From positions 620,001-684,000 of the forward strand of contig NZ_FPIY01000001.1 in the NCBI RefSeq assembly GCF_900119145.1: DNA of 64,000 bases, in the 5' to 3' direction. Positions 1 to 64,000 of this stretch are shown one piece after another. Origin of the DNA: Cellulophaga fucicola (lineage in GTDB: Bacteria > Bacteroidota > Bacteroidia > Flavobacteriales > Flavobacteriaceae). Positions within the stretch are counted from its first letter, which is position 1. Each line of letters begins with the position of its first letter. Position numbers and translations under genes: made by a program. The notes under the pieces are model-generated. The model searched no databases and had not been told where the DNA came from. It was given only the letters and a program-made list of their open reading frames with translations.

Positions 1-1266
1 TTAGAAAAAAACAACTTAATTCTAATTAAACTAAAGGATTATGAAAAATTTAAACAAGAAATTTGGATTAATTATTTTTCAGAAATAAAGGAAGAAGCAA
101 TAGAATTATTAGATTTTTATAAATCCAAAAAAGCTAGGTTAGAAAAAATTATTAGCGATGCTAAAAAGGAATTTACTTTATGGAAAAATATTGTAACCAC
201 CTTTAATTCTAGGTTTCACGTTCCTTTTAAAGTAAATATTATAAACCAAGAAGATATAATATTAAAACAAGAGACAGCTAATCTAAACTTTGATTATTCT
301 GACAGAGGAAAAGAACCAATAAAACAAACCCGAGATAATTTACTTTCAATACTAAGTAAAGGAGAACAAAGAGCTTATTTTATTTTACATTTCCTATTCG
401 AAATTGAAGCTCGAAAATTAAAGCAAAGTAGAGATTTACTAATATTCGATGATGTTGCAGATTCATTTGACTATAAAAATAAATTTGCAATTATTGAATA
501 CATAAAAGAGATTCACGAAAAAAATGATTTTAAAGTTATTATTTTAACTCATAATTTTGACTTCTATAGAACCATTACATCAAGACTGTATTTAAATAGA
601 GATGTAATTTATATGACAACAAAAAATTCAGAAAATGAAATCACTTTACATAAAGGTGAATATGTAAATGATGTTTTTAGTTATTTTATTAAAAAATTTA
701 AGAAAGAGAAGTTTTTTATTAGCTTGATTGCATTTGTAAGGAACTTAATTGAATACAGTGAAAGCAAGAATAATCAAGATTATTTAATCCTAACAAGTTG
801 CTTGCATCGAAAAGAAGAGTCAGAAAATTTACTAGCTAAAGACATTTTTAAAATATTTCAAAAGAAACTAATCTTTTTAAAAGATAAAGCAATTGATTTT
901 GGAGAAGAAAATTTAATTCAGTTAATAATCAAAACAGCAGATTCTATAAAATCAGATGACTCAAATGAAATAGCTCTAGAAAATAAAATTTGTTTAGCAG
1001 TTGCAATTAGATTAGAAACAGAAAAATACTTGATTAATAAACTTCCTGATTTTGATTTAAAAGCTATAAATAAAAACCAAACTCAAGTTTTGTTTAAAGA
1101 ATATTGTAAAAAATATCCTGACAGTCAAAATAGTTTGAAAATAGATAAAGTCAACTTAATGACACCTGAAAACATTCATATTAATGCATTTATGTTTGAA
1201 CCTTTAATTGATATGTCTATGATTCATCTAATGAATTTATATAAAGAAATAAAAAGTTTGAATTAA
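1..1266 (+). CDS. ABC/SMC-type ATPase, C-terminal part (5' end outside window); possible phage-defence protein
   Basis: Frame 1 is open from the first base to the TAA at 1264-1266, so this is the last 421 residues of a longer gene. The start is to the left of the window; the first in-frame ATG is at 613 but strong motifs lie upstream of it. A helical, charged stretch is followed by an ABC signature LSKGEQRA (about 349-372), a Walker B LLIFDDVADSF (about 439-471) and an H-loop ILTHNFDFYR (about 541-570). The C-terminal 220 residues are helical, with an R-x3-E at residues encoded by 739-753 and a His at 805-807. Known: AAA_13-type proteins (PrrC, RloC relatives) combine this ATPase with an RNase domain. 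Inference: a defence or DNA-sensing ATPase. The Walker A half is not in the window. Confidence 0.7.
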   Translation, partial: LEKNNLILIKLKDYEKFKQEIWINYFSEIKEEAIELLDFYKSKKARLEKIISDAKKEFTLWKNIVTTFNSRFHVPFKVNIINQEDIILKQETANLNFDYSDRGKEPIKQTRDNLLSILSKGEQRAYFILHFLFEIEARKLKQSRDLLIFDDVADSFDYKNKFAIIEYIKEIHEKNDFKVIILTHNFDFYRTITSRLYLNRDVIYMTTKNSENEITLHKGEYVNDVFSYFIKKFKKEKFFISLIAFVRNLIEYSESKNNQDYLILTSCLHRKEESENLLAKDIFKIFQKKLIFLKDKAIDFGEENLIQLIIKTADSIKSDDSNEIALENKICLAVAIRLETEKYLINKLPDFDLKAINKNQTQVLFKEYCKKYPDSQNSLKIDKVNLMTPENIHINAFMFEPLIDMSMIHLMNLYKEIKSLN

Positions 1267-1270
1267 TAAA

Positions 1271-1414
1271 AAAAACTGGGCATAACACCGTCTATAATTA
1301 ATTACTAGTTTTAGCTAGTTTAGAAAGTCCTTACGGATTTTCTATTCGGTTTTTATTTGCTAAATTAGGTGCTTAAACACGCAACTAATTTTACACAAAC
1401 AGGTTTGCAGTAAT
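1271..1414 (+). repeat. Cassette-like intergenic element, copy 1
   Basis: This 144-bp spacer contains an imperfect hairpin (1322-1330 with 1335-1343, loop TTAC, one mismatch). It ends with a conserved segment containing TTTGCTAAATTAGGTGCTTA at 1356-1375. A nearly identical segment occurs before the next gene at 2001-2035. The layout of short orphan gene plus similar spacer resembles gene cassettes or a small non-coding repeat; no integrase is visible. Confidence 0.5.
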
Positions 1415-1930
1415 ATGAAAAAAGAAATTCAAAACAGAAAGGTTTCACTTAGATATATTTGTTTAGTTTCATTTATCTCAATTAGTCTTTATTCTTGTAT
1501 AATGGGAAAACATTATCCAGCGAAGATATCTAAATTTCACCCACTTTTTTGGGGTGAGATTAAAGAAAATAATTTGAAAGGAATTGCAGACACCACAGTT
1601 GTTTTTATTACCGGAAAGGTGAATAATTATGCTTTGAATGCAGAAGAAGGAATTGAACTAATTTTTCTTAATAAAGAAAACAACAAAGAATTTAAAACAA
1701 TTACTGATTCTAATGGTGATTTTAAAACAGAAATAATTAACGGATTATACAAATTAGAGATAATACCCTACGAATATGGGAGGACCCCAACATTAAATTT
1801 TGAAAATTTAAATTTTAAACCTGGAGAAATACGAGAATTAGTAATTTATACGGAATCATCTTCTGAGACTATAGCGAAGGATACCATTTTTAAAAGTAAA
1901 AGAGCTTATAATAAATATCTCAAAAGGTAA
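1415..1930 (+). CDS. Lipoprotein with carboxypeptidase-regulatory-like fold
   Basis: A 171-residue orphan gene. The N-terminus is basic, then hydrophobic (about residues 11-27), and ends in a lipobox LYSC with the lipidated Cys at 28, so an SPII-processed envelope lipoprotein is expected. Residues about 65-120 (GKVNN..., a TDSNGDFKT turn, GLYKLEI) look like a carboxypeptidase D regulatory-like beta-sandwich, a fold common in Bacteroidota surface proteins. No catalytic motif is visible. It stands alone between two related spacers, so it is probably accessory. Its specific function is unknown. Confidence 0.7.
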   Translation: MKKEIQNRKVSLRYICLVSFISISLYSCIMGKHYPAKISKFHPLFWGEIKENNLKGIADTTVVFITGKVNNYALNAEEGIELIFLNKENNKEFKTITDSNGDFKTEIINGLYKLEIIPYEYGRTPTLNFENLNFKPGEIRELVIYTESSSETIAKDTIFKSKRAYNKYLKR

Positions 1931-1956
1931 CAGCTTTAGAATAGAAAAAGATTAAA

Positions 1957-2072
1957 AAATAGCCTAGAAGCCTAGTGACTATCAGACTTTCTATATGTGA
2001 TTTATTTGCTAAATTAGGTGCTTAAACCACGTAACAAAATCATACACTACACCATTAGACGAGATAAAAAAG
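1957..2072 (+). repeat. Cassette-like intergenic element, copy 2 (partial)
   Basis: The segment 2001-2035 matches 1352-1385 almost perfectly over 34-35 bp, differing by one inserted C and one substitution. The flanking bases are less similar, so this looks like a truncated or diverged copy of the element before the preceding gene. Both copies end close to a start codon. Confidence 0.45.
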
Positions 2073-2588
2073 ATGAGAAAAATAATATTTATAGTTTTAA
2101 TTGTACCAATGTTTGCTTTTGGTCAAGACACCCTTAATGTCAGCAAAGACCAAAGAACCTTCTGTTTAAATGTAGTTAAGTCAGTAATAGAACATAATTG
2201 TGATCAATATTATAACTCAATAAATGACAGTATTGTATTTTTTCATAAGATGAGAGACACAATAATACCTAAATCTGCCTTAAAGCCTCAGTTGATGGAA
2301 TTATGTAATTCCATCGTAAAAAACGACTCTCTAGATTATCAATATTACCTTAATAACTTTAAAATGCAATTTTATAATGTAAACGAAGTTGCAGAAATTA
2401 TAAGCCGGGGAAGAAAGGAAAGAAACTTGTCAACGTTAAAATATTATAAAATCAAGGATGGAGATATTTTTTTTCAAGGAGCTAATCATAAAACAAGAGA
2501 TAGAGCAGACTTCATCTTAGATGATGCTTTTAAATTTATTTTCAGAAAAATAGACGGAGAATATAAAATATTACTAATTGCTCCCTAA
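2073..2588 (+). CDS. Secreted protein of unknown function
   Basis: A 171-residue product with a clear SPI signal peptide: MRK, a hydrophobic core, then MFAFGQ with cleavage probably before Gln18. The mature part is charged and contains no motif I recognise. The C-terminal half (about 130-171) has alternating hydrophobic residues suggestive of beta strands. The gene stands alone behind the cassette-like spacer and has no partner, which suits accessory DNA. I do not recognise the family. Confidence 0.6.
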   Translation: MRKIIFIVLIVPMFAFGQDTLNVSKDQRTFCLNVVKSVIEHNCDQYYNSINDSIVFFHKMRDTIIPKSALKPQLMELCNSIVKNDSLDYQYYLNNFKMQFYNVNEVAEIISRGRKERNLSTLKYYKIKDGDIFFQGANHKTRDRADFILDDAFKFIFRKIDGEYKILLIAP

Positions 2589-2702
2589 AATAAATACAAC
2601 TAACACCAATACAACAAAGTACTTTAGTAAAAAAGTAAAAACTACTAATTTTTAGCCAAAGTACTTCTGTATGTATTATTAAATATTAAGTTGCTAACGC
2701 AT

Positions 2703-2855
2703 TTAATCATTAACTATAAATGCGTGTATAACTCCTGGTAACCAACCAATAATAGTTAGTATAAGACTAATAAAAAATGTTTTTCCTATTCCGTGTTTCA
2801 TAAATACTGTTAAAGGTGGTAGTATTATATTTAGTATAATTGTTAGTATTGACAT
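2703..2855 (-). CDS. YqaE/Pmp3 family membrane peptide (50 aa)
   Basis: A short reverse-strand gene with ATG at 2853-2855 and TAA at 2703-2705. The 50-residue product has two hydrophobic helices (about 3-18 and 27-48). It carries the family hallmarks: ILPPLTVFMKHGIG in the first half and LTIIGWLPGVIHAFIV in the second. Known: YqaE/Pmp3 (UPF0057) peptides sit in the inner membrane and are induced by stress or affect membrane potential in bacteria and fungi. It is separated from the convergent gene to its left by 114 bp and is not in an operon. Recognition rests on the near-invariant PPL...G...GWLPG...HA pattern. Confidence 0.92.
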   Translation of the reverse strand: MSILTIILNIILPPLTVFMKHGIGKTFFISLILTIIGWLPGVIHAFIVND

Positions 2856-3105
2856 ATGTAGTTGTTTTAATTGTTAAACAGTTACGTTAGTTGTTTCTGT
2901 ACGTATTGTTATGCCAAATTAAATGTATTCTGCCTGAAGCATTAACTCAATTCGTAATATTATTAACCTTATTGAGATTGTGCTAATTTGCTTATAATTA
3001 AAACAGAACTTTGGCTTTGTTAGGATGCTCGTTTTTAAAAGCCAGTAATTTTTAGTACATCAATTTTACATTCTGCTTTTTTTTGATAGTGTTTTTTTAT
3101 AAAAA

Positions 3106-3235
3106 GCCAATTTCACGAGAATCGCGTATTTAAAAATTTCTGTACCTAAATACAGAATACGCAATTTATTAGTAGTATGTATTTTAATGACAAAAAAGTA
3201 CAAATAACAGTACTAGGAGGGAAGTAGCGTGTACG
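3106..3235. repeat. Dispersed intergenic repeat, copy A
   Basis: It lies in a 458-bp gene-free stretch (2856-3313) that holds nothing else I can name. Bases 3114-3144 are identical over 31 positions to 9214-9244. Bases 3120-3137 match 16133-16150, and the similarity to that copy continues for about 90 bp. The core forms an imperfect inverted repeat (GCGTA...TTCTGTA / TACAGAA..TACGC). A second module, AGGAGGGAAGTAGCGTGTAC at 3215-3234, resembles 9456-9476 and 7011-7030. Confidence 0.7.
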
Positions 3236-3313
3236 TTTATCGGTATTTATTCTTTTTTAAGCTGTTTTTAAAATATTCTTTTTATATTAAATGAGAATAC
3301 TAAAACATACATA

Positions 3314-5455
3314 TTGAAAAAAAAGCTACTTCTAATCTTACTTGTATGTTGCAATAATGTGACTGTTTTCTCTCAAAGTAATTTAGATAAAGTTGTAGAT
3401 AGTGTAAATGTATTAATTGTATTATCTAAGAAACAAAATTTAAATGGAAATTATAAAGATGCACTTGAGTCTGCTATTTCTGCAGTAAAATTTGCTAGTG
3501 CAAAAAATGATAAAACACTACAAGCAAAAGCTTATGTAAGTTTAGCTAATACCTACCTAATAATTGATGATGCCGATAATGCTAAAAAGTATTATAATAT
3601 AGCATTAAATAAAGCCAAAAACACAGATAATTACTTTGTAAATGTAGCTAGTCTTAATGGTTTAGGAAATATATATTCAATTGATTTTAGTACAGCAGAT
3701 AAAGCCGCAAGCTATTTTGAAACCTCCATAGTACACGCATTAAAAGCAGGTAAAAACGAATATGCATTTTTAACGTATTTTAATATAGCTGGTATGTATT
3801 TAAATTTTGAAGATGCAGATAAAGCTTATCCATATATTATAAAAGCAGAAAAGCAATTAACAAAAATTGATAAGGAAAAGCCCTTAAATGCTGCGCTATT
3901 GAATTTAAATTTTGCCATATACTACAAGTTAAAAAGCAATTATAAAGTTGCTGCAAGCTATATAGAAAAAGCGCGAGTAATAGGAGAAGAGCATAAGCTG
4001 AATAGAGAACTAATAGATATTTATGATTTTAAACATGAAATTCATCAAGAATTAGGTGAATATGATTTGGCAATTGAGAGCCTTAAAAAACAATATTATT
4101 ATAAAGATTTAAACTTTAATGCTGAAAAAAACCTTCAAATAGAAGAAGTTACAGCAAATTTTAAAGTGAATGAGTTTAAGGAAGCAGCTAAAGCATCTAA
4201 GTTAAAAACCAATTATATAATTATAGTAGGTATTGGTTGCTTGTTGTTTTTAAGTACTTGTTTTTTAGTGTTTTATAATTACAAAAAACGCTTGTCTTTT
4301 GTAAAACTAGAGAAAAAAAACGAGGCACTTTTGCAAGCTAAAAATGAAGCTGAACGTGCTAATAGATTAAAATCTGAATTGCTAGTAAACATTAGCCATG
4401 AATTACGTACACCCTTATACGGAATTGTTGGTATTACAGATATGCTTATAGAAAATAAAGAAGCAAAAAGCAACCAAGAGCAACTCCTTAATTCTTTAAA
4501 ATTTTCTGGAGATCATTTAATATCCGTTGTAAATAATATACTAAGAATTAATGAGGTAGAGTCTAATAGTGTTAGTTTAGAAATAACTAAGGTTAATTTA
4601 CATTCGCTTTTAAAAAATATAGTAAGCTCTTTAAATTACTTAGCAGATCAACAAGAAACTCAATTGGTCTTAAACATTTCTAAAGACATTTTAGAAGTGT
4701 ACAAGATTGATGGCGCTAATTTGTCAGAAGTACTTATAAAACTAATTGATAATGCCATAAAGCACACTAAAAATGGTGTTGTTAAAGTTTCTGTAGACTT
4801 GGTTAAGAGAAAAGAAAATAAAGATGATATAGAGTTTAAGGTTTCAGATACAGGAATTGGCATATCTAAAAAAAATCTAGCTGTGATTTTTGATAACTTT
4901 AAACAAGGAAATTCAGAACAAAATACATCTTATGGCATTGGCCTAGGACTACCTATTGTTAGGCATTTAATAAAAATTATGGGTAGTACATTATCTGTAA
5001 ATAGTAATGTAGGTAAGGGGTCTCAGTTCTCATTTATATTAGAATGCGAGGTTTTAAAGGATGATTTAAACATAGAACCTGTACAAACTAAAAAGAACAT
5101 AAATATATTAGTTGTAGAAGACAATAAGATAAACCAACTTGTTACAAGTAAGCTAATTACATCTCTTGGTTATACATGCACAATTGCAAAAAATGGTTTA
5201 GAAGCTGTAAAATTATGTAACAACAATGTTTACGATTTAATACTTATGGATTTAAATATGCCATTTATGAATGGTTTTGACGCATCTAAAGCTATTAAAG
5301 CAAAGAATAACAATATACCAATTGTTGCATTAACAGCATTAGAAATTAGTGAAGTTAAAGAGCGTTGCCTAAAAGCAGGTATAAAGAGTATTACTAACAA
5401 ACCAATAAGTAAAGAAGGCTTAGAAGAACTAATACAAATTAATGTGTTACATTAA
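3314..5455 (+). CDS. TPR-containing hybrid histidine kinase (HisKA-HATPase-REC)
   Basis: A 713-residue membrane sensor. A TTG start at 3314 puts a signal peptide (1-20) right at the N-terminus, and no ATG fits better. Helical TPR-like repeats in the periplasm span about 25-285, followed by a TM helix (300-322), a short coiled coil, HisKA with NISHELRTPL (His362), and HATPase_c with its N, G1 (DTGIGIS) and G2 (GIGLGL) boxes. A C-terminal receiver domain has acidic pocket E602/D603 and phospho-acceptor Asp646. No DNA-binding domain follows, so the phosphate must pass to a separate HPt or regulator. All catalytic residues look intact. The gene stands alone. The signal is unknown; TPR sensors in Bacteroidota often respond to stress or cell-envelope state. 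Confidence 0.93.
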   Translation: MKKKLLLILLVCCNNVTVFSQSNLDKVVDSVNVLIVLSKKQNLNGNYKDALESAISAVKFASAKNDKTLQAKAYVSLANTYLIIDDADNAKKYYNIALNKAKNTDNYFVNVASLNGLGNIYSIDFSTADKAASYFETSIVHALKAGKNEYAFLTYFNIAGMYLNFEDADKAYPYIIKAEKQLTKIDKEKPLNAALLNLNFAIYYKLKSNYKVAASYIEKARVIGEEHKLNRELIDIYDFKHEIHQELGEYDLAIESLKKQYYYKDLNFNAEKNLQIEEVTANFKVNEFKEAAKASKLKTNYIIIVGIGCLLFLSTCFLVFYNYKKRLSFVKLEKKNEALLQAKNEAERANRLKSELLVNISHELRTPLYGIVGITDMLIENKEAKSNQEQLLNSLKFSGDHLISVVNNILRINEVESNSVSLEITKVNLHSLLKNIVSSLNYLADQQETQLVLNISKDILEVYKIDGANLSEVLIKLIDNAIKHTKNGVVKVSVDLVKRKENKDDIEFKVSDTGIGISKKNLAVIFDNFKQGNSEQNTSYGIGLGLPIVRHLIKIMGSTLSVNSNVGKGSQFSFILECEVLKDDLNIEPVQTKKNINILVVEDNKINQLVTSKLITSLGYTCTIAKNGLEAVKLCNNNVYDLILMDLNMPFMNGFDASKAIKAKNNNIPIVALTALEISEVKERCLKAGIKSITNKPISKEGLEELIQINVLH

Positions 5456-5541
5456 TAATTGCGGAACCTTTTAGATACTAAAATTAGTGTTACCTAATTT
5501 ATAAGGTTCATATATTCTAATTTAAAATTGTTTATGCAACT

Positions 5542-5566
5542 ACGTAGGAGGAAAGCGATAGCATAG
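5542..5566. repeat. Dispersed intergenic repeat, short module D
   Basis: Within the 393-bp gap 5456-5848, the stretch GTAGGAGGAAAGCGATAGCA resembles the AGGAGGGAAG module at 3215 and shares GCGATAGCATA with about 16025. The rest of the gap contains an inverted repeat, GAACCTT (5464-5470) / AAGGTTC (5503-5509), and the operator region upstream of the next gene. Confidence 0.4.
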
Positions 5567-5780
5567 CTTTAACTATTTCAGTTAGCAATACAAATTCTTA
5601 AGTAAATACGCTGCCAGTACTATTTTAATCAACTAATAGTACAATTGCATACTTCTTAAATAGCTGTTGATTGCCAATTAAACTCATTATAGGTATTGTA
5701 ATAAGTTTTGTTTTCCTTAAAATTTCCCTAGTACAAATAGAGCGTAACTAAAGTCTACAAAAAAGATAAAGGCATTTTAA

Positions 5781-5833
5781 TGCAACTATGTTGCGTTATG
5801 TGATAATAATATTATATTTGCAACTTAGTTGTA
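5781..5833 (+). promoter_or_regulatory. Zur-like double operator over a flavobacterial promoter
   Basis: Two similar palindromes, TGCAACTATGTTGCG (5781-5795) and TGCAACTTAGTTGTA (5819-5833), lie 38 bp apart, centre to centre. Between them TATATTTG (5813-5820) fits the Bacteroidota -7 consensus TAnnTTTG. A TTG at 5791-5793, 19 bp upstream, fits the -33 element. Each palindrome overlaps one promoter element, so binding would block transcription. Inference: a zinc-responsive Fur-family repressor (Zur), because downstream are a MerC-like membrane protein and a folE paralog, both common Zur targets. Confidence 0.6.
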
Positions 5834-5848
5834 TTAATAAAATATGTA

Positions 5849-6253
5849 ATGATTATCACAAACCAAAAATCAGATAACATAGGAGCAATTGCAAGCTCAC
5901 TATGTCTTATACATTGTGTGGCTACACCACTATTATTTATAGCGCAAACGTGCTCTATAACTTGTTGTAGTGCTACACCAATTTGGTGGAAATCTATAGA
6001 TTATTTATTCTTAATAATTTCATTTTTTGCCATTTACCGTTCTACAAAAACTACTACAAGTAATTGGATAAAGCCAGCCCTATGGTTCAGTTGGATTCTT
6101 CTATTTGTAATTATATTAAATGAAAAAATAGCGTGGTTTAACTTTCCAGAAAGCCTTTTATATGCGCCGGCTTTACTACTTATTGCTTTGCATTTATACA
6201 ATAGAAAATACTGCCAATGTAAAACCACTAATTGTTGTGTAAATGAAAAGTAA
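5849..6253 (+). CDS. MerC-domain inner-membrane protein (metal-related)
   Basis: A 134-residue protein with four predicted TM helices (about 11-33, 46-60, 72-90, 100-120). The CLIHC motif (Cys19, Cys23) in helix 1 is typical of the MerC family. There are further cysteines in a TCSITCC cluster (35-40) and a Cys-rich tail (CQCKTTNCC). Known: MerC moves mercuric ion across the inner membrane, but MerC-like proteins in Bacteroidota are often found with metal-starvation genes. No merA or merP is nearby. The stop overlaps the folE start by 11 bp, so the two are co-translated. Zinc or another thiophilic metal is the likelier substrate here; this is an inference. Confidence 0.75.
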   Translation: MIITNQKSDNIGAIASSLCLIHCVATPLLFIAQTCSITCCSATPIWWKSIDYLFLIISFFAIYRSTKTTTSNWIKPALWFSWILLFVIILNEKIAWFNFPESLLYAPALLLIALHLYNRKYCQCKTTNCCVNEK

Positions 6254-6908
6254 AGAAGAAATTATAAAAGCAGGAGATAATCATTTTTCAACAAATATAA
6301 AAACGCCTTTGCGTCTAGATGCCTTTAATAAATCTGACGATGAAAAAATAAAGAATATTCAGCATCATTTTAAAATGATAATGGAAGAGATGGGACTAGA
6401 TTTAACTGATGATAGTTTATCTGGCACACCATACCGGGTTGCAAAAATGTATGTAAAAGAATTATTTTATGGACTAAACCCAATAAACAAACCTAAACTG
6501 TCCACCTTTGAAAATAAGTACAGTTATAAAAAAATGCTAGTAGAACAGAATATTACTATAGATTCTGCTTGCGAGCATCATTTTTTACCCATAATAGGCT
6601 ATGCAAATGTTGCATATATACCTAAAAATAAAGTAATTGGACTATCTAAAATTAATCGTTTGGTAGATTATTATGCACGTAGGCCACAAGTTCAAGAACG
6701 TTTGGTTATCCAAATATTAAATGATTTGCAAACTGTTTTAGAAACTAAAGATGTTATTGTTTCGGTAACAGCAAAACACCTTTGTGTTTCCTCTAGAGGT
6801 ATAAAAGACCAAAGTAGCTTTACAACAACTTTAGAATATGGTGGCTGTTTTTTAGATACTGAGACCCGTAAAGAATTTCTAAATATTATAAACCAACAAA
6901 CACCATAA
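6243..6908 (+). CDS. folE: GTP cyclohydrolase I
   Basis: 221 residues, the usual length for type I FolE. It catalyses GTP to 7,8-dihydroneopterin triphosphate, the first step to folate and tetrahydropterins. The Zn ligands are visible as CEHHFLP (Cys110, His113) and HLC (Cys181). His112 and the GLSKINRLVDYYARRPQVQE helix around 133-152 are typical. It overlaps the merC-like gene by 11 bp and shares its operator. Known: many bacteria keep a second, Zur-regulated folE for zinc shortage. Because this copy still carries the Zn ligands, it may instead work as a zinc-affinity or dosage replacement. Whether another folE exists in the genome cannot be seen here. Confidence 0.92.
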   Translation: MKSKEEIIKAGDNHFSTNIKTPLRLDAFNKSDDEKIKNIQHHFKMIMEEMGLDLTDDSLSGTPYRVAKMYVKELFYGLNPINKPKLSTFENKYSYKKMLVEQNITIDSACEHHFLPIIGYANVAYIPKNKVIGLSKINRLVDYYARRPQVQERLVIQILNDLQTVLETKDVIVSVTAKHLCVSSRGIKDQSSFTTTLEYGGCFLDTETRKEFLNIINQQTP

Positions 6909-6921
6909 AACCAAAAAAATA

Positions 6922-7035
6922 ATCTCGTAGGAATCTAAGAAAATCGGGTATTTAGAAATTCCCTTTTCATTACAATTAAAACACGCAAACATACAGCCAG
7001 CAATAGTGATAGGAGGTAGGTGGAGTGTGTCTATA
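6922..7035. repeat. Dispersed intergenic repeat, copy C (diverged)
   Basis: AATCGGGTATTTAGAAATT at 6942-6960 differs at two positions from the core of copies A and B. The 3' module GATAGGAGGTAGGTGGAGTG at 7009-7028 matches the equivalent part of copy B (9453-9476). It fills the space between folE and the convergent acyltransferase gene. Confidence 0.5.
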
Positions 7036-7044
7036 GTAAAATAG

Positions 7045-8166
7045 CTATTTATTAAACTTATCTCTTTTTTTCATTCCAAATAGTATTCTGGTTATTTTAA
7101 AAGGGTAAATTAATAATCTATATATAATTATAATTAACGGGAAGGTAGTAAAAACTAATAATACAATTTTAGAAGAAATAGACATTTGCAATTGAATGAT
7201 ATAATAACCTACTACAATAATTATTGTTTGATGAAGTATATAGAACGGATATATTGCCTCGTTACATTTTTTGAGTAACTCACTTTTTTTATGAAACCAA
7301 ATTTGTCCATATCCAAGTAATGTAGTTATGAGTGTCCAACTTACTAAGGCACAAACTACATACCAAATACTCCATCTAACGCTTTTAGATACATACGGAG
7401 ATACATATTCATTTGGTAAAAAATAGTAGGTGTAAAATAAAATGGAACTTACTATAAACGCTATAAGATTTAATTTTCTGTGTAACTTTAGATATTTCCA
7501 AATATTTTTAGATGTGGCAAAAAGAATTCCTGAAATAAAAAAATAACCGTAATAAAAAGTAGAAGAAAGGTTTGTAATATTTTTTGACTCGTCGGGGTAT
7601 ATTTTTTTGAGCAAAATGGTTCCTATTAGTAAGGGAATTACCCATAATAATATTCCGTAGGTTTTAGAAGAAATAACATCAAGGGCATTAATAAATTTAA
7701 TAGATTTAGATGATTTTATCAGTAAAATTAATGGAATTAAAACAACAGATAAAACAAAAAGATTCTCTATAAACCATAAATGATTTGTTGGAAACAATCC
7801 ACTTTTATAAACCTCTATATAGTTAGTATACTTATCTATATATTCATAATACGTTTGCGGTGGAATAATAAAAAATATACCAAAAACAAGCGGAATTATT
7901 AAACGTGTACTTCGTTCTTTTAGGAATTGAAACCACGTTCTTTTAGAAAACGCTAACATAGTTCCTGTGCCAGATATTAAAAACAATAGCGGTAACCTAA
8001 ACTGCTCAAAAAACACCATAATATCATCTAGCAATTTACTAGAATCTAAATTCATTATATGAAATTTATCTCCGTTAAAAGGCATACAAATGTGGTGTAC
8101 ATATACGGCAAGTATAGCAATTACACGGAACCAATCTAGATCGTATCGTCTTTTTTTATTTACCAA
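7045..8166 (-). CDS. Acyltransferase family 3 membrane protein
   Basis: A 373-residue integral membrane protein of the acyltransferase_3 (OafA/OpgC/NolL) family, with about ten TM helices. The family signature is visible at the N-terminus: RRYDLDWFRVIAILAVYVHH, with the conserved His in helix 1 (about 21-22). The FLISGTGTML loop lies at about 63-72. These proteins O-acylate glycans, lipids or cell-wall sugars, using acyl donors across the inner membrane. The start is TTG at 8166; it places the RRYDLDW motif at the usual distance from the N-terminus. The gene stands alone, so the acceptor cannot be inferred. Confidence 0.85.
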   Translation of the reverse strand: MVNKKRRYDLDWFRVIAILAVYVHHICMPFNGDKFHIMNLDSSKLLDDIMVFFEQFRLPLLFLISGTGTMLAFSKRTWFQFLKERSTRLIIPLVFGIFFIIPPQTYYEYIDKYTNYIEVYKSGLFPTNHLWFIENLFVLSVVLIPLILLIKSSKSIKFINALDVISSKTYGILLWVIPLLIGTILLKKIYPDESKNITNLSSTFYYGYFFISGILFATSKNIWKYLKLHRKLNLIAFIVSSILFYTYYFLPNEYVSPYVSKSVRWSIWYVVCALVSWTLITTLLGYGQIWFHKKSELLKKCNEAIYPFYILHQTIIIVVGYYIIQLQMSISSKIVLLVFTTFPLIIIIYRLLIYPFKITRILFGMKKRDKFNK

Positions 8167-8271
8167 AATCTCTATTTTTTAGTTAGTGCGTAAACTTAAA
8201 AACTAATTAATAAGGGATTATATATTTGTGATAGTCTGCAAGAAGAAGTGACGAAATACAAAATGTTTTAT

Positions 8272-9153
8272 TTATGCTTTAGTGTAGGCAGCATTAAACT
8301 TGGTAGTCTTAGAGCGAGAAACAGGAATTGTAATTGAACAATTTTTTAATGACAATTGGTAACCTTGAGCATTACCAGAAATTGATTCAATAGCATTTAA
8401 ATGCACCAAGTAAGAACGATGTGTTTTAAAGATATATTGGTCTACTGGTTGTAATTGCTTTTCTAGTTCTTTAAGTGTAATACGAATTAATTTTTTACGA
8501 ATTCCGTTGGCAGAAGAAGTGACTATTTCTGTGTAATTACTTTCTACTTTTGCAAAAAGAAAGTCTTTAATTTTTAGTTCAAAATTATCATTAGAAACGG
8601 AGCTATTTATTAAAATTATGATATTGTTTTGTAACTCTAAAGCTTTGTTTTTTGGAAGTTCTCTTAAATTAGTTGTATGCTTATTTATTAGTCGCTCTAA
8701 GTTTAGTGGTAATATAATTAGTATTAAAAGAAACCCTACTAAAAAGGTATTACGCATTTCTTCCCATAAATAACGCAAAGACCAATTATCAGGATTTGTA
8801 TAAATTAGATCTCTTATTAAAAAACTACAAATACCTATAATTAAAAGAATAATGGATAAGTGAAAAATTTCCTTACCAAGAGTCCAAACAGTATTATCTT
8901 TTAGTGTTATATCTAATAATCTAAAATAGATATAAGCTATAGGAACAGGAATAAATGCATGAAATAATATAATCCATATAGAATTAATTTTATGCTCAGT
9001 AACATTAAAACCAAAAGGCTCAAAAAAATAAGAGAAACTAAAACTTAATATGGAAATAAGTATTAGTAAAACAAATAATCTTTTTGTGTTGTCATAGTAA
9101 TAAGGATAAGGTTCCTTTAAATATTCTTTAATTTGTGTAAATCTTAATTTCAT
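8272..9153 (-). CDS. Membrane-anchored LytTR transcriptional regulator
   Basis: 293 residues. Four TM helices (about 26-44, 58-78, 97-114, 136-152) are followed by a linker and a LytTR DNA-binding domain (about 193-293) with the motifs FAKVESNYTEI, ...RITLKELEKQL and FKTHRSYLVHLNAI. It has no receiver domain, so the membrane part probably acts as the sensor. Such one-component LytTR proteins are common in Flavobacteriia. It is transcribed toward the acyltransferase gene, but a gap of about 105 bp makes an operon uncertain. The signal and targets are unknown. Confidence 0.88.
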   Translation of the reverse strand: MKLRFTQIKEYLKEPYPYYYDNTKRLFVLLILISILSFSFSYFFEPFGFNVTEHKINSIWIILFHAFIPVPIAYIYFRLLDITLKDNTVWTLGKEIFHLSIILLIIGICSFLIRDLIYTNPDNWSLRYLWEEMRNTFLVGFLLILIILPLNLERLINKHTTNLRELPKNKALELQNNIIILINSSVSNDNFELKIKDFLFAKVESNYTEIVTSSANGIRKKLIRITLKELEKQLQPVDQYIFKTHRSYLVHLNAIESISGNAQGYQLSLKNCSITIPVSRSKTTKFNAAYTKA

Positions 9154-9207
9154 CTAAAAGCTAAATTAGTTTTTTTACAGCAACTGAATTAATATTTCTT
9201 CTAAAAA

Positions 9208-9479
9208 CCAATCCACGAGAATCGCGTATTTAAAAATTTCTGTATCTATTTAAGCGAATGAGCCAGCTAGCGCTTTGGCAAACTACAGTTTCTTAAATAA
9301 ATTTATTCTCAAAAGTTTCATCTGCAATGTAATGAAACCGAATATTGAGATTAGGTTGGGCGTAGCTATACCAAATAATCTCAATGAGGTTCACGAGCTC
9401 CTATTTATCAAATATAAGATAGCGAGCGAGTAAACACTTTTTACGAAACGACGATAGGAGAGAAGTGGAATGTGTGTGG
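9208..9479. repeat. Dispersed intergenic repeat, copy B with internal inverted repeats
   Basis: It fills most of the 440-bp gap 9154-9593. The 5' core (9214-9244) is identical to 3114-3144, and the 3' module (9453-9479) matches copies A and C. In between are two strong inverted repeats: GTTTCAT / ATGAAAC (about 9316-9339) and TTGAGATTA / TAATCTCAA (about 9345-9386). These suggest a structured RNA or a compound repeat. No ORF is visible. Confidence 0.6.
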
Positions 9480-9593
9480 AATGGAAATTTAAGCCAGTAA
9501 TTTATTTAATTCTGGTGGAACCAATAAAATCACTTGTAATTACATCTTTAATTATGTCAAATATCAATTGAAAACACAATAGTATAGGTTACA

Positions 9594-10439
9594 TTAAAGA
9601 TTAGTCTTCCTAAACGTATTGGGAGACATGTGTTTTATCATTTTAAATTGTCTATTAAAATTAGAAGTGTTGTTAAATCCCGATTTAAAAGCAATGTCGT
9701 TAATAGATAAATCCTTGTCAGTACTTAATAATTTACAAGCATTTTCAACTCGTAATTCAATTAAAAAACTAACAAACGTTTTGTTCGTTCGCTTTTTAAA
9801 ATATTTACAAAACGCATTTTTTGTCATATTAGCAACGCTTGCAACATCATCCAAGGTTATATTTTGATACGCGTTTTCTAATGTAAAATCAAATACATTT
9901 CGCATCCTTTTTCCTTCAAGATCAGAATATTTTTTAGTGTAAACAAAATTAGAAAGCGGTTGGTATTTGGACACCGATATAATTTTTAAAATTTCTAATA
10001 ACAAAATAAAACGCTCTAATTTTGACGCTGTTTTAAGTTTAAAAAAGGCGTCAATAATAGCATTCTTATTTGTTTGTACTACTAACCCTTGCGAGAAATT
10101 TGTAAAGCAATGGTTAATTTCTGCAAAGTCATTTAAATCAAAAAAAGTATCTCCAAAAGAAGATGCTGTAAAAAACAGACTCAACATTTTAGAGTCGCTT
10201 ACTGCATTTTTATCACTTTTAAAAGCATGAGGTAAATTGCTTCCAATAACAAAAATATCATTTTCAGCAAAGCTAGAAATACGATCACCAACCAATAAAG
10301 TACCATTCCCTTTTTCAATAAAACTTATTTGAATTTCGTCATGTTGGTGCAGTTTATCATAAAACACCAATTCAATATCTTCTTGATAAATCAAGGCGTT
10401 ATTTTCTGGTTTAGGAATTTTAAAGGGTAAAACTTTCAT
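9594..10439 (-). CDS. AraC-family regulator of the hydroxyproline operon (predicted)
   Basis: 281 residues. An N-terminal cupin-like effector domain (about 15-130: YDKLHQHDEIQISFIEKGNG, then GDRISSFAENDIFVIGSNLPH) precedes a C-terminal double helix-turn-helix (about 180-280: ITLDDVASVANMTKNAFCKY and DIAFKSGFNNTSNFNRQFK), the AraC signature. It is divergent from the hydroxyproline genes across a 145-bp shared promoter region. Local AraC activators of catabolic operons are usual, so it probably senses hydroxyproline or an intermediate. The role is inferred from position only. Confidence 0.88.
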   Translation of the reverse strand: MKVLPFKIPKPENNALIYQEDIELVFYDKLHQHDEIQISFIEKGNGTLLVGDRISSFAENDIFVIGSNLPHAFKSDKNAVSDSKMLSLFFTASSFGDTFFDLNDFAEINHCFTNFSQGLVVQTNKNAIIDAFFKLKTASKLERFILLLEILKIISVSKYQPLSNFVYTKKYSDLEGKRMRNVFDFTLENAYQNITLDDVASVANMTKNAFCKYFKKRTNKTFVSFLIELRVENACKLLSTDKDLSINDIAFKSGFNNTSNFNRQFKMIKHMSPNTFRKTNL

Positions 10440-10584
10440 TTCAAATAGTTGTATTTTAATCTAAAATTATTCAATAATACAAAATTATGTGTTATTAAGG
10501 ATAATATAGTATCTAAAGTGAGTAATTTAATCTTATTTTAATATTTGTTAACTCTTTAATTTTACTAACATTAAAAATAGAATT

Positions 10585-11541
10585 ATGAGTATACAATGGA
10601 ATGGCGTAATGCCAGCTGTGTTTACATGGTTGAAGGAGTCAAAATCTGGCGCTCTTGAAATTGACTTTGAAGCAACACAAAAACAGGCTGCAGGTATTTT
10701 AAAGGTTCAAGGAAAAGGCGGAAGCAGAATGAGCGGACTTGTCGGTTCTGGAACACTGGGTGAGAATAGCTACCTGAGCACCAAGCAGCGTCTTTCTTTA
10801 CTTAAATCCCTTTCTGAGGTTGCTAAAGAATACAATGTCCCGTTAATTAGCGGAGCAGCAGCAGAAACTAAGGAAGAACTTGCTAAAATTGTTGAAGGAC
10901 TTGCAACAGTTGGAGTTGATACAGTCATGGTTATGCCACCAAAAACTAAGGCGATTCCTTCTGAAAAAGAAATGTATGAGTACTATGCACTTTCTGAAGC
11001 GACTGCAAAAGATGTAGGCGTAACAATTATGCCTTATAACAATCCTGATGCAGCCGGTTATCATGCGCTCTCAACAGACCTTCTTAAAAGACTTTCTGTT
11101 CTTCCTAAGGTAACTGCTCTTAAAATATCGACTATAGATGTTTCAATTATTGAAACCTTGATGTTAGAGAACAAAGATTTAAAAGTTTTGGCTGGAGTAG
11201 ACACAGTAACTGTATATGCAGGACTTGCTGGAGCAAGTGGTGGTATTACAGGTGTAGGTACTATCTTCCCAAAAGCAAGTGTTACTATGCAGGAGTATGT
11301 TTTAAATGGAGAATGGGCTGAGGCATACAAAATTTCTCAGGCTTTAAATTCATTATCGTATCTAGATGCTCAGCCACTGCTTATGGAATATCTTAAGCTT
11401 GCTATGGGAATTCATCATAATGATGTTGCTGGAGGGCTTCGTACTTTTGGTAAGAAATTAACGCAACAGCAAATTGATGATGTACGTGCAAGATATATTC
11501 TGGCAAAAGAAAGACTTGAAGTTCTGGACTTAATAGGGTAA
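10585..11541 (+). CDS. DapA-family lyase; predicted 1-pyrroline-4-hydroxy-2-carboxylate deaminase
   Basis: 318 residues, a TIM barrel of the dihydrodipicolinate synthase/N-acetylneuraminate lyase family. The Schiff-base lysine is Lys180 (TALKIST) and the catalytic tyrosine Tyr151 (MPYNNP). Known: in trans-4-hydroxyproline breakdown a DapA homolog converts 1-pyrroline-4-hydroxy-2-carboxylate to 2-oxoglutarate semialdehyde and ammonia. The neighbours supply all other steps, so this assignment is firm by context. Odd: leucine is written CTT again and again and G+C is visibly higher than in the next genes, which use TTA almost only. It is followed by a 201-bp gap, the only loose joint in the operon. 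Both facts suggest a separate origin. Confidence 0.88.
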   Translation: MSIQWNGVMPAVFTWLKESKSGALEIDFEATQKQAAGILKVQGKGGSRMSGLVGSGTLGENSYLSTKQRLSLLKSLSEVAKEYNVPLISGAAAETKEELAKIVEGLATVGVDTVMVMPPKTKAIPSEKEMYEYYALSEATAKDVGVTIMPYNNPDAAGYHALSTDLLKRLSVLPKVTALKISTIDVSIIETLMLENKDLKVLAGVDTVTVYAGLAGASGGITGVGTIFPKASVTMQEYVLNGEWAEAYKISQALNSLSYLDAQPLLMEYLKLAMGIHHNDVAGGLRTFGKKLTQQQIDDVRARYILAKERLEVLDLIG

Positions 11542-11742
11542 GCCTTTCAAATATTCAAAAAAGAGAAAGCTTCGTTTTTAAAGAAGGCAAAATATAGACA
11601 TTATAACACGTTTATCATAATTCTAGAGATGATTTGGAGAAAAGGTTTTTCATCTCAAGCTATTATTGCAAAATATCGATAATCAAAAAAAGGTAGCTTA
11701 CAAACCAGTAAAATTGAAAAAACATTTAAAAAATTAGTAAAG

Positions 11743-13320
11743 ATGATATCAGGAAAAAACTTTATAGGCAATCAATTATCTGCCAACGGAACCAAAACAT
11801 ATAAAACTTTTAATCCGGAATTAAATACAGAGAATGCTATTGTTTTTACAGAAGCAACAGCTCAAGAAATTGATGATGCAGTAAATTTAGCAGCATCAGC
11901 TTTTAAAGAATTTAGAGCAGTTTCTGGAATTAAAAAAGCCGAATTTTTAAACGCAATTGCAGATGAAATTTTAGCACTAGACGATGTATTAGTCAAAACA
12001 TATTGCTCAGAAACAGGTTTGCCAGAAGGAAGAGCAAAAGGAGAAAGAGGAAGAACAATTGGACAATTACGAAGCTTTGCAAATTTAGTAGCAGAAGGAT
12101 CATGGGTTGAAGCAACAATAGATACAGCACAACCTAATAGAGAGCCAATGCCAAGATCCGATATCAGAAAAATGTTAATTCCTTTAGGTCCAGTTGTTGT
12201 TTTTGGCGCAAGTAATTTTCCTTTAGCCTATTCTACAGCTGGTGGAGACACAGCAGCAGCTTTAGCTTCAGGTTGTCCAGTAATTGTAAAATCGCATCCA
12301 ATGCATTCTGGAACAGGAGCACTAGTAGCATCTGCAATTATTAAAGCAGCTGAAAAAACAGGAATGCCAAATGGTGTGTTTTCTAATTTAAATTCTAGCG
12401 GAATAGAAGTTGGGCAACAATTAGTGGCACACCCAAAAGTAAAAGCAGTTGGTTTTACAGGAAGCATAAAAGGAGGAAGAGCCTTATTAGATTTAGCTTC
12501 AAAAAGAGCAGAGCCAATCCCTGTTTTTGCAGAAATGGGAAGTATAAATCCGGTTATAATTTTGCCAAAAGCATTAGAAAATATACAAGCAGACATTGCT
12601 AAAACGTATGCAAGTTCTATCACTTTAGGGACTGGTCAATTTTGTACAAATCCTGGATTATTATTAGGTATTAAAAGCGACGCTTTAACAAGCTTTATAA
12701 ATAATGTATCGGAAGAAATTACTAAAATAAATCCGTCATGTATGTTGCATCCAAATATTAAAAAAGGATACATCAGTAATAAAGAAAAAGTAGTGTCGCA
12801 AGCTAACGTTACAGTAACAGCAAACTATACATTAGACCTTCAAAATAATTATGCAGCACAAGCTATTGTTACTGTCCATGGAAAAACATTTTTAGAAAAT
12901 CCGACATTACATTTAGAAGTTTTTGGACCTTTTTCTATGATTGTCCAATGTGAAAACGCATCAGAATTAGAAACCATTATCGCTAGTTTAGAAGGGCAAT
13001 TAACAGGAACTGTAATTTCTGATGCCAATGAAGTTGCTAACTATTCAGCAGTAATTGCTGCACTACAAAATAGAGTGGGACGTATTATTTTTAACGGAGT
13101 TCCAACAGGAGTAGAGGTTTGCGAATCTATGGTACATGGAGGTCCATATCCTGCGTCTACAGATAGTAGGTTTACAGCAGTTGGAATAGGTTCTATAAAA
13201 CGTTGGGTACGTCCGTTTAGTTATCAAGATTGGCCAAATAATTTGTTGCCAAATGAATTAAAAAACGATAATCCTTCCAATATTTTTAGGGTTATTGATG
13301 GATTAAGAACAAAAAATTAA
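11743..13320 (+). CDS. 2-oxoglutarate semialdehyde dehydrogenase (aldehyde dehydrogenase family)
   Basis: 525 residues, the long ALDH type related to fatty-aldehyde and 2-oxoglutarate semialdehyde dehydrogenases. Catalytic Glu264 (FAEMGSINPV) and Cys301 (GQFCTNPG) are present, as are the cofactor loop GASNFPLAYSTAGGDTAAAL and the phosphate-binding PVIVKSHP. It would oxidise 2-oxoglutarate semialdehyde to 2-oxoglutarate, the last step of hydroxyproline breakdown, feeding the TCA cycle. Three bases separate it from the epimerase. The 201-bp gap before it holds no recognisable gene; a 17-codon open stretch at its 3' end (about 11630-11683) is probably chance. Confidence 0.9.
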   Translation: MISGKNFIGNQLSANGTKTYKTFNPELNTENAIVFTEATAQEIDDAVNLAASAFKEFRAVSGIKKAEFLNAIADEILALDDVLVKTYCSETGLPEGRAKGERGRTIGQLRSFANLVAEGSWVEATIDTAQPNREPMPRSDIRKMLIPLGPVVVFGASNFPLAYSTAGGDTAAALASGCPVIVKSHPMHSGTGALVASAIIKAAEKTGMPNGVFSNLNSSGIEVGQQLVAHPKVKAVGFTGSIKGGRALLDLASKRAEPIPVFAEMGSINPVIILPKALENIQADIAKTYASSITLGTGQFCTNPGLLLGIKSDALTSFINNVSEEITKINPSCMLHPNIKKGYISNKEKVVSQANVTVTANYTLDLQNNYAAQAIVTVHGKTFLENPTLHLEVFGPFSMIVQCENASELETIIASLEGQLTGTVISDANEVANYSAVIAALQNRVGRIIFNGVPTGVEVCESMVHGGPYPASTDSRFTAVGIGSIKRWVRPFSYQDWPNNLLPNELKNDNPSNIFRVIDGLRTKN

Positions 13321-13323
13321 GAA

Positions 13324-14334
13324 ATGAGTAAGCACACGTTTGTTTGTATAGATGCTCATACTTGCGGAAACCCTGTTAGAGTTATAAAAAGTGGAGGTCC
13401 TAAATTAATTGGAAATACCATGAGCGAAAAACGACTTCATTTTTTAAAAGAATTCGATTGGATCAGAAAAGGGTTAATGTTTGAGCCTCGAGGACATGAT
13501 ATGATGAGTGGTAGCATCTTGTATCCACCACATAATCCAGAAAATGACTTTGCTATTTTATTTGTTGAAACATCAGGTTGCTTACCAATGTGTGGACATG
13601 GTACAATTGGTACCATTACAATTGCAATTGAAGAGGGTTTAATACAACCCAAAATTCCAGGGAAAATTAAAATGGAAGCGCCTGCTGGTTTAGTAGAAAT
13701 TGAATACAAGCAAGTAAACAATAAAGTAGAATGGGTAAAACTTACTAATGTAAAAAGTTATTTAGCTGCTCAAGAGTTAACAATAGATTGTCCAGAATTA
13801 GGAGAGATTACGTTTGATGTTGCTTATGGCGGAAATTATTATGCCATAGTAGATCCTCAGAAAAACTTCTCTGGTGTTCATAATTTTACAGCGTCCAAGA
13901 TTATTCAATATTCTCAAATAGTGCGTAACAGAATTAACGAAAAATATCCTAATCAATTTGTGCATCCAGAAAATGAAACCATAAAAAATGTAACGCATAT
14001 GTTGTGGACAGGTAATCCTATAGACCCAACATCATCAGGAAGAAATGCAGTGTTTTATGGAGACAAAGCTATCGATAGAAGTCCTTGTGGAACTGGTACT
14101 TCTGCTAGATTAGCACAATTGTATGCCAAAGGAAAATTAAAAATTGATGAGCCTTTTATACACGAAAGCTTTATTGGTAGTAAATTTATAGGACGTGTTG
14201 AAAAAGAAACCATTTTGGATGGTAAACTAGCCATAATACCAAGCATTCAAGGATGGGCAAAAGTTTTTGGGCACAATACTATTACTATTGATGATCAAGA
14301 TGATCCTTATGCACATGGTTTCCAAGTAATTTAA
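13324..14334 (+). CDS. 4-hydroxyproline 2-epimerase (proline racemase family)
   Basis: 336 residues. It interconverts trans-4-hydroxy-L-proline and cis-4-hydroxy-D-proline without a cofactor. Both catalytic cysteines of the two-base mechanism are present: Cys90 in MCGHGTIG and Cys255 in SPCGTGTSA. The second being Cys rather than Thr separates true epimerases from the dehydratase branch. It starts three bases after the ALDH stop and ends one base before the FAD enzyme start, so the genes are clearly co-translated. This is the pathway's entry step. Confidence 0.93.
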   Translation: MSKHTFVCIDAHTCGNPVRVIKSGGPKLIGNTMSEKRLHFLKEFDWIRKGLMFEPRGHDMMSGSILYPPHNPENDFAILFVETSGCLPMCGHGTIGTITIAIEEGLIQPKIPGKIKMEAPAGLVEIEYKQVNNKVEWVKLTNVKSYLAAQELTIDCPELGEITFDVAYGGNYYAIVDPQKNFSGVHNFTASKIIQYSQIVRNRINEKYPNQFVHPENETIKNVTHMLWTGNPIDPTSSGRNAVFYGDKAIDRSPCGTGTSARLAQLYAKGKLKIDEPFIHESFIGSKFIGRVEKETILDGKLAIIPSIQGWAKVFGHNTITIDDQDDPYAHGFQVI

Positions 14335-14335
14335 T

Positions 14336-15583
14336 ATGAATAAAAACGTAATAATCATTGGTGGAGGAATAATAGGTTTAAGTACAGCTTATTATCTTTT
14401 AGAAGAAGGCCATCAAGTAACAATAATTGATAAATCTAATTTCTCAAGCGGTGCATCTTATGTTAATGCGGGCTATATAACACCTAGTCATTTTATTCCG
14501 TTAGCAGCTCCAGGAATGATTAATAAAGGGATTAAGTGGATGTTTAATCCAACTAGTCCTTTTTATATTAAACCGCGTTTAAATGCAGATTTTTTAAAAT
14601 GGACTTGGGCATTTAAAAAATCGGCTACTGCGTCTAAAGTAGAAAAAGCAATTCCAGTAATTAAAGCTATTAATATTTTAAGTCGAGATTTATACGAAGC
14701 TATTAAAGCATCTAACGCGTTTAATTTTCATTATGAACGTAAAGGTTTATTAATGTGCTATCAATCTGATAAGGTTGGTGAAGCAGAATGGAAGATTGGT
14801 AAACGTGGAATTGAAGAAGGTTTAGGTGTTAAAAATTTAACTAAAAAAGAAGTCGATGTTCTAGAGCCAAATGCAAACCTGAATATTAAAGGCGCTATTT
14901 ATTTTGATTCGGATGCACATATGACTCCAACAGATTTTATGCCAGAAATGGTAAAGTATTTAAAGACAAAAGGCGTTATTTTTTATGCTAATGAAGACGT
15001 AAAAGATATTGAAGTAACAAACGGAACAGTTTCAAAAATAATAACAAACAAACAAGAATTAAAAGCTGACGAAGTTGTTTTAGCAGCAGGAAGTTGGAGC
15101 CCATTATTGACTAAAAAACTAGGGTTACAAATTCCAATACAAGCAGGAAAAGGATACAGAATTAATGTAAACAGAGAAACAGGAATTACAATTCCCGCAA
15201 TACTATGCGAAGCAAAAGTAGCAGTTACTCCAATGCAAGGATTTACACGTTTTGCTGGCACAATGGAAATCGCTGGAATCAATCATAATATTAATCCAAT
15301 TAGAGTACAAACTATTGCCAATGCAGCAAAGAATTATTATACTAATTTGAATATTTCTGAAGTAGAAAAAGAAGCTGCAGATTGTGGTTTAAGACCTTGT
15401 TCTCCAGATGGATTACCTTACATTGGCAAATCATCTAAGTGTACTAATTTAACAATCGCAACAGGTCATGCAATGATGGGTTGGAGTTTAGGACCAGCAA
15501 CAGGGAAGTTAGTTTCCGAAATAATTTCAGAAAAAAAGACTACTTTAGATTTAAGTCCATTTAATCCAGACAGAAAATTTTAA
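14336..15583 (+). CDS. FAD-dependent D-hydroxyproline dehydrogenase (DAO family)
   Basis: 415 residues with an N-terminal Rossmann FAD site (IIGGGIIGLSTAYYLLEEGH, residues 6-25) and a C-terminal DAO signature (CGLRPCSPDGLPYIG, then ATGHAMMGWSLGPATGKLV). In this operon it should oxidise cis-4-hydroxy-D-proline to 1-pyrroline-4-hydroxy-2-carboxylate. Electrons probably pass to the respiratory chain, as in the DadA-like single-subunit forms. A D-amino-acid dehydrogenase of another specificity is the alternative, but the epimerase next door favours hydroxyproline. Confidence 0.88.
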   Translation: MNKNVIIIGGGIIGLSTAYYLLEEGHQVTIIDKSNFSSGASYVNAGYITPSHFIPLAAPGMINKGIKWMFNPTSPFYIKPRLNADFLKWTWAFKKSATASKVEKAIPVIKAINILSRDLYEAIKASNAFNFHYERKGLLMCYQSDKVGEAEWKIGKRGIEEGLGVKNLTKKEVDVLEPNANLNIKGAIYFDSDAHMTPTDFMPEMVKYLKTKGVIFYANEDVKDIEVTNGTVSKIITNKQELKADEVVLAAGSWSPLLTKKLGLQIPIQAGKGYRINVNRETGITIPAILCEAKVAVTPMQGFTRFAGTMEIAGINHNINPIRVQTIANAAKNYYTNLNISEVEKEAADCGLRPCSPDGLPYIGKSSKCTNLTIATGHAMMGWSLGPATGKLVSEIISEKKTTLDLSPFNPDRKF

Positions 15584-15584
15584 T

Positions 15585-15707
15585 ATGAGATACGACTCAA
15601 TTCCGAATATTTTATTCCAAAACAATTCATGTTTGAACAATAGTTTTTTAAACACTAATTCTATATTTAAAAGTAATGTCGTGATGTTAGAGCATTTATC
15701 TAATTGA
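15585..15707 (+). pseudogene. Stub of a lost fifth operon gene, possibly aminopeptidase P
   Basis: An ATG one base after the FAD dehydrogenase stop opens a 40-codon frame that ends in TGA. The first dozen residues (MRYDSIPNILFQNN) resemble from memory the N-terminus of Bacteroidota M24 aminopeptidase P proteins, after which similarity is lost. The tight spacing is that of a real gene start. A prolidase-type enzyme would fit a pathway fed by collagen peptides. Inference: the 5' end of a deleted gene. The following sequence to 16367 (784 bp in all) is repeats and AT-rich filler with no other gene. Confidence 0.4.
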
Positions 15708-15794
15708 GAAATATATGTGTTTTAAAAAGTAATTCTTGAATTAAGTAAAAATGCTTTAGAGAATATGATTGACAAACTTTAATTGTTAGTTCTA

Positions 15795-16335
<541 letters not shown>

Positions 16336-16367
16336 GAACCACTCTTACATTGTGGTTTCTTCTGTAT

Positions 16368-18065
16368 TTATTTAAATTCTTCTGCGTAGTATGTTTCAGC
16401 ATCTTTAAGTAACAACTGCATTTTTTCTCTTTCTAATACAACTCTAATAGTATCCCAATTTAAATACGAAACAAAATCATCTACAATACAATCTAGAAAT
16501 GTAGAAATACTAGAGATATTAAAATACAAACGACCAGTTCTACGTACAAAGAAATCTGTAAGACTGTTTGTCATTTCAAAATGAATACAATACCAAAGTT
16601 CTGCCCTAATAAGATTCTCTAAAGCATTAGTACTTGTAAAAGATGCTGCTTTCTCTAAAATGGTTGATGCTTTTTTGCCATATGTAGTACACAAATACCA
16701 AGCATAATATGCATCTGTAATATGTAGTTTTTTCAATTCTATTTCTAATTCTTTTTGGTATGCAGCAACTTCTTCATCAGACGTCATTGCAGGTTCTACC
16801 AGTGGTAATTCTTCTGTAATAGAATCGCGCAAAGATTTTTTTTTATCGTCTGTAACAGTCTTTAATACAGTATCTATAACACGTTGCGCCATTTTTCTGT
16901 ACCCTGTAAGTTTTCCGCCAGCAATAGAAATTAATCCGCTAGAAGAAACAAATATTTCATCTTTTCTAGATAATTCAGAAGGATCTTTATCTTCTTCGTG
17001 AATAAGTGGTCGTAAACCTGCCCAGTTAGATTCTATATCATCTACAGTTAAATTTAAGCCAGGAAATGTATGGTTTACGGCGTTTAATAAATAATCTGCA
17101 TCATCTTCTGTAGCCACTACCCTTTCTAAATTACCAGAATAATTGGTGTCTGTTGTACCCACATAGGTAGATCTACCACGCGGTATAGCAAAGATCATAC
17201 GGCCATCTTCTACATCAAAATAGACAGATTGCTTTATAGGTAATTTATCAAACGGAAAAACAAGATGTACACCCTTTGTTAAATGCAGGTGTTTTTTGCT
17301 CATAGACGCATCTTTTTTACGCAATGTATCTACCCAAGGTCCGGCTGCAGAAACATAGTTAATAGCGCTAATATTAAGCGTATTACCGGTGTTTTTATCT
17401 ACACAATTAAGGCTTTCTATTATATGGTCTTTGTTGTATACAAAAGACTCCATTTCGCAATAGTTTACTATAGTAGCACCAAACTCCGTAGCTTTTTTAA
17501 GTATCTCTATGGTTAATCTAGCATCATCTGTCCTGTATTCTGCATAATAACCACTGCCAAGCACAACGGCATTATCTAACAAAGGTTCTTTATCTAAAGT
17601 TTCTTCTTTGTCTAACATTCTACGTCTGTCATCTCCCTCTACATTGGCAAGCATATCGTAGACTTTTAAACCAATGGCAGTCATCATTTTACCATACGTA
17701 CCGCCTTCTATTAAAGGCAATAACATTTTTTCTGGAACCACTAAATGAGGCGCTAATTTGTGCACAATAGCACGCTCAGATCCAGATTCTCTAACCAATC
17801 CTATCTCTAATTGTTTTAAGTAACGTAAACCACCGTGTATTAACTTGGTTGACTTATTACTTGTGCCAGAGGCAAAATCTTTTTTCTCTACCAAACATAC
17901 ACTTAAGCCTCTAGAAGAAGCATCTAGCGCAATACCTGCACCAGTTACACCACCACCAATAATAATTAAATCGAATTTAGTAGATGCTATTTTTTTAAGT
18001 TGTTCTGGTCTGTCTAAAACAGAAAAACGAAGTGTGTTTGTATTAGAATTAGTGTTCTTATGCAT
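16368..18065 (-). CDS. glpD: Aerobic glycerol-3-phosphate dehydrogenase
   Basis: 565 residues, full length for the FAD-linked, membrane-associated GlpD/GlpA family. It oxidises sn-glycerol-3-phosphate to dihydroxyacetone phosphate and passes electrons to quinone. The FAD motif GGGVTGAGIALDASSRG lies at 37-53, and the family signature SGTSNKSTKLIHGGLRYL at 66-83. The C-terminal helical DAO_C domain (about 400-540) is present. It is a single gene: no glpK or glpF is adjacent, so respiratory and lipid turnover use is as likely as glycerol catabolism. Confidence 0.94.
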   Translation of the reverse strand: MHKNTNSNTNTLRFSVLDRPEQLKKIASTKFDLIIIGGGVTGAGIALDASSRGLSVCLVEKKDFASGTSNKSTKLIHGGLRYLKQLEIGLVRESGSERAIVHKLAPHLVVPEKMLLPLIEGGTYGKMMTAIGLKVYDMLANVEGDDRRRMLDKEETLDKEPLLDNAVVLGSGYYAEYRTDDARLTIEILKKATEFGATIVNYCEMESFVYNKDHIIESLNCVDKNTGNTLNISAINYVSAAGPWVDTLRKKDASMSKKHLHLTKGVHLVFPFDKLPIKQSVYFDVEDGRMIFAIPRGRSTYVGTTDTNYSGNLERVVATEDDADYLLNAVNHTFPGLNLTVDDIESNWAGLRPLIHEEDKDPSELSRKDEIFVSSSGLISIAGGKLTGYRKMAQRVIDTVLKTVTDDKKKSLRDSITEELPLVEPAMTSDEEVAAYQKELEIELKKLHITDAYYAWYLCTTYGKKASTILEKAASFTSTNALENLIRAELWYCIHFEMTNSLTDFFVRRTGRLYFNISSISTFLDCIVDDFVSYLNWDTIRVVLEREKMQLLLKDAETYYAEEFK

Positions 18066-18318
18066 AAAATTTTAACTTCTTTAATAATTATGAAAGAACA
18101 AATTACTTAATTGGTTTATTCTAACTACGGGTCTACAGCAAATAGTATACCTAACAATAAAGATACTTATTAGATTACTTAGAAAAACATAAACTTTAAT
18201 TATTATGAAATACAATATTATGGGGTTCTAAAATTTTATTTTTCATAATTCTACTTTTTCCAAGATCCAAGAATTATATACAAAACGTAGATAGGATTTA
18301 ACCCTTAAACAAAACAAA

Positions 18319-18627
18319 ATGAGAACAATAAGTATTATATTATTTGCTTTAGCAACAGCCGTTGTATCTACATTTACAACAGAAACTTTTACAGGGAGCT
18401 ACACTGGTTTAGAAAATGACATGTATGTTTTTACTACTGAAGAAGGAACAACTATGGAGTTTGATGATATTAGTCCGGAAGCATTAGAAAAATACAATAT
18501 TATAGATGAGGCTTTGGTTGGCAAAACATTTACTGTTAGCTATGAGTCTTTAACCTATACAGATGAAGAAACTGAAGAGGATATTGTAAAGTATACCATA
18601 GTAGATTTAGAGTTATTAGAAGAATAG
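18319..18627 (+). CDS. Small exported acidic protein, paralog 1
   Basis: 102 residues. A signal peptide (MRTISIILFALATAVVS) is followed by a short acidic domain of alternating beta-type sequence: TGSYTGLENDMYVFTTEEG, KTFTVSYESLTYTDEETEED and a C-terminal LELLEE. It aligns end to end with the next gene, so the two arose by tandem duplication. A 250-bp gap separates them, so each may have its own promoter. I do not recognise the family; the size and fold suggest a small OB- or SH3-like barrel in the periplasm. Confidence 0.75.
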   Translation: MRTISIILFALATAVVSTFTTETFTGSYTGLENDMYVFTTEEGTTMEFDDISPEALEKYNIIDEALVGKTFTVSYESLTYTDEETEEDIVKYTIVDLELLEE

Positions 18628-18877
18628 TTATAGGTATAACGCTCCAATTTTGCATATTAGCAATGCTACTACCTTATAATTAGCAATAATTTAAACATTT
18701 AACATAATTACATATAAAATACGCAATTCACTACTAATCAGTAAGTTATAAATCACAAATTGTTAAATTTGAAACAATTAAAGGTTAAAAATGCAAAAAC
18801 TTAACTTTTTGTAACATCTAAAAAATTATTGGCTGCGTAGATATATCAGTTATTAACCCTAAATAAATTTGAACACT

Positions 18878-19186
18878 ATGAAAACATTATCAATTGTATT
18901 ATTCGCTTTAGCAACTGCAGTAACTTCTTTAGTTTCTACAGAAACAGTAACTGCTACTTATGCTGGTTTTGAAAACGAAGTTTATCAATTTACAGCAGAA
19001 GATGGTTCTACTTTAGAGTTTCAAGGCGCTAGCGCAGAAGCTTTAACACAGCACGATTTATCTGATGATTCTTTAAAAGGAAAAACATTTGTAATTACTT
19101 ACGAAAGTGAGACTATTATAGATGAAGAAACAGAAGAGGAAATTACTACAAATATTATTGTAGGTCTAGAATTACAAGAAGAATAG
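18878..19186 (+). CDS. Small exported acidic protein, paralog 2
   Basis: 102 residues from ATG 18878. A TTG nine bases upstream is in frame, but the ATG start matches paralog 1 exactly (MKTLSIVLFALATAV against MRTISIILFALATAV). The mature region shares E-T-x-T-x-x-Y-x-G-x-E-N, LxGKTFxxxYES and DEETEEE with its neighbour. Unlike paralog 1, it has a strong terminator directly after it. Function unknown; the duplicate pair suggests dosage or partner diversification. Confidence 0.8.
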   Translation: MKTLSIVLFALATAVTSLVSTETVTATYAGFENEVYQFTAEDGSTLEFQGASAEALTQHDLSDDSLKGKTFVITYESETIIDEETEEEITTNIIVGLELQEE

Positions 19187-19212
19187 ATCTTATTTTTCTA
19201 TTAAATTTTACG

Positions 19213-19241
19213 AGCGCAGCTGTTAAAGCTGCGCTTTTTTT
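19213..19241 (+). terminator. Rho-independent terminator
   Basis: A perfect 9-bp stem AGCGCAGCT (19213-19221) / AGCTGCGCT (19227-19235) with a five-base loop, followed by seven T (19235-19241). It closes the small exported protein gene. Confidence 0.92.
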
Positions 19242-19389
19242 GTTTTTCAATAAAAATGCAACCTATTAATTTAGAAAGTCTTAAATATGAACTTGGTAAT
19301 AATGTTTTAACTTTAATATAATATTAGGTTTAAACATTTGATTTTTTCGTGTACTATATGTACCTTCAAACAAAGAAAACATTTGACCT

Positions 19390-19692
19390 ATGAACATAAA
19401 CTTTCACTACGACGGGGTTACAGCTAGTAACCGCTTAGAAATATTAATAGCTAAGAAAATTGACAAACTTTTTAATAAGTACGACTTTATTGTAAGTGCC
19501 GATGTGTTCTTTAAAAAAGAAAACACTAGCTCTCCAGAAAAAGGAAAAGTAATAGGTGTGCGTTTAAGTGCTCCTGGACCAAGATTGTTCTCGGAATCTA
19601 GTGAAGCATCATATGAAGCAGCTATTACATCTAGTGTAGATGATTTAAGCAGACAATTAGAAAAAAGAAAAGCTAAAATGAAAACGCATTAG
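19390..19692 (+). CDS. hpf: Ribosome hibernation-promoting factor, short form
   Basis: 100 residues, the length of the short HPF/YfiA class. The beta-alpha-beta-beta-beta-alpha fold is recognisable: MNINFHYDGVTASNRLEILI, then KIDKLFNKYDFIVSADVFFK, and a C-terminal helix ending KRKAKMKTH. It binds the 30S decoding region of idle ribosomes in stationary phase. There is no C-terminal dimerisation domain, so 100S formation would need another factor. Upstream, TTTG about 20 bp before TACCTTCA is a weak candidate promoter. The gene ends in a shared convergent terminator. Confidence 0.88.
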   Translation: MNINFHYDGVTASNRLEILIAKKIDKLFNKYDFIVSADVFFKKENTSSPEKGKVIGVRLSAPGPRLFSESSEASYEAAITSSVDDLSRQLEKRKAKMKTH

Positions 19693-19741
19693 TAATGTGT
19701 TTCCATTTTAGCTTTTAGCAACATTTAAATGTTGTTTAAAA

Positions 19742-19776
19742 AACTGTTAGTGTTTTAATACGCTAACAGTTTTTTT
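19742..19776. terminator. Bidirectional terminator between hpf and the E1 gene
   Basis: The stem ACTGTTAG (19743-19750) / CTAACAGT (19763-19770) is followed by seven T on the plus strand and preceded by A residues that give a T run on the minus strand. It overlaps the stop codon of the minus-strand gene. A second palindrome, CAACATTTAAATGTTG, lies at 19719-19734. Confidence 0.8.
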
Positions 19777-21731
19777 AGTTCTTGCTCAAATCGTTCTCTT
19801 GGTTGGTATTCTTTTTCTAAATCTTTAGCAAATGGTATTGGTGTTTCTATACTTGCTACACGCTTAACTGGTGCATCTAAATACTCAAAACAATTTTCCA
19901 TAACCATTGCAGAAATATCACTTGCAATACCGCCAAACATACTATCTTCTTGCAAAATAATAAGTCGACCTGTTTTTTGCACAGATGCATATATAGCTTC
20001 TGTATCTAAAGGCGTTAATGATCTTAAATCTAAAAGGTCTGCACTAATCTCTATATTATTCTCTAAGGTTTCTAATGCCCAATGTACACCTGCACCATAG
20101 GTTACAATAGTAACTGCACTACCCTCTTTTAAAAGACTTGCTTTACCTAGGGGTAATGTATAGTAGTTTTCTGGTACATCTTGGTATATGCTTCTGTACA
20201 ATGCTTTATGCTCAAAAAACAATACCGGATTTGGATCTTCTATTGCTGTTGCTAATAAACCTTTAGCGTCATAAGGAAAAGCAGGATAAACCACTTTTAA
20301 ACCTGGTGTTTTTGTAAACCAAGCCTCATTTGTTTGCGAATGAAAAGGTCCTGCGCCAACGCCACCACCACAAGGCATACGAACTACAACGTCTGCATTT
20401 TCTGCCCAACGGTAATGAGATTTAGCAAGTAAATTTACAATGGGATTAAAACCACTACTTACAAAATCTGCAAATTGCATTTCCATAACAGCTTTGTACC
20501 CATTAATAGACAAGCCCATTGCGGTAGAAACTATAGCAGACTCACATATTGGTGTGTTACGCACACGTTCTGTACCAAATTCGGCCACAAAACCATCTGT
20601 AATTTTAAATACACCGCCATATTCGGCCACATCTTGTCCCATAATCACAAGATTTTCATACTTTTCCATAGCTTGTTTTAAGCCTTCAGAAATAGCATCA
20701 ACCAAACGTATATTTTTTTCTATACCTACAGGTTTTATTTCTTCAAAATTAAATGGTTTAAAAACATCATATAACTCATTCTCTACAGTAGAGTTTATTT
20801 TAGGCTCATCAAAAGCAAGCTGTAAATTTTCGTTTATTTCGGTTTTAATAGCAGAGGTAATACTAGCAATTAAATCATCATCTAAAACTTTTTTACTTTT
20901 TAAAAAAGTTTCATAATTAGCTATAGGATCTTTTTTTGCCCATTCTTCTAATAAATTGTCTGGAACATAAGCTGTACCACTAGCCTCTTCATGACCACGC
21001 ATTCTAAACGTTAAAAACTCTATTAATATAGGTCTAGGATTTTTTCTAATGCTCTCGCACAATTCATTTACCTTAGTATATACCTCTAAAATGTTATTAC
21101 CGTCTATTTGGTAAGATTCTATACCGTAGCCAATACCTTTGTCTACCAAATGCTCGCAATAATATTGTTCTTTTGTAGGTGTAGACAAACCATAACCATT
21201 GTTTTCTATACAGAATAAAACAGGCAATTGCCATACTGCAGCAACGTTTAGTGCCTCGTGAAAATCGCCCTCACTAGTAGCGCCTTCACCAGTAAACACC
21301 GCTGTTACCTTACCATTGTCTTTTAATTTATTAGCCAAAGCAATACCGTCTGCAACTCCTAATTGCGGACCAAGGTGAGATATCATCCCAACAATATTAA
21401 ACTCTTGCGTACCAAAATGAAAGCTACGGTCTCTACCTTTAGTAAATCCGTTTGCTTTTCCCTGCCATTGAGAAAACAATCTATATAAAGGAATGTCTCT
21501 TGTAGTAAAGACTCCTAAATTACGGTGCATTGGTAAAATATACTCATTATTTTGTAAAGCGCTAGTAACACCAACAGAAATAGCTTCTTGCCCTATGCCA
21601 CTAAACCATTTAGAAATTTTGCCTTGACGTAATAAAATAAGCATTTTTTCTTCAATTAAACGTGGCTTTATCATACGTTTGTACAATAATAACTGCTCTT
21701 CTGAAGAAATAGTTTCGGTATTGAATTCCAT
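19755..21731 (-). CDS. Fused 2-oxoacid (branched-chain) dehydrogenase E1, alpha plus beta
   Basis: 658 residues that join both E1 subunits in one chain. The alpha part (about 1-325) carries the thiamine diphosphate motif TGEGATSEGDFHEALNVAA and the NN end (147-178). The beta part (about 338-658) begins IRLVDAISEGLKQAMEKYEN and carries GQDVAEYGGVF and the transketolase C-terminal domain. It decarboxylates branched-chain 2-oxoacids for the lipoyl E2, supplying branched acyl-CoA primers for iso-fatty acids, the main lipids of this group. E2 and E3 are not adjacent. The alpha/beta fusion is a known Bacteroidota arrangement. Confidence 0.9.
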   Translation of the reverse strand: MEFNTETISSEEQLLLYKRMIKPRLIEEKMLILLRQGKISKWFSGIGQEAISVGVTSALQNNEYILPMHRNLGVFTTRDIPLYRLFSQWQGKANGFTKGRDRSFHFGTQEFNIVGMISHLGPQLGVADGIALANKLKDNGKVTAVFTGEGATSEGDFHEALNVAAVWQLPVLFCIENNGYGLSTPTKEQYYCEHLVDKGIGYGIESYQIDGNNILEVYTKVNELCESIRKNPRPILIEFLTFRMRGHEEASGTAYVPDNLLEEWAKKDPIANYETFLKSKKVLDDDLIASITSAIKTEINENLQLAFDEPKINSTVENELYDVFKPFNFEEIKPVGIEKNIRLVDAISEGLKQAMEKYENLVIMGQDVAEYGGVFKITDGFVAEFGTERVRNTPICESAIVSTAMGLSINGYKAVMEMQFADFVSSGFNPIVNLLAKSHYRWAENADVVVRMPCGGGVGAGPFHSQTNEAWFTKTPGLKVVYPAFPYDAKGLLATAIEDPNPVLFFEHKALYRSIYQDVPENYYTLPLGKASLLKEGSAVTIVTYGAGVHWALETLENNIEISADLLDLRSLTPLDTEAIYASVQKTGRLIILQEDSMFGGIASDISAMVMENCFEYLDAPVKRVASIETPIPFAKDLEKEYQPRERFEQELKKLLAY

Positions 21732-21861
21732 TTAGCGGAAAATTTTATAAATTGAGAAATAAAAGTAACAAATAAGAAGAGATGTTGTTACAAAAATTAA
21801 TAATTTATCAGAAAATGTTAGATTATTATTAAATTTGAACACGAAAAAAATATATTAAACG

Positions 21862-22812
21862 ATGAGTTCTATTCCAAGTGTCAATTTGCAAGAATTTTTA
21901 TCTAACGATAAAGATCAGAAGCAAAAATTTATTCAAGAAATAGGGAATGCTTTTGAAAACATAGGCTTTGTTGCCTTAAGTGGCCACTTTTTATCTGATG
22001 AGTTAGTGGCAGATTTATATGAAGAAATTAAAGTCTTTTTTAATCAGCCTCAAGAATTAAAAGATAGCTATGAGATTGAAGGTATTGGCGGACAACGCGG
22101 ATATACTTCTTTTGGTAAAGAGCACGCAAAAGGTAAAAAAGAAGGAGATTTAAAAGAGTTTTGGCATTTTGGACAGTATGTAGAAAACGATCCAAAATTA
22201 GAAGCAGAATATCCTGATAATGTTTTAGTTAAAGAACAACCTAAGTTTAATGTTATTGGTGAAGAAACTTTTAAAATGTTAGAAAAAACGGCTAAGTATG
22301 TACTTAGAGCTTTAGCACTGCATTTAAATTTAGAAGAAACGTATTTTGATGATTATATTAAAAACGGAAACTCTATTTTAAGACCTATACATTACCCACC
22401 AATTAAAGATGAACCTAAAAATGCAGTACGTGCTGCTGCCCACGGAGATATTAACCTAATTACATTGTTAATGGGGGCACACGGTAAAGGTTTACAGGTT
22501 AAAAACCATAATGGTGACTGGGTAGATGCTATTGCACGTCCAGACCAACTTATGATTAATGTTGGTGATATGTTATCTAGATTAACAAACAACAAATTAA
22601 AATCTACGATACACCAAGTGGTTAACCCACCAAAAGAATTATGGGGAACTTCTCGTTATTCTATTCCGTTTTTTATGCATCCTGTTAGTGAGATGCCTCT
22701 AAATTGTTTAGAAAACTGTGTAGATGAAAATAACCCAAAACAGTTTGAAGATATTACAGCAGGTGAATTTTTACACGAAAGATTAATAGAATTAGGACTT
22801 ATTAAAAAGTAA
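21862..22812 (+). CDS. 2-oxoglutarate/Fe(II) oxygenase, isopenicillin N synthase-like
   Basis: 316 residues. The non-haem DIOX_N domain (about 5-120) is followed by the 2OG-FeII core with iron ligands His194, Asp196 (AAHGDIN) and His251 (STIHQVV). The co-substrate pair Arg265 and Ser267 (RYS) is also present, so a working dioxygenase is expected. The substrate is unknown; such enzymes are found singly across Flavobacteriia and are often simply labelled isopenicillin N synthase family. It is divergent from the E1 gene and followed by a strong terminator, so it is monocistronic. Confidence 0.88.
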   Translation: MSSIPSVNLQEFLSNDKDQKQKFIQEIGNAFENIGFVALSGHFLSDELVADLYEEIKVFFNQPQELKDSYEIEGIGGQRGYTSFGKEHAKGKKEGDLKEFWHFGQYVENDPKLEAEYPDNVLVKEQPKFNVIGEETFKMLEKTAKYVLRALALHLNLEETYFDDYIKNGNSILRPIHYPPIKDEPKNAVRAAAHGDINLITLLMGAHGKGLQVKNHNGDWVDAIARPDQLMINVGDMLSRLTNNKLKSTIHQVVNPPKELWGTSRYSIPFFMHPVSEMPLNCLENCVDENNPKQFEDITAGEFLHERLIELGLIKK

Positions 22813-22834
22813 TTCGTCTAAATACAATACATAA

Positions 22835-22890
22835 AAAACAACTAAATATATTGGTACAAATACATCAATAATTTAGTTGTTTTCTTTTTT
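22835..22890 (+). terminator. Rho-independent terminator
   Basis: A long stem AAAACAACTAAAT (22835-22847) / ATTTAGTTGTTTT (22871-22883), with an AT-rich apical loop that can pair further, followed by a T tract to 22890. It ends the oxygenase gene. Confidence 0.85.
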
Positions 22891-22944
22891 TACAAAAGAG
22901 TTAAACATCATCCTAAATTAAAAGAACAACCAATACATATTAAA

Positions 22945-23274
22945 ATGGATTTACAAGATCAGCTAAAAAACCTTTTTCCAGATCATGAACCTTCTAAAGA
23001 ACAAGAGAAAAAAGCACCAAAAACTGACATTTGGCTGCAAGATGATCCTATAATTTGTAAGTACGAGAAAAGAAAAGGTAAACCAATTACCATATTAGAA
23101 GGGTACACTGGAGCAGACGCAGATTTTAAATTATTAGCCAAAGAATTAAAGCAAAAACTTAGTGTTGGCGGTAGTTTTAAAAATGATAGTATTATTATAC
23201 AAGGAGACTATAGAGATCAAATAATGGCCATTTTAAAAGAGAAAGGTTTTAACGTAAAACGTGTTGGCGGTTAA
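22945..23274 (+). CDS. yciH: SUI1/eIF1-like translation factor
   Basis: 109 residues. The SUI1 domain lies at about 40-109, with KGKPITILEGYTG, then LAKELKQKLSVGGSFKNDSI and the closing IIQGDYRDQIMAILKEKGF. Known: YciH is the bacterial counterpart of eIF1 and can check start-codon selection in vitro. The N-terminal 35 residues are charged and probably disordered. Given how rarely Shine-Dalgarno sequences are used here, its role in start selection would be worth knowing. The gene is monocistronic. Confidence 0.9.
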   Translation: MDLQDQLKNLFPDHEPSKEQEKKAPKTDIWLQDDPIICKYEKRKGKPITILEGYTGADADFKLLAKELKQKLSVGGSFKNDSIIIQGDYRDQIMAILKEKGFNVKRVGG

Positions 23275-23343
23275 AATTGTTAATTTCTTTTTGATTATTT
23301 AGATAAAAATGTAATTTTAAGAGTTCAAATCTAGAATACTACT

Positions 23344-24276
23344 ATGGGTTCCATCTTACATATAACCAACGGAGATAGCTTTACAGATAGATTAAAAAAC
23401 TTACCTATAAAAGGAGATATTATTACTTGGAATGAGATGTTGTGCGAAGGCCCAACATTAAACAACGTGGGTAGTGAGACTTTTTGGAAGACAAGGTTCG
23501 ATTTTTTAAGCAAAAACTATAAAGTAACTAAAGCAAAATTTATAGATCGCACTTTAAAAGAGTACAGATCTTTATGTAACCACAAACAAGAAGATAAAAT
23601 TGTTTTATGGTTCGAGTATGATTTGTTTTGTCAGATTAATATGCTTGCTGTAGTAAGTTGGTTAAAAATGCATCGCAGGTATGCAGAAATATCTATAGTC
23701 TGTAGCGGAAAAATTGACGGCGAAACAAAGTTGTATAGTTTAACTGAGTTAACAGACGAACAATTACTTGCCCATTATGAAGAACGTATATTTTTAAGGC
23801 AAGATGATATAGAATACGCAGATTACATTTGGCAGTTGTATTGTAGTGATAATCCTATTAGGTTAGAAAACTTAACAGATTTTTCTAAATACAGATTTCC
23901 ATACTTAGAGCAAGCTATAGATCTTCATTTAAAACGCTTCCCTTCTATTAAAAATGGTTTAAATGCAGTAGAAAATAATCTTTTACAAGTTGCATCAACC
24001 AAAAAGCCAAAAACAAAAGACGAATTGTTAAGAGAGCTGCTTATAGCGAATAACAATTATGGTTTTGGCGATATACAATATAAAAAAATTATTACCTCTT
24101 TAAAACCTTTATTTGGCTCTTTTAATCCTGTTAAATTAACTAAAAAAGGAAAAGAAATATTAGACCAACAAACAAGTTATTATTCTTGTATACAGGATAA
24201 TGACGTTTATTTAGGTGGTGCGTTAAAGTATAATTTTTTATACAATACTGCCACAGACAGAATCCTTAAATTATAA
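23344..24276 (+). CDS. DUF1835 domain protein
   Basis: 310 residues. The N-terminus (MGSILHITNGDSFTDRLKN, then GDIITWNEMLCEGPT) and KIVLWFEYDLFCQINMLAVV are typical of DUF1835, a family of unknown function. No signal peptide or TM segment is seen, so it is cytoplasmic. It is one base from the nucleoside phosphorylase, which is itself five bases from a solute-binding-like protein, so the three form one transcription unit. The middle gene hints at nucleoside or base metabolism, but nothing in this protein shows an active site I can name. Confidence 0.8.
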   Translation: MGSILHITNGDSFTDRLKNLPIKGDIITWNEMLCEGPTLNNVGSETFWKTRFDFLSKNYKVTKAKFIDRTLKEYRSLCNHKQEDKIVLWFEYDLFCQINMLAVVSWLKMHRRYAEISIVCSGKIDGETKLYSLTELTDEQLLAHYEERIFLRQDDIEYADYIWQLYCSDNPIRLENLTDFSKYRFPYLEQAIDLHLKRFPSIKNGLNAVENNLLQVASTKKPKTKDELLRELLIANNNYGFGDIQYKKIITSLKPLFGSFNPVKLTKKGKEILDQQTSYYSCIQDNDVYLGGALKYNFLYNTATDRILKL

Positions 24277-24277
24277 T

Positions 24278-25144
24278 ATGCAATTAAGTCCATCGGAGTT
24301 AATTTTAAATGCTGATAATAGCATTTATCACCTTAATATTTTACCAGAAGACATAGCAACTACCATTATTACTGTTGGTGATCCCGACCGTGTTGGCGAA
24401 GTTTCTAAATATTTTGATACCATTGAACTAAAGAAAGGCAAAAGAGAGTTTATTACGCATACTGGTGTACTAAACGGAAAACGCATTTCAGTAATTTCTA
24501 CAGGTATTGGTACAGATAATATAGATATTGTTTTAAACGAGCTAGATGCTTTGGTAAACATAGATTTTACCACTAGAACAATTAAAGAAGAAAAAACAAC
24601 TCTAGACATTATTAGAATTGGTACTTCTGGAGCAATACAAAAAGACATACCAATTAATACATTTTTATTAAGTGAGTATGCTATTGGTCTAGATAGTTTA
24701 TTGCAATTTTACGATAGCAAGCACATACAAAATTCTGATTTACAAGATGCTTTTGTGGCACATACAGACTGGGCTAAAGACAAATCTACTCCTTATGTTG
24801 TTACTTGTGCTAAAAGTTTAGCAGACAAAGTGGCTTCAGATAAAATAAGAATGGGGTTTACAGCTACTAATGTTGGTTTTTATGGTCCTCAAGGAAGAAT
24901 TTTGCGTTTAAATACACAAGATAATGCACTTAATAGCAAGTTGGCTTCTTTTAGATATAACGATTTAAAAATTACCAATTTAGAAATGGAAACTTCTGGA
25001 ATTTATGGTTTAGCTAAGTTACTAGGACATAACGCTATTTCTTTAAATGCAATCTTAGCCAATAGAGCTACAGAAGAATTCTCTGTAACACCAGGAGAAA
25101 CTGTAGAAGAGTTAATAAAATATACCCTTAACAAGCTAACATAA
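24278..25144 (+). CDS. Nucleoside phosphorylase (uridine phosphorylase-like)
   Basis: 288 residues of the PNP/UDP phosphorylase superfamily. The phosphate loop ITVGDPDRVGEVSKYF (about 31-46), VISTGIGTDNIDIVLNEL and the base/ribose segment TNLEMETSGIYGLAKLLGH (about 234-253) are present. It would split a pyrimidine or purine nucleoside into base and ribose-1-phosphate. The METSG motif, with its ribose-binding Glu, is intact. It is middle gene of a three-gene unit. The base specificity cannot be read from sequence alone; uridine is the likelier substrate. Confidence 0.85.
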   Translation: MQLSPSELILNADNSIYHLNILPEDIATTIITVGDPDRVGEVSKYFDTIELKKGKREFITHTGVLNGKRISVISTGIGTDNIDIVLNELDALVNIDFTTRTIKEEKTTLDIIRIGTSGAIQKDIPINTFLLSEYAIGLDSLLQFYDSKHIQNSDLQDAFVAHTDWAKDKSTPYVVTCAKSLADKVASDKIRMGFTATNVGFYGPQGRILRLNTQDNALNSKLASFRYNDLKITNLEMETSGIYGLAKLLGHNAISLNAILANRATEEFSVTPGETVEELIKYTLNKLT

Positions 25145-25149
25145 TACTA

Positions 25150-25995
25150 TTGAAAACAGTAAAAATTATTGGAGTTCCAGAACATTTTAATCTTCCTTGG
25201 CACTTAGCTTTAGAAGAAAATGCTTTTAAAGATCGTGGTATAGATTTAAAATGGTCAGACATTCCGGAAGGAACTGGCAGAATGTGCCAAATGTTAGCAG
25301 ATAATGAAACAGATATTGCTATTATACTTACCGAGGGTTTGGTTAAAAGTATAACTGCTGGTACTAAAGCTAAAATAGTACAAGAATATATTGCTACTCC
25401 CCTTTTGTGGGGAATTCACGTTGGCGCCAATAGCAAACACCAAACCATTGAAGATCTAATAAATACCAAAGCTGCAATTAGTAGGTTTGGCAGTGGTAGT
25501 CATTTAATGGCTTATGTAAATGCACAAAATAATGGTTGGGATACAAACCAATTACAGTTTAAAATTATAAATAATTTAGATGGCGCAGTCACTGGTTTAA
25601 CAGATGGTACTGCAGATTATTTTATGTGGGAACATTTTACAACAAAACCTTTAGTAGACAATGGGACTTTTAGACGAGTTGCAGATTGCCCTACGCCTTG
25701 GCCTTGTTTTGTAATTGCTGCTACAGATAATTTTATTGCAGAAAACCCAGGTACTTTAGAACATATTTTAGAAGTAATTAATTTATATTCTGAAGAGTTT
25801 AAAAGTATACCAAGCATAGACAGAACGTTAGCCAACAGATACGAGCAAAAGTTAGAAGATATACAAGAATGGTTGTCTAAAACACGCTGGAGTCAGTCGC
25901 AATTAAATACAACAACATTACATAAAGTACAAGACACTTTATTGTCTTTAGACTTAATTGATAAAAAACTAGATAGTAAGTCTATTTTATTATAA
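25150..25995 (+). CDS. Cytoplasmic NMT1/THI5-like solute-binding-domain protein
   Basis: 281 residues from a TTG start five bases after the phosphorylase stop. The fold is that of periplasmic binding proteins of the SsuA/THI5 class (GVPEHFNLPWHLALEENAFK, then ISRFGSGSHLMAYVNA). There is no signal peptide and no ABC permease or ATPase nearby. It therefore probably binds or converts a small molecule in the cytoplasm, as MqnA/MqnD and THI5 proteins do with the same fold. Its operon partners suggest a base- or pyrimidine-like ligand; that is inference. Confidence 0.75.
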   Translation: MKTVKIIGVPEHFNLPWHLALEENAFKDRGIDLKWSDIPEGTGRMCQMLADNETDIAIILTEGLVKSITAGTKAKIVQEYIATPLLWGIHVGANSKHQTIEDLINTKAAISRFGSGSHLMAYVNAQNNGWDTNQLQFKIINNLDGAVTGLTDGTADYFMWEHFTTKPLVDNGTFRRVADCPTPWPCFVIAATDNFIAENPGTLEHILEVINLYSEEFKSIPSIDRTLANRYEQKLEDIQEWLSKTRWSQSQLNTTTLHKVQDTLLSLDLIDKKLDSKSILL

Positions 25996-26009
25996 ACAAT
26001 ACTATACAA

Positions 26010-26675
26010 TTACCATTCTATTTCTTTACTATTGTTATTTTTTAGAATGGTATTTGTTTTACTAAAATGTTTGTTACCAAACCAATAACCTCTATTTGCA
26101 CTTAAAGGTGATGGGTGTCCGGATGTTAAGATATGATGTTTTTTAGTATCAATTAATTTTGATTTTTTCTTAGCGTAACCACCCCAAAGTAAAAAGACAA
26201 TACCTTCCTTTTCTTCAGATATTTTTTTAATTAATACATCTGTAAAAGTTTCCCATCCTTTTTTTTGATGACTACCAGCTTCGTGCGCTCTTACAGTTAA
26301 AGTAGCGTTTAAGAGTAGTACCCCTTGTTTTGCCCATCGTTCTAAATTACCACTTTCTGGATATGGTATAGCTACATCGGTTTCAATTTCTTTAAATATA
26401 TTTAGTAATGATGGCGGATGTTTAATACCGTCTTTAACAGAAAAACACAATCCGTTAGCTTGGTTTGGGCCGTGATACGGGTCTTGCCCAAGTATTACCA
26501 CCTTAATATCTTTAAAAGAACACCAGTCTAAAGCAGCGTAAATTTCGTTTTCAGCAGGATAACAAGTTTGTGTAGCATATTCTTTGGTAACAAAAGAAGT
26601 TAGTTCTTTAAAATATTCTTTTTTAAATTCTGGCTCAACTACAGGAGCCCAACTTTTGGGTATACTTGCTTTCAT
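26010..26675 (-). CDS. ung: Uracil-DNA glycosylase
   Basis: 221 residues, the normal family-1 UDG length. It removes uracil from DNA, starting base-excision repair. The water-activating motif GQDPYHG has catalytic Asp65, followed by the Pro-rich loop KHPPSLLNIFKEI, the uracil-binding LLLNATLTVRAHEAGSH and the leucine-intercalation loop HPSPLSANRG with His187. All key residues are present. It converges with the preceding gene across 14 bp. Confidence 0.96.
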   Translation of the reverse strand: MKASIPKSWAPVVEPEFKKEYFKELTSFVTKEYATQTCYPAENEIYAALDWCSFKDIKVVILGQDPYHGPNQANGLCFSVKDGIKHPPSLLNIFKEIETDVAIPYPESGNLERWAKQGVLLLNATLTVRAHEAGSHQKKGWETFTDVLIKKISEEKEGIVFLLWGGYAKKKSKLIDTKKHHILTSGHPSPLSANRGYWFGNKHFSKTNTILKNNNSKEIEW

Positions 26676-26741
26676 TCTATACTAAGGCTAATTAATCCAC
26701 TAAAATAATACTATCTTTAAACCCTTGAAAAAATATACGCA

Positions 26742-28238
26742 TTGAAAAAAATAAAATTCCCATCTGCTCAAACTATTTTATTAGTAATTGCTGCTGCTGT
26801 AGCCATACTTACATACCTGGTTCCTGCAGGAAAATATGATACTTTAACGTATAATACAACAGAAAATACGTTTACAAGAAGTAGTAACGAGACCACTACA
26901 ACCATACCAGCTACACAAGAAGCGCTTACCACATTACATATTAATATTCCGTTAGAAAAATTTAAAAACGGAGATATTAGAAAGCCTATTGGTATACCAG
27001 ATACTTATAAAGAAATTGAAGCACAGCCACAAGGTGTAATGGCTTTTTTTAAATCACCTATAAAAGGAATTATTGAAGCCGCAGATATTATTTTTTTGGT
27101 ATTAATTATTGGTGGTTTAATAGCAATTATGAATGTTACTGGTGCTTTTGATGCCGGAATTGCTTGGTTAGCCAATAAATTACAAGGAAAGGAATATATT
27201 TTAATAATTTTAGTAACCTGTTTAATTGCTTTAGGCGGGACTACTTTTGGATTAGAAGAAGAAATTATAGCCTTCTACCCTATTTTAATTCCAATATTTT
27301 TAGCTGCTAAGTATGATGCAATGGTTGCGCTAGCATCTATATATATAGGTTCTTCTATAGGGACTTTGGCATCTACTATAAACCCGTTTAGTGTTATAAT
27401 AGCATCTAATGCCGCAGGTATAAATTGGACATCTGGGATAGACGGAAGAATTATTACATTAGTATTGGGTCTGGTTATATGTATAGCCTACATTATAAGA
27501 TATGCACAACGTGTTAAAAAAGATCCTACAAAGTCTATTTTATACGATCAAAAAGCAGAAATAGAACATTTATTTGGATCAGATTCTGCTAAAACAAACT
27601 TAAAACTAACAGGAAGATTACGTTTAATACTCCTTGTATTTACAGCGTGTTTTGTTGTTATGGTATATGGTGTATCTAGTTTAGATTGGTGGTTTATAGA
27701 AATGACAACTGTATTTTTAGTAGGGTCAATTGTTATTGCAATTATCGCAAAAATTAAGGAAACTCAGTTTATAGATACTTTTGTAAGAGGAGCCGGTGAT
27801 CTTTTAGGTGTTGCTTTTATTATTGGTATAGCTAAAGGTGTAACGGTAATTATGCAAGATGGTGCCATTAGTGATACACTTCTTTATTACGCCTCTAGCG
27901 TAACTAATGGTATGGAAAAGGGAATATTTATTAATGCTGTAATGCTGGTCTATAGCGGACTTTCATTCTTTATTCCGTCTTCATCTGGTATGGCTGTTTT
28001 AAGTATGCCTATTATGTCGCCTTTAGCAGATACGGCTGGTATTGGTAGAGAAATGATTGTAAATGCCTATTTATACGGAATGGGATTATTTAAGTTTATA
28101 AACCCTACAGGTTTAATTTTAGCTTCTTTAGCTATTGTTAGAGTTGGATATAATAAATGGTTAAAATTTGTTTGGCCTTTAGTGGCTATTTTAACTGTGT
28201 TTGTTATGGTAGTACTTACAGTGTCGGTTTATATATAA
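26742..28238 (+). CDS. YfcC/DcuC-family membrane transporter
   Basis: 498 residues, about twelve TM helices. The N-terminus MKKIKFPSAQTILLVIAAAVAILTYLVPAG and the IINALVYSGLSFFIPSSSGMAVL-like segment (about 397-430) are typical of the YfcC branch of the C4-dicarboxylate/arginine carrier superfamily. The start is TTG at 26742. A periplasmic loop rich in Thr (about 38-75) follows helix 1. Transport of carboxylates, amino acids or dipeptides is plausible; the substrate is unknown. The gene is monocistronic and divergent from ung. Confidence 0.85.
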   Translation: MKKIKFPSAQTILLVIAAAVAILTYLVPAGKYDTLTYNTTENTFTRSSNETTTTIPATQEALTTLHINIPLEKFKNGDIRKPIGIPDTYKEIEAQPQGVMAFFKSPIKGIIEAADIIFLVLIIGGLIAIMNVTGAFDAGIAWLANKLQGKEYILIILVTCLIALGGTTFGLEEEIIAFYPILIPIFLAAKYDAMVALASIYIGSSIGTLASTINPFSVIIASNAAGINWTSGIDGRIITLVLGLVICIAYIIRYAQRVKKDPTKSILYDQKAEIEHLFGSDSAKTNLKLTGRLRLILLVFTACFVVMVYGVSSLDWWFIEMTTVFLVGSIVIAIIAKIKETQFIDTFVRGAGDLLGVAFIIGIAKGVTVIMQDGAISDTLLYYASSVTNGMEKGIFINAVMLVYSGLSFFIPSSSGMAVLSMPIMSPLADTAGIGREMIVNAYLYGMGLFKFINPTGLILASLAIVRVGYNKWLKFVWPLVAILTVFVMVVLTVSVYI

Positions 28239-28374
28239 GTTATTAAATAATTTTATGTAGAGATCTATTTTTTGAGATGTATACAAGAATCACTATTCAT
28301 TTTTCTTATTTATAAAAAACACTCGAGATGGTAATTTATCTTAAAGAAGAATTATTTTTAATAGACAATGTTTA

Positions 28375-29295
28375 TTACTGAAGCATCCAATTTATTAAAC
28401 CAACGGGGTCTACTATAGACCAACTATGCGGATGTCTATCACCGTTTGTACGGTAACCTCTATTTTCAGTGGCTATATACTCAACAAACTTAAATTCAGA
28501 TTTCTTTAACTTATCTGATAATTGTTTAATGTAATAGGCATTTGTCTGCTTTAAATCAGTTTTTCTATTCTCTTTCCACCACAACACATCTGGCTCAGTA
28601 TAGAATCAGATCTTAGTGTTTTTAAGGCTACTTATATTTTTAAAGTACTTAGTACTATTTGTATAGATTGAAAAATTTTGGTAATTGGTAATATTTGTAT
28701 TAGGGTTCCCAAATCTTTCTTCTAGAGATTTAATTAACCAAGTACTTTCTAGTACAGCATCTTTAGAAAAATTTACTTTTAAATTTGTTTCAGCAGTAGT
28801 AAATAAAGCACTTAAGTCTATAGGAGAATCTACTATAAAAACACCCTTAGGTTTTAAATTATATTTTTTTGTTTCTGTAATATAACTACTAATTAATAGC
28901 GCTACATTTCCTCCGCTTGAAAAGCCACCAACATATATATTGTCTGTTGGTAACTTATTGTTTAAAATAGCAGTCTGTAAGACTTCTGCTAACTGTACTT
29001 TTTCTTTATCCTCTAACCACAGTTTTTGATTTAAATTAGCATAAAGAATAGCAACTTCACTTTCTTTAGCAACTTCTAAAATCTTAAACTCTCGCTGAAT
29101 ATCTATTGCTGTTTCTGGGTAACCACCAAATAAAATTAAAACAGATTTAGGAGGTGTGTTGGGTCTAAATAGCTCATATTCAGGAGTAGTAAGCTTACTG
29201 TATTCTACTTTAACGTTAGTTTTTTCTTTACGAATCTTTTTACAAGAAATAGTAAAAATTAAACACCCTAAAAAAAGAAAAATATGGTTTTTCAA
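28375..29295 (-). pseudogene. Alpha/beta-hydrolase lipoprotein gene interrupted by one in-frame TGA
   Basis: Read from 29295 to 28375 the frame is a single 306-codon gene broken only at codon 230 by TGA (28606-28608). The first part has a lipoprotein signal (FTISC, Cys18), a hydrolase core with nucleophile elbow GFSSG (Ser126) and an Asp in VDSPID. After the stop the same frame continues FYTEPDVLWWKENR and reaches a DRHPHSW segment with the likely catalytic His. A CGA to TGA change would restore Arg before FYTEPD. Without readthrough the product lacks its His and should be dead. A base-calling error is the alternative. Confidence 0.85.
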
Positions 29296-29330
29296 AATTA
29301 GAGATTTATAGTTTGATAAAAAAGTTGAAA

Positions 29331-29942
29331 TTACAACTTCACAATCTGTGCAGAAGCCATAAATGAATCTTGCATACGTTGCATGCGATCATCAAACTTA
29401 GTCCCAAAAACTAAATACTGACATTTATCTATACTCTCTGGTGTTCTAATTACTTCAGAAAACAAGCTAGGCTTTATTAAAAACTCAGCATCTTCAACTA
29501 TAAACAATTCTAGTCTGTTTAGGTTTATTCCGTTTGTATAAAAAATTCTATTTAATCTTTTAGGTGTAGCAATAACAACATCAACACCGTCATAAATATC
29601 ATCTCTTTGGTCGTCCATACCTTGTTCTTCATAAGCACAATACGTACGTACAGACATTCTAAACGTAAACCTATCAAATTCAGCCTTTAAATCTAATGCA
29701 GCCTGTTTGTCTTTTACAAAGATTAAAGCTCGTGGTGCGTCTTCAAACTCCTCACAATTCAGTTTTTGCAACGTACTCATAACCAAAGCTGTTGACTTTC
29801 CAGAACCAGCTGGCGCTAAAGCAAAAAGGCTAGCTCCTCCTTTTATTTTAGAGAGAATTGTTTTTTGAAAAGGTAATGGTTCTGTAATTTTTAAGCGTTC
29901 TAATGCTTCTTTTAATTCTGGATGTATTTTTTTAAACGACAT
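29331..29942 (-). CDS. Short DEAD-box-like protein with a single RecA domain
   Basis: About 203 residues from ATG 29942; an upstream in-frame start at 29999 would add 19 basic residues and is less likely. A Q-motif-like region (ITEPLPFQKTIL), Walker A APAGSGKST, ATPKRL and a Walker B written VEDAEFL instead of DEAD are present. The second RecA domain with motifs V and VI is missing, although the gene ends cleanly. Known: one-domain DEAD proteins occur in Flavobacteriia. It probably cannot unwind RNA alone and may act as an ATP-binding partner or regulator. It is followed by the broken hydrolase gene. Confidence 0.75.
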   Translation of the reverse strand: MSFKKIHPELKEALERLKITEPLPFQKTILSKIKGGASLFALAPAGSGKSTALVMSTLQKLNCEEFEDAPRALIFVKDKQAALDLKAEFDRFTFRMSVRTYCAYEEQGMDDQRDDIYDGVDVVIATPKRLNRIFYTNGINLNRLELFIVEDAEFLIKPSLFSEVIRTPESIDKCQYLVFGTKFDDRMQRMQDSFMASAQIVKL

Positions 29943-30115
29943 CTTATATTTTTTTAGCTGATTTCTCTTTTTTAAAATAGCCTTACAACTTAATTGCAAA
30001 GCTACACAACAATAAAAGTTATGTTAACAACATACATTTTATAAAAAGGCAAAGGTACTATACTTTAGCTGTGTTGTTAAAGAGTAAAAAATTTTCATTT
30101 TCATATAGTGTTCTC

Positions 30116-30155
30116 AAAAAAAGAGTCTTAGCTTAATTGGTAAGACTCTTTTTTA
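30116..30155. terminator. Bidirectional terminator
   Basis: AAAAGAGTCTTA (to 30130) pairs with TAAGACTCTTTT (from 30141) around a 10-base loop, with T runs on both strands. It ends menB on the minus strand. Confidence 0.85.
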
Positions 30156-30177
30156 TTTTACACACTTAAACCTTATT

Positions 30178-31020
30178 TTAAGGAATCCATTTATTTTTTC
30201 CGAAGTCTGGCTTACGTTTTTCTAAAAACGCATTACGTCCTTCTTTTGCTTCTTCTGTCATATATGCCAAACGTGTAGCTTCACCAGCAAATACTTGTTG
30301 GCCAACCATACCATCATCTGTTAAGTTCATTGCAAACTTTAGCATTTTTATAGATGTTGGCGACTTTTCTAATATTTCCTGAGCCCACTCGTAAGCAGTA
30401 TCTTCTAATTCGTCATGAGGTATAACTGCATTTACCATACCCATATCTAGAGCTTCTTGAGCTGAATAATTACGACCTAAAAAGAAAATTTCTCTGGCCT
30501 TTTTTTGTCCAACCATTTTTGCCAAATAAGCAGAACCATAACCGCCGTCAAAACTAGTTACATCTGCATCTGTTTGCTTAAAAATTGCGTGTTCTTTACT
30601 AGCTAAAGTTAAATCGCACACCACGTGTAAACTATGACCACCACCAACAGCCCAACCAGGAACTACGGCTATAACCACTTTAGTCATAAAACGTATTAAA
30701 CGTTGTACTTCTAAAATATTAAGTCTGTGCATACCATCTTCACCAACATAGCCTTGGTGTCCTCTTGCTTTTTGGTCTCCACCACTACAAAAAGAAAATA
30801 CACCATCTTTAGTAGAAGGTCCTTCACCAGATAATAAAACAACACCTATAGATGTGTCTTCTTGTGCATCGTAAAATGCTTTGTATAATTCACTTGTAGT
30901 TTTAGGTCTAAATGCGTTACGTACATTTGGCCTATTAAACGCAATACGCGCTACTCCATTGCATTTTTTATACGTAATATCCTCAAACTCCTGAGCTACT
31001 TTCCACTCAATATTTTTCAT
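30178..31020 (-). CDS. menB: 1,4-dihydroxy-2-naphthoyl-CoA synthase
   Basis: 280 residues of the crotonase fold. It closes the second ring of menaquinone from o-succinylbenzoyl-CoA. The family-specific features are FSGGDQ-like FCSGGDQKARG (oxyanion and bicarbonate region), VPGWAVGGGHSLHVVCDL, SFDGGYGSAYLA and the C-terminal KRKPDFGKNKWIP that enters the neighbouring subunit. Menaquinone is the respiratory quinone of this group. Other men genes are not adjacent. Confidence 0.96.
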   Translation of the reverse strand: MKNIEWKVAQEFEDITYKKCNGVARIAFNRPNVRNAFRPKTTSELYKAFYDAQEDTSIGVVLLSGEGPSTKDGVFSFCSGGDQKARGHQGYVGEDGMHRLNILEVQRLIRFMTKVVIAVVPGWAVGGGHSLHVVCDLTLASKEHAIFKQTDADVTSFDGGYGSAYLAKMVGQKKAREIFFLGRNYSAQEALDMGMVNAVIPHDELEDTAYEWAQEILEKSPTSIKMLKFAMNLTDDGMVGQQVFAGEATRLAYMTEEAKEGRNAFLEKRKPDFGKNKWIP

Positions 31021-31082
31021 CTTGTTCTTTTTTATTTAGGATTACACACCTTAAAATAGAATTTAAAAATGTGATAGATATC

Positions 31083-32315
31083 TTATTTGTTCTTTTCTTT
31101 TTCAGCTATCCATTTAGATAAATACTTTGTACTCGTCATACTATGGTGCTGTAACAAACTACCAATAAAGTTGGTATTTCTATGCTTTTCTAAATCTTTT
31201 TGCAAAGTACTAATTTTATTAGATAATTCTGTTTCTAAATTAGACTTAGCGTAATATGTTTTTAGAATTTCTTCTCCATTTTTTTGTGCTTGTAGCCATT
31301 TAGTTTCATTGGTGTACAAATCTACTGCTGCAGCTACAAGATTGGCAACAGTATCCGTAATTTCTCCGTTCCAAGGCAAATTACCGTGCATACCCTCTGC
31401 TCCTATTTTTGTGGTAACATTAGGAGTGCCGTTATACATTGCATCTATTAATTTACCTTTTATACCGGCTCCAAAACGCAAAGGTGCTAAGTTTACTTTA
31501 GCTTGTTGCATAATTTGGTTTACATCTTCTCCCCAACCCTGAACCAGAAATCCGGTTTTAGGATTGTGCTTTTCTGTAATTTGTTGTGGTAAATAGGCGC
31601 CGTAAATATGTAAGTTAGCATTAGGCAATGCTTTGTGTAATAATGGCCAAATCTCTTTGTGTAGCCATAAAACAGCGTCTATATTGGGTTTGTGTTTGCC
31701 ATTACCTATACACACAAAGTCTTGTCTGTCTTTAAACTGCGGTAAATTAGTAGCAGTGTAATCTTCTAACATAAAAGGCAAACGAAGGAGTAAGTTATTA
31801 TCTATCTTAAAGGTTTCTTTTAACAACTTTTCTTCATACATAGAAATTAGTAAAGAAAAGTCGCATCTGTAGATACTTGCTATTTCTCTTTTTGTTATTT
31901 CTTGTGATTTTAAATCTGATTCCGAAACCTGAATTGTACCATTCTTAAATGCTAATTCTCTTGCTTTGCGTAAAAAATGAAGATCCTCTGTATCTAATAT
32001 GCGGATGGCATTAGGGATATTTTGCGCCACACGCCAGCCAAATTGTTCCTCGGTTAAAAACCGATCAAAAACTACAATATCTGGGTTTAATTCTGTTATA
32101 AAATCATCAAAACTAGTACTGTTTAATACTATTTGTTCTTCTAAAACATCAATCTCTTTAAAATTTACAGAGTAGATAGACTTTGCCGCTGTACTTGCAA
32201 ATGTTACTTTGTAGTGTTGTTGCTTAAAAAAGTTTATTAATTGCATAATTCTGCTACCAGCAGCTGTGGTAGTAGGCTCTGGCCAAACAAAACCAATAAA
32301 TAAAACATTTTTCAC
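31083..32315 (-). CDS. Glycosyltransferase, GT-B fold
   Basis: 410 residues. The N-terminal domain (VLFIGFVWPEPTTTAAGSRI, residues 4-23) and the C-terminal nucleotide-sugar site (FGAGIKGKLIDAMYNGTPNV at about 291-310, then GAEGM) fit GT4-like retaining transferases. It is probably cytoplasmic and adds sugars to envelope polysaccharide or glycoprotein. The gene is 11 bp downstream of the helicase gene on the same strand, so they are probably co-transcribed, though no functional link is apparent. Confidence 0.82.
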   Translation of the reverse strand: MKNVLFIGFVWPEPTTTAAGSRIMQLINFFKQQHYKVTFASTAAKSIYSVNFKEIDVLEEQIVLNSTSFDDFITELNPDIVVFDRFLTEEQFGWRVAQNIPNAIRILDTEDLHFLRKARELAFKNGTIQVSESDLKSQEITKREIASIYRCDFSLLISMYEEKLLKETFKIDNNLLLRLPFMLEDYTATNLPQFKDRQDFVCIGNGKHKPNIDAVLWLHKEIWPLLHKALPNANLHIYGAYLPQQITEKHNPKTGFLVQGWGEDVNQIMQQAKVNLAPLRFGAGIKGKLIDAMYNGTPNVTTKIGAEGMHGNLPWNGEITDTVANLVAAAVDLYTNETKWLQAQKNGEEILKTYYAKSNLETELSNKISTLQKDLEKHRNTNFIGSLLQHHSMTSTKYLSKWIAEKEKNK

Positions 32316-32326
32316 GCTTGAAGAAT

Positions 32327-33838
32327 TTACATTTTAGAAGAGAATTTCTGCGAGATACTTAATCGTAATTTACGCTCATAATCTTCTTCTAACCACTCTT
32401 TATAGTTCTTTGTGTTATTCATGATGCAATACGAATATTGCCTAACACGGTATTGTATTTCTTCTTTTAGTTTTTTAGCTAAAATACGAGCATCAAAAAC
32501 ATCTTCGCTATTCTCTACACAAATTTTAGCGTGTTGCTCTATACTCTTTTCTAAGACCGATTTTGATTTTAATCCTTTAGCAAAAGCTATTTTGTATTCT
32601 TCTTTTATATCAAAAAATATATTTTCAGATTTAGAAAATTCATCTCGTAAGGACTGAGGCATTTCGTAAACAAAATCGCGCTCTATTTCTTCATCATTCT
32701 TAATATTCTCTAAGTAAAAATCAGGGAAATGAAAAATTTCTTGCCAGTCTATTGGTTCACTCCATAAACCAAATCTCTTGGCATTATTACCAAGATCTAT
32801 AACTGTAAATTCGTTTTTATTCTCTGTAAAACGAGAACCACGACCAATCATCTGAAAATACAAGGTTAAAGATCGTGTTGCTCTGTTTAGAATAATTGTT
32901 TCTACCGTAGGCTCATCAAAACCAGTAGTTAATATACTTACAGAGGTTAAAATTGCATCTGGAGTAATAGAAAACCACTCTAGAATTTCTTTACGCTCTG
33001 CTGCTGAATTTTTATTGTCTAAATGACGTACGTTGTAACCTGCTTTTTTAAAGGTTTCATACACATAATAAGAGGTGCTAATACCATTATTAAATATTAA
33101 GGTTTTAGTACCTTTAGATAATTCCTCGTATGATGACAATAGCTTGCCTTGCATAGTTTGGTTGCTATACAGCTCATCTGATGACTTCACTGTATAATCG
33201 CCATTAATACCTAGTTTTAAGGTTTTAAGGCCAACATCATAACTATATTGCTTTGCTTTAGATAAAAATTTACGCTTAATTAAAGATTTTATAGACTCGC
33301 CAATAATTAACTTTTTGTAATTATCTTTCATTGGCAACTTAATATTAGAACTAAGCGGTGTAGCTGTAACTCCTAATATATACGAATCTTTAAAGTACTT
33401 AAATAGCTTACGAAAAGAGTTGTAATGTGCTTCATCTATAATAACCAAGCCAATATCTTCTAGCTCTACGCTATCTTCTTGTAGTCTGTTATTAAGAGTT
33501 TCTACCATAGCTACAAAACACTTGTACCCATTTTGGTCGTTAAGATCCTTAACACTGCTATTAATTACTTTATTTTTTACACCAAAACCATCTAACATTC
33601 TAGATGTTTGTGCACTTAATTCTATTCTGTGTGTAAGTACAACAACCTTTTTATTTTTTTCTTCTATAAACCTACGAGCAATTTCAGAAAAAACTACAGT
33701 TTTTCCGCCACCAGTAGGTAATTGATATAGTAAATTGATACCATCCGGATTCTTTTCAAAATAGGTGAATATTTTATTAAGATCTTCTTCTTGATAGTCG
33801 TATAATGTTTTTTCTGTAGTTGTTTTATGCTCTTCCAA
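32327..33838 (-). CDS. DEAD/DEAH superfamily-2 helicase (UvrB/RecG-like core)
   Basis: 503 residues. An N-terminal YDYQEEDLNKI gives the Q-like entry, then Walker A LPTGGGKTV (Lys46), DEAH at 135-138, TATP (motif III), LTTGFDEP (motif V) and QMIGRGSRF (motif VI). All SF2 motifs are present, so ATP-driven translocation on nucleic acid is expected. The C-terminal 110 residues are helical and charged. Proteins of this length are common, possibly RNA or DNA repair helicases; no restriction-modification partner is nearby. Confidence 0.88.
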   Translation of the reverse strand: MEEHKTTTEKTLYDYQEEDLNKIFTYFEKNPDGINLLYQLPTGGGKTVVFSEIARRFIEEKNKKVVVLTHRIELSAQTSRMLDGFGVKNKVINSSVKDLNDQNGYKCFVAMVETLNNRLQEDSVELEDIGLVIIDEAHYNSFRKLFKYFKDSYILGVTATPLSSNIKLPMKDNYKKLIIGESIKSLIKRKFLSKAKQYSYDVGLKTLKLGINGDYTVKSSDELYSNQTMQGKLLSSYEELSKGTKTLIFNNGISTSYYVYETFKKAGYNVRHLDNKNSAAERKEILEWFSITPDAILTSVSILTTGFDEPTVETIILNRATRSLTLYFQMIGRGSRFTENKNEFTVIDLGNNAKRFGLWSEPIDWQEIFHFPDFYLENIKNDEEIERDFVYEMPQSLRDEFSKSENIFFDIKEEYKIAFAKGLKSKSVLEKSIEQHAKICVENSEDVFDARILAKKLKEEIQYRVRQYSYCIMNNTKNYKEWLEEDYERKLRLSISQKFSSKM

Positions 33839-33983
33839 ATGAGATAACCTATTTTGTAATTAATCGTAGAAAACGACTTTAAGTTTAAAAATAAACCTTG
33901 CTAAATTAGGAGATTTTTGTGCCTTAATAAAACTTATAGCCATAAAATTGATAAAAAAAGCGGACAAAATAATTGTTAGTAGA

Positions 33984-34493
33984 TTAATCTATACTATCCA
34001 AAGCTCTAGAGAAACCATCTGCATACATCCAGTTTTTATCTTGTGTTTCGGTATAAATTACCACAATTCTGTTTTTAAACTCTGGTAAAATAGAGTTTAC
34101 TGCAATGTATTGTACAGCCTGCTCAAAAGAGTTAAGCATACTTTTATAAAAAGCATCTGGAACATTTTTATGCTGTGCAAATTCTTGAGCAATTTCTATA
34201 TTATATAGCATAACATCTGCAACCAAAGGAGCATCTACGCCCAATAATAAAAAGTTTTTTATGTATTTCTGAGCTACGGATCTACGCGCTCTTGGTCTTT
34301 TGCGTTTTACAGGAAAATATTCGTTCCCTATTTTTAGTTTAGCTTCTTGCACAAGCTTTTCTTCTTTAGGATTAAAAACAAAGCTATAATATGCCTTAAC
34401 AGCTGGGAATTTCTCGTACAAACCCAACAATTGGTCTTCTAGCTCTCCCTTTTTTAATTCTGATAAATACTTTTTTAAAGCTCTTTTACTCAT
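33984..34493 (-). CDS. DUF6155-type conserved protein
   Basis: 169 residues, cytoplasmic, basic in the middle (FPVKRKRPRARRSVAQKY). The start MSKRALKKYLSELKKGELEDQLLGLYEKFPAVK matches what I remember of a Bacteroidota family called DUF6155. It looks helical throughout with no catalytic motif. It is divergent from rpoD. Function unknown. Confidence 0.7.
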   Translation of the reverse strand: MSKRALKKYLSELKKGELEDQLLGLYEKFPAVKAYYSFVFNPKEEKLVQEAKLKIGNEYFPVKRKRPRARRSVAQKYIKNFLLLGVDAPLVADVMLYNIEIAQEFAQHKNVPDAFYKSMLNSFEQAVQYIAVNSILPEFKNRIVVIYTETQDKNWMYADGFSRALDSID

Positions 34494-34704
34494 ACAAACA
34501 TCTATAATTCTCGAAAGTTACCAAATAAAATAAAAACGAAAGGTATTATTTATATAGATGTGTAATAGGTAGTTAAATATTGATCTTAAAAAAAAGTAAG
34601 TAATTTATTCATAAGTAATGTATAAACATAATGTTAAATGTTTGGAAAATAACATTTTAAAATGTATACTGTACTTTTAAACTTTAAATTAACGGAACAG
34701 ATAT

Positions 34705-35568
34705 ATGAGGCAACTAAAGATTATCAAGCAGGTTACAAATAGAGAATCAAAATCACTAGACAAATACCTGCAAGATATCAGCAAAATAGATCTAATTACT
34801 GCAAATGAGGAAGTAGAGTTAGCTCAAAAAATACGTGCAGGCGACGAAGCTGCATTAGAAAAATTAACAACAGCAAATTTAAGATTTGTTGTTTCTGTTG
34901 CTAAACAATATCAAAATCAAGGTCTAAAATTACCAGATTTAATTAACGAAGGTAATGTTGGTTTGGTAAAAGCCGCTAAAAGATTTGATGAAACTAGAGG
35001 TTTTAAGTTTATATCTTATGCCGTTTGGTGGATTAGACAATCTATTTTACAAGCTTTAGCAGAACAATCTAGAATTGTACGTTTACCTTTAAACAAAATT
35101 GGTTCTATAAATAAAATTAAGAAAGCATTTTCTTATTTAGAGCAAACACACGAGAGACCACCTTCTGCAGAAGAGATTGCAAAAGAATTAGAATTGTCTG
35201 TAAGCGAGGTTAAACAGTCTATGAAAAATTCTGGGAGACACGTTTCTATGGATGCTCCTTTTAAAGAGGGTGAAGACTCTAACTTATATGACGTAATTAA
35301 ATACGGCGAGTCTCCTAATCCTGACGAAAAATTAATGCATCAATCTTTAAATACAGAGATTAACAGAGCATTAGAAACATTATCACCAAGAGAAGCAGAT
35401 GTTGTTAAGCTATACTATGGTATAGGAGATAAACATTCTATGACCCTAGAAGAAATAGGTCAGATTTTTGATTTAACACGTGAGCGTGTTAGACAAATTA
35501 GAGAAAAAGCAATTCGTAAATTAAAACATAATTCTAGAAGTAAAATCTTAAAAACCTATTTAGGATAA
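34705..35568 (+). CDS. rpoD: Primary RNA polymerase sigma factor
   Basis: 287 residues, the short primary sigma typical of Bacteroidota, lacking region 1.1. Region 1.2 ([16 protein letters not shown]), region 2 ([37 protein letters not shown]), region 3 and region 4.2 with its helix-turn-helix ([27 protein letters not shown]) are all clear. This sigma recognises the TTTG / TAnnTTTG promoters of the phylum. The gene is monocistronic with a strong terminator. Confidence 0.96.
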
Positions 35569-35580
35569 TTTATTTTTCTA

Positions 35581-35624
35581 GCATAAAAAAAGGAGCAACT
35601 TGTATGTTGCTCCTTTTTTTATGC
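35581..35624 (+). terminator. Rho-independent terminator of rpoD
   Basis: The perfect stem AGGAGCAAC (35591-35599) / GTTGCTCCT (35606-35614), extended by A/T pairing and GCAT/ATGC ends, with a T run at 35614-35620. Confidence 0.93.
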
Positions 35625-35649
35625 TTTTTTTTCAGTAATGTAGTAAATA

Positions 35650-35745
35650 CTAAGAATAATTTAGCTTGGTTACATTAATTTCTGATAAAATTTGATTCAG
35701 GCTCTCTACAAATGATAAATAAGCCGAGTTGTTTGGGTTTGCCAT
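35650..35745 (-). CDS. Micropeptide B (31 aa), paralog of the adjacent micropeptide
   Basis: ATG at 35743-35745, TAG at 35650-35652. The 31-residue product has no signal peptide or TM segment; residues 9-21 form an amphipathic helix. It aligns without gaps to the 32-residue peptide encoded 42 bp upstream, sharing the pattern YLxFxxxLNxILSx6LxY (10 identities in 22 positions). The bases before both starts also match (AAACCCAAA). This repeated conservation argues that both are translated genes rather than chance frames. Function unknown. Confidence 0.5.
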   Translation of the reverse strand: MANPNNSAYLSFVESLNQILSEINVTKLNYS

Positions 35746-35787
35746 AACAAAAGATTTTGGGTTTAACTTAAATAAATAACTAGAAAC

Positions 35788-35886
35788 TTATATATAATCT
35801 AATTCTATTAACTGGTTTAGACTTAAAATTTCATTTAAATCATGTAAGAAGTTTAGGTATTCTTCTCCGTATGTATCGTATAGCAT
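35788..35886 (-). CDS. Micropeptide A (32 aa)
   Basis: ATG at 35884-35886, TAA at 35788-35790. The product is acidic, with a likely amphipathic helix at 9-24 and the same YLxFxxxLNxILSx6LxY pattern as micropeptide B. It lies 207 bp downstream of the hybrid kinase on the same strand. An upstream stretch (35968-35987) resembles one upstream of the kinase. Inference: a small cytoplasmic regulator or partner that arose by tandem duplication, possibly linked to the kinase. Confidence 0.5.
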   Translation of the reverse strand: MLYDTYGEEYLNFLHDLNEILSLNQLIELDYI

Positions 35887-35943
35887 AATAAGTAGGTTAT
35901 TTGGGTTTCTAATCTTTTATAAAACTAAAGAAACACTACTTAT

Positions 35944-35987
35944 GTTACAACTAAATGTGGTGAACTTATTCTTTTTTGTTGTGAAAC
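35944..35987 (-). promoter_or_regulatory. Shared upstream motif, micropeptide copy
   Basis: On the minus strand GTTTCACAACAAAAAAGAAT (35987-35968) matches GTTTCACAACATAAAAAGAT (37928-37909) upstream of the hybrid kinase. A second block, ACATTTAGTTGTAAC (35958-35944), resembles 37903-37886. Both pairs sit 60-125 bp before a start codon on the same strand. Probably a regulator-binding site or paralogous promoter. Confidence 0.4.
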
Positions 35988-36003
35988 GATATGTTTGATA
36001 TAG

Positions 36004-36078
36004 TTACCAATTAAATTGATATTTAAGACCTCCAGTAACTGCTAAATAAACTTGTTTGGTGTAAAAAAAAAGAGACTG
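36004..36078 (-). pseudogene. Possible relic of a beta-barrel protein C-terminus
   Basis: Between a TGA and a TAA on the minus strand is a 24-codon open stretch with no start codon. Its last 18 residues (TKQVYLAVTGGLKYQFNW) have the alternating pattern and terminal aromatic residue of an outer-membrane beta-barrel end. It lies 15 bp from the kinase stop. It may be the remains of a deleted gene, or chance. The rest of the 525-bp gap 35569-36093 holds the rpoD terminator, the two micropeptides and their upstream motif. Confidence 0.25.
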
Positions 36079-36093
36079 TCAATCTTTAATATT

Positions 36094-37803
36094 CTATGCT
36101 TCTTGTGCTAATCTTAGCAGTTCATCATCTAATTGTTGATCTATTATTGGATATTCTTCTACAAAACAGTTGTAAAGAAAGTTTAGATGTTTTACATCTA
36201 TATCATCTTTAATGGCATTTTCTATTTGAAGAACTGTATCATGTAAAGCTTCGGTTTTCATCATTTTTAAACCAGCTTTTATTTTATGAGTAGAAAATTT
36301 TAATCCCTCATAATCCTCATTTCTAATGTGTACAATAGCTTTACCAATAAACTCTAATGCATTATTTTTAAACAACCTAATTAGTTCTTGTAACATTCCT
36401 ATGTCTCCCATACACTCGTTTAAAACTGGTGTTAGATTTATTTTAGGAACATCTCCTTTGTCGTTTATATGATTACTTGTTAATGTTTCCATATTTGCAT
36501 TATTTTCAATTTGTTCTAACAAAGTACTAAGCAACTCGTCAGAAGTGTAGGGTTTAAGTAAAAATTCGGTAAAATTTAAGATATTAAATTCGGTACTAGT
36601 TCTTATGTCGTGATCTGCTGTAACAGCAATTATAGGCGTATTTTTTACTCTTAGATCATTGTTGTTTCTAATTTCCTCAGCTATTACGTCTCCATTTTTA
36701 CCTGGCATTCTAAGATCCATTAAAATAATATCTATGGGGTTGTTTTCTAAAATTTCTAGACCAACATTACAATTGTCTGTAATAAAGGTTTTACAATTCC
36801 ATTTCTTAAGTTTAAGTTCTATTAATTTTTGATTTAACTTATTATCTTCAAAAATTAAAACTTTTATATCTGCAATACCTTTAGATAGTGAAGCTCTTGT
36901 AGGCTCTACTGGCTTTTTAAAAGGTAATATAAATGTAAATTTTGTGCCTGTATCTACTTTACTAGATACAGAGATAGTACCGTCTATTGATTCTATTAAT
37001 TGTTTAGCAACATTTAACCCAAGCCCTAAACTAGAATTATCTTGACTATAAAAATCAAAAACAGCATCTAATTTATCATCAGAAATTCCAAAACTAGTAT
37101 CTGTAACTGTAAACTCTATAAATACTTTATCATTAGTTTCTTCTATTAGCTTAGAAACAACCAAAATTTCTCCTTTTTGTGTGGTTTGCACTGCGTTACC
37201 AACTAGGTTTAAAAGTATCTGAGATAACTTAGAAGGATCTCCTATAAGGTCATTTGGTATTGTGTTAGTTGCAGTATAATTTAGCTTTAAAGATTTATTT
37301 AAAATTAAAGCATTACACAAAAACAATACATCCTTAACTATATTATGGAACTTAATGGTTGTGCACTCGTTAGTACCTATTGCATCATTACCAGTGTAGT
37401 CTATAATATCTTTAGATACAGTTAAAATATTATTAGATGATGCCTGAATCTCTTTTACTATTCTTTCTTGTTCCATAGTTAAGTTGCTTTTTAATAGTTT
37501 CTCAGAAAATTTTAGAATGCCATTTAGGGGAACGTTTATTTCTTTATTTGCTGCAGTAACCAGTAGACTTTGTAATGTTTGCTGTTTCTCTTCTAGTGTA
37601 GTTTTGTTAACAAGGTTATTGTTTGCTGTACAAAGATTGTTTAAGTTACCTTGTATGGTATTTTTATCTTCTAGTAAAGATTTAAAACTGTTTAATGCAT
37701 TCCTGAATTTATCTGCTTCTTTTGCAGATAATTCGTCAAAAGAAAAACGAGTAAGTTTTTCTTGCAAATTAGATAATGAAGTATGTAGGTCGTTCAATTT
37801 CAA
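36094..37803 (-). CDS. Degenerate hybrid histidine kinase with REC and HPt domains
   Basis: 569 residues, soluble, no TM segment. A coiled coil (1-75) is followed by a HisKA-like region (about 78-140) in which the H-box reads ANKEINVPLNGI: Lys87 replaces the phospho-acceptor His. The HATPase_c domain (145-296) keeps its N-box Asn but has altered G1 (DTSFGIS) and G2 (SLGLGL) boxes. The REC domain (312-430) is intact with Asp363. A C-terminal HPt (about 465-560) carries His506 in THKIKAGL. Inference: a pseudokinase phosphorelay hub that takes phosphate from another kinase. Two micropeptide genes lie downstream. Confidence 0.88.
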   Translation of the reverse strand: MKLNDLHTSLSNLQEKLTRFSFDELSAKEADKFRNALNSFKSLLEDKNTIQGNLNNLCTANNNLVNKTTLEEKQQTLQSLLVTAANKEINVPLNGILKFSEKLLKSNLTMEQERIVKEIQASSNNILTVSKDIIDYTGNDAIGTNECTTIKFHNIVKDVLFLCNALILNKSLKLNYTATNTIPNDLIGDPSKLSQILLNLVGNAVQTTQKGEILVVSKLIEETNDKVFIEFTVTDTSFGISDDKLDAVFDFYSQDNSSLGLGLNVAKQLIESIDGTISVSSKVDTGTKFTFILPFKKPVEPTRASLSKGIADIKVLIFEDNKLNQKLIELKLKKWNCKTFITDNCNVGLEILENNPIDIILMDLRMPGKNGDVIAEEIRNNNDLRVKNTPIIAVTADHDIRTSTEFNILNFTEFLLKPYTSDELLSTLLEQIENNANMETLTSNHINDKGDVPKINLTPVLNECMGDIGMLQELIRLFKNNALEFIGKAIVHIRNEDYEGLKFSTHKIKAGLKMMKTEALHDTVLQIENAIKDDIDVKHLNFLYNCFVEEYPIIDQQLDDELLRLAQEA

Positions 37804-37885
37804 TTTGGGGAAATTTTACATTAATATTTTCTGCAAACCATTAATATATTGGTTTATACTATCGTAAAACTCACTAATTATAGAA

Positions 37886-37928
37886 GTAACAACAATTAAA
37901 TGTTATATATCTTTTTATGTTGTGAAAC
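37886..37928 (-). promoter_or_regulatory. Shared upstream motif, kinase copy
   Basis: GTTTCACAACATAAAAAGAT (37928-37909, minus strand) matches the stretch upstream of micropeptide A, and 37903-37886 shares a weaker second block. It lies 83-125 bp before the kinase start. The rest of the 326-bp gap 37804-38129 is AT-rich, with only the terminator at 38077-38109. Confidence 0.4.
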
Positions 37929-38076
37929 AGCCTTATTTGTAAGTATACATTTTAGCACCTACATCAATTAGCCGTTTTTATTGACTTTTTATCTATTTAT
38001 TATACGAAAAATTGAAGTTTTAATTTCAATTTAAGTTAATTTTACTAACTATCTTAAAACTAGGTTTTTAAATAAA

Positions 38077-38109
38077 AAATGCCTCTATGAAAAAATCACA
38101 AAGGCATTT
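38077..38109 (-). terminator. Rho-independent terminator of the thioesterase gene
   Basis: Stem AAATGCCT (38077-38084) / AGGCATTT (38102-38109) with a 17-base loop. On the minus strand it is followed by a T run (38071-38079). Confidence 0.75.
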
Positions 38110-38129
38110 AAAAGGTTAAGTGGTCTTAT

Positions 38130-38519
38130 TTACTGTGCCAATCTATCTTTTACATATTCAATTTTTGTTTTTCCGTGTGGTTTTGGTTTACCGTCTGGAC
38201 CTAGATTAACCATAATGATATTGTCTACCGTTAAAATAGTTTCTCTTGTCATTTTATTACGCACTTCGCAATTTAATGTTAACGAAGAAACGCCAAATTT
38301 TTCAACTTCAATACCTATTTCTACAATATCACCTTCGGTTGCAGAGCTCATAAAATTAATCTCTGACATATACTTAGTAACCACTTTTTTATTTTCTAAC
38401 TGTATAATAGTATACAATGCTGCTTCTTCATCTACCCACGCCAAAACCTTACCACCAAAAAGTGTTTTGTTAGCATTTAAATCCCCTGGTTTGACCCATT
38501 TTCTACTGTGAAATCTCAT
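38130..38519 (-). CDS. Acyl-CoA thioesterase, hotdog fold
   Basis: 129 residues, YciA/BFIT-like. The signature NANKTLFGGKVLAWVDEEAA includes the catalytic Asn/Asp region, and the strand VDNIIMVNLGPDGKPKPHGK closes the fold. It hydrolyses acyl-CoA to free acid and CoA in the cytoplasm; the chain preference is unknown. It starts 31 bp downstream of the DUF72 gene on the same strand, a probable two-gene unit. Confidence 0.88.
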   Translation of the reverse strand: MRFHSRKWVKPGDLNANKTLFGGKVLAWVDEEAALYTIIQLENKKVVTKYMSEINFMSSATEGDIVEIGIEVEKFGVSSLTLNCEVRNKMTRETILTVDNIIMVNLGPDGKPKPHGKTKIEYVKDRLAQ

Positions 38520-38550
38520 AATATTACGATTTAGAATACAAAATTAACTA

Positions 38551-39447
38551 TTAAAATAAAGTTAGACTATTATCTAACAAAGTTTTAGGAATTTTTAAAT
38601 TAGAGTCAACTTTTTTGTTTAAACTGTTAATAAAACTAGCCGATAATAACGGTGACTCTAATTCCATATTCTGATGCACAAAAAAATGAATGTTTTTAAG
38701 TCCTTTCTCTTTCCAAGATTGTAGTCTACTTGCCCAGTCCTCTAGCCTATCATAATCACTTTTATGGTTAGCACCAACATAACGTACAAAAGCTTCATTA
38801 TTTGTTAAACGCATATGCAACAAATCTCTTCTGCCTGCAGTATCTACTATAGTGTTTGCTATATTGTTTTCTTGTAATAAATAGTATAATTCTTGGGCTG
38901 TATTTTCATCATTAAACCAGTCTGTATGCCTAAACTCTATTGCAAGTTTAACTTCTTTAGGCCAATACTTTACAAATTGCACAACCTTATTCCAGTTTTT
39001 GGGATCAAAATTAGAATGTAATTGTAAAAATATAGTTCCAAGTTTTTCTTTTAAGGTTGATGTAGCTTCTAAATAACGATCTAAAATAGGATATACATTA
39101 GTGTCTAATTTATATAGGTGACTTACTTCACTAGTTATTTTTGGAAAGAATGTAAAGTTAGAAGGTGTTTTATCATACCATTTTTGATATTGCTCCGCCG
39201 GAAAAAGCCTGTAAAAAGTAGCATTTAATTCAATTGAGTTAAATTGTGATGCATAGTAAACCAATTCGTCTTTTGTTCCTCTTGGGTAAAAGTTTTTTAA
39301 ATCTTGTTTGTTCCACTTAGCGCAACCAACAGAAATTTGCAATGCTGCATTTGTTGTTGTTTTTTCTAGCACACTAGCGGTATCTAGATGATCTACCGGC
39401 AACTTAAAATCTATTAATTCGGGATTAATTACTTTACCAAATTTCAT
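38551..39447 (-). CDS. DUF72 (YecE-like) protein
   Basis: 298 residues, a TIM-barrel DUF72 protein. Typical segments are SVGCAKWNKQDLKNFYPRGT near the N-terminus, SIELNATFYRLFP, KLAIEFRHTDWF and LHMRLTNNEAFVRYVG. The function of the family is not established, though the conserved Asn, Glu and Asp suggest catalysis. It is probably co-transcribed with the thioesterase gene. Confidence 0.9.
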   Translation of the reverse strand: MKFGKVINPELIDFKLPVDHLDTASVLEKTTTNAALQISVGCAKWNKQDLKNFYPRGTKDELVYYASQFNSIELNATFYRLFPAEQYQKWYDKTPSNFTFFPKITSEVSHLYKLDTNVYPILDRYLEATSTLKEKLGTIFLQLHSNFDPKNWNKVVQFVKYWPKEVKLAIEFRHTDWFNDENTAQELYYLLQENNIANTIVDTAGRRDLLHMRLTNNEAFVRYVGANHKSDYDRLEDWASRLQSWKEKGLKNIHFFVHQNMELESPLLSASFINSLNKKVDSNLKIPKTLLDNSLTLF

Positions 39448-39550
39448 AATTTAAATATATAATACTAAATGTTCATAAACACGTTAAAAACTAATTTAAA
39501 CCTAAAAGCTATGTCATAATAGATATTGTATCTTTAGTAAAACACTAGTT

Positions 39551-39958
39551 ATGAACCAAAGATCTAAAGACCTCTTGCGTATTAGACCAGAAATTAAGGC
39601 TACTAAAATAGTAGACGGAATTAGTACTAATGAGCTTTTTCAGAACAAAACTATTAGGCCTATTCTAAAATTACAGAACGATTTACTTTTGCTTGTTTTT
39701 AAAAACTACATTAAAAAACACAAGAACAAATTTTATACACTAGTTTTAGATAAAAGACTGGAATATATAGACAATGCCGTACAAAAAGACATTAAGTTTA
39801 GAAACGCTTTAAAAGGTATTATTATAGGTCAATTTACGGTGGAAGAATATCAAATTTACATTCAAAATTCATCTGCCTTAAATAAACGTATGATGTCTAT
39901 GGCAGTTACAAGGTTAAAAGATCAACTTCAGTTTTTTGAAGAGTCAACTTTAGTCTAA
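39551..39958 (+). CDS. Conserved flavobacterial protein (often mislabelled glyoxalase)
   Basis: 135 residues, helical and basic, with the conserved-looking core TIRPILKLQNDLLLLVFKNY and LKGIIIGQFTVEEYQIYIQN. I remember this family from Flavobacteriaceae genomes, where it is annotated glyoxalase without visible metal ligands. No VOC-fold motif is seen here, so that label should be avoided. Its end overlaps the convergent DUF2461 gene by 9 bp. Function unknown. Confidence 0.75.
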   Translation: MNQRSKDLLRIRPEIKATKIVDGISTNELFQNKTIRPILKLQNDLLLLVFKNYIKKHKNKFYTLVLDKRLEYIDNAVQKDIKFRNALKGIIIGQFTVEEYQIYIQNSSALNKRMMSMAVTRLKDQLQFFEESTLV

Positions 39959-40630
39959 AGTAGATTCGCCGTTTAAGTTTGTTGTTAATACGTCGCTCAT
40001 CAAATCAAAAAATGGTCTAACCGTAGCAAACGACTTGTTCACTGTACTTAAGAAGTTAGGAGACAATACCTCTTTATCTGTAAATTTACGGGTAAAAATG
40101 TATTGTTTTTTGCGTATTAGATCAATGTCTTTATGTTCTACATCAAAACCTTTTGGCGCTCTTTTTAACTCATCGCCTTCTAACTCTCCCCAAATAGCTT
40201 TAAATTCTTTATTAGAAATGGCTTCTCTAAACTCAGATGCATCTAATTCTAACTCTTTTCTAATTCTAAATAAATCTTCTTTATTTGGATCCCAAAAACC
40301 AATTGCTATAAAGCTACTACCAGACTCTATATGTACATAATAACCACCTCTAAGTCTAGCTCCTGCCCTAGTAAAAGATCCGCTTAAATGTGTTTTGTAT
40401 GGTGTTTTGTTTTTAGAGAAACGTACATCTCTGTAGATTCTAAATACTTTAGATTTTTCAATATCATCATATAAGTTTAATTCTTCCAACAAAGCCAAAA
40501 TAAAATCTTTAAATGATTTTTCTTCAACTTTAAACTCATCTTTATGCTCTAAAAACCATTCTCTTGTGTTGTTTTCTTTCAACTTATTTAAAAAATCGAA
40601 TGTATTTTTAGATATAACTTCATTTTTCAT
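39950..40630 (-). CDS. DUF2461 domain protein
   Basis: 226 residues. The start (TFDFLNKLKENNTREWFLEH), the centre (VFRIYRDVRFSKNKTPYKTH) and GGYYVHIESGSSFIAIGFW are characteristic of DUF2461 (TIGR02453). These proteins are cytoplasmic with unknown function. It overlaps the opposite gene tail to tail by 9 bp. Confidence 0.92.
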   Translation of the reverse strand: MKNEVISKNTFDFLNKLKENNTREWFLEHKDEFKVEEKSFKDFILALLEELNLYDDIEKSKVFRIYRDVRFSKNKTPYKTHLSGSFTRAGARLRGGYYVHIESGSSFIAIGFWDPNKEDLFRIRKELELDASEFREAISNKEFKAIWGELEGDELKRAPKGFDVEHKDIDLIRKKQYIFTRKFTDKEVLSPNFLSTVNKSFATVRPFFDLMSDVLTTNLNGESTLD

Positions 40631-40728
40631 AAAAATCCTACTAATATATTATTTATGCTAAAGTTAACGGTTTTTAGAAGTTTTTTTATAGAAATAATGG
40701 TTAATTTTGATAGTTGAATTCATTATAT

Positions 40729-41523
40729 ATGACACTAAAATCTGTAATTGACGAAATTGAGTTGCATAAAAAACAACCCAATTTAAACTTTAGTCTAAAA
40801 GAAAAAACAGAGGCTTTTACTCAAAAGCTTTTTTATACTTTGTTTGATACACAGACTCCTGTTAAAGAAAACTTAGAGTTATTAGAGAAACAATTTGATG
40901 AATTGGTTAATCTTGCTTGCTGGCAAGTAGATAAACCTTGTAAAAAAATATGGGAGCGTTACGTTGTAACATTACCTAACATATTAGAAAAACTAAATCT
41001 AGATGCAGAAGCTATTGTAAATTGTGATCCTGCATCTTTATCTATAGAAGAAGTGTATATGGCCTACCCTGGTTTTTATGCTATTGCTATATATAGATTA
41101 GCACACGAATTACACATTATTGGTTTTCCTTTAATGCCGCGTTTAATGACAGAGTATGCACATAGATTAACAGGTGTAGATATTAATCCTGGTGCACAGA
41201 TAGGAAATTCTTTCTTTATAGACCATGCTACAGGTGTTGTAATTGGTGAAACTGCTATTATAGAAGATCACGTAAAAATATACCAAGGAGTTACTTTAGG
41301 AGCTTTATTTGTTGCTAAAAATTTACAACAAACAAAAAGACACCCTACCATAAAGAACAATGTTACAATTTATGCTAACGCTACTATTTTAGGTGGAGAT
41401 ACCATTATTGGAGAAAACACAATAATTGGCGGAAATGCCTGGGTTACAAGCTCTATACCTGCTAATTCTAAAGTGTTTCATAAAACAGAAATTAAAATTA
41501 AAACTACAAATAATGTCTCATAG
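40729..41523 (+). CDS. cysE: Serine O-acetyltransferase
   Basis: 264 residues from ATG 40729; an in-frame TTG 15 bp upstream is a poorer choice. An N-terminal helical domain is followed by left-handed beta-helix hexapeptide repeats (about 145-250) with catalytic His in [13 protein letters not shown] and the GVTLGALF loop. It makes O-acetylserine from serine and acetyl-CoA. Its stop overlaps the cysM start by 11 bp, so cysteine synthesis from serine is encoded in one coupled pair. Confidence 0.92.
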
Positions 41524-42394
41524 TATTCTAGATTTAATAGGTAATACACCTTTAGTTGAATCTAAAGTTTTAAACACCAACCCTAATGTTAAACTTTTAT
41601 TTAAGTTAGAAGGTCAAAACCCTGGTGGTAGTGTTAAAGACCGTGCTGCCTATAATATGATTAAAAGTGCGTTAGATAGAGGCGATATAAATAAAAATAC
41701 AAAGCTTGTAGAGGCAACTAGTGGTAACACAGGTATTGCTTTAGCAATGATTGCTGGTATTTTTGATTTGGATATAGAGATTGTATTATCTGAGAGTTCT
41801 ACCATAGAACGCATACAAACAATGCGTGCTTATGGGGCAAAGGTAACTTTAACCCCTGCAGATATTGGTATTTTAGGAGCTAGAGATTATGCAGAAAGTC
41901 AAGTTGAAAAAGGAGCTGTAATGCTTAATCAGTTTGGTAATAACGATAATTGGAAAGCACATTATAAAACTACAGGTCCAGAGATATGGAAAGATACAGA
42001 CCATAAAATAACTCATTTTGTATCTGCTATGGGTACAACGGGAACTATTATGGGGACTTCTACATATTTAAAAGAACAAAATAAGGACATACAAATTGTA
42101 GGTGTACAACCAAAAGATGGAGCAAAAATACCTGGAATTCGTAAATGGCCACAAGAGTATTTGCCAAAAATATTTAATGCTTCTAAAGTAGATAACATAA
42201 TAGATGTTAGTCAAGAAGAAGCAGAACAAACCACATTATTACTAGCTAAAAAAGAAGGTATATTTGCAGGTATTAGTAGCGGTGGAGCAGCTTTTGCTGC
42301 TATAAAATTAGCGAGTACATTAGAAAGTGGTACTATTGTATCTATTGTTTGCGATAGAGGTGATAGATACTTGTCTTCTGGCTTATTTGATTAA
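41513..42394 (+). CDS. cysM: Cysteine synthase (O-acetylserine sulfhydrylase B type)
   Basis: 293 residues from ATG 41513; the frame stays open further upstream, but only inside cysE. PLP is bound by Lys42 ([10 protein letters not shown]), with the substrate loop [10 protein letters not shown] and the phosphate loop [10 protein letters not shown]. The start [11 protein letters not shown] is standard. It joins O-acetylserine with sulfide to give cysteine. The 11-bp overlap with cysE suggests coupled translation and channelling of the unstable intermediate. Confidence 0.93.
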
Positions 42395-42419
42395 GATTTT
42401 AATGATGATGCTTAACATA

Positions 42420-43232
42420 TTAAACATCATCATTAAAATCTAAACTATGTAACATTAAACCAGATCCTGGTGCTACAAAAGAAAATTTTGTTGTACTATC
42501 TATTTTAAGAGCATTTTCTATTTCTGTAATAGCTATTTCTCCTTTCCCAAGCTGAATTAAAGCGCCCATTAACATACGTACTTGGTAGCGCATAAACCCT
42601 TCTCCTTTTATATGAAAAGCATATGATTTCTCTGGGAAGAAATTAGCAGTAAGAATAGTATTTTCTTTTATTTTGGACGATTTTATTGTTCTAATAAACT
42701 TACCGTTTTCTTTAGGCTTTGCTGTAAAACTTTTAAAGTTATGCGTGCCAACAAATAACTTTGCTGCAGTTTTCATTAATTCTAAATCTAGTTTTTCTTG
42801 TACGTTAGCCATAAATGGTGCTGTATACGGATGATTTTTTTCACCATAAGAAAACAAATACACATATTCTTTTTCTTTGCTATGCTGAATTATATTAAAC
42901 TTTTCTTTTACGTGTTTTACAGATATTATTCTAATATCTGAAGGCAAGTTTTTATTAAAGTCTTTTTTAAAGAACACTAAATCTTCTAAGGGTTCTCCTT
43001 CTAAAAAAAGCTCAAAAGCTGCGTCTAAAGCAGATACTTTAGCATCTGTACGTCCCGCTCCTAATATTTTACATTGTCTTTCTGGCAATATAAATTTTAG
43101 TGTTTTAGTTAACATACCTTCTACCGTCTTGTATCCAGGTTGTTTTTGCCACCCACTAAATCTGTAGCCTAGAAATTGTAATCTAATTAAGTAATATTGT
43201 TTTTGTTTCTTCACATTAGCAAAAATATACAA
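42420..43232 (-). CDS. truA: TruA-like tRNA pseudouridine synthase
   Basis: 270 residues. The catalytic Asp63 lies in GAGRTDAKVSA, a divergent form of the usual GRTDAGVHA. FSGWQKQPGYKTVEGML and FMRYQVRMLMGALIQLGKGE are also family segments. TruA makes pseudouridine at tRNA positions 38-40. Because the catalytic loop is unusual, this may be a second, specialised paralog; a standard truA may lie elsewhere in the genome. Single gene. Confidence 0.8.
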   Translation of the reverse strand: MYIFANVKKQKQYYLIRLQFLGYRFSGWQKQPGYKTVEGMLTKTLKFILPERQCKILGAGRTDAKVSALDAAFELFLEGEPLEDLVFFKKDFNKNLPSDIRIISVKHVKEKFNIIQHSKEKEYVYLFSYGEKNHPYTAPFMANVQEKLDLELMKTAAKLFVGTHNFKSFTAKPKENGKFIRTIKSSKIKENTILTANFFPEKSYAFHIKGEGFMRYQVRMLMGALIQLGKGEIAITEIENALKIDSTTKFSFVAPGSGLMLHSLDFNDDV

Positions 43233-43303
43233 TTAAACAAAAACAGGCTACAACTTATTTTTTTTGTATTTTTCCATTTAATTACCAATTTAAACCAACC
43301 AAA

Positions 43304-43741
43304 ATGACAAATCTAACATCACATAAAATACCTGTTTGGTTCTGGCTTATAGCTGTACTAGCTTTAGTTTGGAATTGTATGGGAGTTATGGCATATTTAG
43401 CTGAAGCCTATATGTCTGACGAAGTATTTGCTAATTATTCTCCAGAAATACAAAAACTTTATAATAAAAGGCCTTCTTGGGTTACTGGCGCATATGCTAT
43501 AGCTGTTTTTGGAGGTGTATTGGCTAGTATGTTATTGCTAATACGTAAAAAAGCAGCCAAAACAGTATTTTTAATTTCATTAGCAGGAGTTTTAGCTAAT
43601 GATGTTTATACTTTTTTTATGAGTAAAACTTTAAAAGTATTAGGGACCAACGCTATTATTTTTCCGGTAATAGTACTTGTAATAGCAGCATTACTTGTTC
43701 TTTTCTCTAATTATGCTACAAAAAGAGAATGGTTGGCCTAA
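43304..43741 (+). CDS. Four-TM membrane protein of unknown function
   Basis: 145 residues. TM segments are at about 10-30, 63-83, 88-108 and 115-135. The segment PVWFWLIAVLALVWNCMGVMAYL and the loop NKRPSWVTGAYAIAVFGG are recognisable as a family common in Flavobacteriia but without assigned function. No export motif or partner is visible. Confidence 0.8.
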   Translation: MTNLTSHKIPVWFWLIAVLALVWNCMGVMAYLAEAYMSDEVFANYSPEIQKLYNKRPSWVTGAYAIAVFGGVLASMLLLIRKKAAKTVFLISLAGVLANDVYTFFMSKTLKVLGTNAIIFPVIVLVIAALLVLFSNYATKREWLA

Positions 43742-43927
43742 AAAAAAGCTTTTTTCGGTTATTTAGTTTACCAATTATCGGGTCAAAAATGCTTTTTATC
43801 TATGCTAATACACTTACCCTTATATTCTTGTTTTTTAGCGATTATATTCACATAATTTTAACACTACTCATATTTTTGTGTAAAATTGAAGCGTAGAGCC
43901 CCCTAGCTTTTATACTCTATATATTAT

Positions 43928-44413
43928 ATGAAAATTCCGTCTTTAAAAAAATCTTGGAAAGTACCTGTGGTTATTTCTGTTGTTTTATTAGTATTAGTTA
44001 CTTTTTCTAACTTTTATGGTTTATTAACAGATAAATTTCATTTTGATAATCCCAGTAGTTACTTCTTTATGTTACTAGCAACAGTACACGTTGTGTATTT
44101 ATATGCTTTTTGGTTTAAACTTACAGAAAATGAGTATCCTGATAAGGAAATGAGAAACTTAGAATATGGTTTCTATGCCGTAGTAGCTTTTTATGTTTAC
44201 AAATTAGTAGACATTACTAGTGTTGTTTTTGGATATAGTACTTATGATGATTTAATACTTGCAGATCACTTTTTAATTGTTGGTATTGCAATAATATTAG
44301 GTTATTTATCTTTATGTTTAATTACATTATATGTGTTTTCTATTCGTAAAGCTAAAATTGGTAATTATACAACAGATTGCTACGTAGAAGAAGATTTAGA
44401 TACGTGGCCATAA
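43928..44413 (+). CDS. Four-TM membrane protein of unknown function
   Basis: 161 residues with TM segments at about 14-31, 44-62, 80-98 and 118-140. The cytoplasmic tail ends acidic (YVEEDLDTWP). I do not recognise the family. It is preceded by a 186-bp gap without recognised signals and ends at a strong shared terminator. Confidence 0.7.
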   Translation: MKIPSLKKSWKVPVVISVVLLVLVTFSNFYGLLTDKFHFDNPSSYFFMLLATVHVVYLYAFWFKLTENEYPDKEMRNLEYGFYAVVAFYVYKLVDITSVVFGYSTYDDLILADHFLIVGIAIILGYLSLCLITLYVFSIRKAKIGNYTTDCYVEEDLDTWP

Positions 44414-44440
44414 ACAAGACCAAATTAAATTAAACATAAT

Positions 44441-44476
44441 AAAAAGAGCTTCTAAATTTCTAGAAGCTCTTTTTTT
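44441..44476. terminator. Bidirectional terminator
   Basis: AAAAAGAGCTTCTA (44441-44454) pairs perfectly with TAGAAGCTCTTTTT (44461-44474) around a six-base loop, with T runs on both strands. It serves the two convergent genes. Confidence 0.92.
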
Positions 44477-44488
44477 GACTAAAACAAA

Positions 44489-45370
44489 TTATCTTTTAAC
44501 CCAACCTGTTGGAAAAGAATCGCTGTTTAAACTTAATGTGTGAGTTGTTGGTGCAGTTTCTTGACCAGATACACCTACTAATGGTTTTAGTAAAAATGGA
44601 TTAGGGCTGTTATCCGGAGAAGGTTCTATAGATATAACTACAGTTTTACCTCTAATATCTAAAGGAAAAGTAAATCCTGTTGGTGCATTTTCAAAGAAAT
44701 CTTCACCTGGAATTGGAGGCCCTGGATTAGCTCCACTAAAAGGATTTCCCGAATCTTCCATTTGTACTGTAGGATCAGAGAATGTACCTGTAGTTATTGG
44801 TCCTTCTGTACCTACTACCCATCCTTCGTAAACCCATCCGTCAGGTAAAACCGGTAATTCTAAACCTGTTGCTGGTGGTGTACCAGGTATTCCAAACCAA
44901 ATACCAAATTGGTCATTACCATTATTCATTCCGTCTGCTTCATCAGTTGGTGTTCTTAAAAAGAATTCTCCGCTTGCGCTAGAAAAATCACCTACTAAAT
45001 CGGTAATACTAACAGTTGCTGTTTCTGCTGCAAATGCACCAGATAATAATTTAGTTGCTGCCGGTGCAGGATCAGTATCTACTGCTGGCTCTATAGAAAG
45101 CACGTAAGCTGTTGCTTGGTTTAAGATATCTGTATCTACTGTAAAAGCTGTTTTAGATGGTGTACCACTAGCATCTACGGTAAAAATACCTGTAGAAACT
45201 GGAGCTCCGTTTACAATTATCCATCCTTCATATACAAAGTCAGATCCAAGGTCTTCTAGACCATCTATACCCATTGTTAAATTGGTTGTTTGTGGTTCAT
45301 TAGTGTCGTCATCACTATCACAACTAACTACAAGAGCTGTTGCCATAAATAATAAAAGTAATTTTTTCAT
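44489..45370 (-). CDS. Lipoprotein with duplicated anti-sigma-factor-like domain
   Basis: 293 residues. The lipobox LVVSC (Cys17) is followed by DSDDDTNE, an acidic stretch like the surface-export signal of Bacteroidota lipoproteins. The mature part holds two related domains (about 35-135 and 175-290). Each begins FVYEGWIIVNGAPVSTGIF or WVYEGWVVGTEGPITTGTF and contains a VLSIEP / VISIEP strand, as in the extracytoplasmic domain of RskA-type anti-sigma factors. No TM helix or sigma partner is present, so this is a stand-alone use of the fold. It is divergent from the two-component pair. Confidence 0.8.
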   Translation of the reverse strand: MKKLLLLFMATALVVSCDSDDDTNEPQTTNLTMGIDGLEDLGSDFVYEGWIIVNGAPVSTGIFTVDASGTPSKTAFTVDTDILNQATAYVLSIEPAVDTDPAPAATKLLSGAFAAETATVSITDLVGDFSSASGEFFLRTPTDEADGMNNGNDQFGIWFGIPGTPPATGLELPVLPDGWVYEGWVVGTEGPITTGTFSDPTVQMEDSGNPFSGANPGPPIPGEDFFENAPTGFTFPLDIRGKTVVISIEPSPDNSPNPFLLKPLVGVSGQETAPTTHTLSLNSDSFPTGWVKR

Positions 45371-45542
45371 AATATTAGAGTTTTAGATTATGAGACAAAT
45401 TAAGTGTATGTTTTTGACGATAAAATCACAGAATAGTAAACTTTACGGCCAATTTTGTAAGGTATTTGTGATAACTTCTACCTTTAAATAGAAATAACGC
45501 AGCTAAAAGCTTAATTTCATTGGCCTTAACAAACTTTTATTG

Positions 45543-45584
45543 TTTGTGATAGCTTTGTGATATTATATTAACTTCTTTGTAACC
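45543..45584 (+). promoter_or_regulatory. Direct repeats phased at 11 bp (candidate response-regulator site)
   Basis: TTTGTGATA occurs at 45543-45551 and 45554-45562, exactly 11 bp apart. A degenerate copy (TTTGTAACC) lies at 45576-45584, 33 bp from the first, and a further full copy at 45465-45473. OmpR/PhoB-type regulators bind such tandem repeats, so autoregulation of the pair starting at 45590, and control of the divergent lipoprotein, is likely. Confidence 0.55.
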
Positions 45585-45589
45585 ATATT

Positions 45590-46282
45590 ATGAAACAGAT
45601 TTTAATTATTGAAGACGATCCAGAAATTATACAATTACTGGAGATACATTTAACAGATATGGTGTATAGTACAACTAAAGCTATGGACGGGGAAACTGGT
45701 CTTAATTTAGCTTTAGAAAACAATTATGACCTTATTTTACTGGATCTTACTTTACCTGTTATGGATGGTATAGAAGTTTGTAAAAAATTACGAACTAAAA
45801 AAAACACACCTATTATAATGCTTACTGCTAAGTCAGAAGAAATAGATCGTGTATTAGGTTTAGAAATTGGTGCAGATGATTACTTAACCAAACCTTTTAG
45901 TATTCGTGAGTTATTAGCTAGAATTAAAGCTGTATTACGTAGATCTGATACTCCTGAACCTGAGAAAAATAACTCTACAACTTTAAATTTTGAAGGTCTT
46001 TTTATAGATATTGATAAACGTAAAGTATTACACAATAAACAAAAGATAGATTTATCTCCAAAAGAGTTTGAGCTATTGGTTTTAATGGCTTCTAACCCTG
46101 GAAGAAACTATTCTAGAACAGAACTGCTTAATATTATTTGGGGCTATAATTTTGAAGGGTATGAGCATACTGTAAACTCTCATATAAACAGATTACGTGC
46201 TAAAATAGAGTCTAATATGGCTCAGCCAATGTACATTCTTACTTCTTGGGGAGTTGGCTATAAATTTAATGAAGAAATTTAA
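45590..46282 (+). CDS. OmpR/PhoB-family response regulator
   Basis: 230 residues. The receiver domain has Asp52 as phospho-acceptor (LILLDLTLP), the acidic pair E8/D9, a switch Thr at LTAK and Lys in TKPF. A winged-helix DNA-binding domain follows (about 135-228; LSPKEFELLVLMASNPGRNYSR, then VNSHINRLRAKIE). Two bases separate it from the kinase, so they are co-translated. It is the candidate binder of the repeats just upstream. Confidence 0.94.
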   Translation: MKQILIIEDDPEIIQLLEIHLTDMVYSTTKAMDGETGLNLALENNYDLILLDLTLPVMDGIEVCKKLRTKKNTPIIMLTAKSEEIDRVLGLEIGADDYLTKPFSIRELLARIKAVLRRSDTPEPEKNNSTTLNFEGLFIDIDKRKVLHNKQKIDLSPKEFELLVLMASNPGRNYSRTELLNIIWGYNFEGYEHTVNSHINRLRAKIESNMAQPMYILTSWGVGYKFNEEI

Positions 46283-46284
46283 TT

Positions 46285-47772
46285 ATGGGAGCATCAAAAA
46301 AAGTCTTAGGGACCAAGCTTATTAAAAAATTATGGATTGCCTTTATATTAATTATTTTGTTAATGGGTGCCTGTTACATTCTAATAACAGGATATTTTGC
46401 TAATAAATATAATGAAGCTACTATACAAAAGGTAAATGCAAAAGTAGCAAACCATCTAATTGAAGAAAAGTTTCAAAATGCATCACCATTCCTTGAAGAT
46501 GGTAGTGTTAATAAGCCTCTTTTTGGTGATTTAATGCATGATATGATGGCTGTTAATCGCAGTATAGAAGTGTATTTACTAGATAATACTGGTTCTGTTT
46601 TATATTCTGTAGTTTTAGAACACGGAGCTAATGAACCAATTAAACACGTATCTCTTGCTCCAATAAAAGAATTTATAAAAGTAGATGGACAAAACTATAT
46701 TTTAGGTGATGATCCTAGAAATACAGATGAACAAAAAATATTTTCTGCTGCTCCATATAAAGCTGGCGATAAAGAAGGTTACATATATATAATTCTTGCT
46801 GGCCAAGAGTTTCAGGCTATTAGTAGCGGTTTATTATCTCAGTATTTTGCTAAACTTGGTATTGGCGCTACCCTACTAACTATGGTTTTTGCTGCATTAC
46901 TAGGACTATTAAGTATTTGGTTTTTAACGAAGAACTTACGTGTAATGATTAGTACTGTGAACAAGTTTCAAGAAGGCGACCGTACTGCACGTATAAAAAA
47001 CCCGGAAGAATCTGATATCGAGGTTTTTGCTAATTCTTTTAATGATATGGCAGACACAATTGTTAGTAATATTGATAAAATACAGTCTGTAGACACCTTA
47101 CGTAGAGAGTTAATAGCAAATGTATCTCATGATCTAAGAACGCCCTTAGCTATCTTAAAAGGATACGTAGAGACACTCCAAATAAAGAAAGACACACTTA
47201 CTGAGGAACAAAAAGAAGAGTATTTAGAGATTACGCATAATAATATAGACCGTTTATCAAACCTAATAAACCAATTATTTGAGTATTCTAAATTAGAGTC
47301 TGAGCAAGTAGTACCTGTAAAAGAACCATTTTCTATTACAGAACTATCTTATGATTTAATTGAAAAATTTAAAGTAATAGCAGAGAAAAAACAAATTACA
47401 TTAGAAATGGATGTTTCTAATGAAAACAGCTTTGTTTATGCAGATGTAAGTATGGTAGAGCGTGCTTTGCAAAACTTAATAGAGAACGCTATTAAGTATA
47501 CAGAACCAAACGGAAAAGTTACATTAGCTATAAAAAAAGAAGCTAAAAAAGTAGAGATTAATATTACGGATACTGGTGCCGGTATTCCTATAAACGAGCA
47601 ACCTTATATTTTTGACAGATACAAGCAACTAGATAAATCTGAAAAGAAAAGAGGTGCTGGCTTAGGTTTAGCCATAGTGAAGAAAATAATGGAATTACAT
47701 GATACCACTATAACTGTACTTAGCAAACCTAAAGAAGGCAGCACCTTTACTTTTACATTACCTGTACATTAA
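46285..47772 (+). CDS. Membrane sensor histidine kinase
   Basis: 495 residues. TM1 (about 15-37), a periplasmic sensor of about 145 residues, TM2 (about 190-215), HAMP (215-270), HisKA with VSHDLRTPLA (His282), and HATPase_c with an Asn box (LIENAIKYT), DTGAGIP and GAGLGLAI. It is a complete classical kinase, partner of the adjacent regulator. Its stop overlaps the convergent hisIE stop by 4 bp. Confidence 0.94.
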   Translation: MGASKKVLGTKLIKKLWIAFILIILLMGACYILITGYFANKYNEATIQKVNAKVANHLIEEKFQNASPFLEDGSVNKPLFGDLMHDMMAVNRSIEVYLLDNTGSVLYSVVLEHGANEPIKHVSLAPIKEFIKVDGQNYILGDDPRNTDEQKIFSAAPYKAGDKEGYIYIILAGQEFQAISSGLLSQYFAKLGIGATLLTMVFAALLGLLSIWFLTKNLRVMISTVNKFQEGDRTARIKNPEESDIEVFANSFNDMADTIVSNIDKIQSVDTLRRELIANVSHDLRTPLAILKGYVETLQIKKDTLTEEQKEEYLEITHNNIDRLSNLINQLFEYSKLESEQVVPVKEPFSITELSYDLIEKFKVIAEKKQITLEMDVSNENSFVYADVSMVERALQNLIENAIKYTEPNGKVTLAIKKEAKKVEINITDTGAGIPINEQPYIFDRYKQLDKSEKKRGAGLGLAIVKKIMELHDTTITVLSKPKEGSTFTFTLPVH

Positions 47773-48365
47773 TTTCTGGTTTTTAGTACCGTAACAATAT
47801 CGTTTAATTTATAACCTTTAGCTTGTAAAAGAATTAAGTAGTGAAACAATAAATCTGCACTTTCTTCTTTGAATAGATGATCGTTACTATCCATTGCTTC
47901 AATTACTACTTCAACTGCCTCTTCACCAACTTTTTGGGCAACTTTGTTAATTCCGTCTCTGTATAAAGATGCAACATAGCTGTCCTTATTTTCTGGGTTA
48001 TCTTTACGATCTGTAATTATATCTTCTAACTTAGATAAGAATCCGTAGCTATTTGTATTGTCTTCTTTCCAACAAGTATCTGTACCTGTATGACAAGTAG
48101 GTCCAACAGGGTTTACAGTAATTAATAAAGAATCGTTATCGCAATCAACTTTTATATCAACTAAATTTAAAAAGTTACCACTCTCCTCTCCTTTGGTCCA
48201 TAAACGGTTTTTACTTCTGCTATAAAACGTAACCTTTTTAGTTTCGTTAGTTTTATCTACAGCCTCTTGGTTCATATACCCTAGCATTAACACATTTTTA
48301 GTTATTGCATCTTGTATAATTGCAGGTATTAAACCGTCTGTACTCTTTGTAAAATCTATTGTCAT
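47769..48365 (-). CDS. hisIE: Bifunctional phosphoribosyl-AMP cyclohydrolase / phosphoribosyl-ATP pyrophosphatase
   Basis: 198 residues. The HisI half (1-about 105) has the metal site DCDNDSLL and TCHTGTDTCW. The HisE half (about 110-198) has KVGEEAVEVVIEA and ESADLLFHYLILL. It carries out steps 2 and 3 of histidine synthesis. It is the last gene of the his operon. Confidence 0.95.
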   Translation of the reverse strand: MTIDFTKSTDGLIPAIIQDAITKNVLMLGYMNQEAVDKTNETKKVTFYSRSKNRLWTKGEESGNFLNLVDIKVDCDNDSLLITVNPVGPTCHTGTDTCWKEDNTNSYGFLSKLEDIITDRKDNPENKDSYVASLYRDGINKVAQKVGEEAVEVVIEAMDSNDHLFKEESADLLFHYLILLQAKGYKLNDIVTVLKTRN

Positions 48366-48375
48366 TTTATATATA

Positions 48376-49131
48376 TTATAATCTAACAGGTATGCCGTTA
48401 GTTTTTAATTCTTCTTTTAAATCTTTTATTTCTATTTCTTTAAAGTGAAAAACACTCGCTGCTAATGCTGCATCTGCTTTACCCTCTTTAAAAGTATCTG
48501 TAAAATGTTGCATTGTACCTGCGCCACCAGAAGCTATAATTGGAATATTTAACTCAGTTGATAACCTAGCCAAGGCTTCATTAGCAAAACCATCTTTTGT
48601 ACCATCATTATCCATAGAAGTAAATAGAATTTCTCCTGCTCCTCTTTCTTCTACTTCTTTAGCCCAATCAAACAAATTAAGCTCTGTTGGTACTTTACCC
48701 CCAACCAAGTGTACAACCCAAGTACCATCTATGCTTTTAGCATCTATAGCAACAACAACACATTGCGAACCAAATTTGGCTGCTAAATCGTTTATTAATT
48801 GCGGATTTTTAACTGCAGATGAATTTATAGATACCTTATCTGCACCGTTTTGCAGCAATATATCTACATCTTCAATAGAAGATATGCCACCACCAACAGT
48901 AAACGGAATATTTACTTTCTCTGCAACACGCAATACTAAATCTGCTAAGGTTTTTCTACGTTCTTCAGTTGCAGATATGTCTAAAAAAACAAGTTCGTCT
49001 GCTCCTGTTCTTGCATAAATCTCTGCCAGTTCTACCGGATCACCAGCATCACGTAAATCAACAAAATTGATTCCTTTTACTGTACGGCCGTTTTTAATAT
49101 CTAAACAGGGTATTATTCTTTTTGTTAACAT
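48376..49131 (-). CDS. hisF: Imidazole glycerol phosphate synthase, cyclase subunit
   Basis: 251 residues, a TIM barrel. Catalytic Asp11 ([14 protein letters not shown]) and the second Asp near 130 (VVAIDAK) are present, with phosphate loops VGGGISS and ASGGAG. It works with HisH to make IGP and AICAR. It lies 10 bp before hisIE. Confidence 0.96.
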
Positions 49132-49202
49132 AATATTTATGGATCATAGAAAAAAGAGAAAAGAAATAGATGCCTATTTTCTATACTCTCTATTCTAAGT
49201 TC

Positions 49203-49931
49203 TTATTTATTTAATATAAATTCTTCTAATTGTTTCATAGAAATTCTATTTTCATAAATAGCTTTCCCAATTATAGTTCCTTCACAGCCAATTTCGGCTA
49301 ATTCAGGAAGTTCATCATAAGTAGAGATTCCTCCACTTGCTATTAGTTTCAACCCTTTGTCAGAAGAGGCTAATATCTTTGAATATAAATCAAAAGAAGG
49401 ACCTTCTAACATACCATCTTTACTTATATCTGTACAAATTACATAGCTCACGCCTTGTTTTTGGTATTCTTGTATAAATGGCACTAATTCTTCTTTAGAT
49501 TCTTCTAACCAACCAGATACGGCTACTTTTTCATCCAAAGCATCTGCACCTAAGATAATTTTATCCGCACCAAATTTCTGAAGCCAAGAACCAAATACCT
49601 CTCTATCCTTAACAGCAATACTGCCACCAGTAATTTGGTTAGCTCCGCTCTCAAAGGCTATACGTAAGTCTTCATCTGACTTTAATCCGCCACCAAAATC
49701 TATTTTTAGGTTTGTTTTAGAAGCTATTTGCTCTAAAATCTTATGGTTTACTATGTGTTTAGACTTTGCCCCGTCAAGGTCTACTAAATGTAAATACTCT
49801 ATACCGTGAGCCTCAAATTCTTTTGCAACTTCTAGAGGGTTCTCGTTATATATTTTTTTAGTGTTGTAATCTCCTTTAGACAAGCGTACACATTTGCCAT
49901 CTATAATATCTATTGCTGGTATTATTCTCAT
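49203..49931 (-). CDS. hisA: ProFAR isomerase
   Basis: 242 residues, a HisF-like TIM barrel. Catalytic Asp8 ([19 protein letters not shown]), the second Asp near 129 ([10 protein letters not shown]) and phosphate loops FGGGLKS and ASGGIST are present. It opens the ribose ring of ProFAR. The distance to hisF is 71 bp. Confidence 0.95.
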
Positions 49932-49996
49932 TTTTGTTTTTTTGTAAAAAAATATAAAGACTTAATTGCTTGTTAACTTTGGACTTAATTAAACTT

Positions 49997-50578
49997 CTAC
50001 ATTTCCAGAAAATTCCTCAAAATCTGCTCTCCTACTTCACTACTTTTTTCTGGGTGAAATTGAGTTCCGTAAAAATTATTTTTTTGTAATGCCGCACTGT
50101 AATCTATATCATAATTAGATGTTGCGATGGTCTCATTAGTAACTGGAGCATAAAAACTATGAACCATATAAATATGGGCGTTTTCTTTTATAGTATTAAA
50201 TAAATTAGTTTTTAAGTTTGATATCTCATTCCATCCAATCTGTGGCACCTTTACCTTGTTTGAAAACTTTACAACATCAACATTAAAAATTCCTAACCCA
50301 GTTGTGTTTCCTTCTTCAGATGCGTTACACATTAATTGCATACCCAAACAAATACCCAAAACAGGTTGTTTTAAAGTGGGAATTAGAGCATCTAAACCAC
50401 TAGCACGTAACTTACTCATTGCACTACTAGCTTCACCTACGCCAGGAAAAATTACTTTATCTGCAGCAAGAATTTCGTTTACATTATCTGTTAAAACTGC
50501 CTCAAAACCAAGTCGTTTTATAGCAAATTTAATGCTCTGTATATTTCCTGCTCCGTAATTTATAATTACTATTTTCAT
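49997..50578 (-). CDS. hisH: Imidazole glycerol phosphate synthase, glutaminase subunit
   Basis: 193 residues, class I glutaminase. The nucleophile Cys77 lies in GICLGMQL, and the His/Glu pair in TQFHPEKS near the C-terminus. The GVGEA oxyanion strand is present. It feeds ammonia to HisF. Confidence 0.96.
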   Translation of the reverse strand: MKIVIINYGAGNIQSIKFAIKRLGFEAVLTDNVNEILAADKVIFPGVGEASSAMSKLRASGLDALIPTLKQPVLGICLGMQLMCNASEEGNTTGLGIFNVDVVKFSNKVKVPQIGWNEISNLKTNLFNTIKENAHIYMVHSFYAPVTNETIATSNYDIDYSAALQKNNFYGTQFHPEKSSEVGEQILRNFLEM

Positions 50579-50603
50579 CTTAAACTTTAAGTATTATAAC
50601 TAT

Positions 50604-51737
50604 TTATAGCATTCCCTTTGTACTAGGTAAAACCATTTTTTCTACATCTCTTTTTACAGCCATTTTTATTGCTTTTGCAAATGCTTTAAAAATAGCTTCA
50701 ATTTTATGATGTTCGTTTACACCTTCTGCTTTTACATTCAAGTTTGCTTTTGCTCCGTCTGAAAACGATTTAAAAAAGTGTAAAAACATTTCCGTTGGCA
50801 TATCTCCTACCATTTCACGCTTAAAATCAGCATCCCAAACCAACCAGTTTCTACCTCCAAAATCTATAGCTACTTGTGCTAAGCAGTCGTCCATTGGCAA
50901 ACAAAAACCATAACGTTCTATTCCTAATTTTGTTCCTAATGCCTTAGCAAACACTTCACCTAAAGCAATAGCGGTATCTTCTATAGTGTGGTGTTCATCT
51001 ACTTCTAAATCGCCATTTACTTTAATTTCTAAGTCCATTTGACCGTGACGTGCCAATTGGTCTAGCATATGATCAAAGAAAGATAATCCTGTTTTTATGT
51101 CACTCTTACCAGTACCATCTAAATTTACGTTAATGTAAATATCTGTTTCGTTGGTTTTACGTGTAACTTCAGAAACTCTATCTTTTAGCTTTAAAAACTC
51201 GTATATTTTTTCCCAATCATTACTTTCTAAAGCAATAACATCGTTTAACTCTTCTCTTTTTACAGTAATTTCACCTGTACCAAGATTGGTTTCATCGTTA
51301 ATAAAAACACCCTTAGATCCTAAGTTTTTAGCTAGTTCTATATCCGTTAAACGATCTCCAATTACAAAAGAATTGGCCAAATCATAATCAGCTGAAAAAT
51401 ATTCTGTTAGCAAGCCAGTTCCTGGTTTACGTGTATTGGCATTTTCGTGTGGAAAAGTTCTGTCTAAAAAAACCTTATCAAAAACAACACCTTCATTTTC
51501 AAAAGACTTTAAAATAAAATTTTGTACTGGCCAAAATGTATCTTCCGGAAAAACGTCTGTACCTAAACCATCTTGATTGGTAATCATAACCAATTCGTAA
51601 TCTAGCTCCTTAGCTATTTTTCCTAAAAAAGTAAATGCTTTTGGGTAAAAAATCATTTTTTCAAATGCATCTATTTGTTCGTCTACCGTTTCTTTAATTA
51701 TGGTACCGTCTCTATCTATAAATAATACTTTTTTCAT
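50604..51737 (-). CDS. hisB: Bifunctional histidinol phosphatase / IGP dehydratase
   Basis: 377 residues. The N-terminal HAD phosphatase (1-about 165) has the nucleophile in FIDRDGTI (Asp8, Asp10). The C-terminal dehydratase (about 188-377) has the metal-binding [15 protein letters not shown] and EHHKIEA motifs. The fusion is the same as in enterobacteria and common in Bacteroidota. Confidence 0.96.
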
Positions 51738-51780
51738 TTTCTAAAGTTCGTTGCAATTCAATTTCACAAAAGAATTACGG

Positions 51781-52830
51781 TTAGTTATTAATTTGGTTTA
51801 GTGCGTTTATTAATTTACTATTTTCTTCTGCTGTACCTACTGTAAAGCGCAACGTATTTTTACACAAAGGTTGCGTTGTTCTGTTCCGTATTACAATACC
51901 TTTTTCTAAAAGCTGATTGTATCTTTTTGTAGCATCGTCAACTTTAGCAAGAATAAAATTAGCGTCAGAAGCATATACTTTTTCAACATAATTAACCTGA
52001 AGTAAAACTTTAGATAAACAATCCTTTTCAGTCATTATATCAGATACTTCTCTTTTTACAGATTCTATATCTAAAACTCGTTCTTTTGCTCTTTGCTGAG
52101 TTAATTCATTTACATTATATGGTGGTTTTATTTTGTTTAAAACTGATATAATTTCTTTTGATGCAATACAGATTCCTAATCTTATACCTGCCAAACCATA
52201 AGCTTTAGATAAGGTTTGAGTAACAATTAAATTAGGATATTTATCTAGTTGCGAAACCCAACTTTTTTGAGCTGAAAAGTCAATATAAGCTTCGTCTACA
52301 ACCACCAAACCTTTAAAATCTTTTAGCAACTGATGCATTTTTTCTGCTGCAAAGCTATTACCAGTTGGATTATTAGGTGAGCATAAAAACAAAATTTTAC
52401 TATTCTTATTTGCTACAGCTAAAATTTCATCAACATTAGGTTCAAAATCAGTCGTAAGTAATACTTCTTTATTCTCTACATTATTAATACCAGATAATAC
52501 TTTATACATACCGTAAGTTGGTGGTAATGTTATAATATTATCTTCCTTTGGCTCGCAAAATGCTCTGTAGATTAAATCTAAAACTTCATCACTACCATTA
52601 CCCAAAAGTAAATTTTCTGATGCAATTCCTTTTTGATTCGCTAAAATAGATTTTAAGCTACGTTGTTGCGGATCTGGATATCTATTTACACCATTTTGGT
52701 ATGGATTCTCATTGGCATCTAAAAATACCATTTCTGCACCATCAGAAACATACTCATCCCTAGCAGAAGAATACGGACTAAGTCCTTTTACATTTTCCCT
52801 AGTTAATTTATCTAAGTTAAAATCCTTCAT
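51781..52830 (-). CDS. hisC: Histidinol-phosphate aminotransferase
   Basis: 349 residues, class I/II aminotransferase. The PLP lysine is in TLSKAYGLAGIRLG, with Asp/Tyr contacts in VVDEAYIDF and the GNGSDE loop. It transfers amino nitrogen from glutamate to imidazole acetol phosphate. Its start abuts the hisD stop with a 1-bp overlap. Confidence 0.95.
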   Translation of the reverse strand: MKDFNLDKLTRENVKGLSPYSSARDEYVSDGAEMVFLDANENPYQNGVNRYPDPQQRSLKSILANQKGIASENLLLGNGSDEVLDLIYRAFCEPKEDNIITLPPTYGMYKVLSGINNVENKEVLLTTDFEPNVDEILAVANKNSKILFLCSPNNPTGNSFAAEKMHQLLKDFKGLVVVDEAYIDFSAQKSWVSQLDKYPNLIVTQTLSKAYGLAGIRLGICIASKEIISVLNKIKPPYNVNELTQQRAKERVLDIESVKREVSDIMTEKDCLSKVLLQVNYVEKVYASDANFILAKVDDATKRYNQLLEKGIVIRNRTTQPLCKNTLRFTVGTAEENSKLINALNQINN

Positions 52831-54113
52831 TATTTTAAGCTATTTAAACGTAAAGTAACTGCATTTTTGTGTGCTTGTAAACCTTCTGCATCTGCCATTA
52901 GTTCTATTGCCTCTCCTATTTTTTGTATACCTTGTTTAGATATTTTTTGAAATGTAATACTCTTAGTAAAACTGTCTAAGTTAACACCACTATATTGCTT
53001 AGCATAGCCGTTTGTTGGTAATGTGTGGTTGGTGCCAGAAGCGTAATCACCAGCACTTTCTGGCGTATAGTTGCCAATAAATACAGAACCAGCATTTTCA
53101 ATTGTGTTTAAAACGTAATCTTCATTTTCTACACAAACAATAAAGTGTTCTGGAGCGTATTCATTAATTAATTGCATAGCAATTTCTATTGTTTCTATAT
53201 AAATGAGCTTACTATTTTCAATGGCTTTTGTAGCTATTTCTACACGTGGTAAAACGGCTAATTGTTTTTCAACTTCAGTTTCTACCGCAGCAATCATTTT
53301 TTTAGAAGTAGATACTAATATAACTTGACTATCTGTGCCGTGTTCTGCCTGACTTAATAAGTCTGATGCTACAAATGCCGCGTTTGCTGTATCATCTGCT
53401 AAAACTAAAAGTTCACTTGGACCTGCAGGCATATCTATTGCTACACCGTATTTAGTTGCTATTTGTTTCGCTACAGTAACAAATTGGTTGCCAGGGCCAA
53501 ATATTTTATATACTTGTGGTATTGTTTCTGTACCAAACGTCATAGCTGCAATGGCTTGTATGCCACCAACTTTGTATATTTTGGTAACACCACATAAATT
53601 TGCTGCGTACAAAATAGCCGGATTTATTTTTCCTTCTTTATTAGGAGGAGAGCACAATACAATCTCTTTACAACCTGCAATATTAGCGGGTGTAGCCAGC
53701 ATTAAAATGGTAGAAAATAAGGGTGCTGTACCGCCAGGAATATATAAACCAACTTTTTGAATTGGTCTTTTTTCTTGCCAACAGTCTACTCCGTTTGCAG
53801 TTTGTACACTTACCTTTTCTGTTTTCTGTGCTTTGTGAAAAGTTTCAACATTACTCTTAGCTAATTGTATCGCTTTTTTTAGTTCTTCTGATACTAACTC
53901 TTCAGCTTCATTAATCTCTGCTGTAGAAACGATGCTAGAATCTAAAGAAACACTATCAAACTTCTCTGTGTACTTTTTTATAGCACTATCGCCATCTTGT
54001 TTTACTTCAGTAAAAACAGAAACCACAGTACTTTCTATATCTGCAACAGTTTGTGTTGGCCTTTCTAAAACTTGTTTCCAATCTACAATAGGTGGATTAT
54101 CAATTTTATTCAT
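52830..54113 (-). CDS. hisD: Histidinol dehydrogenase
   Basis: 427 residues, full length. Typical segments are YIPGGTAPLFSTILMLATPA, IQAIAAMTFGTE, GPGNQFVTVAK, DMPAGPSELLVLAD, SQAEHGTDSQV with the Zn/catalytic His, and YAPEHFIV. It makes histidine from histidinol in two NAD-dependent steps. It overlaps neighbours on both sides by 1 bp. Confidence 0.97.
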   Translation of the reverse strand: MNKIDNPPIVDWKQVLERPTQTVADIESTVVSVFTEVKQDGDSAIKKYTEKFDSVSLDSSIVSTAEINEAEELVSEELKKAIQLAKSNVETFHKAQKTEKVSVQTANGVDCWQEKRPIQKVGLYIPGGTAPLFSTILMLATPANIAGCKEIVLCSPPNKEGKINPAILYAANLCGVTKIYKVGGIQAIAAMTFGTETIPQVYKIFGPGNQFVTVAKQIATKYGVAIDMPAGPSELLVLADDTANAAFVASDLLSQAEHGTDSQVILVSTSKKMIAAVETEVEKQLAVLPRVEIATKAIENSKLIYIETIEIAMQLINEYAPEHFIVCVENEDYVLNTIENAGSVFIGNYTPESAGDYASGTNHTLPTNGYAKQYSGVNLDSFTKSITFQKISKQGIQKIGEAIELMADAEGLQAHKNAVTLRLNSLK

Positions 54114-54970
54114 TACAATACCATTTTTTCAATTGGACAAACCAAAATTCCTTCTGCGCCTTCTTTTTTTAATTCCTGAATTACTTCCCAGAATTTATCC
54201 TTGTTTATAACAGTGTGTACAGAACTCCATCCTTCTTCTGCTAATGGTAATACAGTAGGACTACGCATTCCTGGTAATAATGATATAATGGTATCTAATT
54301 TTTCATTAGGTGCGTTTAAAAGCACATATTTAGATTGTCTAGCTCTTAAAACAGATTCAATTCTAAACTCTAACTGACTTAATATTTCTTTACGTTCTTC
54401 TGATATTTTAGGAGAAACAGCTAAAACTGCTTCGCTAGTTAGCATTACTTCTACTTCCTTAAGGTTGTTCTTAAACAAAGTACTACCACTAGAAACGATA
54501 TCGCAAATACCATCTGCTAAACCAATATTTGGCGCAATTTCTACAGAACCATTAATAATGTGTAAATCTGCAGTAACACCTTTAGTTGCTAAATAGTTTT
54601 TTACTGTATTAGGGTATGATGTTGCTATGCGTTTTCCTTGAAAATCTTGAACAGAGGTATATTTAAACGATTTTGGAACCGCTAATGATACTTTACATTT
54701 AGAGAAACCTAATCTTTCTGAAAACGTAAGATCTTCTCCTTTTTCAATTAAAACATTTTCTCCAATAATAGCAATATCTACTACACCATCTCTTAAATAC
54801 TGAGGAATATCACCATTTCTAAGGTAAAAAACTTCCATTGGAAAATTTCTTGAAGACGCTTTTAATTGGTCTTTACCGTTGTCTATAGATATACCACAGT
54901 CTTTTAAAAGGGCTATGGAATCTTCATTTAAACGTCCACTTTTCTGAATTGCAATTCTAATTTTAGTCAT
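54113..54970 (-). CDS. hisG: ATP phosphoribosyltransferase, long form
   Basis: 285 residues, so the long HisG with the C-terminal feedback domain (about 210-285, ending EGILVCPIEKMVL). The N-terminal start IRIAIQKSGRLNEDSIALL and the PRPP loop DIVSSGSTL are present. It is the first gene of the operon and the target of histidine feedback. It is preceded by a leader peptide and terminator. Confidence 0.96.
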   Translation of the reverse strand: MTKIRIAIQKSGRLNEDSIALLKDCGISIDNGKDQLKASSRNFPMEVFYLRNGDIPQYLRDGVVDIAIIGENVLIEKGEDLTFSERLGFSKCKVSLAVPKSFKYTSVQDFQGKRIATSYPNTVKNYLATKGVTADLHIINGSVEIAPNIGLADGICDIVSSGSTLFKNNLKEVEVMLTSEAVLAVSPKISEERKEILSQLEFRIESVLRARQSKYVLLNAPNEKLDTIISLLPGMRSPTVLPLAEEGWSSVHTVINKDKFWEVIQELKKEGAEGILVCPIEKMVL

Positions 54971-55013
54971 TCTTTTTTTTAGTATGTGTTCAAGAAATCA
55001 AAATGGATTAAAA

Positions 55014-55045
55014 ACAAAAAACCCGTTTGATTTCTCAAACGGGTT
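55014..55045 (-). terminator. his attenuator (Rho-independent terminator)
   Basis: On the minus strand the perfect 11-bp stem AACCCGTTTGA / TCAAACGGGTT (55045-55035 and 55030-55020) has a four-base loop and is followed by a T run. It lies between the leader peptide and hisG, 44 bp before the hisG start. Confidence 0.9.
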
Positions 55046-55075
55046 AGATTTATGTTTAAACACTGCAAAACACTT

Positions 55076-55132
55076 CTAGCTCGCTTGATAGCAAGGTGTA
55101 AAGTGATGATGATGTGTGTTATTGTTTCTCAT
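55076..55132 (-). CDS. hisL: Histidine operon leader peptide
   Basis: ATG at 55130-55132 and TAG at 55076-55078 give 18 residues, MRNNNTHHHHFTPCYQAS, with four consecutive His codons (CAT CAT CAT CAC). It ends 31 bp before the attenuator stem. Stalling on the His codons when charged tRNA-His is scarce would allow an alternative fold and readthrough into hisG. The segment between the leader and the terminator contains bases able to pair with the leader region. Confidence 0.88.
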   Translation of the reverse strand: MRNNNTHHHHFTPCYQAS

Positions 55133-55225
55133 TATGCTGTAAAAGTAAAACTTATTTCTATTATATAAAAGAGAATTTATATTTTTAGTTCACTATTAAT
55201 AATTTCTTAACAAACAAGCGTTAAT

Positions 55226-56038
55226 TTATTGGTTTCCTAAAATTAATGGCAAACCAGAGTCACCACTACCAATTACTATTACTTTAGAGTTAGGAGACTC
55301 AGATAATTTAATAGTAGCTTCTATACCTTTATCTTGCAAAATTTTATCCGTTAAAGATGCACTTAATATTTTGTTTGCATCTGCTTTACCTTGTGCTTCT
55401 ATAGTTACCTTTTCTGCTTCTTTCTTAGCCGTAACTAGTCTAAACTCGTATTCTAAAGACTCTTGCTCTTGCTTTAATTTACCTTCAATTGCATTTTTAA
55501 TTGTAACAGGTAATTTTACATCTTCTACTAATACTCTTTTTACTGTTAAGTATTGATCCTTTAAAAGTAATGTCACTTCTTCTAAAATTTCTTGCTCAAT
55601 AACATCACGCTTACTAGAATATAGTTGTTCTGGAGTGTAACGACCTACTACGCTTCTTGCAGCAGCATTTACGGCAGGGTCTAAAAGTTCTTGTTCATAA
55701 TCCTCTCCTTTAGTTTTTATCAGTTTACCTAAATTGTCATATTCAGGTTCGTACCAAATTGTTCCGTTTACTTTAACTTCTAAACCGTTTACAGAAAGCA
55801 CATTCATTTCATCAGAAATAGACTGTTGTCTAACGATACGAATAATCATACTGTTCCAAGGAGCAATGATATGTAGCCCTTCACTATAAGTTTTATCTGT
55901 AACTATACCCTCACCAAATTGCTCAAAAAGAACTCCTCCTTCACCAGGACCAATAGTCACTGACGATTTAAATATTAAAACAATAATTAATACTGCAATA
56001 AACATCACAGGCAATGCAATCTTAGGTAATCTTTCCAT
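55226..56038 (-). CDS. Prohibitin/SPFH-domain membrane protein
   Basis: 270 residues. An N-terminal TM anchor (about 8-26) is followed by the SPFH/band-7 domain (about 30-190; TIGPGEGGVLFEQFGEGI, YTPEQLYSSKRDVIEQEI) and a coiled coil rich in KKEAEKVTIEAQGKADA (about 200-225). Members form membrane scaffolds and guard FtsH-like proteases. It lies 8 bp downstream of the VWA gene, so they are co-transcribed. Confidence 0.9.
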   Translation of the reverse strand: MERLPKIALPVMFIAVLIIVLIFKSSVTIGPGEGGVLFEQFGEGIVTDKTYSEGLHIIAPWNSMIIRIVRQQSISDEMNVLSVNGLEVKVNGTIWYEPEYDNLGKLIKTKGEDYEQELLDPAVNAAARSVVGRYTPEQLYSSKRDVIEQEILEEVTLLLKDQYLTVKRVLVEDVKLPVTIKNAIEGKLKQEQESLEYEFRLVTAKKEAEKVTIEAQGKADANKILSASLTDKILQDKGIEATIKLSESPNSKVIVIGSGDSGLPLILGNQ

Positions 56039-56046
56039 AGTTATTT

Positions 56047-58083
56047 TTAAGTTAAACCGTTATATTTTCTAACAAACCATTCTACTGCAAACACCAGTAA
56101 AATAAAGCTTAATAGAAATTTAAATTCTACCAAAGGTACGATATTTTCTTTGCTCTTCTGTACTGGTTTGTACTCTTGTTTAGATAATAATTGTTGCTTT
56201 AAACTTCCTGTATTATTGGCATAAAATAATGCTCCGTTTGTACTTTTTGCTAGTCTGTTCAATTTTTTATAATTACTAGAAGAAAATTGTTGTTCTAAAT
56301 CATAATCTAATATGGAAAAAGTTCCTGACTTAGAGCTATTAATTCCAGTAACAGTTGCCGTAAAATTGTAATCTCCAGAAGGTAGATCACTTAAATCTGC
56401 TACATAGTTTAGTTGGTTTAATAACATTGGAACTATTTTGTTTATTGTTTTTTCTTTATTCTGTATTTTTAATGATACCGTAGCATTGGTATCAAACTCA
56501 AAGGCTTCATCAAAAATAGAAGCTCTAATAACAGCTTCATTACTTCCTAAATAAATCTGTTTGTAATCTAAAATAAACCTATTTTTAGGAGTGTTAGATG
56601 ATAAATACAACACAAGCTTTCCTATGAAATCATCAAAAGTCTTAAAGTCTTTTTCGTTTCTATAGGTTTGCATTCTCCACTTCCAAATATCTTCTCCAAA
56701 CAAAAATGCTTGTTTATTATTTTCACCCTCGTTTATAGAAAGTAATGGCGTCTCTATAGAAACACCTCTTATTTTTGTTTTTAATATAGTTTGATTTAAA
56801 CTTTTTGGAAATAACGGGCTAACATTGCTTCTCAACGGAGGAAAATCGTTTATTGAAAATTCTGAAACATCAAACTTAGAAAACGAAGCATTTAAAACAG
56901 GTATCACTTCTTGCACAGGATATCCGTTTTCAAAAACATACGTATTTTGCACCTTGTTTAAAAAATTCCAATCGGTTTGTAAACCGCTAATTATTAATGA
57001 GTTTCTGTTAGAATTTGTAGCGTAGCTAAAGACACTCTTAAAAGCTTCTGTTGGTTGATATAGAATAAATAAATCTATATTTTTCCAATCATTACTAGTG
57101 GTTGTTGGCTTTAAAATAGTAACAGAGCGTTGCTCGTTACTTTCTATTGCTTTTTTTAAAGCTCCTAAATCCGGGTGTTCTACTGCAGAAATAATTGCGA
57201 TGTTAGTTTTCTCATCTATAACCTCTATAGCAACAGTTTTTGTGTTATTTACTATGTTTTTTTCATTTGGAATTGATCCAATGGTAGTTGTAATTTTTTT
57301 TACTCCAATGGTTTTAGCATCAACATTTGTGGTTACAACTTTAGTGTTGTCATTTTTAGAGAAAGTTAAGTTTTCTCTATATACATTTTTACCATTTTCT
57401 GATATGGTAAATACTTTTGTAACAGTCTTATCTCCAGTATAAGAAACATAAACCTCTAAAGGGTATTTGTTCTTTAAAAAAGCGTAATTATTTTTATTTA
57501 CCTGAGTTATTTTTAAATCTTCATAACTTGTGGTATCACCAATAACCACAGGGTATACTGCTATTTTAGAGGAAGTTCCAAAAAACTCATAATCCTGACC
57601 TAAAGTCTGGTTGCCATCAGACAATAAAATAACGGTTGTATTGTTGTTTCTGTAAACTTCTTTAATTGATTGTAAAGCTGCACCTATATTTGTGTTTTTA
57701 TCGTTAAAAGAAAGGGAGTCGGTTACTGAGTTTAGTTCAGATCCAAAAGAATAAGAGGTTACTCTAAAACGATCCTTAAGCTCCTTATCAGCTGTAAAAT
57801 TTTCTACTATTTTTTTGACAGAAGAGATAGACTTGCTATTTTTTATAGAAGCAGAATTATCTGTTAAAACTACAAGGTTTGATTTTTCTAAATCGTACGT
57901 AGTTTTGGTTACTTTTGGATTAATTAGCAATAAAAGAACGCCAAAAACACCTAAAAATCGTAAAAAGGAGAGAAAAACAATAAGTTTTCCTCTCCTTTTG
58001 GTTTTATAATAATTTTGAAATAAGACTATAAGCAGCGAAAAAACTACTGCTACTAAAATCCACACTACAGTTGTAATTTGCAT
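56047..58083 (-). CDS. VWA-domain membrane protein
   Basis: 678 residues. Two N-terminal TM helices (about 5-22 and 34-54) precede a von Willebrand A domain (about 68-200). Its MIDAS motif DNSAS (Asp74) and TVILLSDGNQT are present. After several beta domains a C-terminal TM helix (about 650-670) returns to the membrane. It resembles the large Bat/BatA-like proteins of Bacteroidota, but the usual MoxR ATPase and DUF58 partners are not nearby. Function unknown. Confidence 0.82.
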   Translation of the reverse strand: MQITTVVWILVAVVFSLLIVLFQNYYKTKRRGKLIVFLSFLRFLGVFGVLLLLINPKVTKTTYDLEKSNLVVLTDNSASIKNSKSISSVKKIVENFTADKELKDRFRVTSYSFGSELNSVTDSLSFNDKNTNIGAALQSIKEVYRNNNTTVILLSDGNQTLGQDYEFFGTSSKIAVYPVVIGDTTSYEDLKITQVNKNNYAFLKNKYPLEVYVSYTGDKTVTKVFTISENGKNVYRENLTFSKNDNTKVVTTNVDAKTIGVKKITTTIGSIPNEKNIVNNTKTVAIEVIDEKTNIAIISAVEHPDLGALKKAIESNEQRSVTILKPTTTSNDWKNIDLFILYQPTEAFKSVFSYATNSNRNSLIISGLQTDWNFLNKVQNTYVFENGYPVQEVIPVLNASFSKFDVSEFSINDFPPLRSNVSPLFPKSLNQTILKTKIRGVSIETPLLSINEGENNKQAFLFGEDIWKWRMQTYRNEKDFKTFDDFIGKLVLYLSSNTPKNRFILDYKQIYLGSNEAVIRASIFDEAFEFDTNATVSLKIQNKEKTINKIVPMLLNQLNYVADLSDLPSGDYNFTATVTGINSSKSGTFSILDYDLEQQFSSSNYKKLNRLAKSTNGALFYANNTGSLKQQLLSKQEYKPVQKSKENIVPLVEFKFLLSFILLVFAVEWFVRKYNGLT

Positions 58084-58129
58084 GTATTAATTGTCTCTAT
58101 TTTTCAATATAAATTTATTTAACTAGTTC

Positions 58130-58876
58130 CTAAGTTAGCATTCCGCCATCTACGTTTAGTACCTGGCCAGTAACGTAAGCAGACATATCTGAAGCAAAGA
58201 ACAAACAAGCGTTGGCCACATCATCTGGAGAACCACCTCTTTTTAAAGGAATACCATCTCTCCATCCTTGAACAACTTTTTCATCTAACTTATCTGTCAT
58301 TTCAGTTTCTATAAAACCTGGTGCAATTGCATTACATCTTATGTTTCTAGAACCTAATTCTAAAGCTACAGACTTGGTAAAACCAATCATTCCGGCTTTG
58401 GACGCTGCATAATTTGTTTGTCCGGCATTACCTTTAACACCAACAACGCTACTCATATTTACAATAGAACCTTTACGTTGCTTTAAAAAAGTACGTTGTA
58501 CAGCCTTTGTCATATTAAAAACCGACTTTAAGTTAATCTCTATTACAGAGTCAAAATCGTCTTCTCCCATACGCATTAGTAAATTATCTTTAGTTATACC
58601 AGCGTTGTTAATTAACACATCTATACCGCCAAAATCTTCTAATACATTAGCCACTAATTCTTCAGCTTGTGTAAAACTAGCTGCATTACTTTTGTATGCT
58701 TTAGCTTTTACGCCTTTAGCTGTTAATTCTTTTTCTAATTCTAAAGCAGGAGCTTCACTAGAACTATATGTAAACGCTACATTTGCGCCATTATCTGCAA
58801 ATACCTTTGCTATTCCCATACCAATACCTCTACTGGCACCAGTAATAATTACGTTTTTTCCTTCTAACAATTTCAT
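58130..58876 (-). CDS. fabG: 3-oxoacyl-ACP reductase
   Basis: 248 residues from ATG 58876; a longer in-frame start at 58939 would add 21 non-conserved residues. The SDR features are TGASRGIGMGIA (NADPH), NNAGIT, the catalytic Ser143, Tyr156 and Lys160 (YAASK), and ASDMSAYVTGQVLNVDGGM. It reduces 3-oxoacyl-ACP in fatty acid elongation. Confidence 0.95.
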   Translation of the reverse strand: MKLLEGKNVIITGASRGIGMGIAKVFADNGANVAFTYSSSEAPALELEKELTAKGVKAKAYKSNAASFTQAEELVANVLEDFGGIDVLINNAGITKDNLLMRMGEDDFDSVIEINLKSVFNMTKAVQRTFLKQRKGSIVNMSSVVGVKGNAGQTNYAASKAGMIGFTKSVALELGSRNIRCNAIAPGFIETEMTDKLDEKVVQGWRDGIPLKRGGSPDDVANACLFFASDMSAYVTGQVLNVDGGMLT

Positions 58877-59009
58877 GTAATAAAATTTTGCGTTGTTGCA
58901 AGTCAAATATAGGATATGTTTTACACCTTTAAAAGGCATACCTCTATTTTTTAAGATTGAAAAACAAAAAGGTATAGGCTTTACAATTTATAGCCTCTTT
59001 ATTTTTTTT

Positions 59010-59462
59010 CTAAACCCCAAATTGTTTTAAATGATGATCTAAATGTTTATAGAACATTGTATTCCATTCTACATCGGTTAACTTTCCAAATGAATGTGAC
59101 TCTCTACCATTGTAATGTGTTGCCCCCAATTGTTCAGTATTATCTAAATAAGCAAATAAGCGACTCTTTTCTTCGTCAAAATCTCTTTCATCTGCAATTA
59201 TAAACTCAGTTGCCGTTCTGCCATTCTTTGGGTAAGGCTTAGGTCCTGCTACTGCGTTTTTTACAAAAGTTTTCAGTATAAATTTTTTAAATGCATTTGG
59301 CTTAGGGTGCTTGTTCTCATAAGTCATCTCATAGATAACATTGCAATGTGCTAACATTTGGTCAACTCGCATTTTGCCCCATAGTGGCTTAGTACATGGA
59401 GTTAGCTTAGCTATTCTTTTTTTAGTAAAAAGAACATCCTCTTTAGTGAATAAGTTTTTCAT
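59010..59462 (-). CDS. DUF1569 (DinB-like) protein
   Basis: 150 residues, helical. MRVDQMLAHCNVIYEM and the C-terminal FYKHLDHHLKQFGV give the His ligands of the DinB-like four-helix metal fold. The function is not established. It is monocistronic, between fabG and the sucD terminator. Confidence 0.85.
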   Translation of the reverse strand: MKNLFTKEDVLFTKKRIAKLTPCTKPLWGKMRVDQMLAHCNVIYEMTYENKHPKPNAFKKFILKTFVKNAVAGPKPYPKNGRTATEFIIADERDFDEEKSRLFAYLDNTEQLGATHYNGRESHSFGKLTDVEWNTMFYKHLDHHLKQFGV

Positions 59463-59510
59463 AACGAGTTAGTTATTTATACTTCTAATTTACATTAAAA
59501 TATAAAACAA

Positions 59511-59542
59511 AAAAAGTGTCTACTAAGAAGTAGACACTTTTT
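59511..59542 (-). terminator. Rho-independent terminator of sucD
   Basis: AAAAAGTGTCTACT (59511-59524) pairs perfectly with AGTAGACACTTTTT (59529-59542) over a four-base loop. On the minus strand a T run follows. Confidence 0.9.
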
Positions 59543-59568
59543 TATATAATTTATATAATGGCTTACAA

Positions 59569-60441
59569 TTAACCCATTACTTCTTTAACTTTTTTACCAA
59601 TTTCTGCTGGAGAATCTACAACGTGAATACCACATTCTCTCATAATTGCTTTTTTAGCTTGAGCAGTATCATCAGACCCTCCTACAATTGCACCTGCATG
59701 ACCCATTGTACGTCCTGCTGGAGCAGTTTCACCCGCTATAAAACCAACGATTGGCTTTTTGCTACCAGAAGCTTTGTACCAGTTAGCAGCATCTGCTTCT
59801 AATTGACCTCCAATTTCACCAATCATAACAACACATTCAGTTTCTGGATCGTTAATTAATAACTCAACAGCTTCTTTCGTAGTTGTTCCAATAATAGGAT
59901 CTCCACCAATACCAATTGCAGTTGTAATACCTAAACCTTGTTTTACTACTTGATCAGCAGCTTCGTACGTTAATGTACCAGATTTAGAAACAATACCTAC
60001 TTTTCCTTTTTTGAAAACGAAACCTGGCATAATACCAACTTTAGCTTCGCCTGGAGTAATGACACCTGGACAGTTAGGGCCTATTAAACGACAATCTTTA
60101 TCTTTAATATAATCAGCAGCTTTTACCATATCTGCAACAGGAATACCTTCTGTAATCGTAATAATTACTTTGATACCTGCGTTAGCAGCTTCCATAATTG
60201 CATCTGCAGCAAATGCTGGCGGAACAAATATAATAGTAGTATCTGCACCTACTTTTTCTACAGCTTCTAAAACCGTATTAAAAACTGGTCTTCCTAAATG
60301 CTCTTGACCACCTTTACCTGGTGTAACACCACCAACTACGTTGGTACCGTATTCAATCATTTGTTCAGCGTGAAAAGTACCTTCACTACCTGTAAAACCT
60401 TGTACAATTATTTTGGAATCTTTATTTACTAAAACACTCAT
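59569..60441 (-). CDS. sucD: Succinyl-CoA synthetase, alpha subunit
   Basis: 290 residues. The CoA-binding start [17 protein letters not shown] and the phospho-histidine His248 ([13 protein letters not shown]) are clear, as is [12 protein letters not shown]. With SucC it makes ATP or GTP from succinyl-CoA in the TCA cycle. sucC is not adjacent. Confidence 0.97.
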
Positions 60442-60510
60442 TATATCGTTTGTTATTTTTTCGCCTCACAAAAATATAGCTTTGTTTGCGATTATTAAAG
60501 TATTCTTTGT

Positions 60511-61446
60511 TTATTTATTTTTAATATTTTCTAAAATAGATGGTATTTTTTTAACATTGGCTAATTGCCTCAGTTTTTCCCTAGACTCTTCTATTGGTGT
60601 ACCAAAATAACTTTTACCACCTAGAATAGATTTTGTAACTCCTGTTTGCCCCATTACAACTGCTTTTTTACCAATTGTAATACCGCTGGTTGTACCAACT
60701 TGCCCCCATAAAGTAACTTCGTCTTCTATAATTACACAGCCTGCAATACCTGTTTGCGATGCTATTAAGCACTTTTTACCAATTATGGTATCATGACCAA
60801 CATGTACTTGGTTGTCTAGCTTTGTGCCTTCACCAATGGTTGTATCTCCTGTAACACCTTTATCTATAGTGCACAATGCTCCTATATCTACATTGTTTTC
60901 TACTACAACTCTACCTCCAGATAATAACTTATCAAAACCCTGGGGTCTGTTCTTGTAATAAAAAGCATCTGCACCTAACACAGAACCTGCGTGTATAGTA
61001 ACATTGTCACCTATAACACAATTGTCATAAATAGCAACATTAGAGTGTATTACGCAGTTTTTTCCAATTTTTACGTTGTTGCCAACAAAAGAATTTGGTT
61101 GTACTATTGTATTTTCTCCTAATACTGCTGTTTCAGAAATTGTAGAAACAGATTTTTGAAAAGGCTTAAAATAAGCTGTTAGTTTATTAAAATCCCTAAA
61201 AGGATCATCAGAAATTAGCAATGCTTTCCCTTCTGGGCAATCTACTTCTTTATTAATTAAAATAATAGTAGCTTTAGATTGCAATGCCTTGTCATAGTAC
61301 TTTGGGTGATCAACAAAAACAATATCTCCGGCAGTAACTACATGTATCTCGTTCATTCCTAGAACAGAGAAACTATCTTCACCAACAAATGTACAGTCTA
61401 TAATAGCTGCAATTTGCTTTAATGTATGTGGAATAGGAAATTTCAA
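60511..61446 (-). CDS. lpxD: UDP-3-O-acylglucosamine N-acyltransferase
   Basis: 311 residues. The N-terminal uridine-binding domain (about 1-100) is followed by left-handed beta-helix hexapeptide repeats with the catalytic His in VHVGHDTIIG. It adds the second acyl chain to the lipid A precursor. It is a somewhat divergent LpxD, as is usual in this group, which often has two copies. It lies 42 bp downstream of efp. Confidence 0.9.
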   Translation of the reverse strand: MKFPIPHTLKQIAAIIDCTFVGEDSFSVLGMNEIHVVTAGDIVFVDHPKYYDKALQSKATIILINKEVDCPEGKALLISDDPFRDFNKLTAYFKPFQKSVSTISETAVLGENTIVQPNSFVGNNVKIGKNCVIHSNVAIYDNCVIGDNVTIHAGSVLGADAFYYKNRPQGFDKLLSGGRVVVENNVDIGALCTIDKGVTGDTTIGEGTKLDNQVHVGHDTIIGKKCLIASQTGIAGCVIIEDEVTLWGQVGTTSGITIGKKAVVMGQTGVTKSILGGKSYFGTPIEESREKLRQLANVKKIPSILENIKNK

Positions 61447-61488
61447 ATCTCTAAACTATCTATTTATATAAATCCAAAAAGTTAAGAA

Positions 61489-62055
61489 TTACTCCTTAAC
61501 ACGTTCCATATAAGAACCTTTTTCTGTATCAACTTTAATTTTGTCGCCTTCATTAATAAAAAGAGGAACATTAACTTCTGCACCCGTCTCTACTTTTGCT
61601 GGTTTAGTTGCATTTGTTGCTGTATTACCTTTTACTCCAGGTTCTGTATAAGTAACCTCTAAAATAACACTAGCAGGCATATCTACAGATAATGGTAAAC
61701 TATCTTCTGTGTTAAACAAAATAGTTACCACTTCTCCTTCTTTTAATAAACCAGGAGAATCTAAACTACTTTCTTCTAAAGTGATTTGATTGTAATCGTC
61801 CGTATTCATAAAATTATAGGTAGTACCTTCTGCATATAAAAATTGGTACGAACGTGTTTCTACACGAACATCTTCAATTTTATGACCAGAAGAAAAAGTA
61901 TTATCTATTACCTTACCAGTAGTAACACTTTTTAACTTGGTTCTTACAAAAGCTGGACCTTTACCAGGTTTAACGTGTAAAAATTCAATAATTTTAAAAA
62001 TATCGTGATTGTATCTAATACACAATCCTTTTCTAATGTCTGATGTTGATGCCAT
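61489..62055 (-). CDS. efp: Elongation factor P
   Basis: 188 residues with the three beta-barrel domains. The tip loop KPGKGPA has Lys32, the position modified with beta-lysine in other bacteria. It relieves ribosome stalling on polyproline. It lies within the lipid A gene group, 8 bp from lpxA, a conserved arrangement in Flavobacteriia. Confidence 0.96.
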   Translation of the reverse strand: MASTSDIRKGLCIRYNHDIFKIIEFLHVKPGKGPAFVRTKLKSVTTGKVIDNTFSSGHKIEDVRVETRSYQFLYAEGTTYNFMNTDDYNQITLEESSLDSPGLLKEGEVVTILFNTEDSLPLSVDMPASVILEVTYTEPGVKGNTATNATKPAKVETGAEVNVPLFINEGDKIKVDTEKGSYMERVKE

Positions 62056-62063
62056 ACTTTTAT

Positions 62064-62849
62064 TTAATTTGAACTAAAATAACCTTTCATAATTCCTCTT
62101 TGAGAATCCCTGATAAACTGAAGAATTTCATCACGTTCTGGAGTTGCTTCCATTTCCGCTTCAATAATCTCTACAGCTTGGCTATTGTTATAATTTTTTT
62201 GATATAATATTCTATATATATTCTGAACTTCTCTAATTTTTTCTGCTGATATGCCTCTTCTACGTAAACCAACAGAATTGATACCCACATAAGATAAAGG
62301 TTCTCTAGCTGCTTTTACAAAAGGAGGAACATCTTTACGTACTAAAGAACCACCCGTTACAAACGCATGATTACCTATAGATACAAATTGATGCACTGCT
62401 ACCAAACCAGCTAATACAACATTATCTCCCACTGTTACGTGGCCTGCTAAAGTAGAATTGTTAGAAAAGATACAATTATCACCAACAAAACAGTCATGCG
62501 CAATGTGGCAATATGCCATAATTAAGCAGTTTTTTCCAATTTTAGTTTTTTGTCTATCAGATGTACCTCTGTTAATTGTAGCACATTCTCTAATTGTGGT
62601 GTTGTCTCCTATTTCTACAATAGTTTCTTCTCCTGCATATTTTAGATCTTGTGGTGTAGCTGAAATAATTGCTCCTGGAAAAATATTACAATTTTTTCCA
62701 ATTCTTGCACCTTCCATAATAGTTACGTTAGATCCTATCCAAGTACCTTCTCCTATTACTACATTATTATGTATTGTTGTAAAAGGCTCTACAACAACGT
62801 TTTTTGCAATTTTAGCACCTGGGTGTATATACGCTAAAGGTTGATTCAT
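62064..62849 (-). CDS. lpxA: UDP-N-acetylglucosamine acyltransferase
   Basis: 261 residues, left-handed beta helix (about 1-190) with catalytic His in CHIAHDCFVGD, then a helical C-terminal domain. It performs the first step of lipid A synthesis. One base separates it from the lpxC/fabZ stop, so they are coupled. Confidence 0.96.
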   Translation of the reverse strand: MNQPLAYIHPGAKIAKNVVVEPFTTIHNNVVIGEGTWIGSNVTIMEGARIGKNCNIFPGAIISATPQDLKYAGEETIVEIGDNTTIRECATINRGTSDRQKTKIGKNCLIMAYCHIAHDCFVGDNCIFSNNSTLAGHVTVGDNVVLAGLVAVHQFVSIGNHAFVTGGSLVRKDVPPFVKAAREPLSYVGINSVGLRRRGISAEKIREVQNIYRILYQKNYNNSQAVEIIEAEMEATPERDEILQFIRDSQRGIMKGYFSSN

Positions 62850-62850
62850 T

Positions 62851-64000
62851 CTATTGTTTTTTTGCTATTTGTGCCATCATTTCGGCTTCACAAACTAATT
62901 TATCATTTGCATAAGCATACGCTTGCATATGACATATTCCTCTGCGTATTGGTGTTATTAGGCTACAGTGAAATATTAATGTATCTCCTGGTAAAACCTT
63001 TTGTTTAAACTTAACTTTATCAATCTTCATAAAGAAAGTTAAGTAATTTTCTGGATCTGGAACAGTGCTTAAAACTAAAACTCCTCCTGTTTGCGCCATT
63101 GCCTCTACTTGTAAAACTCCTGGCATTACAGGTGCTCCTGGGAAATGTCCAACAAAGAAAGGTTCGTTCATAGTAACATTCTTCATTCCAACAACATGGG
63201 AATCAGACAACTCCAGTATCCTATCTATTAATAAGAATGGTGGCCTATGTGGAAGCATATCCATAATTTGATGAATATCCATCAATGGAGGTAAGCTTAA
63301 ATCGTACTTAGGAACACTATTTCTTTTTTCTAATTTTATAATCTTAGCTAGTTTTTTTGCAAACTGTGTGTTTACAAAATGACCTGGCTTATTAGCTATT
63401 ACTTTACCACGGATTCTTATTCCTGTTAAAGACAAATCACCAATAACATCTAACAATTTATGTCTTGCAGCCTCATTAGGTTGGTGCAAAGTTAAGTTGT
63501 CTAAAATTCCGTTTGGTTTAACAGATAATTTATCCTTTCCAAAAGCTTTTTCAAGCTTTGTCATTGTTTCTTCAGAAATTTCTTTATCTACATAAACTAT
63601 AGCATTATTAAGGTCACCTCCTTTGATAAGTCCGTGTTCTAATAACATTTCTAGTTCATGCAAAAAACTAAAAGTCCTTGCACTTGCAATTTCCTCTTTA
63701 AAGTCGGCTAGCTTTAGTAAAGTAGCATTCTGAGTGCCCAACACCTTTGTTCCAAAATCTACCATTGTAGTTACTTGGTAGTCGTCAGAAGGTATTATAG
63801 TAATTTCACTACCTGTAGCTTCATCTTTATAAGAAATAACATCTTTTACAATATATTCTTCCCTATCTGCCTTTTGTTCTACTACACCAGCACTTTCTAA
63901 TGCTTCTACAAAGTATTTAGAAGAACCGTCCATAATAGGAAGTTCCGGAGAATTTAACTCTATTAAAACATTGTCTATTTCCAAACCAACCAATGCAGCC
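62851..64000 (-). CDS. lpxC/fabZ: Fused LpxC deacetylase / FabZ dehydratase, C-terminal part
   Basis: The frame is open to the right edge of the window, so the true start lies beyond 64000; the codon at 63991-63993 is an internal TTG (ALVGLEIDNV), not a start. The visible 382 residues hold the second half of LpxC (HKLLDVIGDLSLTG with a Zn-site His and Asp) and, from about residue 235, FabZ with its catalytic His (GHFPGAPVMPG) and Glu (QVEAMAQTGG). LpxC removes the acetyl group in lipid A synthesis and FabZ dehydrates 3-hydroxyacyl-ACP. The fusion is typical of Bacteroidota. Confidence 0.95.
   Translation of the reverse strand, partial: AALVGLEIDNVLIELNSPELPIMDGSSKYFVEALESAGVVEQKADREEYIVKDVISYKDEATGSEITIIPSDDYQVTTMVDFGTKVLGTQNATLLKLADFKEEIASARTFSFLHELEMLLEHGLIKGGDLNNAIVYVDKEISEETMTKLEKAFGKDKLSVKPNGILDNLTLHQPNEAARHKLLDVIGDLSLTGIRIRGKVIANKPGHFVNTQFAKKLAKIIKLEKRNSVPKYDLSLPPLMDIHQIMDMLPHRPPFLLIDRILELSDSHVVGMKNVTMNEPFFVGHFPGAPVMPGVLQVEAMAQTGGVLVLSTVPDPENYLTFFMKIDKVKFKQKVLPGDTLIFHCSLITPIRRGICHMQAYAYANDKLVCEAEMMAQIAKKQ

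Follow-up and report, generated by a model that had tools for sequence, protein, structure and literature searches.

Two short open reading frames of Cellulophaga fucicola, A and B, are strongly supported by comparison across genomes as genuine, related micropeptide genes, forming a conserved paralogous pair that is absent from the family libraries searched here. They lie in a window of 64,000 nucleotides (contig NZ_FPIY01000001.1, positions 620,001 to 684,000 of the forward strand), to which all coordinates below refer unless another contig is named. The comparison shows the coding status of both genes, their homology to each other, a conserved promoter with repeats in front of the pair, and the presence of the same repeats before small RNAs; it is this rigid promoter signature that links the micropeptide pair to a multicopy small-RNA family. 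The apparent rpoD neighbour of the pair is revealed as a sigma paralogue.

Coding evidence for A and B

Both genes are read from the minus strand, A at 35788..35886 (32 codons, 32 aa, MLYDTYGEEYLNFLHDLNEILSLNQLIELDYI) and its paralogue B at 35650..35745 (31 codons, 31 aa, MANPNNSAYLSFVESLNQILSEINVTKLNYS), with a gap of 42 bp (35746-35787) between them. The initial annotation had placed two mutually similar same-strand frames here, with 10 identities in 22 ungapped positions, and our analysis confirms their coordinates, their spacing and their similarity. The score of the best ungapped alignment (YLNFLHDLNEILSLNQLIELDY for A and YLSFVESLNQILSEINVTKLNY for B, 10/22 identities) was reached by none of 20,000 composition-preserving shuffles, and alignment of the two family profiles with hhalign, as a single comparison, gave a probability of 96 and an E value of 4.9e-9, the core common to A and B being YxxFxxxLNxIL. 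On one side the pair is flanked by a hybrid histidine kinase gene (36094-37803, minus strand), and on the other by an RpoD-like gene (34705..35568, plus strand; sigma-70 regions recognised by Pfam), called RpoD2 here, which is convergent with A and B and lies outside their operon. Between B and RpoD2 sits a hairpin (35580..35625, given without a strand and listed by the scan on the plus strand only) that is probably a terminator for both sides; by a crude rule, a hairpin-plus-T5 pattern occurs within 100 nt past B in 78 of 98 loci.

Substitution patterns at both genes are those of coding rather than non-coding DNA, with pN/pS ranging over 0.08-0.13 for A and 0.25-0.33 for B and no internal stops. 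Pooling 21 genomes gave 0.13 for A and, over the last 27 codons, 0.32-0.33 for B, and distinct named sequences gave 0.08 (72 A sequences) and 0.25 (77 B sequences, last 25 codons). The other forward frames had pN/pS of 0.71 and 3.12 at A and of 0.72 and 1.24 at B, with 52-115 stops, and the reverse frames ran from 0.32 to 6.7, every one with stops. One reverse frame was low too, at 0.32 in A and 0.47 in B, and over the 21 sequences it contained 38 stops in A and 41 in B; the only stop-free frame in these 21 sequences is the coding forward one. Short open reading frames are common in this region: the 6 kb examined overlaps 53 such frames of 20 aa or more. A and B could on that ground be chance frames in an intergenic gap, but they have homologues, are under purifying selection and share a conserved promoter. 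The substitution pattern rules this reading out, and we give it practically no weight. Both outcomes that the initial annotation named as refuting it, missing homologues and substitutions like those of non-coding DNA, were looked for, and both tests came out on the side of coding genes.

Distribution of the pair

Homologues of A and B are present in related genomes. Strong A matches were seen in 21 of 60 genomes (own genome included), comprising all 18 Cellulophaga and three of other genera, with B directly downstream of A in 21 of 21; weak matches (E > 0.01) in seven (A) and five (B) genomes beyond the 21 were taken as chance. Among 397 sampled Flavobacteriaceae genomes, the A profile matched 73 at E < 1e-10, plus two with a divergent form (G061 and G289), and a reverse search with this divergent form returned exactly the same 75 genomes, from 44 of 237 genera. 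At E <= 0.1 the number rose to 100 of 397, and the 25 that the reverse search did not confirm were taken as chance. An order-level sample of 395 genomes, many of the same family, gave 16 matches at E <= 0.01, with nothing convincing outside Flavobacteriaceae: the two extra-family matches were weak and were rejected, one (E 0.002) containing a stop and the other (E 0.004) lying within a 536-aa frame.

A collection of species genomes yielded 244 related stretches, the best 80 of which we call the named loci. These come from Cellulophaga, Zobellia, Maribacter, Arenibacter, Eudoraea, Muricauda/Allomuricauda, Robiginitalea, Muriicola, Pricia and others. Of these best 80 loci, 77 have B after A, the three exceptions being one contig edge and two Eudoraea MAGs with a broken B, and B also comes after A in 25 of 25 additional family loci. 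In the two MAGs (L108 and L111), a deletion right after an intact A breaks B, which may reflect either loss of the gene or misassembly at a repeat. Five divergent A homologues (in G117, G327, G097, G061 and G289) had no B within about 260 bp. The lone A of G061 and G289 (loci L179/L180) begins MLYQIYGVEY and has a divergently read membrane-protein ORF on one side and a 433-aa ORF on the other; its leader is C-rich and the 21-bp repeats described below are absent from it.

This distribution bears on whether A and B work only jointly, as a heterodimer or a small helical bundle, perhaps at the surface of the membrane. Such an assembly would predict what most loci by far show, namely two paralogous helices encoded side by side, yet five genomes from three genera have A and no B, and the two Eudoraea MAGs with a broken B keep A. 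We regard strictly joint action as quite unlikely.

Neither A nor B had a match in Pfam or NCBIfam. The one marginal PHROGs match, for A only (E 0.083-0.095), was taken as chance, and a PDB profile search with A gave no match up to E 10. A plasmid collection contained no match to A, and a plasmid origin was set aside. No tRNA or tmRNA was found at the locus. In the open-licence PMC text reached by our search terms, we recognised no paper describing the A or B peptides.

Promoter and direct repeats upstream of the operon

Upstream sequence comparison indicates a promoter belonging to the operon itself, preceded by direct repeats spaced 21 bp. On the minus strand, an upstream half-site TTCACAACA (35977..35985) is followed 21 bp later by a downstream half-site TTCACCACA (35956..35964), then by a putative -33 element TTG (35948..35950) and a putative -7 element TAGTTTTA (35920..35927) of the Bacteroidota TAnnTTTG type, a flavobacterial -7 consensus quoted in PMC3587595. 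The order in the window is TTCACAACA-N12-TTCACCACA, TTTAG, TTG, 20 bp, TAGTTTTA.

We compared the promoter regions of 98 loci, which represent 91 distinct upstream regions. Two AC[AC]AC half-sites exactly 21 bp apart were present in 86 of the 91 (shuffles: mean 0.14, maximum 2), a TTG-N17-22-TAnnTTYR promoter in 85 (shuffles: mean 3.84, maximum 9), and the complete arrangement of repeats and promoter in 81. The half-site pair was absent from the five genomes with A only. A scan with the sigma-70 consensus, which is not built for Bacteroidota promoters, missed this promoter and found fewer sites than in shuffles.

A predicted small-RNA family with the same repeats

A triple 21-bp direct repeat with one mismatch lies elsewhere in the window, at 29985..30031 on the plus strand, followed by a predicted small RNA with a terminator hairpin (30082..30155, ends approximate, plus strand) that has no Rfam match at gathering score; across the window, no known RNA reached the Rfam gathering score, and weaker matches were taken as chance. 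The own genome holds at least six copies of this small RNA, including the one in the window, as counted in the stretches examined. Each unit is about 75 nt long and consists of a core, TTTTCATTTTCATATAGTGTTCTC, and a terminator hairpin, and the repeats before the units are triple ACAACA with a 21-bp period. Five perfect triple repeats in the own genome precede such near-identical small transcription units, three in tandem at C8:472265-472761 (minus strand) and two at C8:173449-173719 (minus strand). The core looks complementary to ATGAAAA-type start regions.

The operon and the small-RNA family appear to share a control signal. Scored with a weight matrix built from 18 small-RNA half-sites only, the A/B promoter takes second place in the window at 24.7, rank 4 scoring 12.4; ranks 1 and 3 are the window copy of the small RNA, which is part of the training set. 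With the same matrix, 84 of 91 upstream regions score best at a spacing of 21 bp. Triples with zero mismatches number seven in the own genome, two in an ACA run and five at small-RNA copies. At the same time, pattern counts over the own genome are not above their controls: a full-motif search recovered the operon without mismatch, with a total of 9 against 12 for the reversed pattern, and the totals for pattern and control were 47 and 60 with triple repeats and 146 and 267 with a looser doublet. Therefore, doublets alone define no regulon, and the argument for a single regulator comes from the perfect triples and the matrix results. A histogram of spacings was not used (14 intergenic pairs at 21 bp, 13 of them in loci picked for that pattern).

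ACAACA-like repeats with a 21-bp period were also seen at two other places in the own genome, C12:965001-965048, a short distance upstream of a 126-aa ORF (965143, plus strand), and C8:17825-17871, equally close upstream of an ORF starting MKKLFIVAITALGFTFAAQAQ (17945, plus strand); these are possible other targets of the same regulator.

Leader motif

The initial annotation was also correct that similar bases stand before both starts: a leader motif, AAACCCAAA, lies upstream of A (35900..35908, minus strand) and again upstream of B (35756..35764, minus strand). In the named loci, the 45 nt before the start contain CCCAAA in 46 of 78 leaders of A and in 31 of 77 leaders of B. Among the other ORFs of these loci the count is 10 of 336, with starts taken as first in-frame ATGs and therefore only roughly placed; the motif precedes none of 59 window ORFs. 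CCCAAA may be a translation or RNA-binding signal.

An alternative reading is that the functional product is mainly RNA, with A as a leader peptide, or the transcript as a dual-function small RNA, and CCCAAA as RNA-level control sites. The short transcript ending in a hairpin, the motif repeated before both cistrons and the promoter signal shared with the small-RNA family all agree with it. However, selection keeps the amino acids, with pS of 0.65-0.84 for A against pN of 0.07-0.09, and the same strand carries no large gene before the convergent sigma gene, leaving B as the sole target for attenuation. We consider a mainly RNA product very unlikely.

The RpoD-like neighbour

The initial annotation had placed the two frames next to rpoD. 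A sigma gene does adjoin them, but it is an RpoD paralogue and not the canonical copy. The own genome has three RpoD-like genes: the one at 34705-35568, a canonical-type copy at C21:53233-54093 and a more divergent copy at C8:573463-574320. We placed them in a midpoint-rooted tree with 52 rows, which combines one in four of the peptide-linked sequences with the three own copies and relatives. The 20 peptide-linked sigma factors group together (95/91), and the own C21:53233 copy falls among canonical RpoDs (100/99), whose group takes in 28 of the remaining 32 rows; neither group includes G027, G062, one G070 copy or the third own copy. We assign the neighbour as a paralogue because it groups apart from the canonical RpoDs in this tree.

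RpoD2 is convergent with the peptide genes and therefore not co-transcribed with them, and it holds this position beside them in 77 of the best 80 of 244 loci, the exceptions being L094 (contig end), L141 and L151. An RpoD2-type gene (at least 86% identity) was found in 67 family genomes; A is present in 67 of 67 and lies within 1.5 kb in 65 of 67. Conversely, six of the 73 genomes with a strong A match are missing from the RpoD2 list. Two of these, G344 (where a contig end cuts the gene) and G190 (where the match is in two pieces), do show RpoD2, and the other four (G175, G117, G327 and G097) have A and no RpoD2-type match, G097 being a poor assembly in which nothing matched RpoD, so that A does not constantly co-occur with RpoD2. 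In G175, A, B and the promoter are kept, with DUF6155 beyond, and no RpoD-like match was found in the 5.5 kb examined there; in G264, G297 and L141, the pair is located away from RpoD2. Since G175 keeps A and B without RpoD2 beside them, and other genomes have the pair elsewhere, gene order indicates that the link between the peptides and RpoD2 is one of strong synteny, not of dependence, and the position beside rpoD is a weaker clue than it first seemed.

These observations weigh on the idea that A and B are anti-sigma or co-sigma peptides dedicated to the adjacent RpoD2. The convergent neighbours in nearly all named loci and the near-constant proximity of A to RpoD2-type genes speak for it, as do the lone divergent A homologues, which have neither B nor an adjacent RpoD2. 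Linkage of this kind is, however, equally explained by vertical inheritance of a stable neighbourhood, and G175 and the three displaced pairs point away from a dedicated partner. We rate a dedicated sigma-directed role as unlikely, and RpoD2 itself, the main partner candidate by its position only, as no better than an outside choice.

Predicted structure and proposed role of the peptides

AlphaFold models suggest that A and B are each a single short helix, spanning residues 2-31 in A (mean pLDDT 77.1) and 6-22 in B (mean pLDDT 81.1). The net charge is -7 for A and -1 for B. Amphipathicity of the helix is not unusual for A, being as high in 2,140 of 20,000 shuffles; for B, the number is 396 of 20,000. 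The conserved Y, F, L, N, I and L positions suit docking of the helix on a partner.

The initial annotation had proposed small regulatory or partner proteins. The helix predictions, the strongly conserved, regulated-looking promoter and the lack of a known relative make this plausible. Our preferred reading, that A and B are partner-binding regulatory micropeptides made under a LytTR-like response, seems to us to fall only a little short of an even chance. According to this reading, the pair would encode paralogous intracellular micropeptides that arose through duplication within a single branch of Flavobacteriaceae, and the two-gene operon would be transcribed from its own TTG / TAnnTTTR promoter. 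A LytTR-type activator would bind the direct repeats, of 21-bp period, that closely precede the -33 element and would also drive the multicopy small-RNA family, the peptides being the protein arm of its response, with the helix of each docking on a protein partner, or on the other peptide, and tuning it. Activation of the operon, rather than repression, and a regulator of the LytTR type are what we infer, the latter by analogy, and the identity of the partner is a guess.

A broader version of this proposal is that a LytTR-type activator runs a two-armed response found only in these marine bacteria, with small RNAs acting on ATGAAAA-type starts and micropeptides binding a sigma factor or RNA polymerase, the second RpoD being the usual neighbour. 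We offer it as a long shot. If true, the micropeptide pair would retune transcription alongside the action of the small RNAs on mRNAs. The tie between the pair and the small-RNA family opens a so far unexplored signalling system of marine flavobacteria to direct testing.

Comparison with known systems

The DUF1127 proteins described as acting on PhoR (PMC12501420) resemble A and B, in the passages of that report considered here, in being short, in occurring in more than one copy per genome and in their proposed protein-protein contact; they have no known sequence relation to A and B, whose copies, in contrast, form one operon. The small-RNA family is likened, by description only, to Rfp18 (PMC9723704), which according to parts of that report is a flavobacterial small RNA with a strong fold, conserved in Flavobacterium and trans-acting.

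Two RpoD homologues have already been reported in Dokdonia (PMC3587595), which, like the genome studied here, has a second RpoD-like sigma factor beside the canonical RpoD. In the passages of that report considered here, the promoter preference of the second RpoD is not established and micropeptides are not mentioned.

The operon repeats have a parallel in the promoters of LytTR-family regulators. As given in passages of PMC6193735, LytTR sites are 9-bp repeats, for example ACCACTTAT, mostly 12 bp apart and placed just upstream of -35, with a bias to 10 bp before it. The operon agrees with them in having 9-bp direct repeats with a 12-bp spacer and a 21-bp period near the promoter, and in the AC[AC]AC core, with which ACCAC agrees. 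The repeats depart from the LytTR examples in their last four bases, however, and the distance from repeat to -33 is 2 bp (with the repeat read as ACCACATTT) against about 10 in LytTR promoters. Because the repeat end and this distance disagree, we suggest that the operon repeats work like a LytTR site and do not claim them as one. The LytTR examples in these passages are regulator-membrane-protein operons and bacteriocin genes, whereas here the repeats stand before a micropeptide pair.
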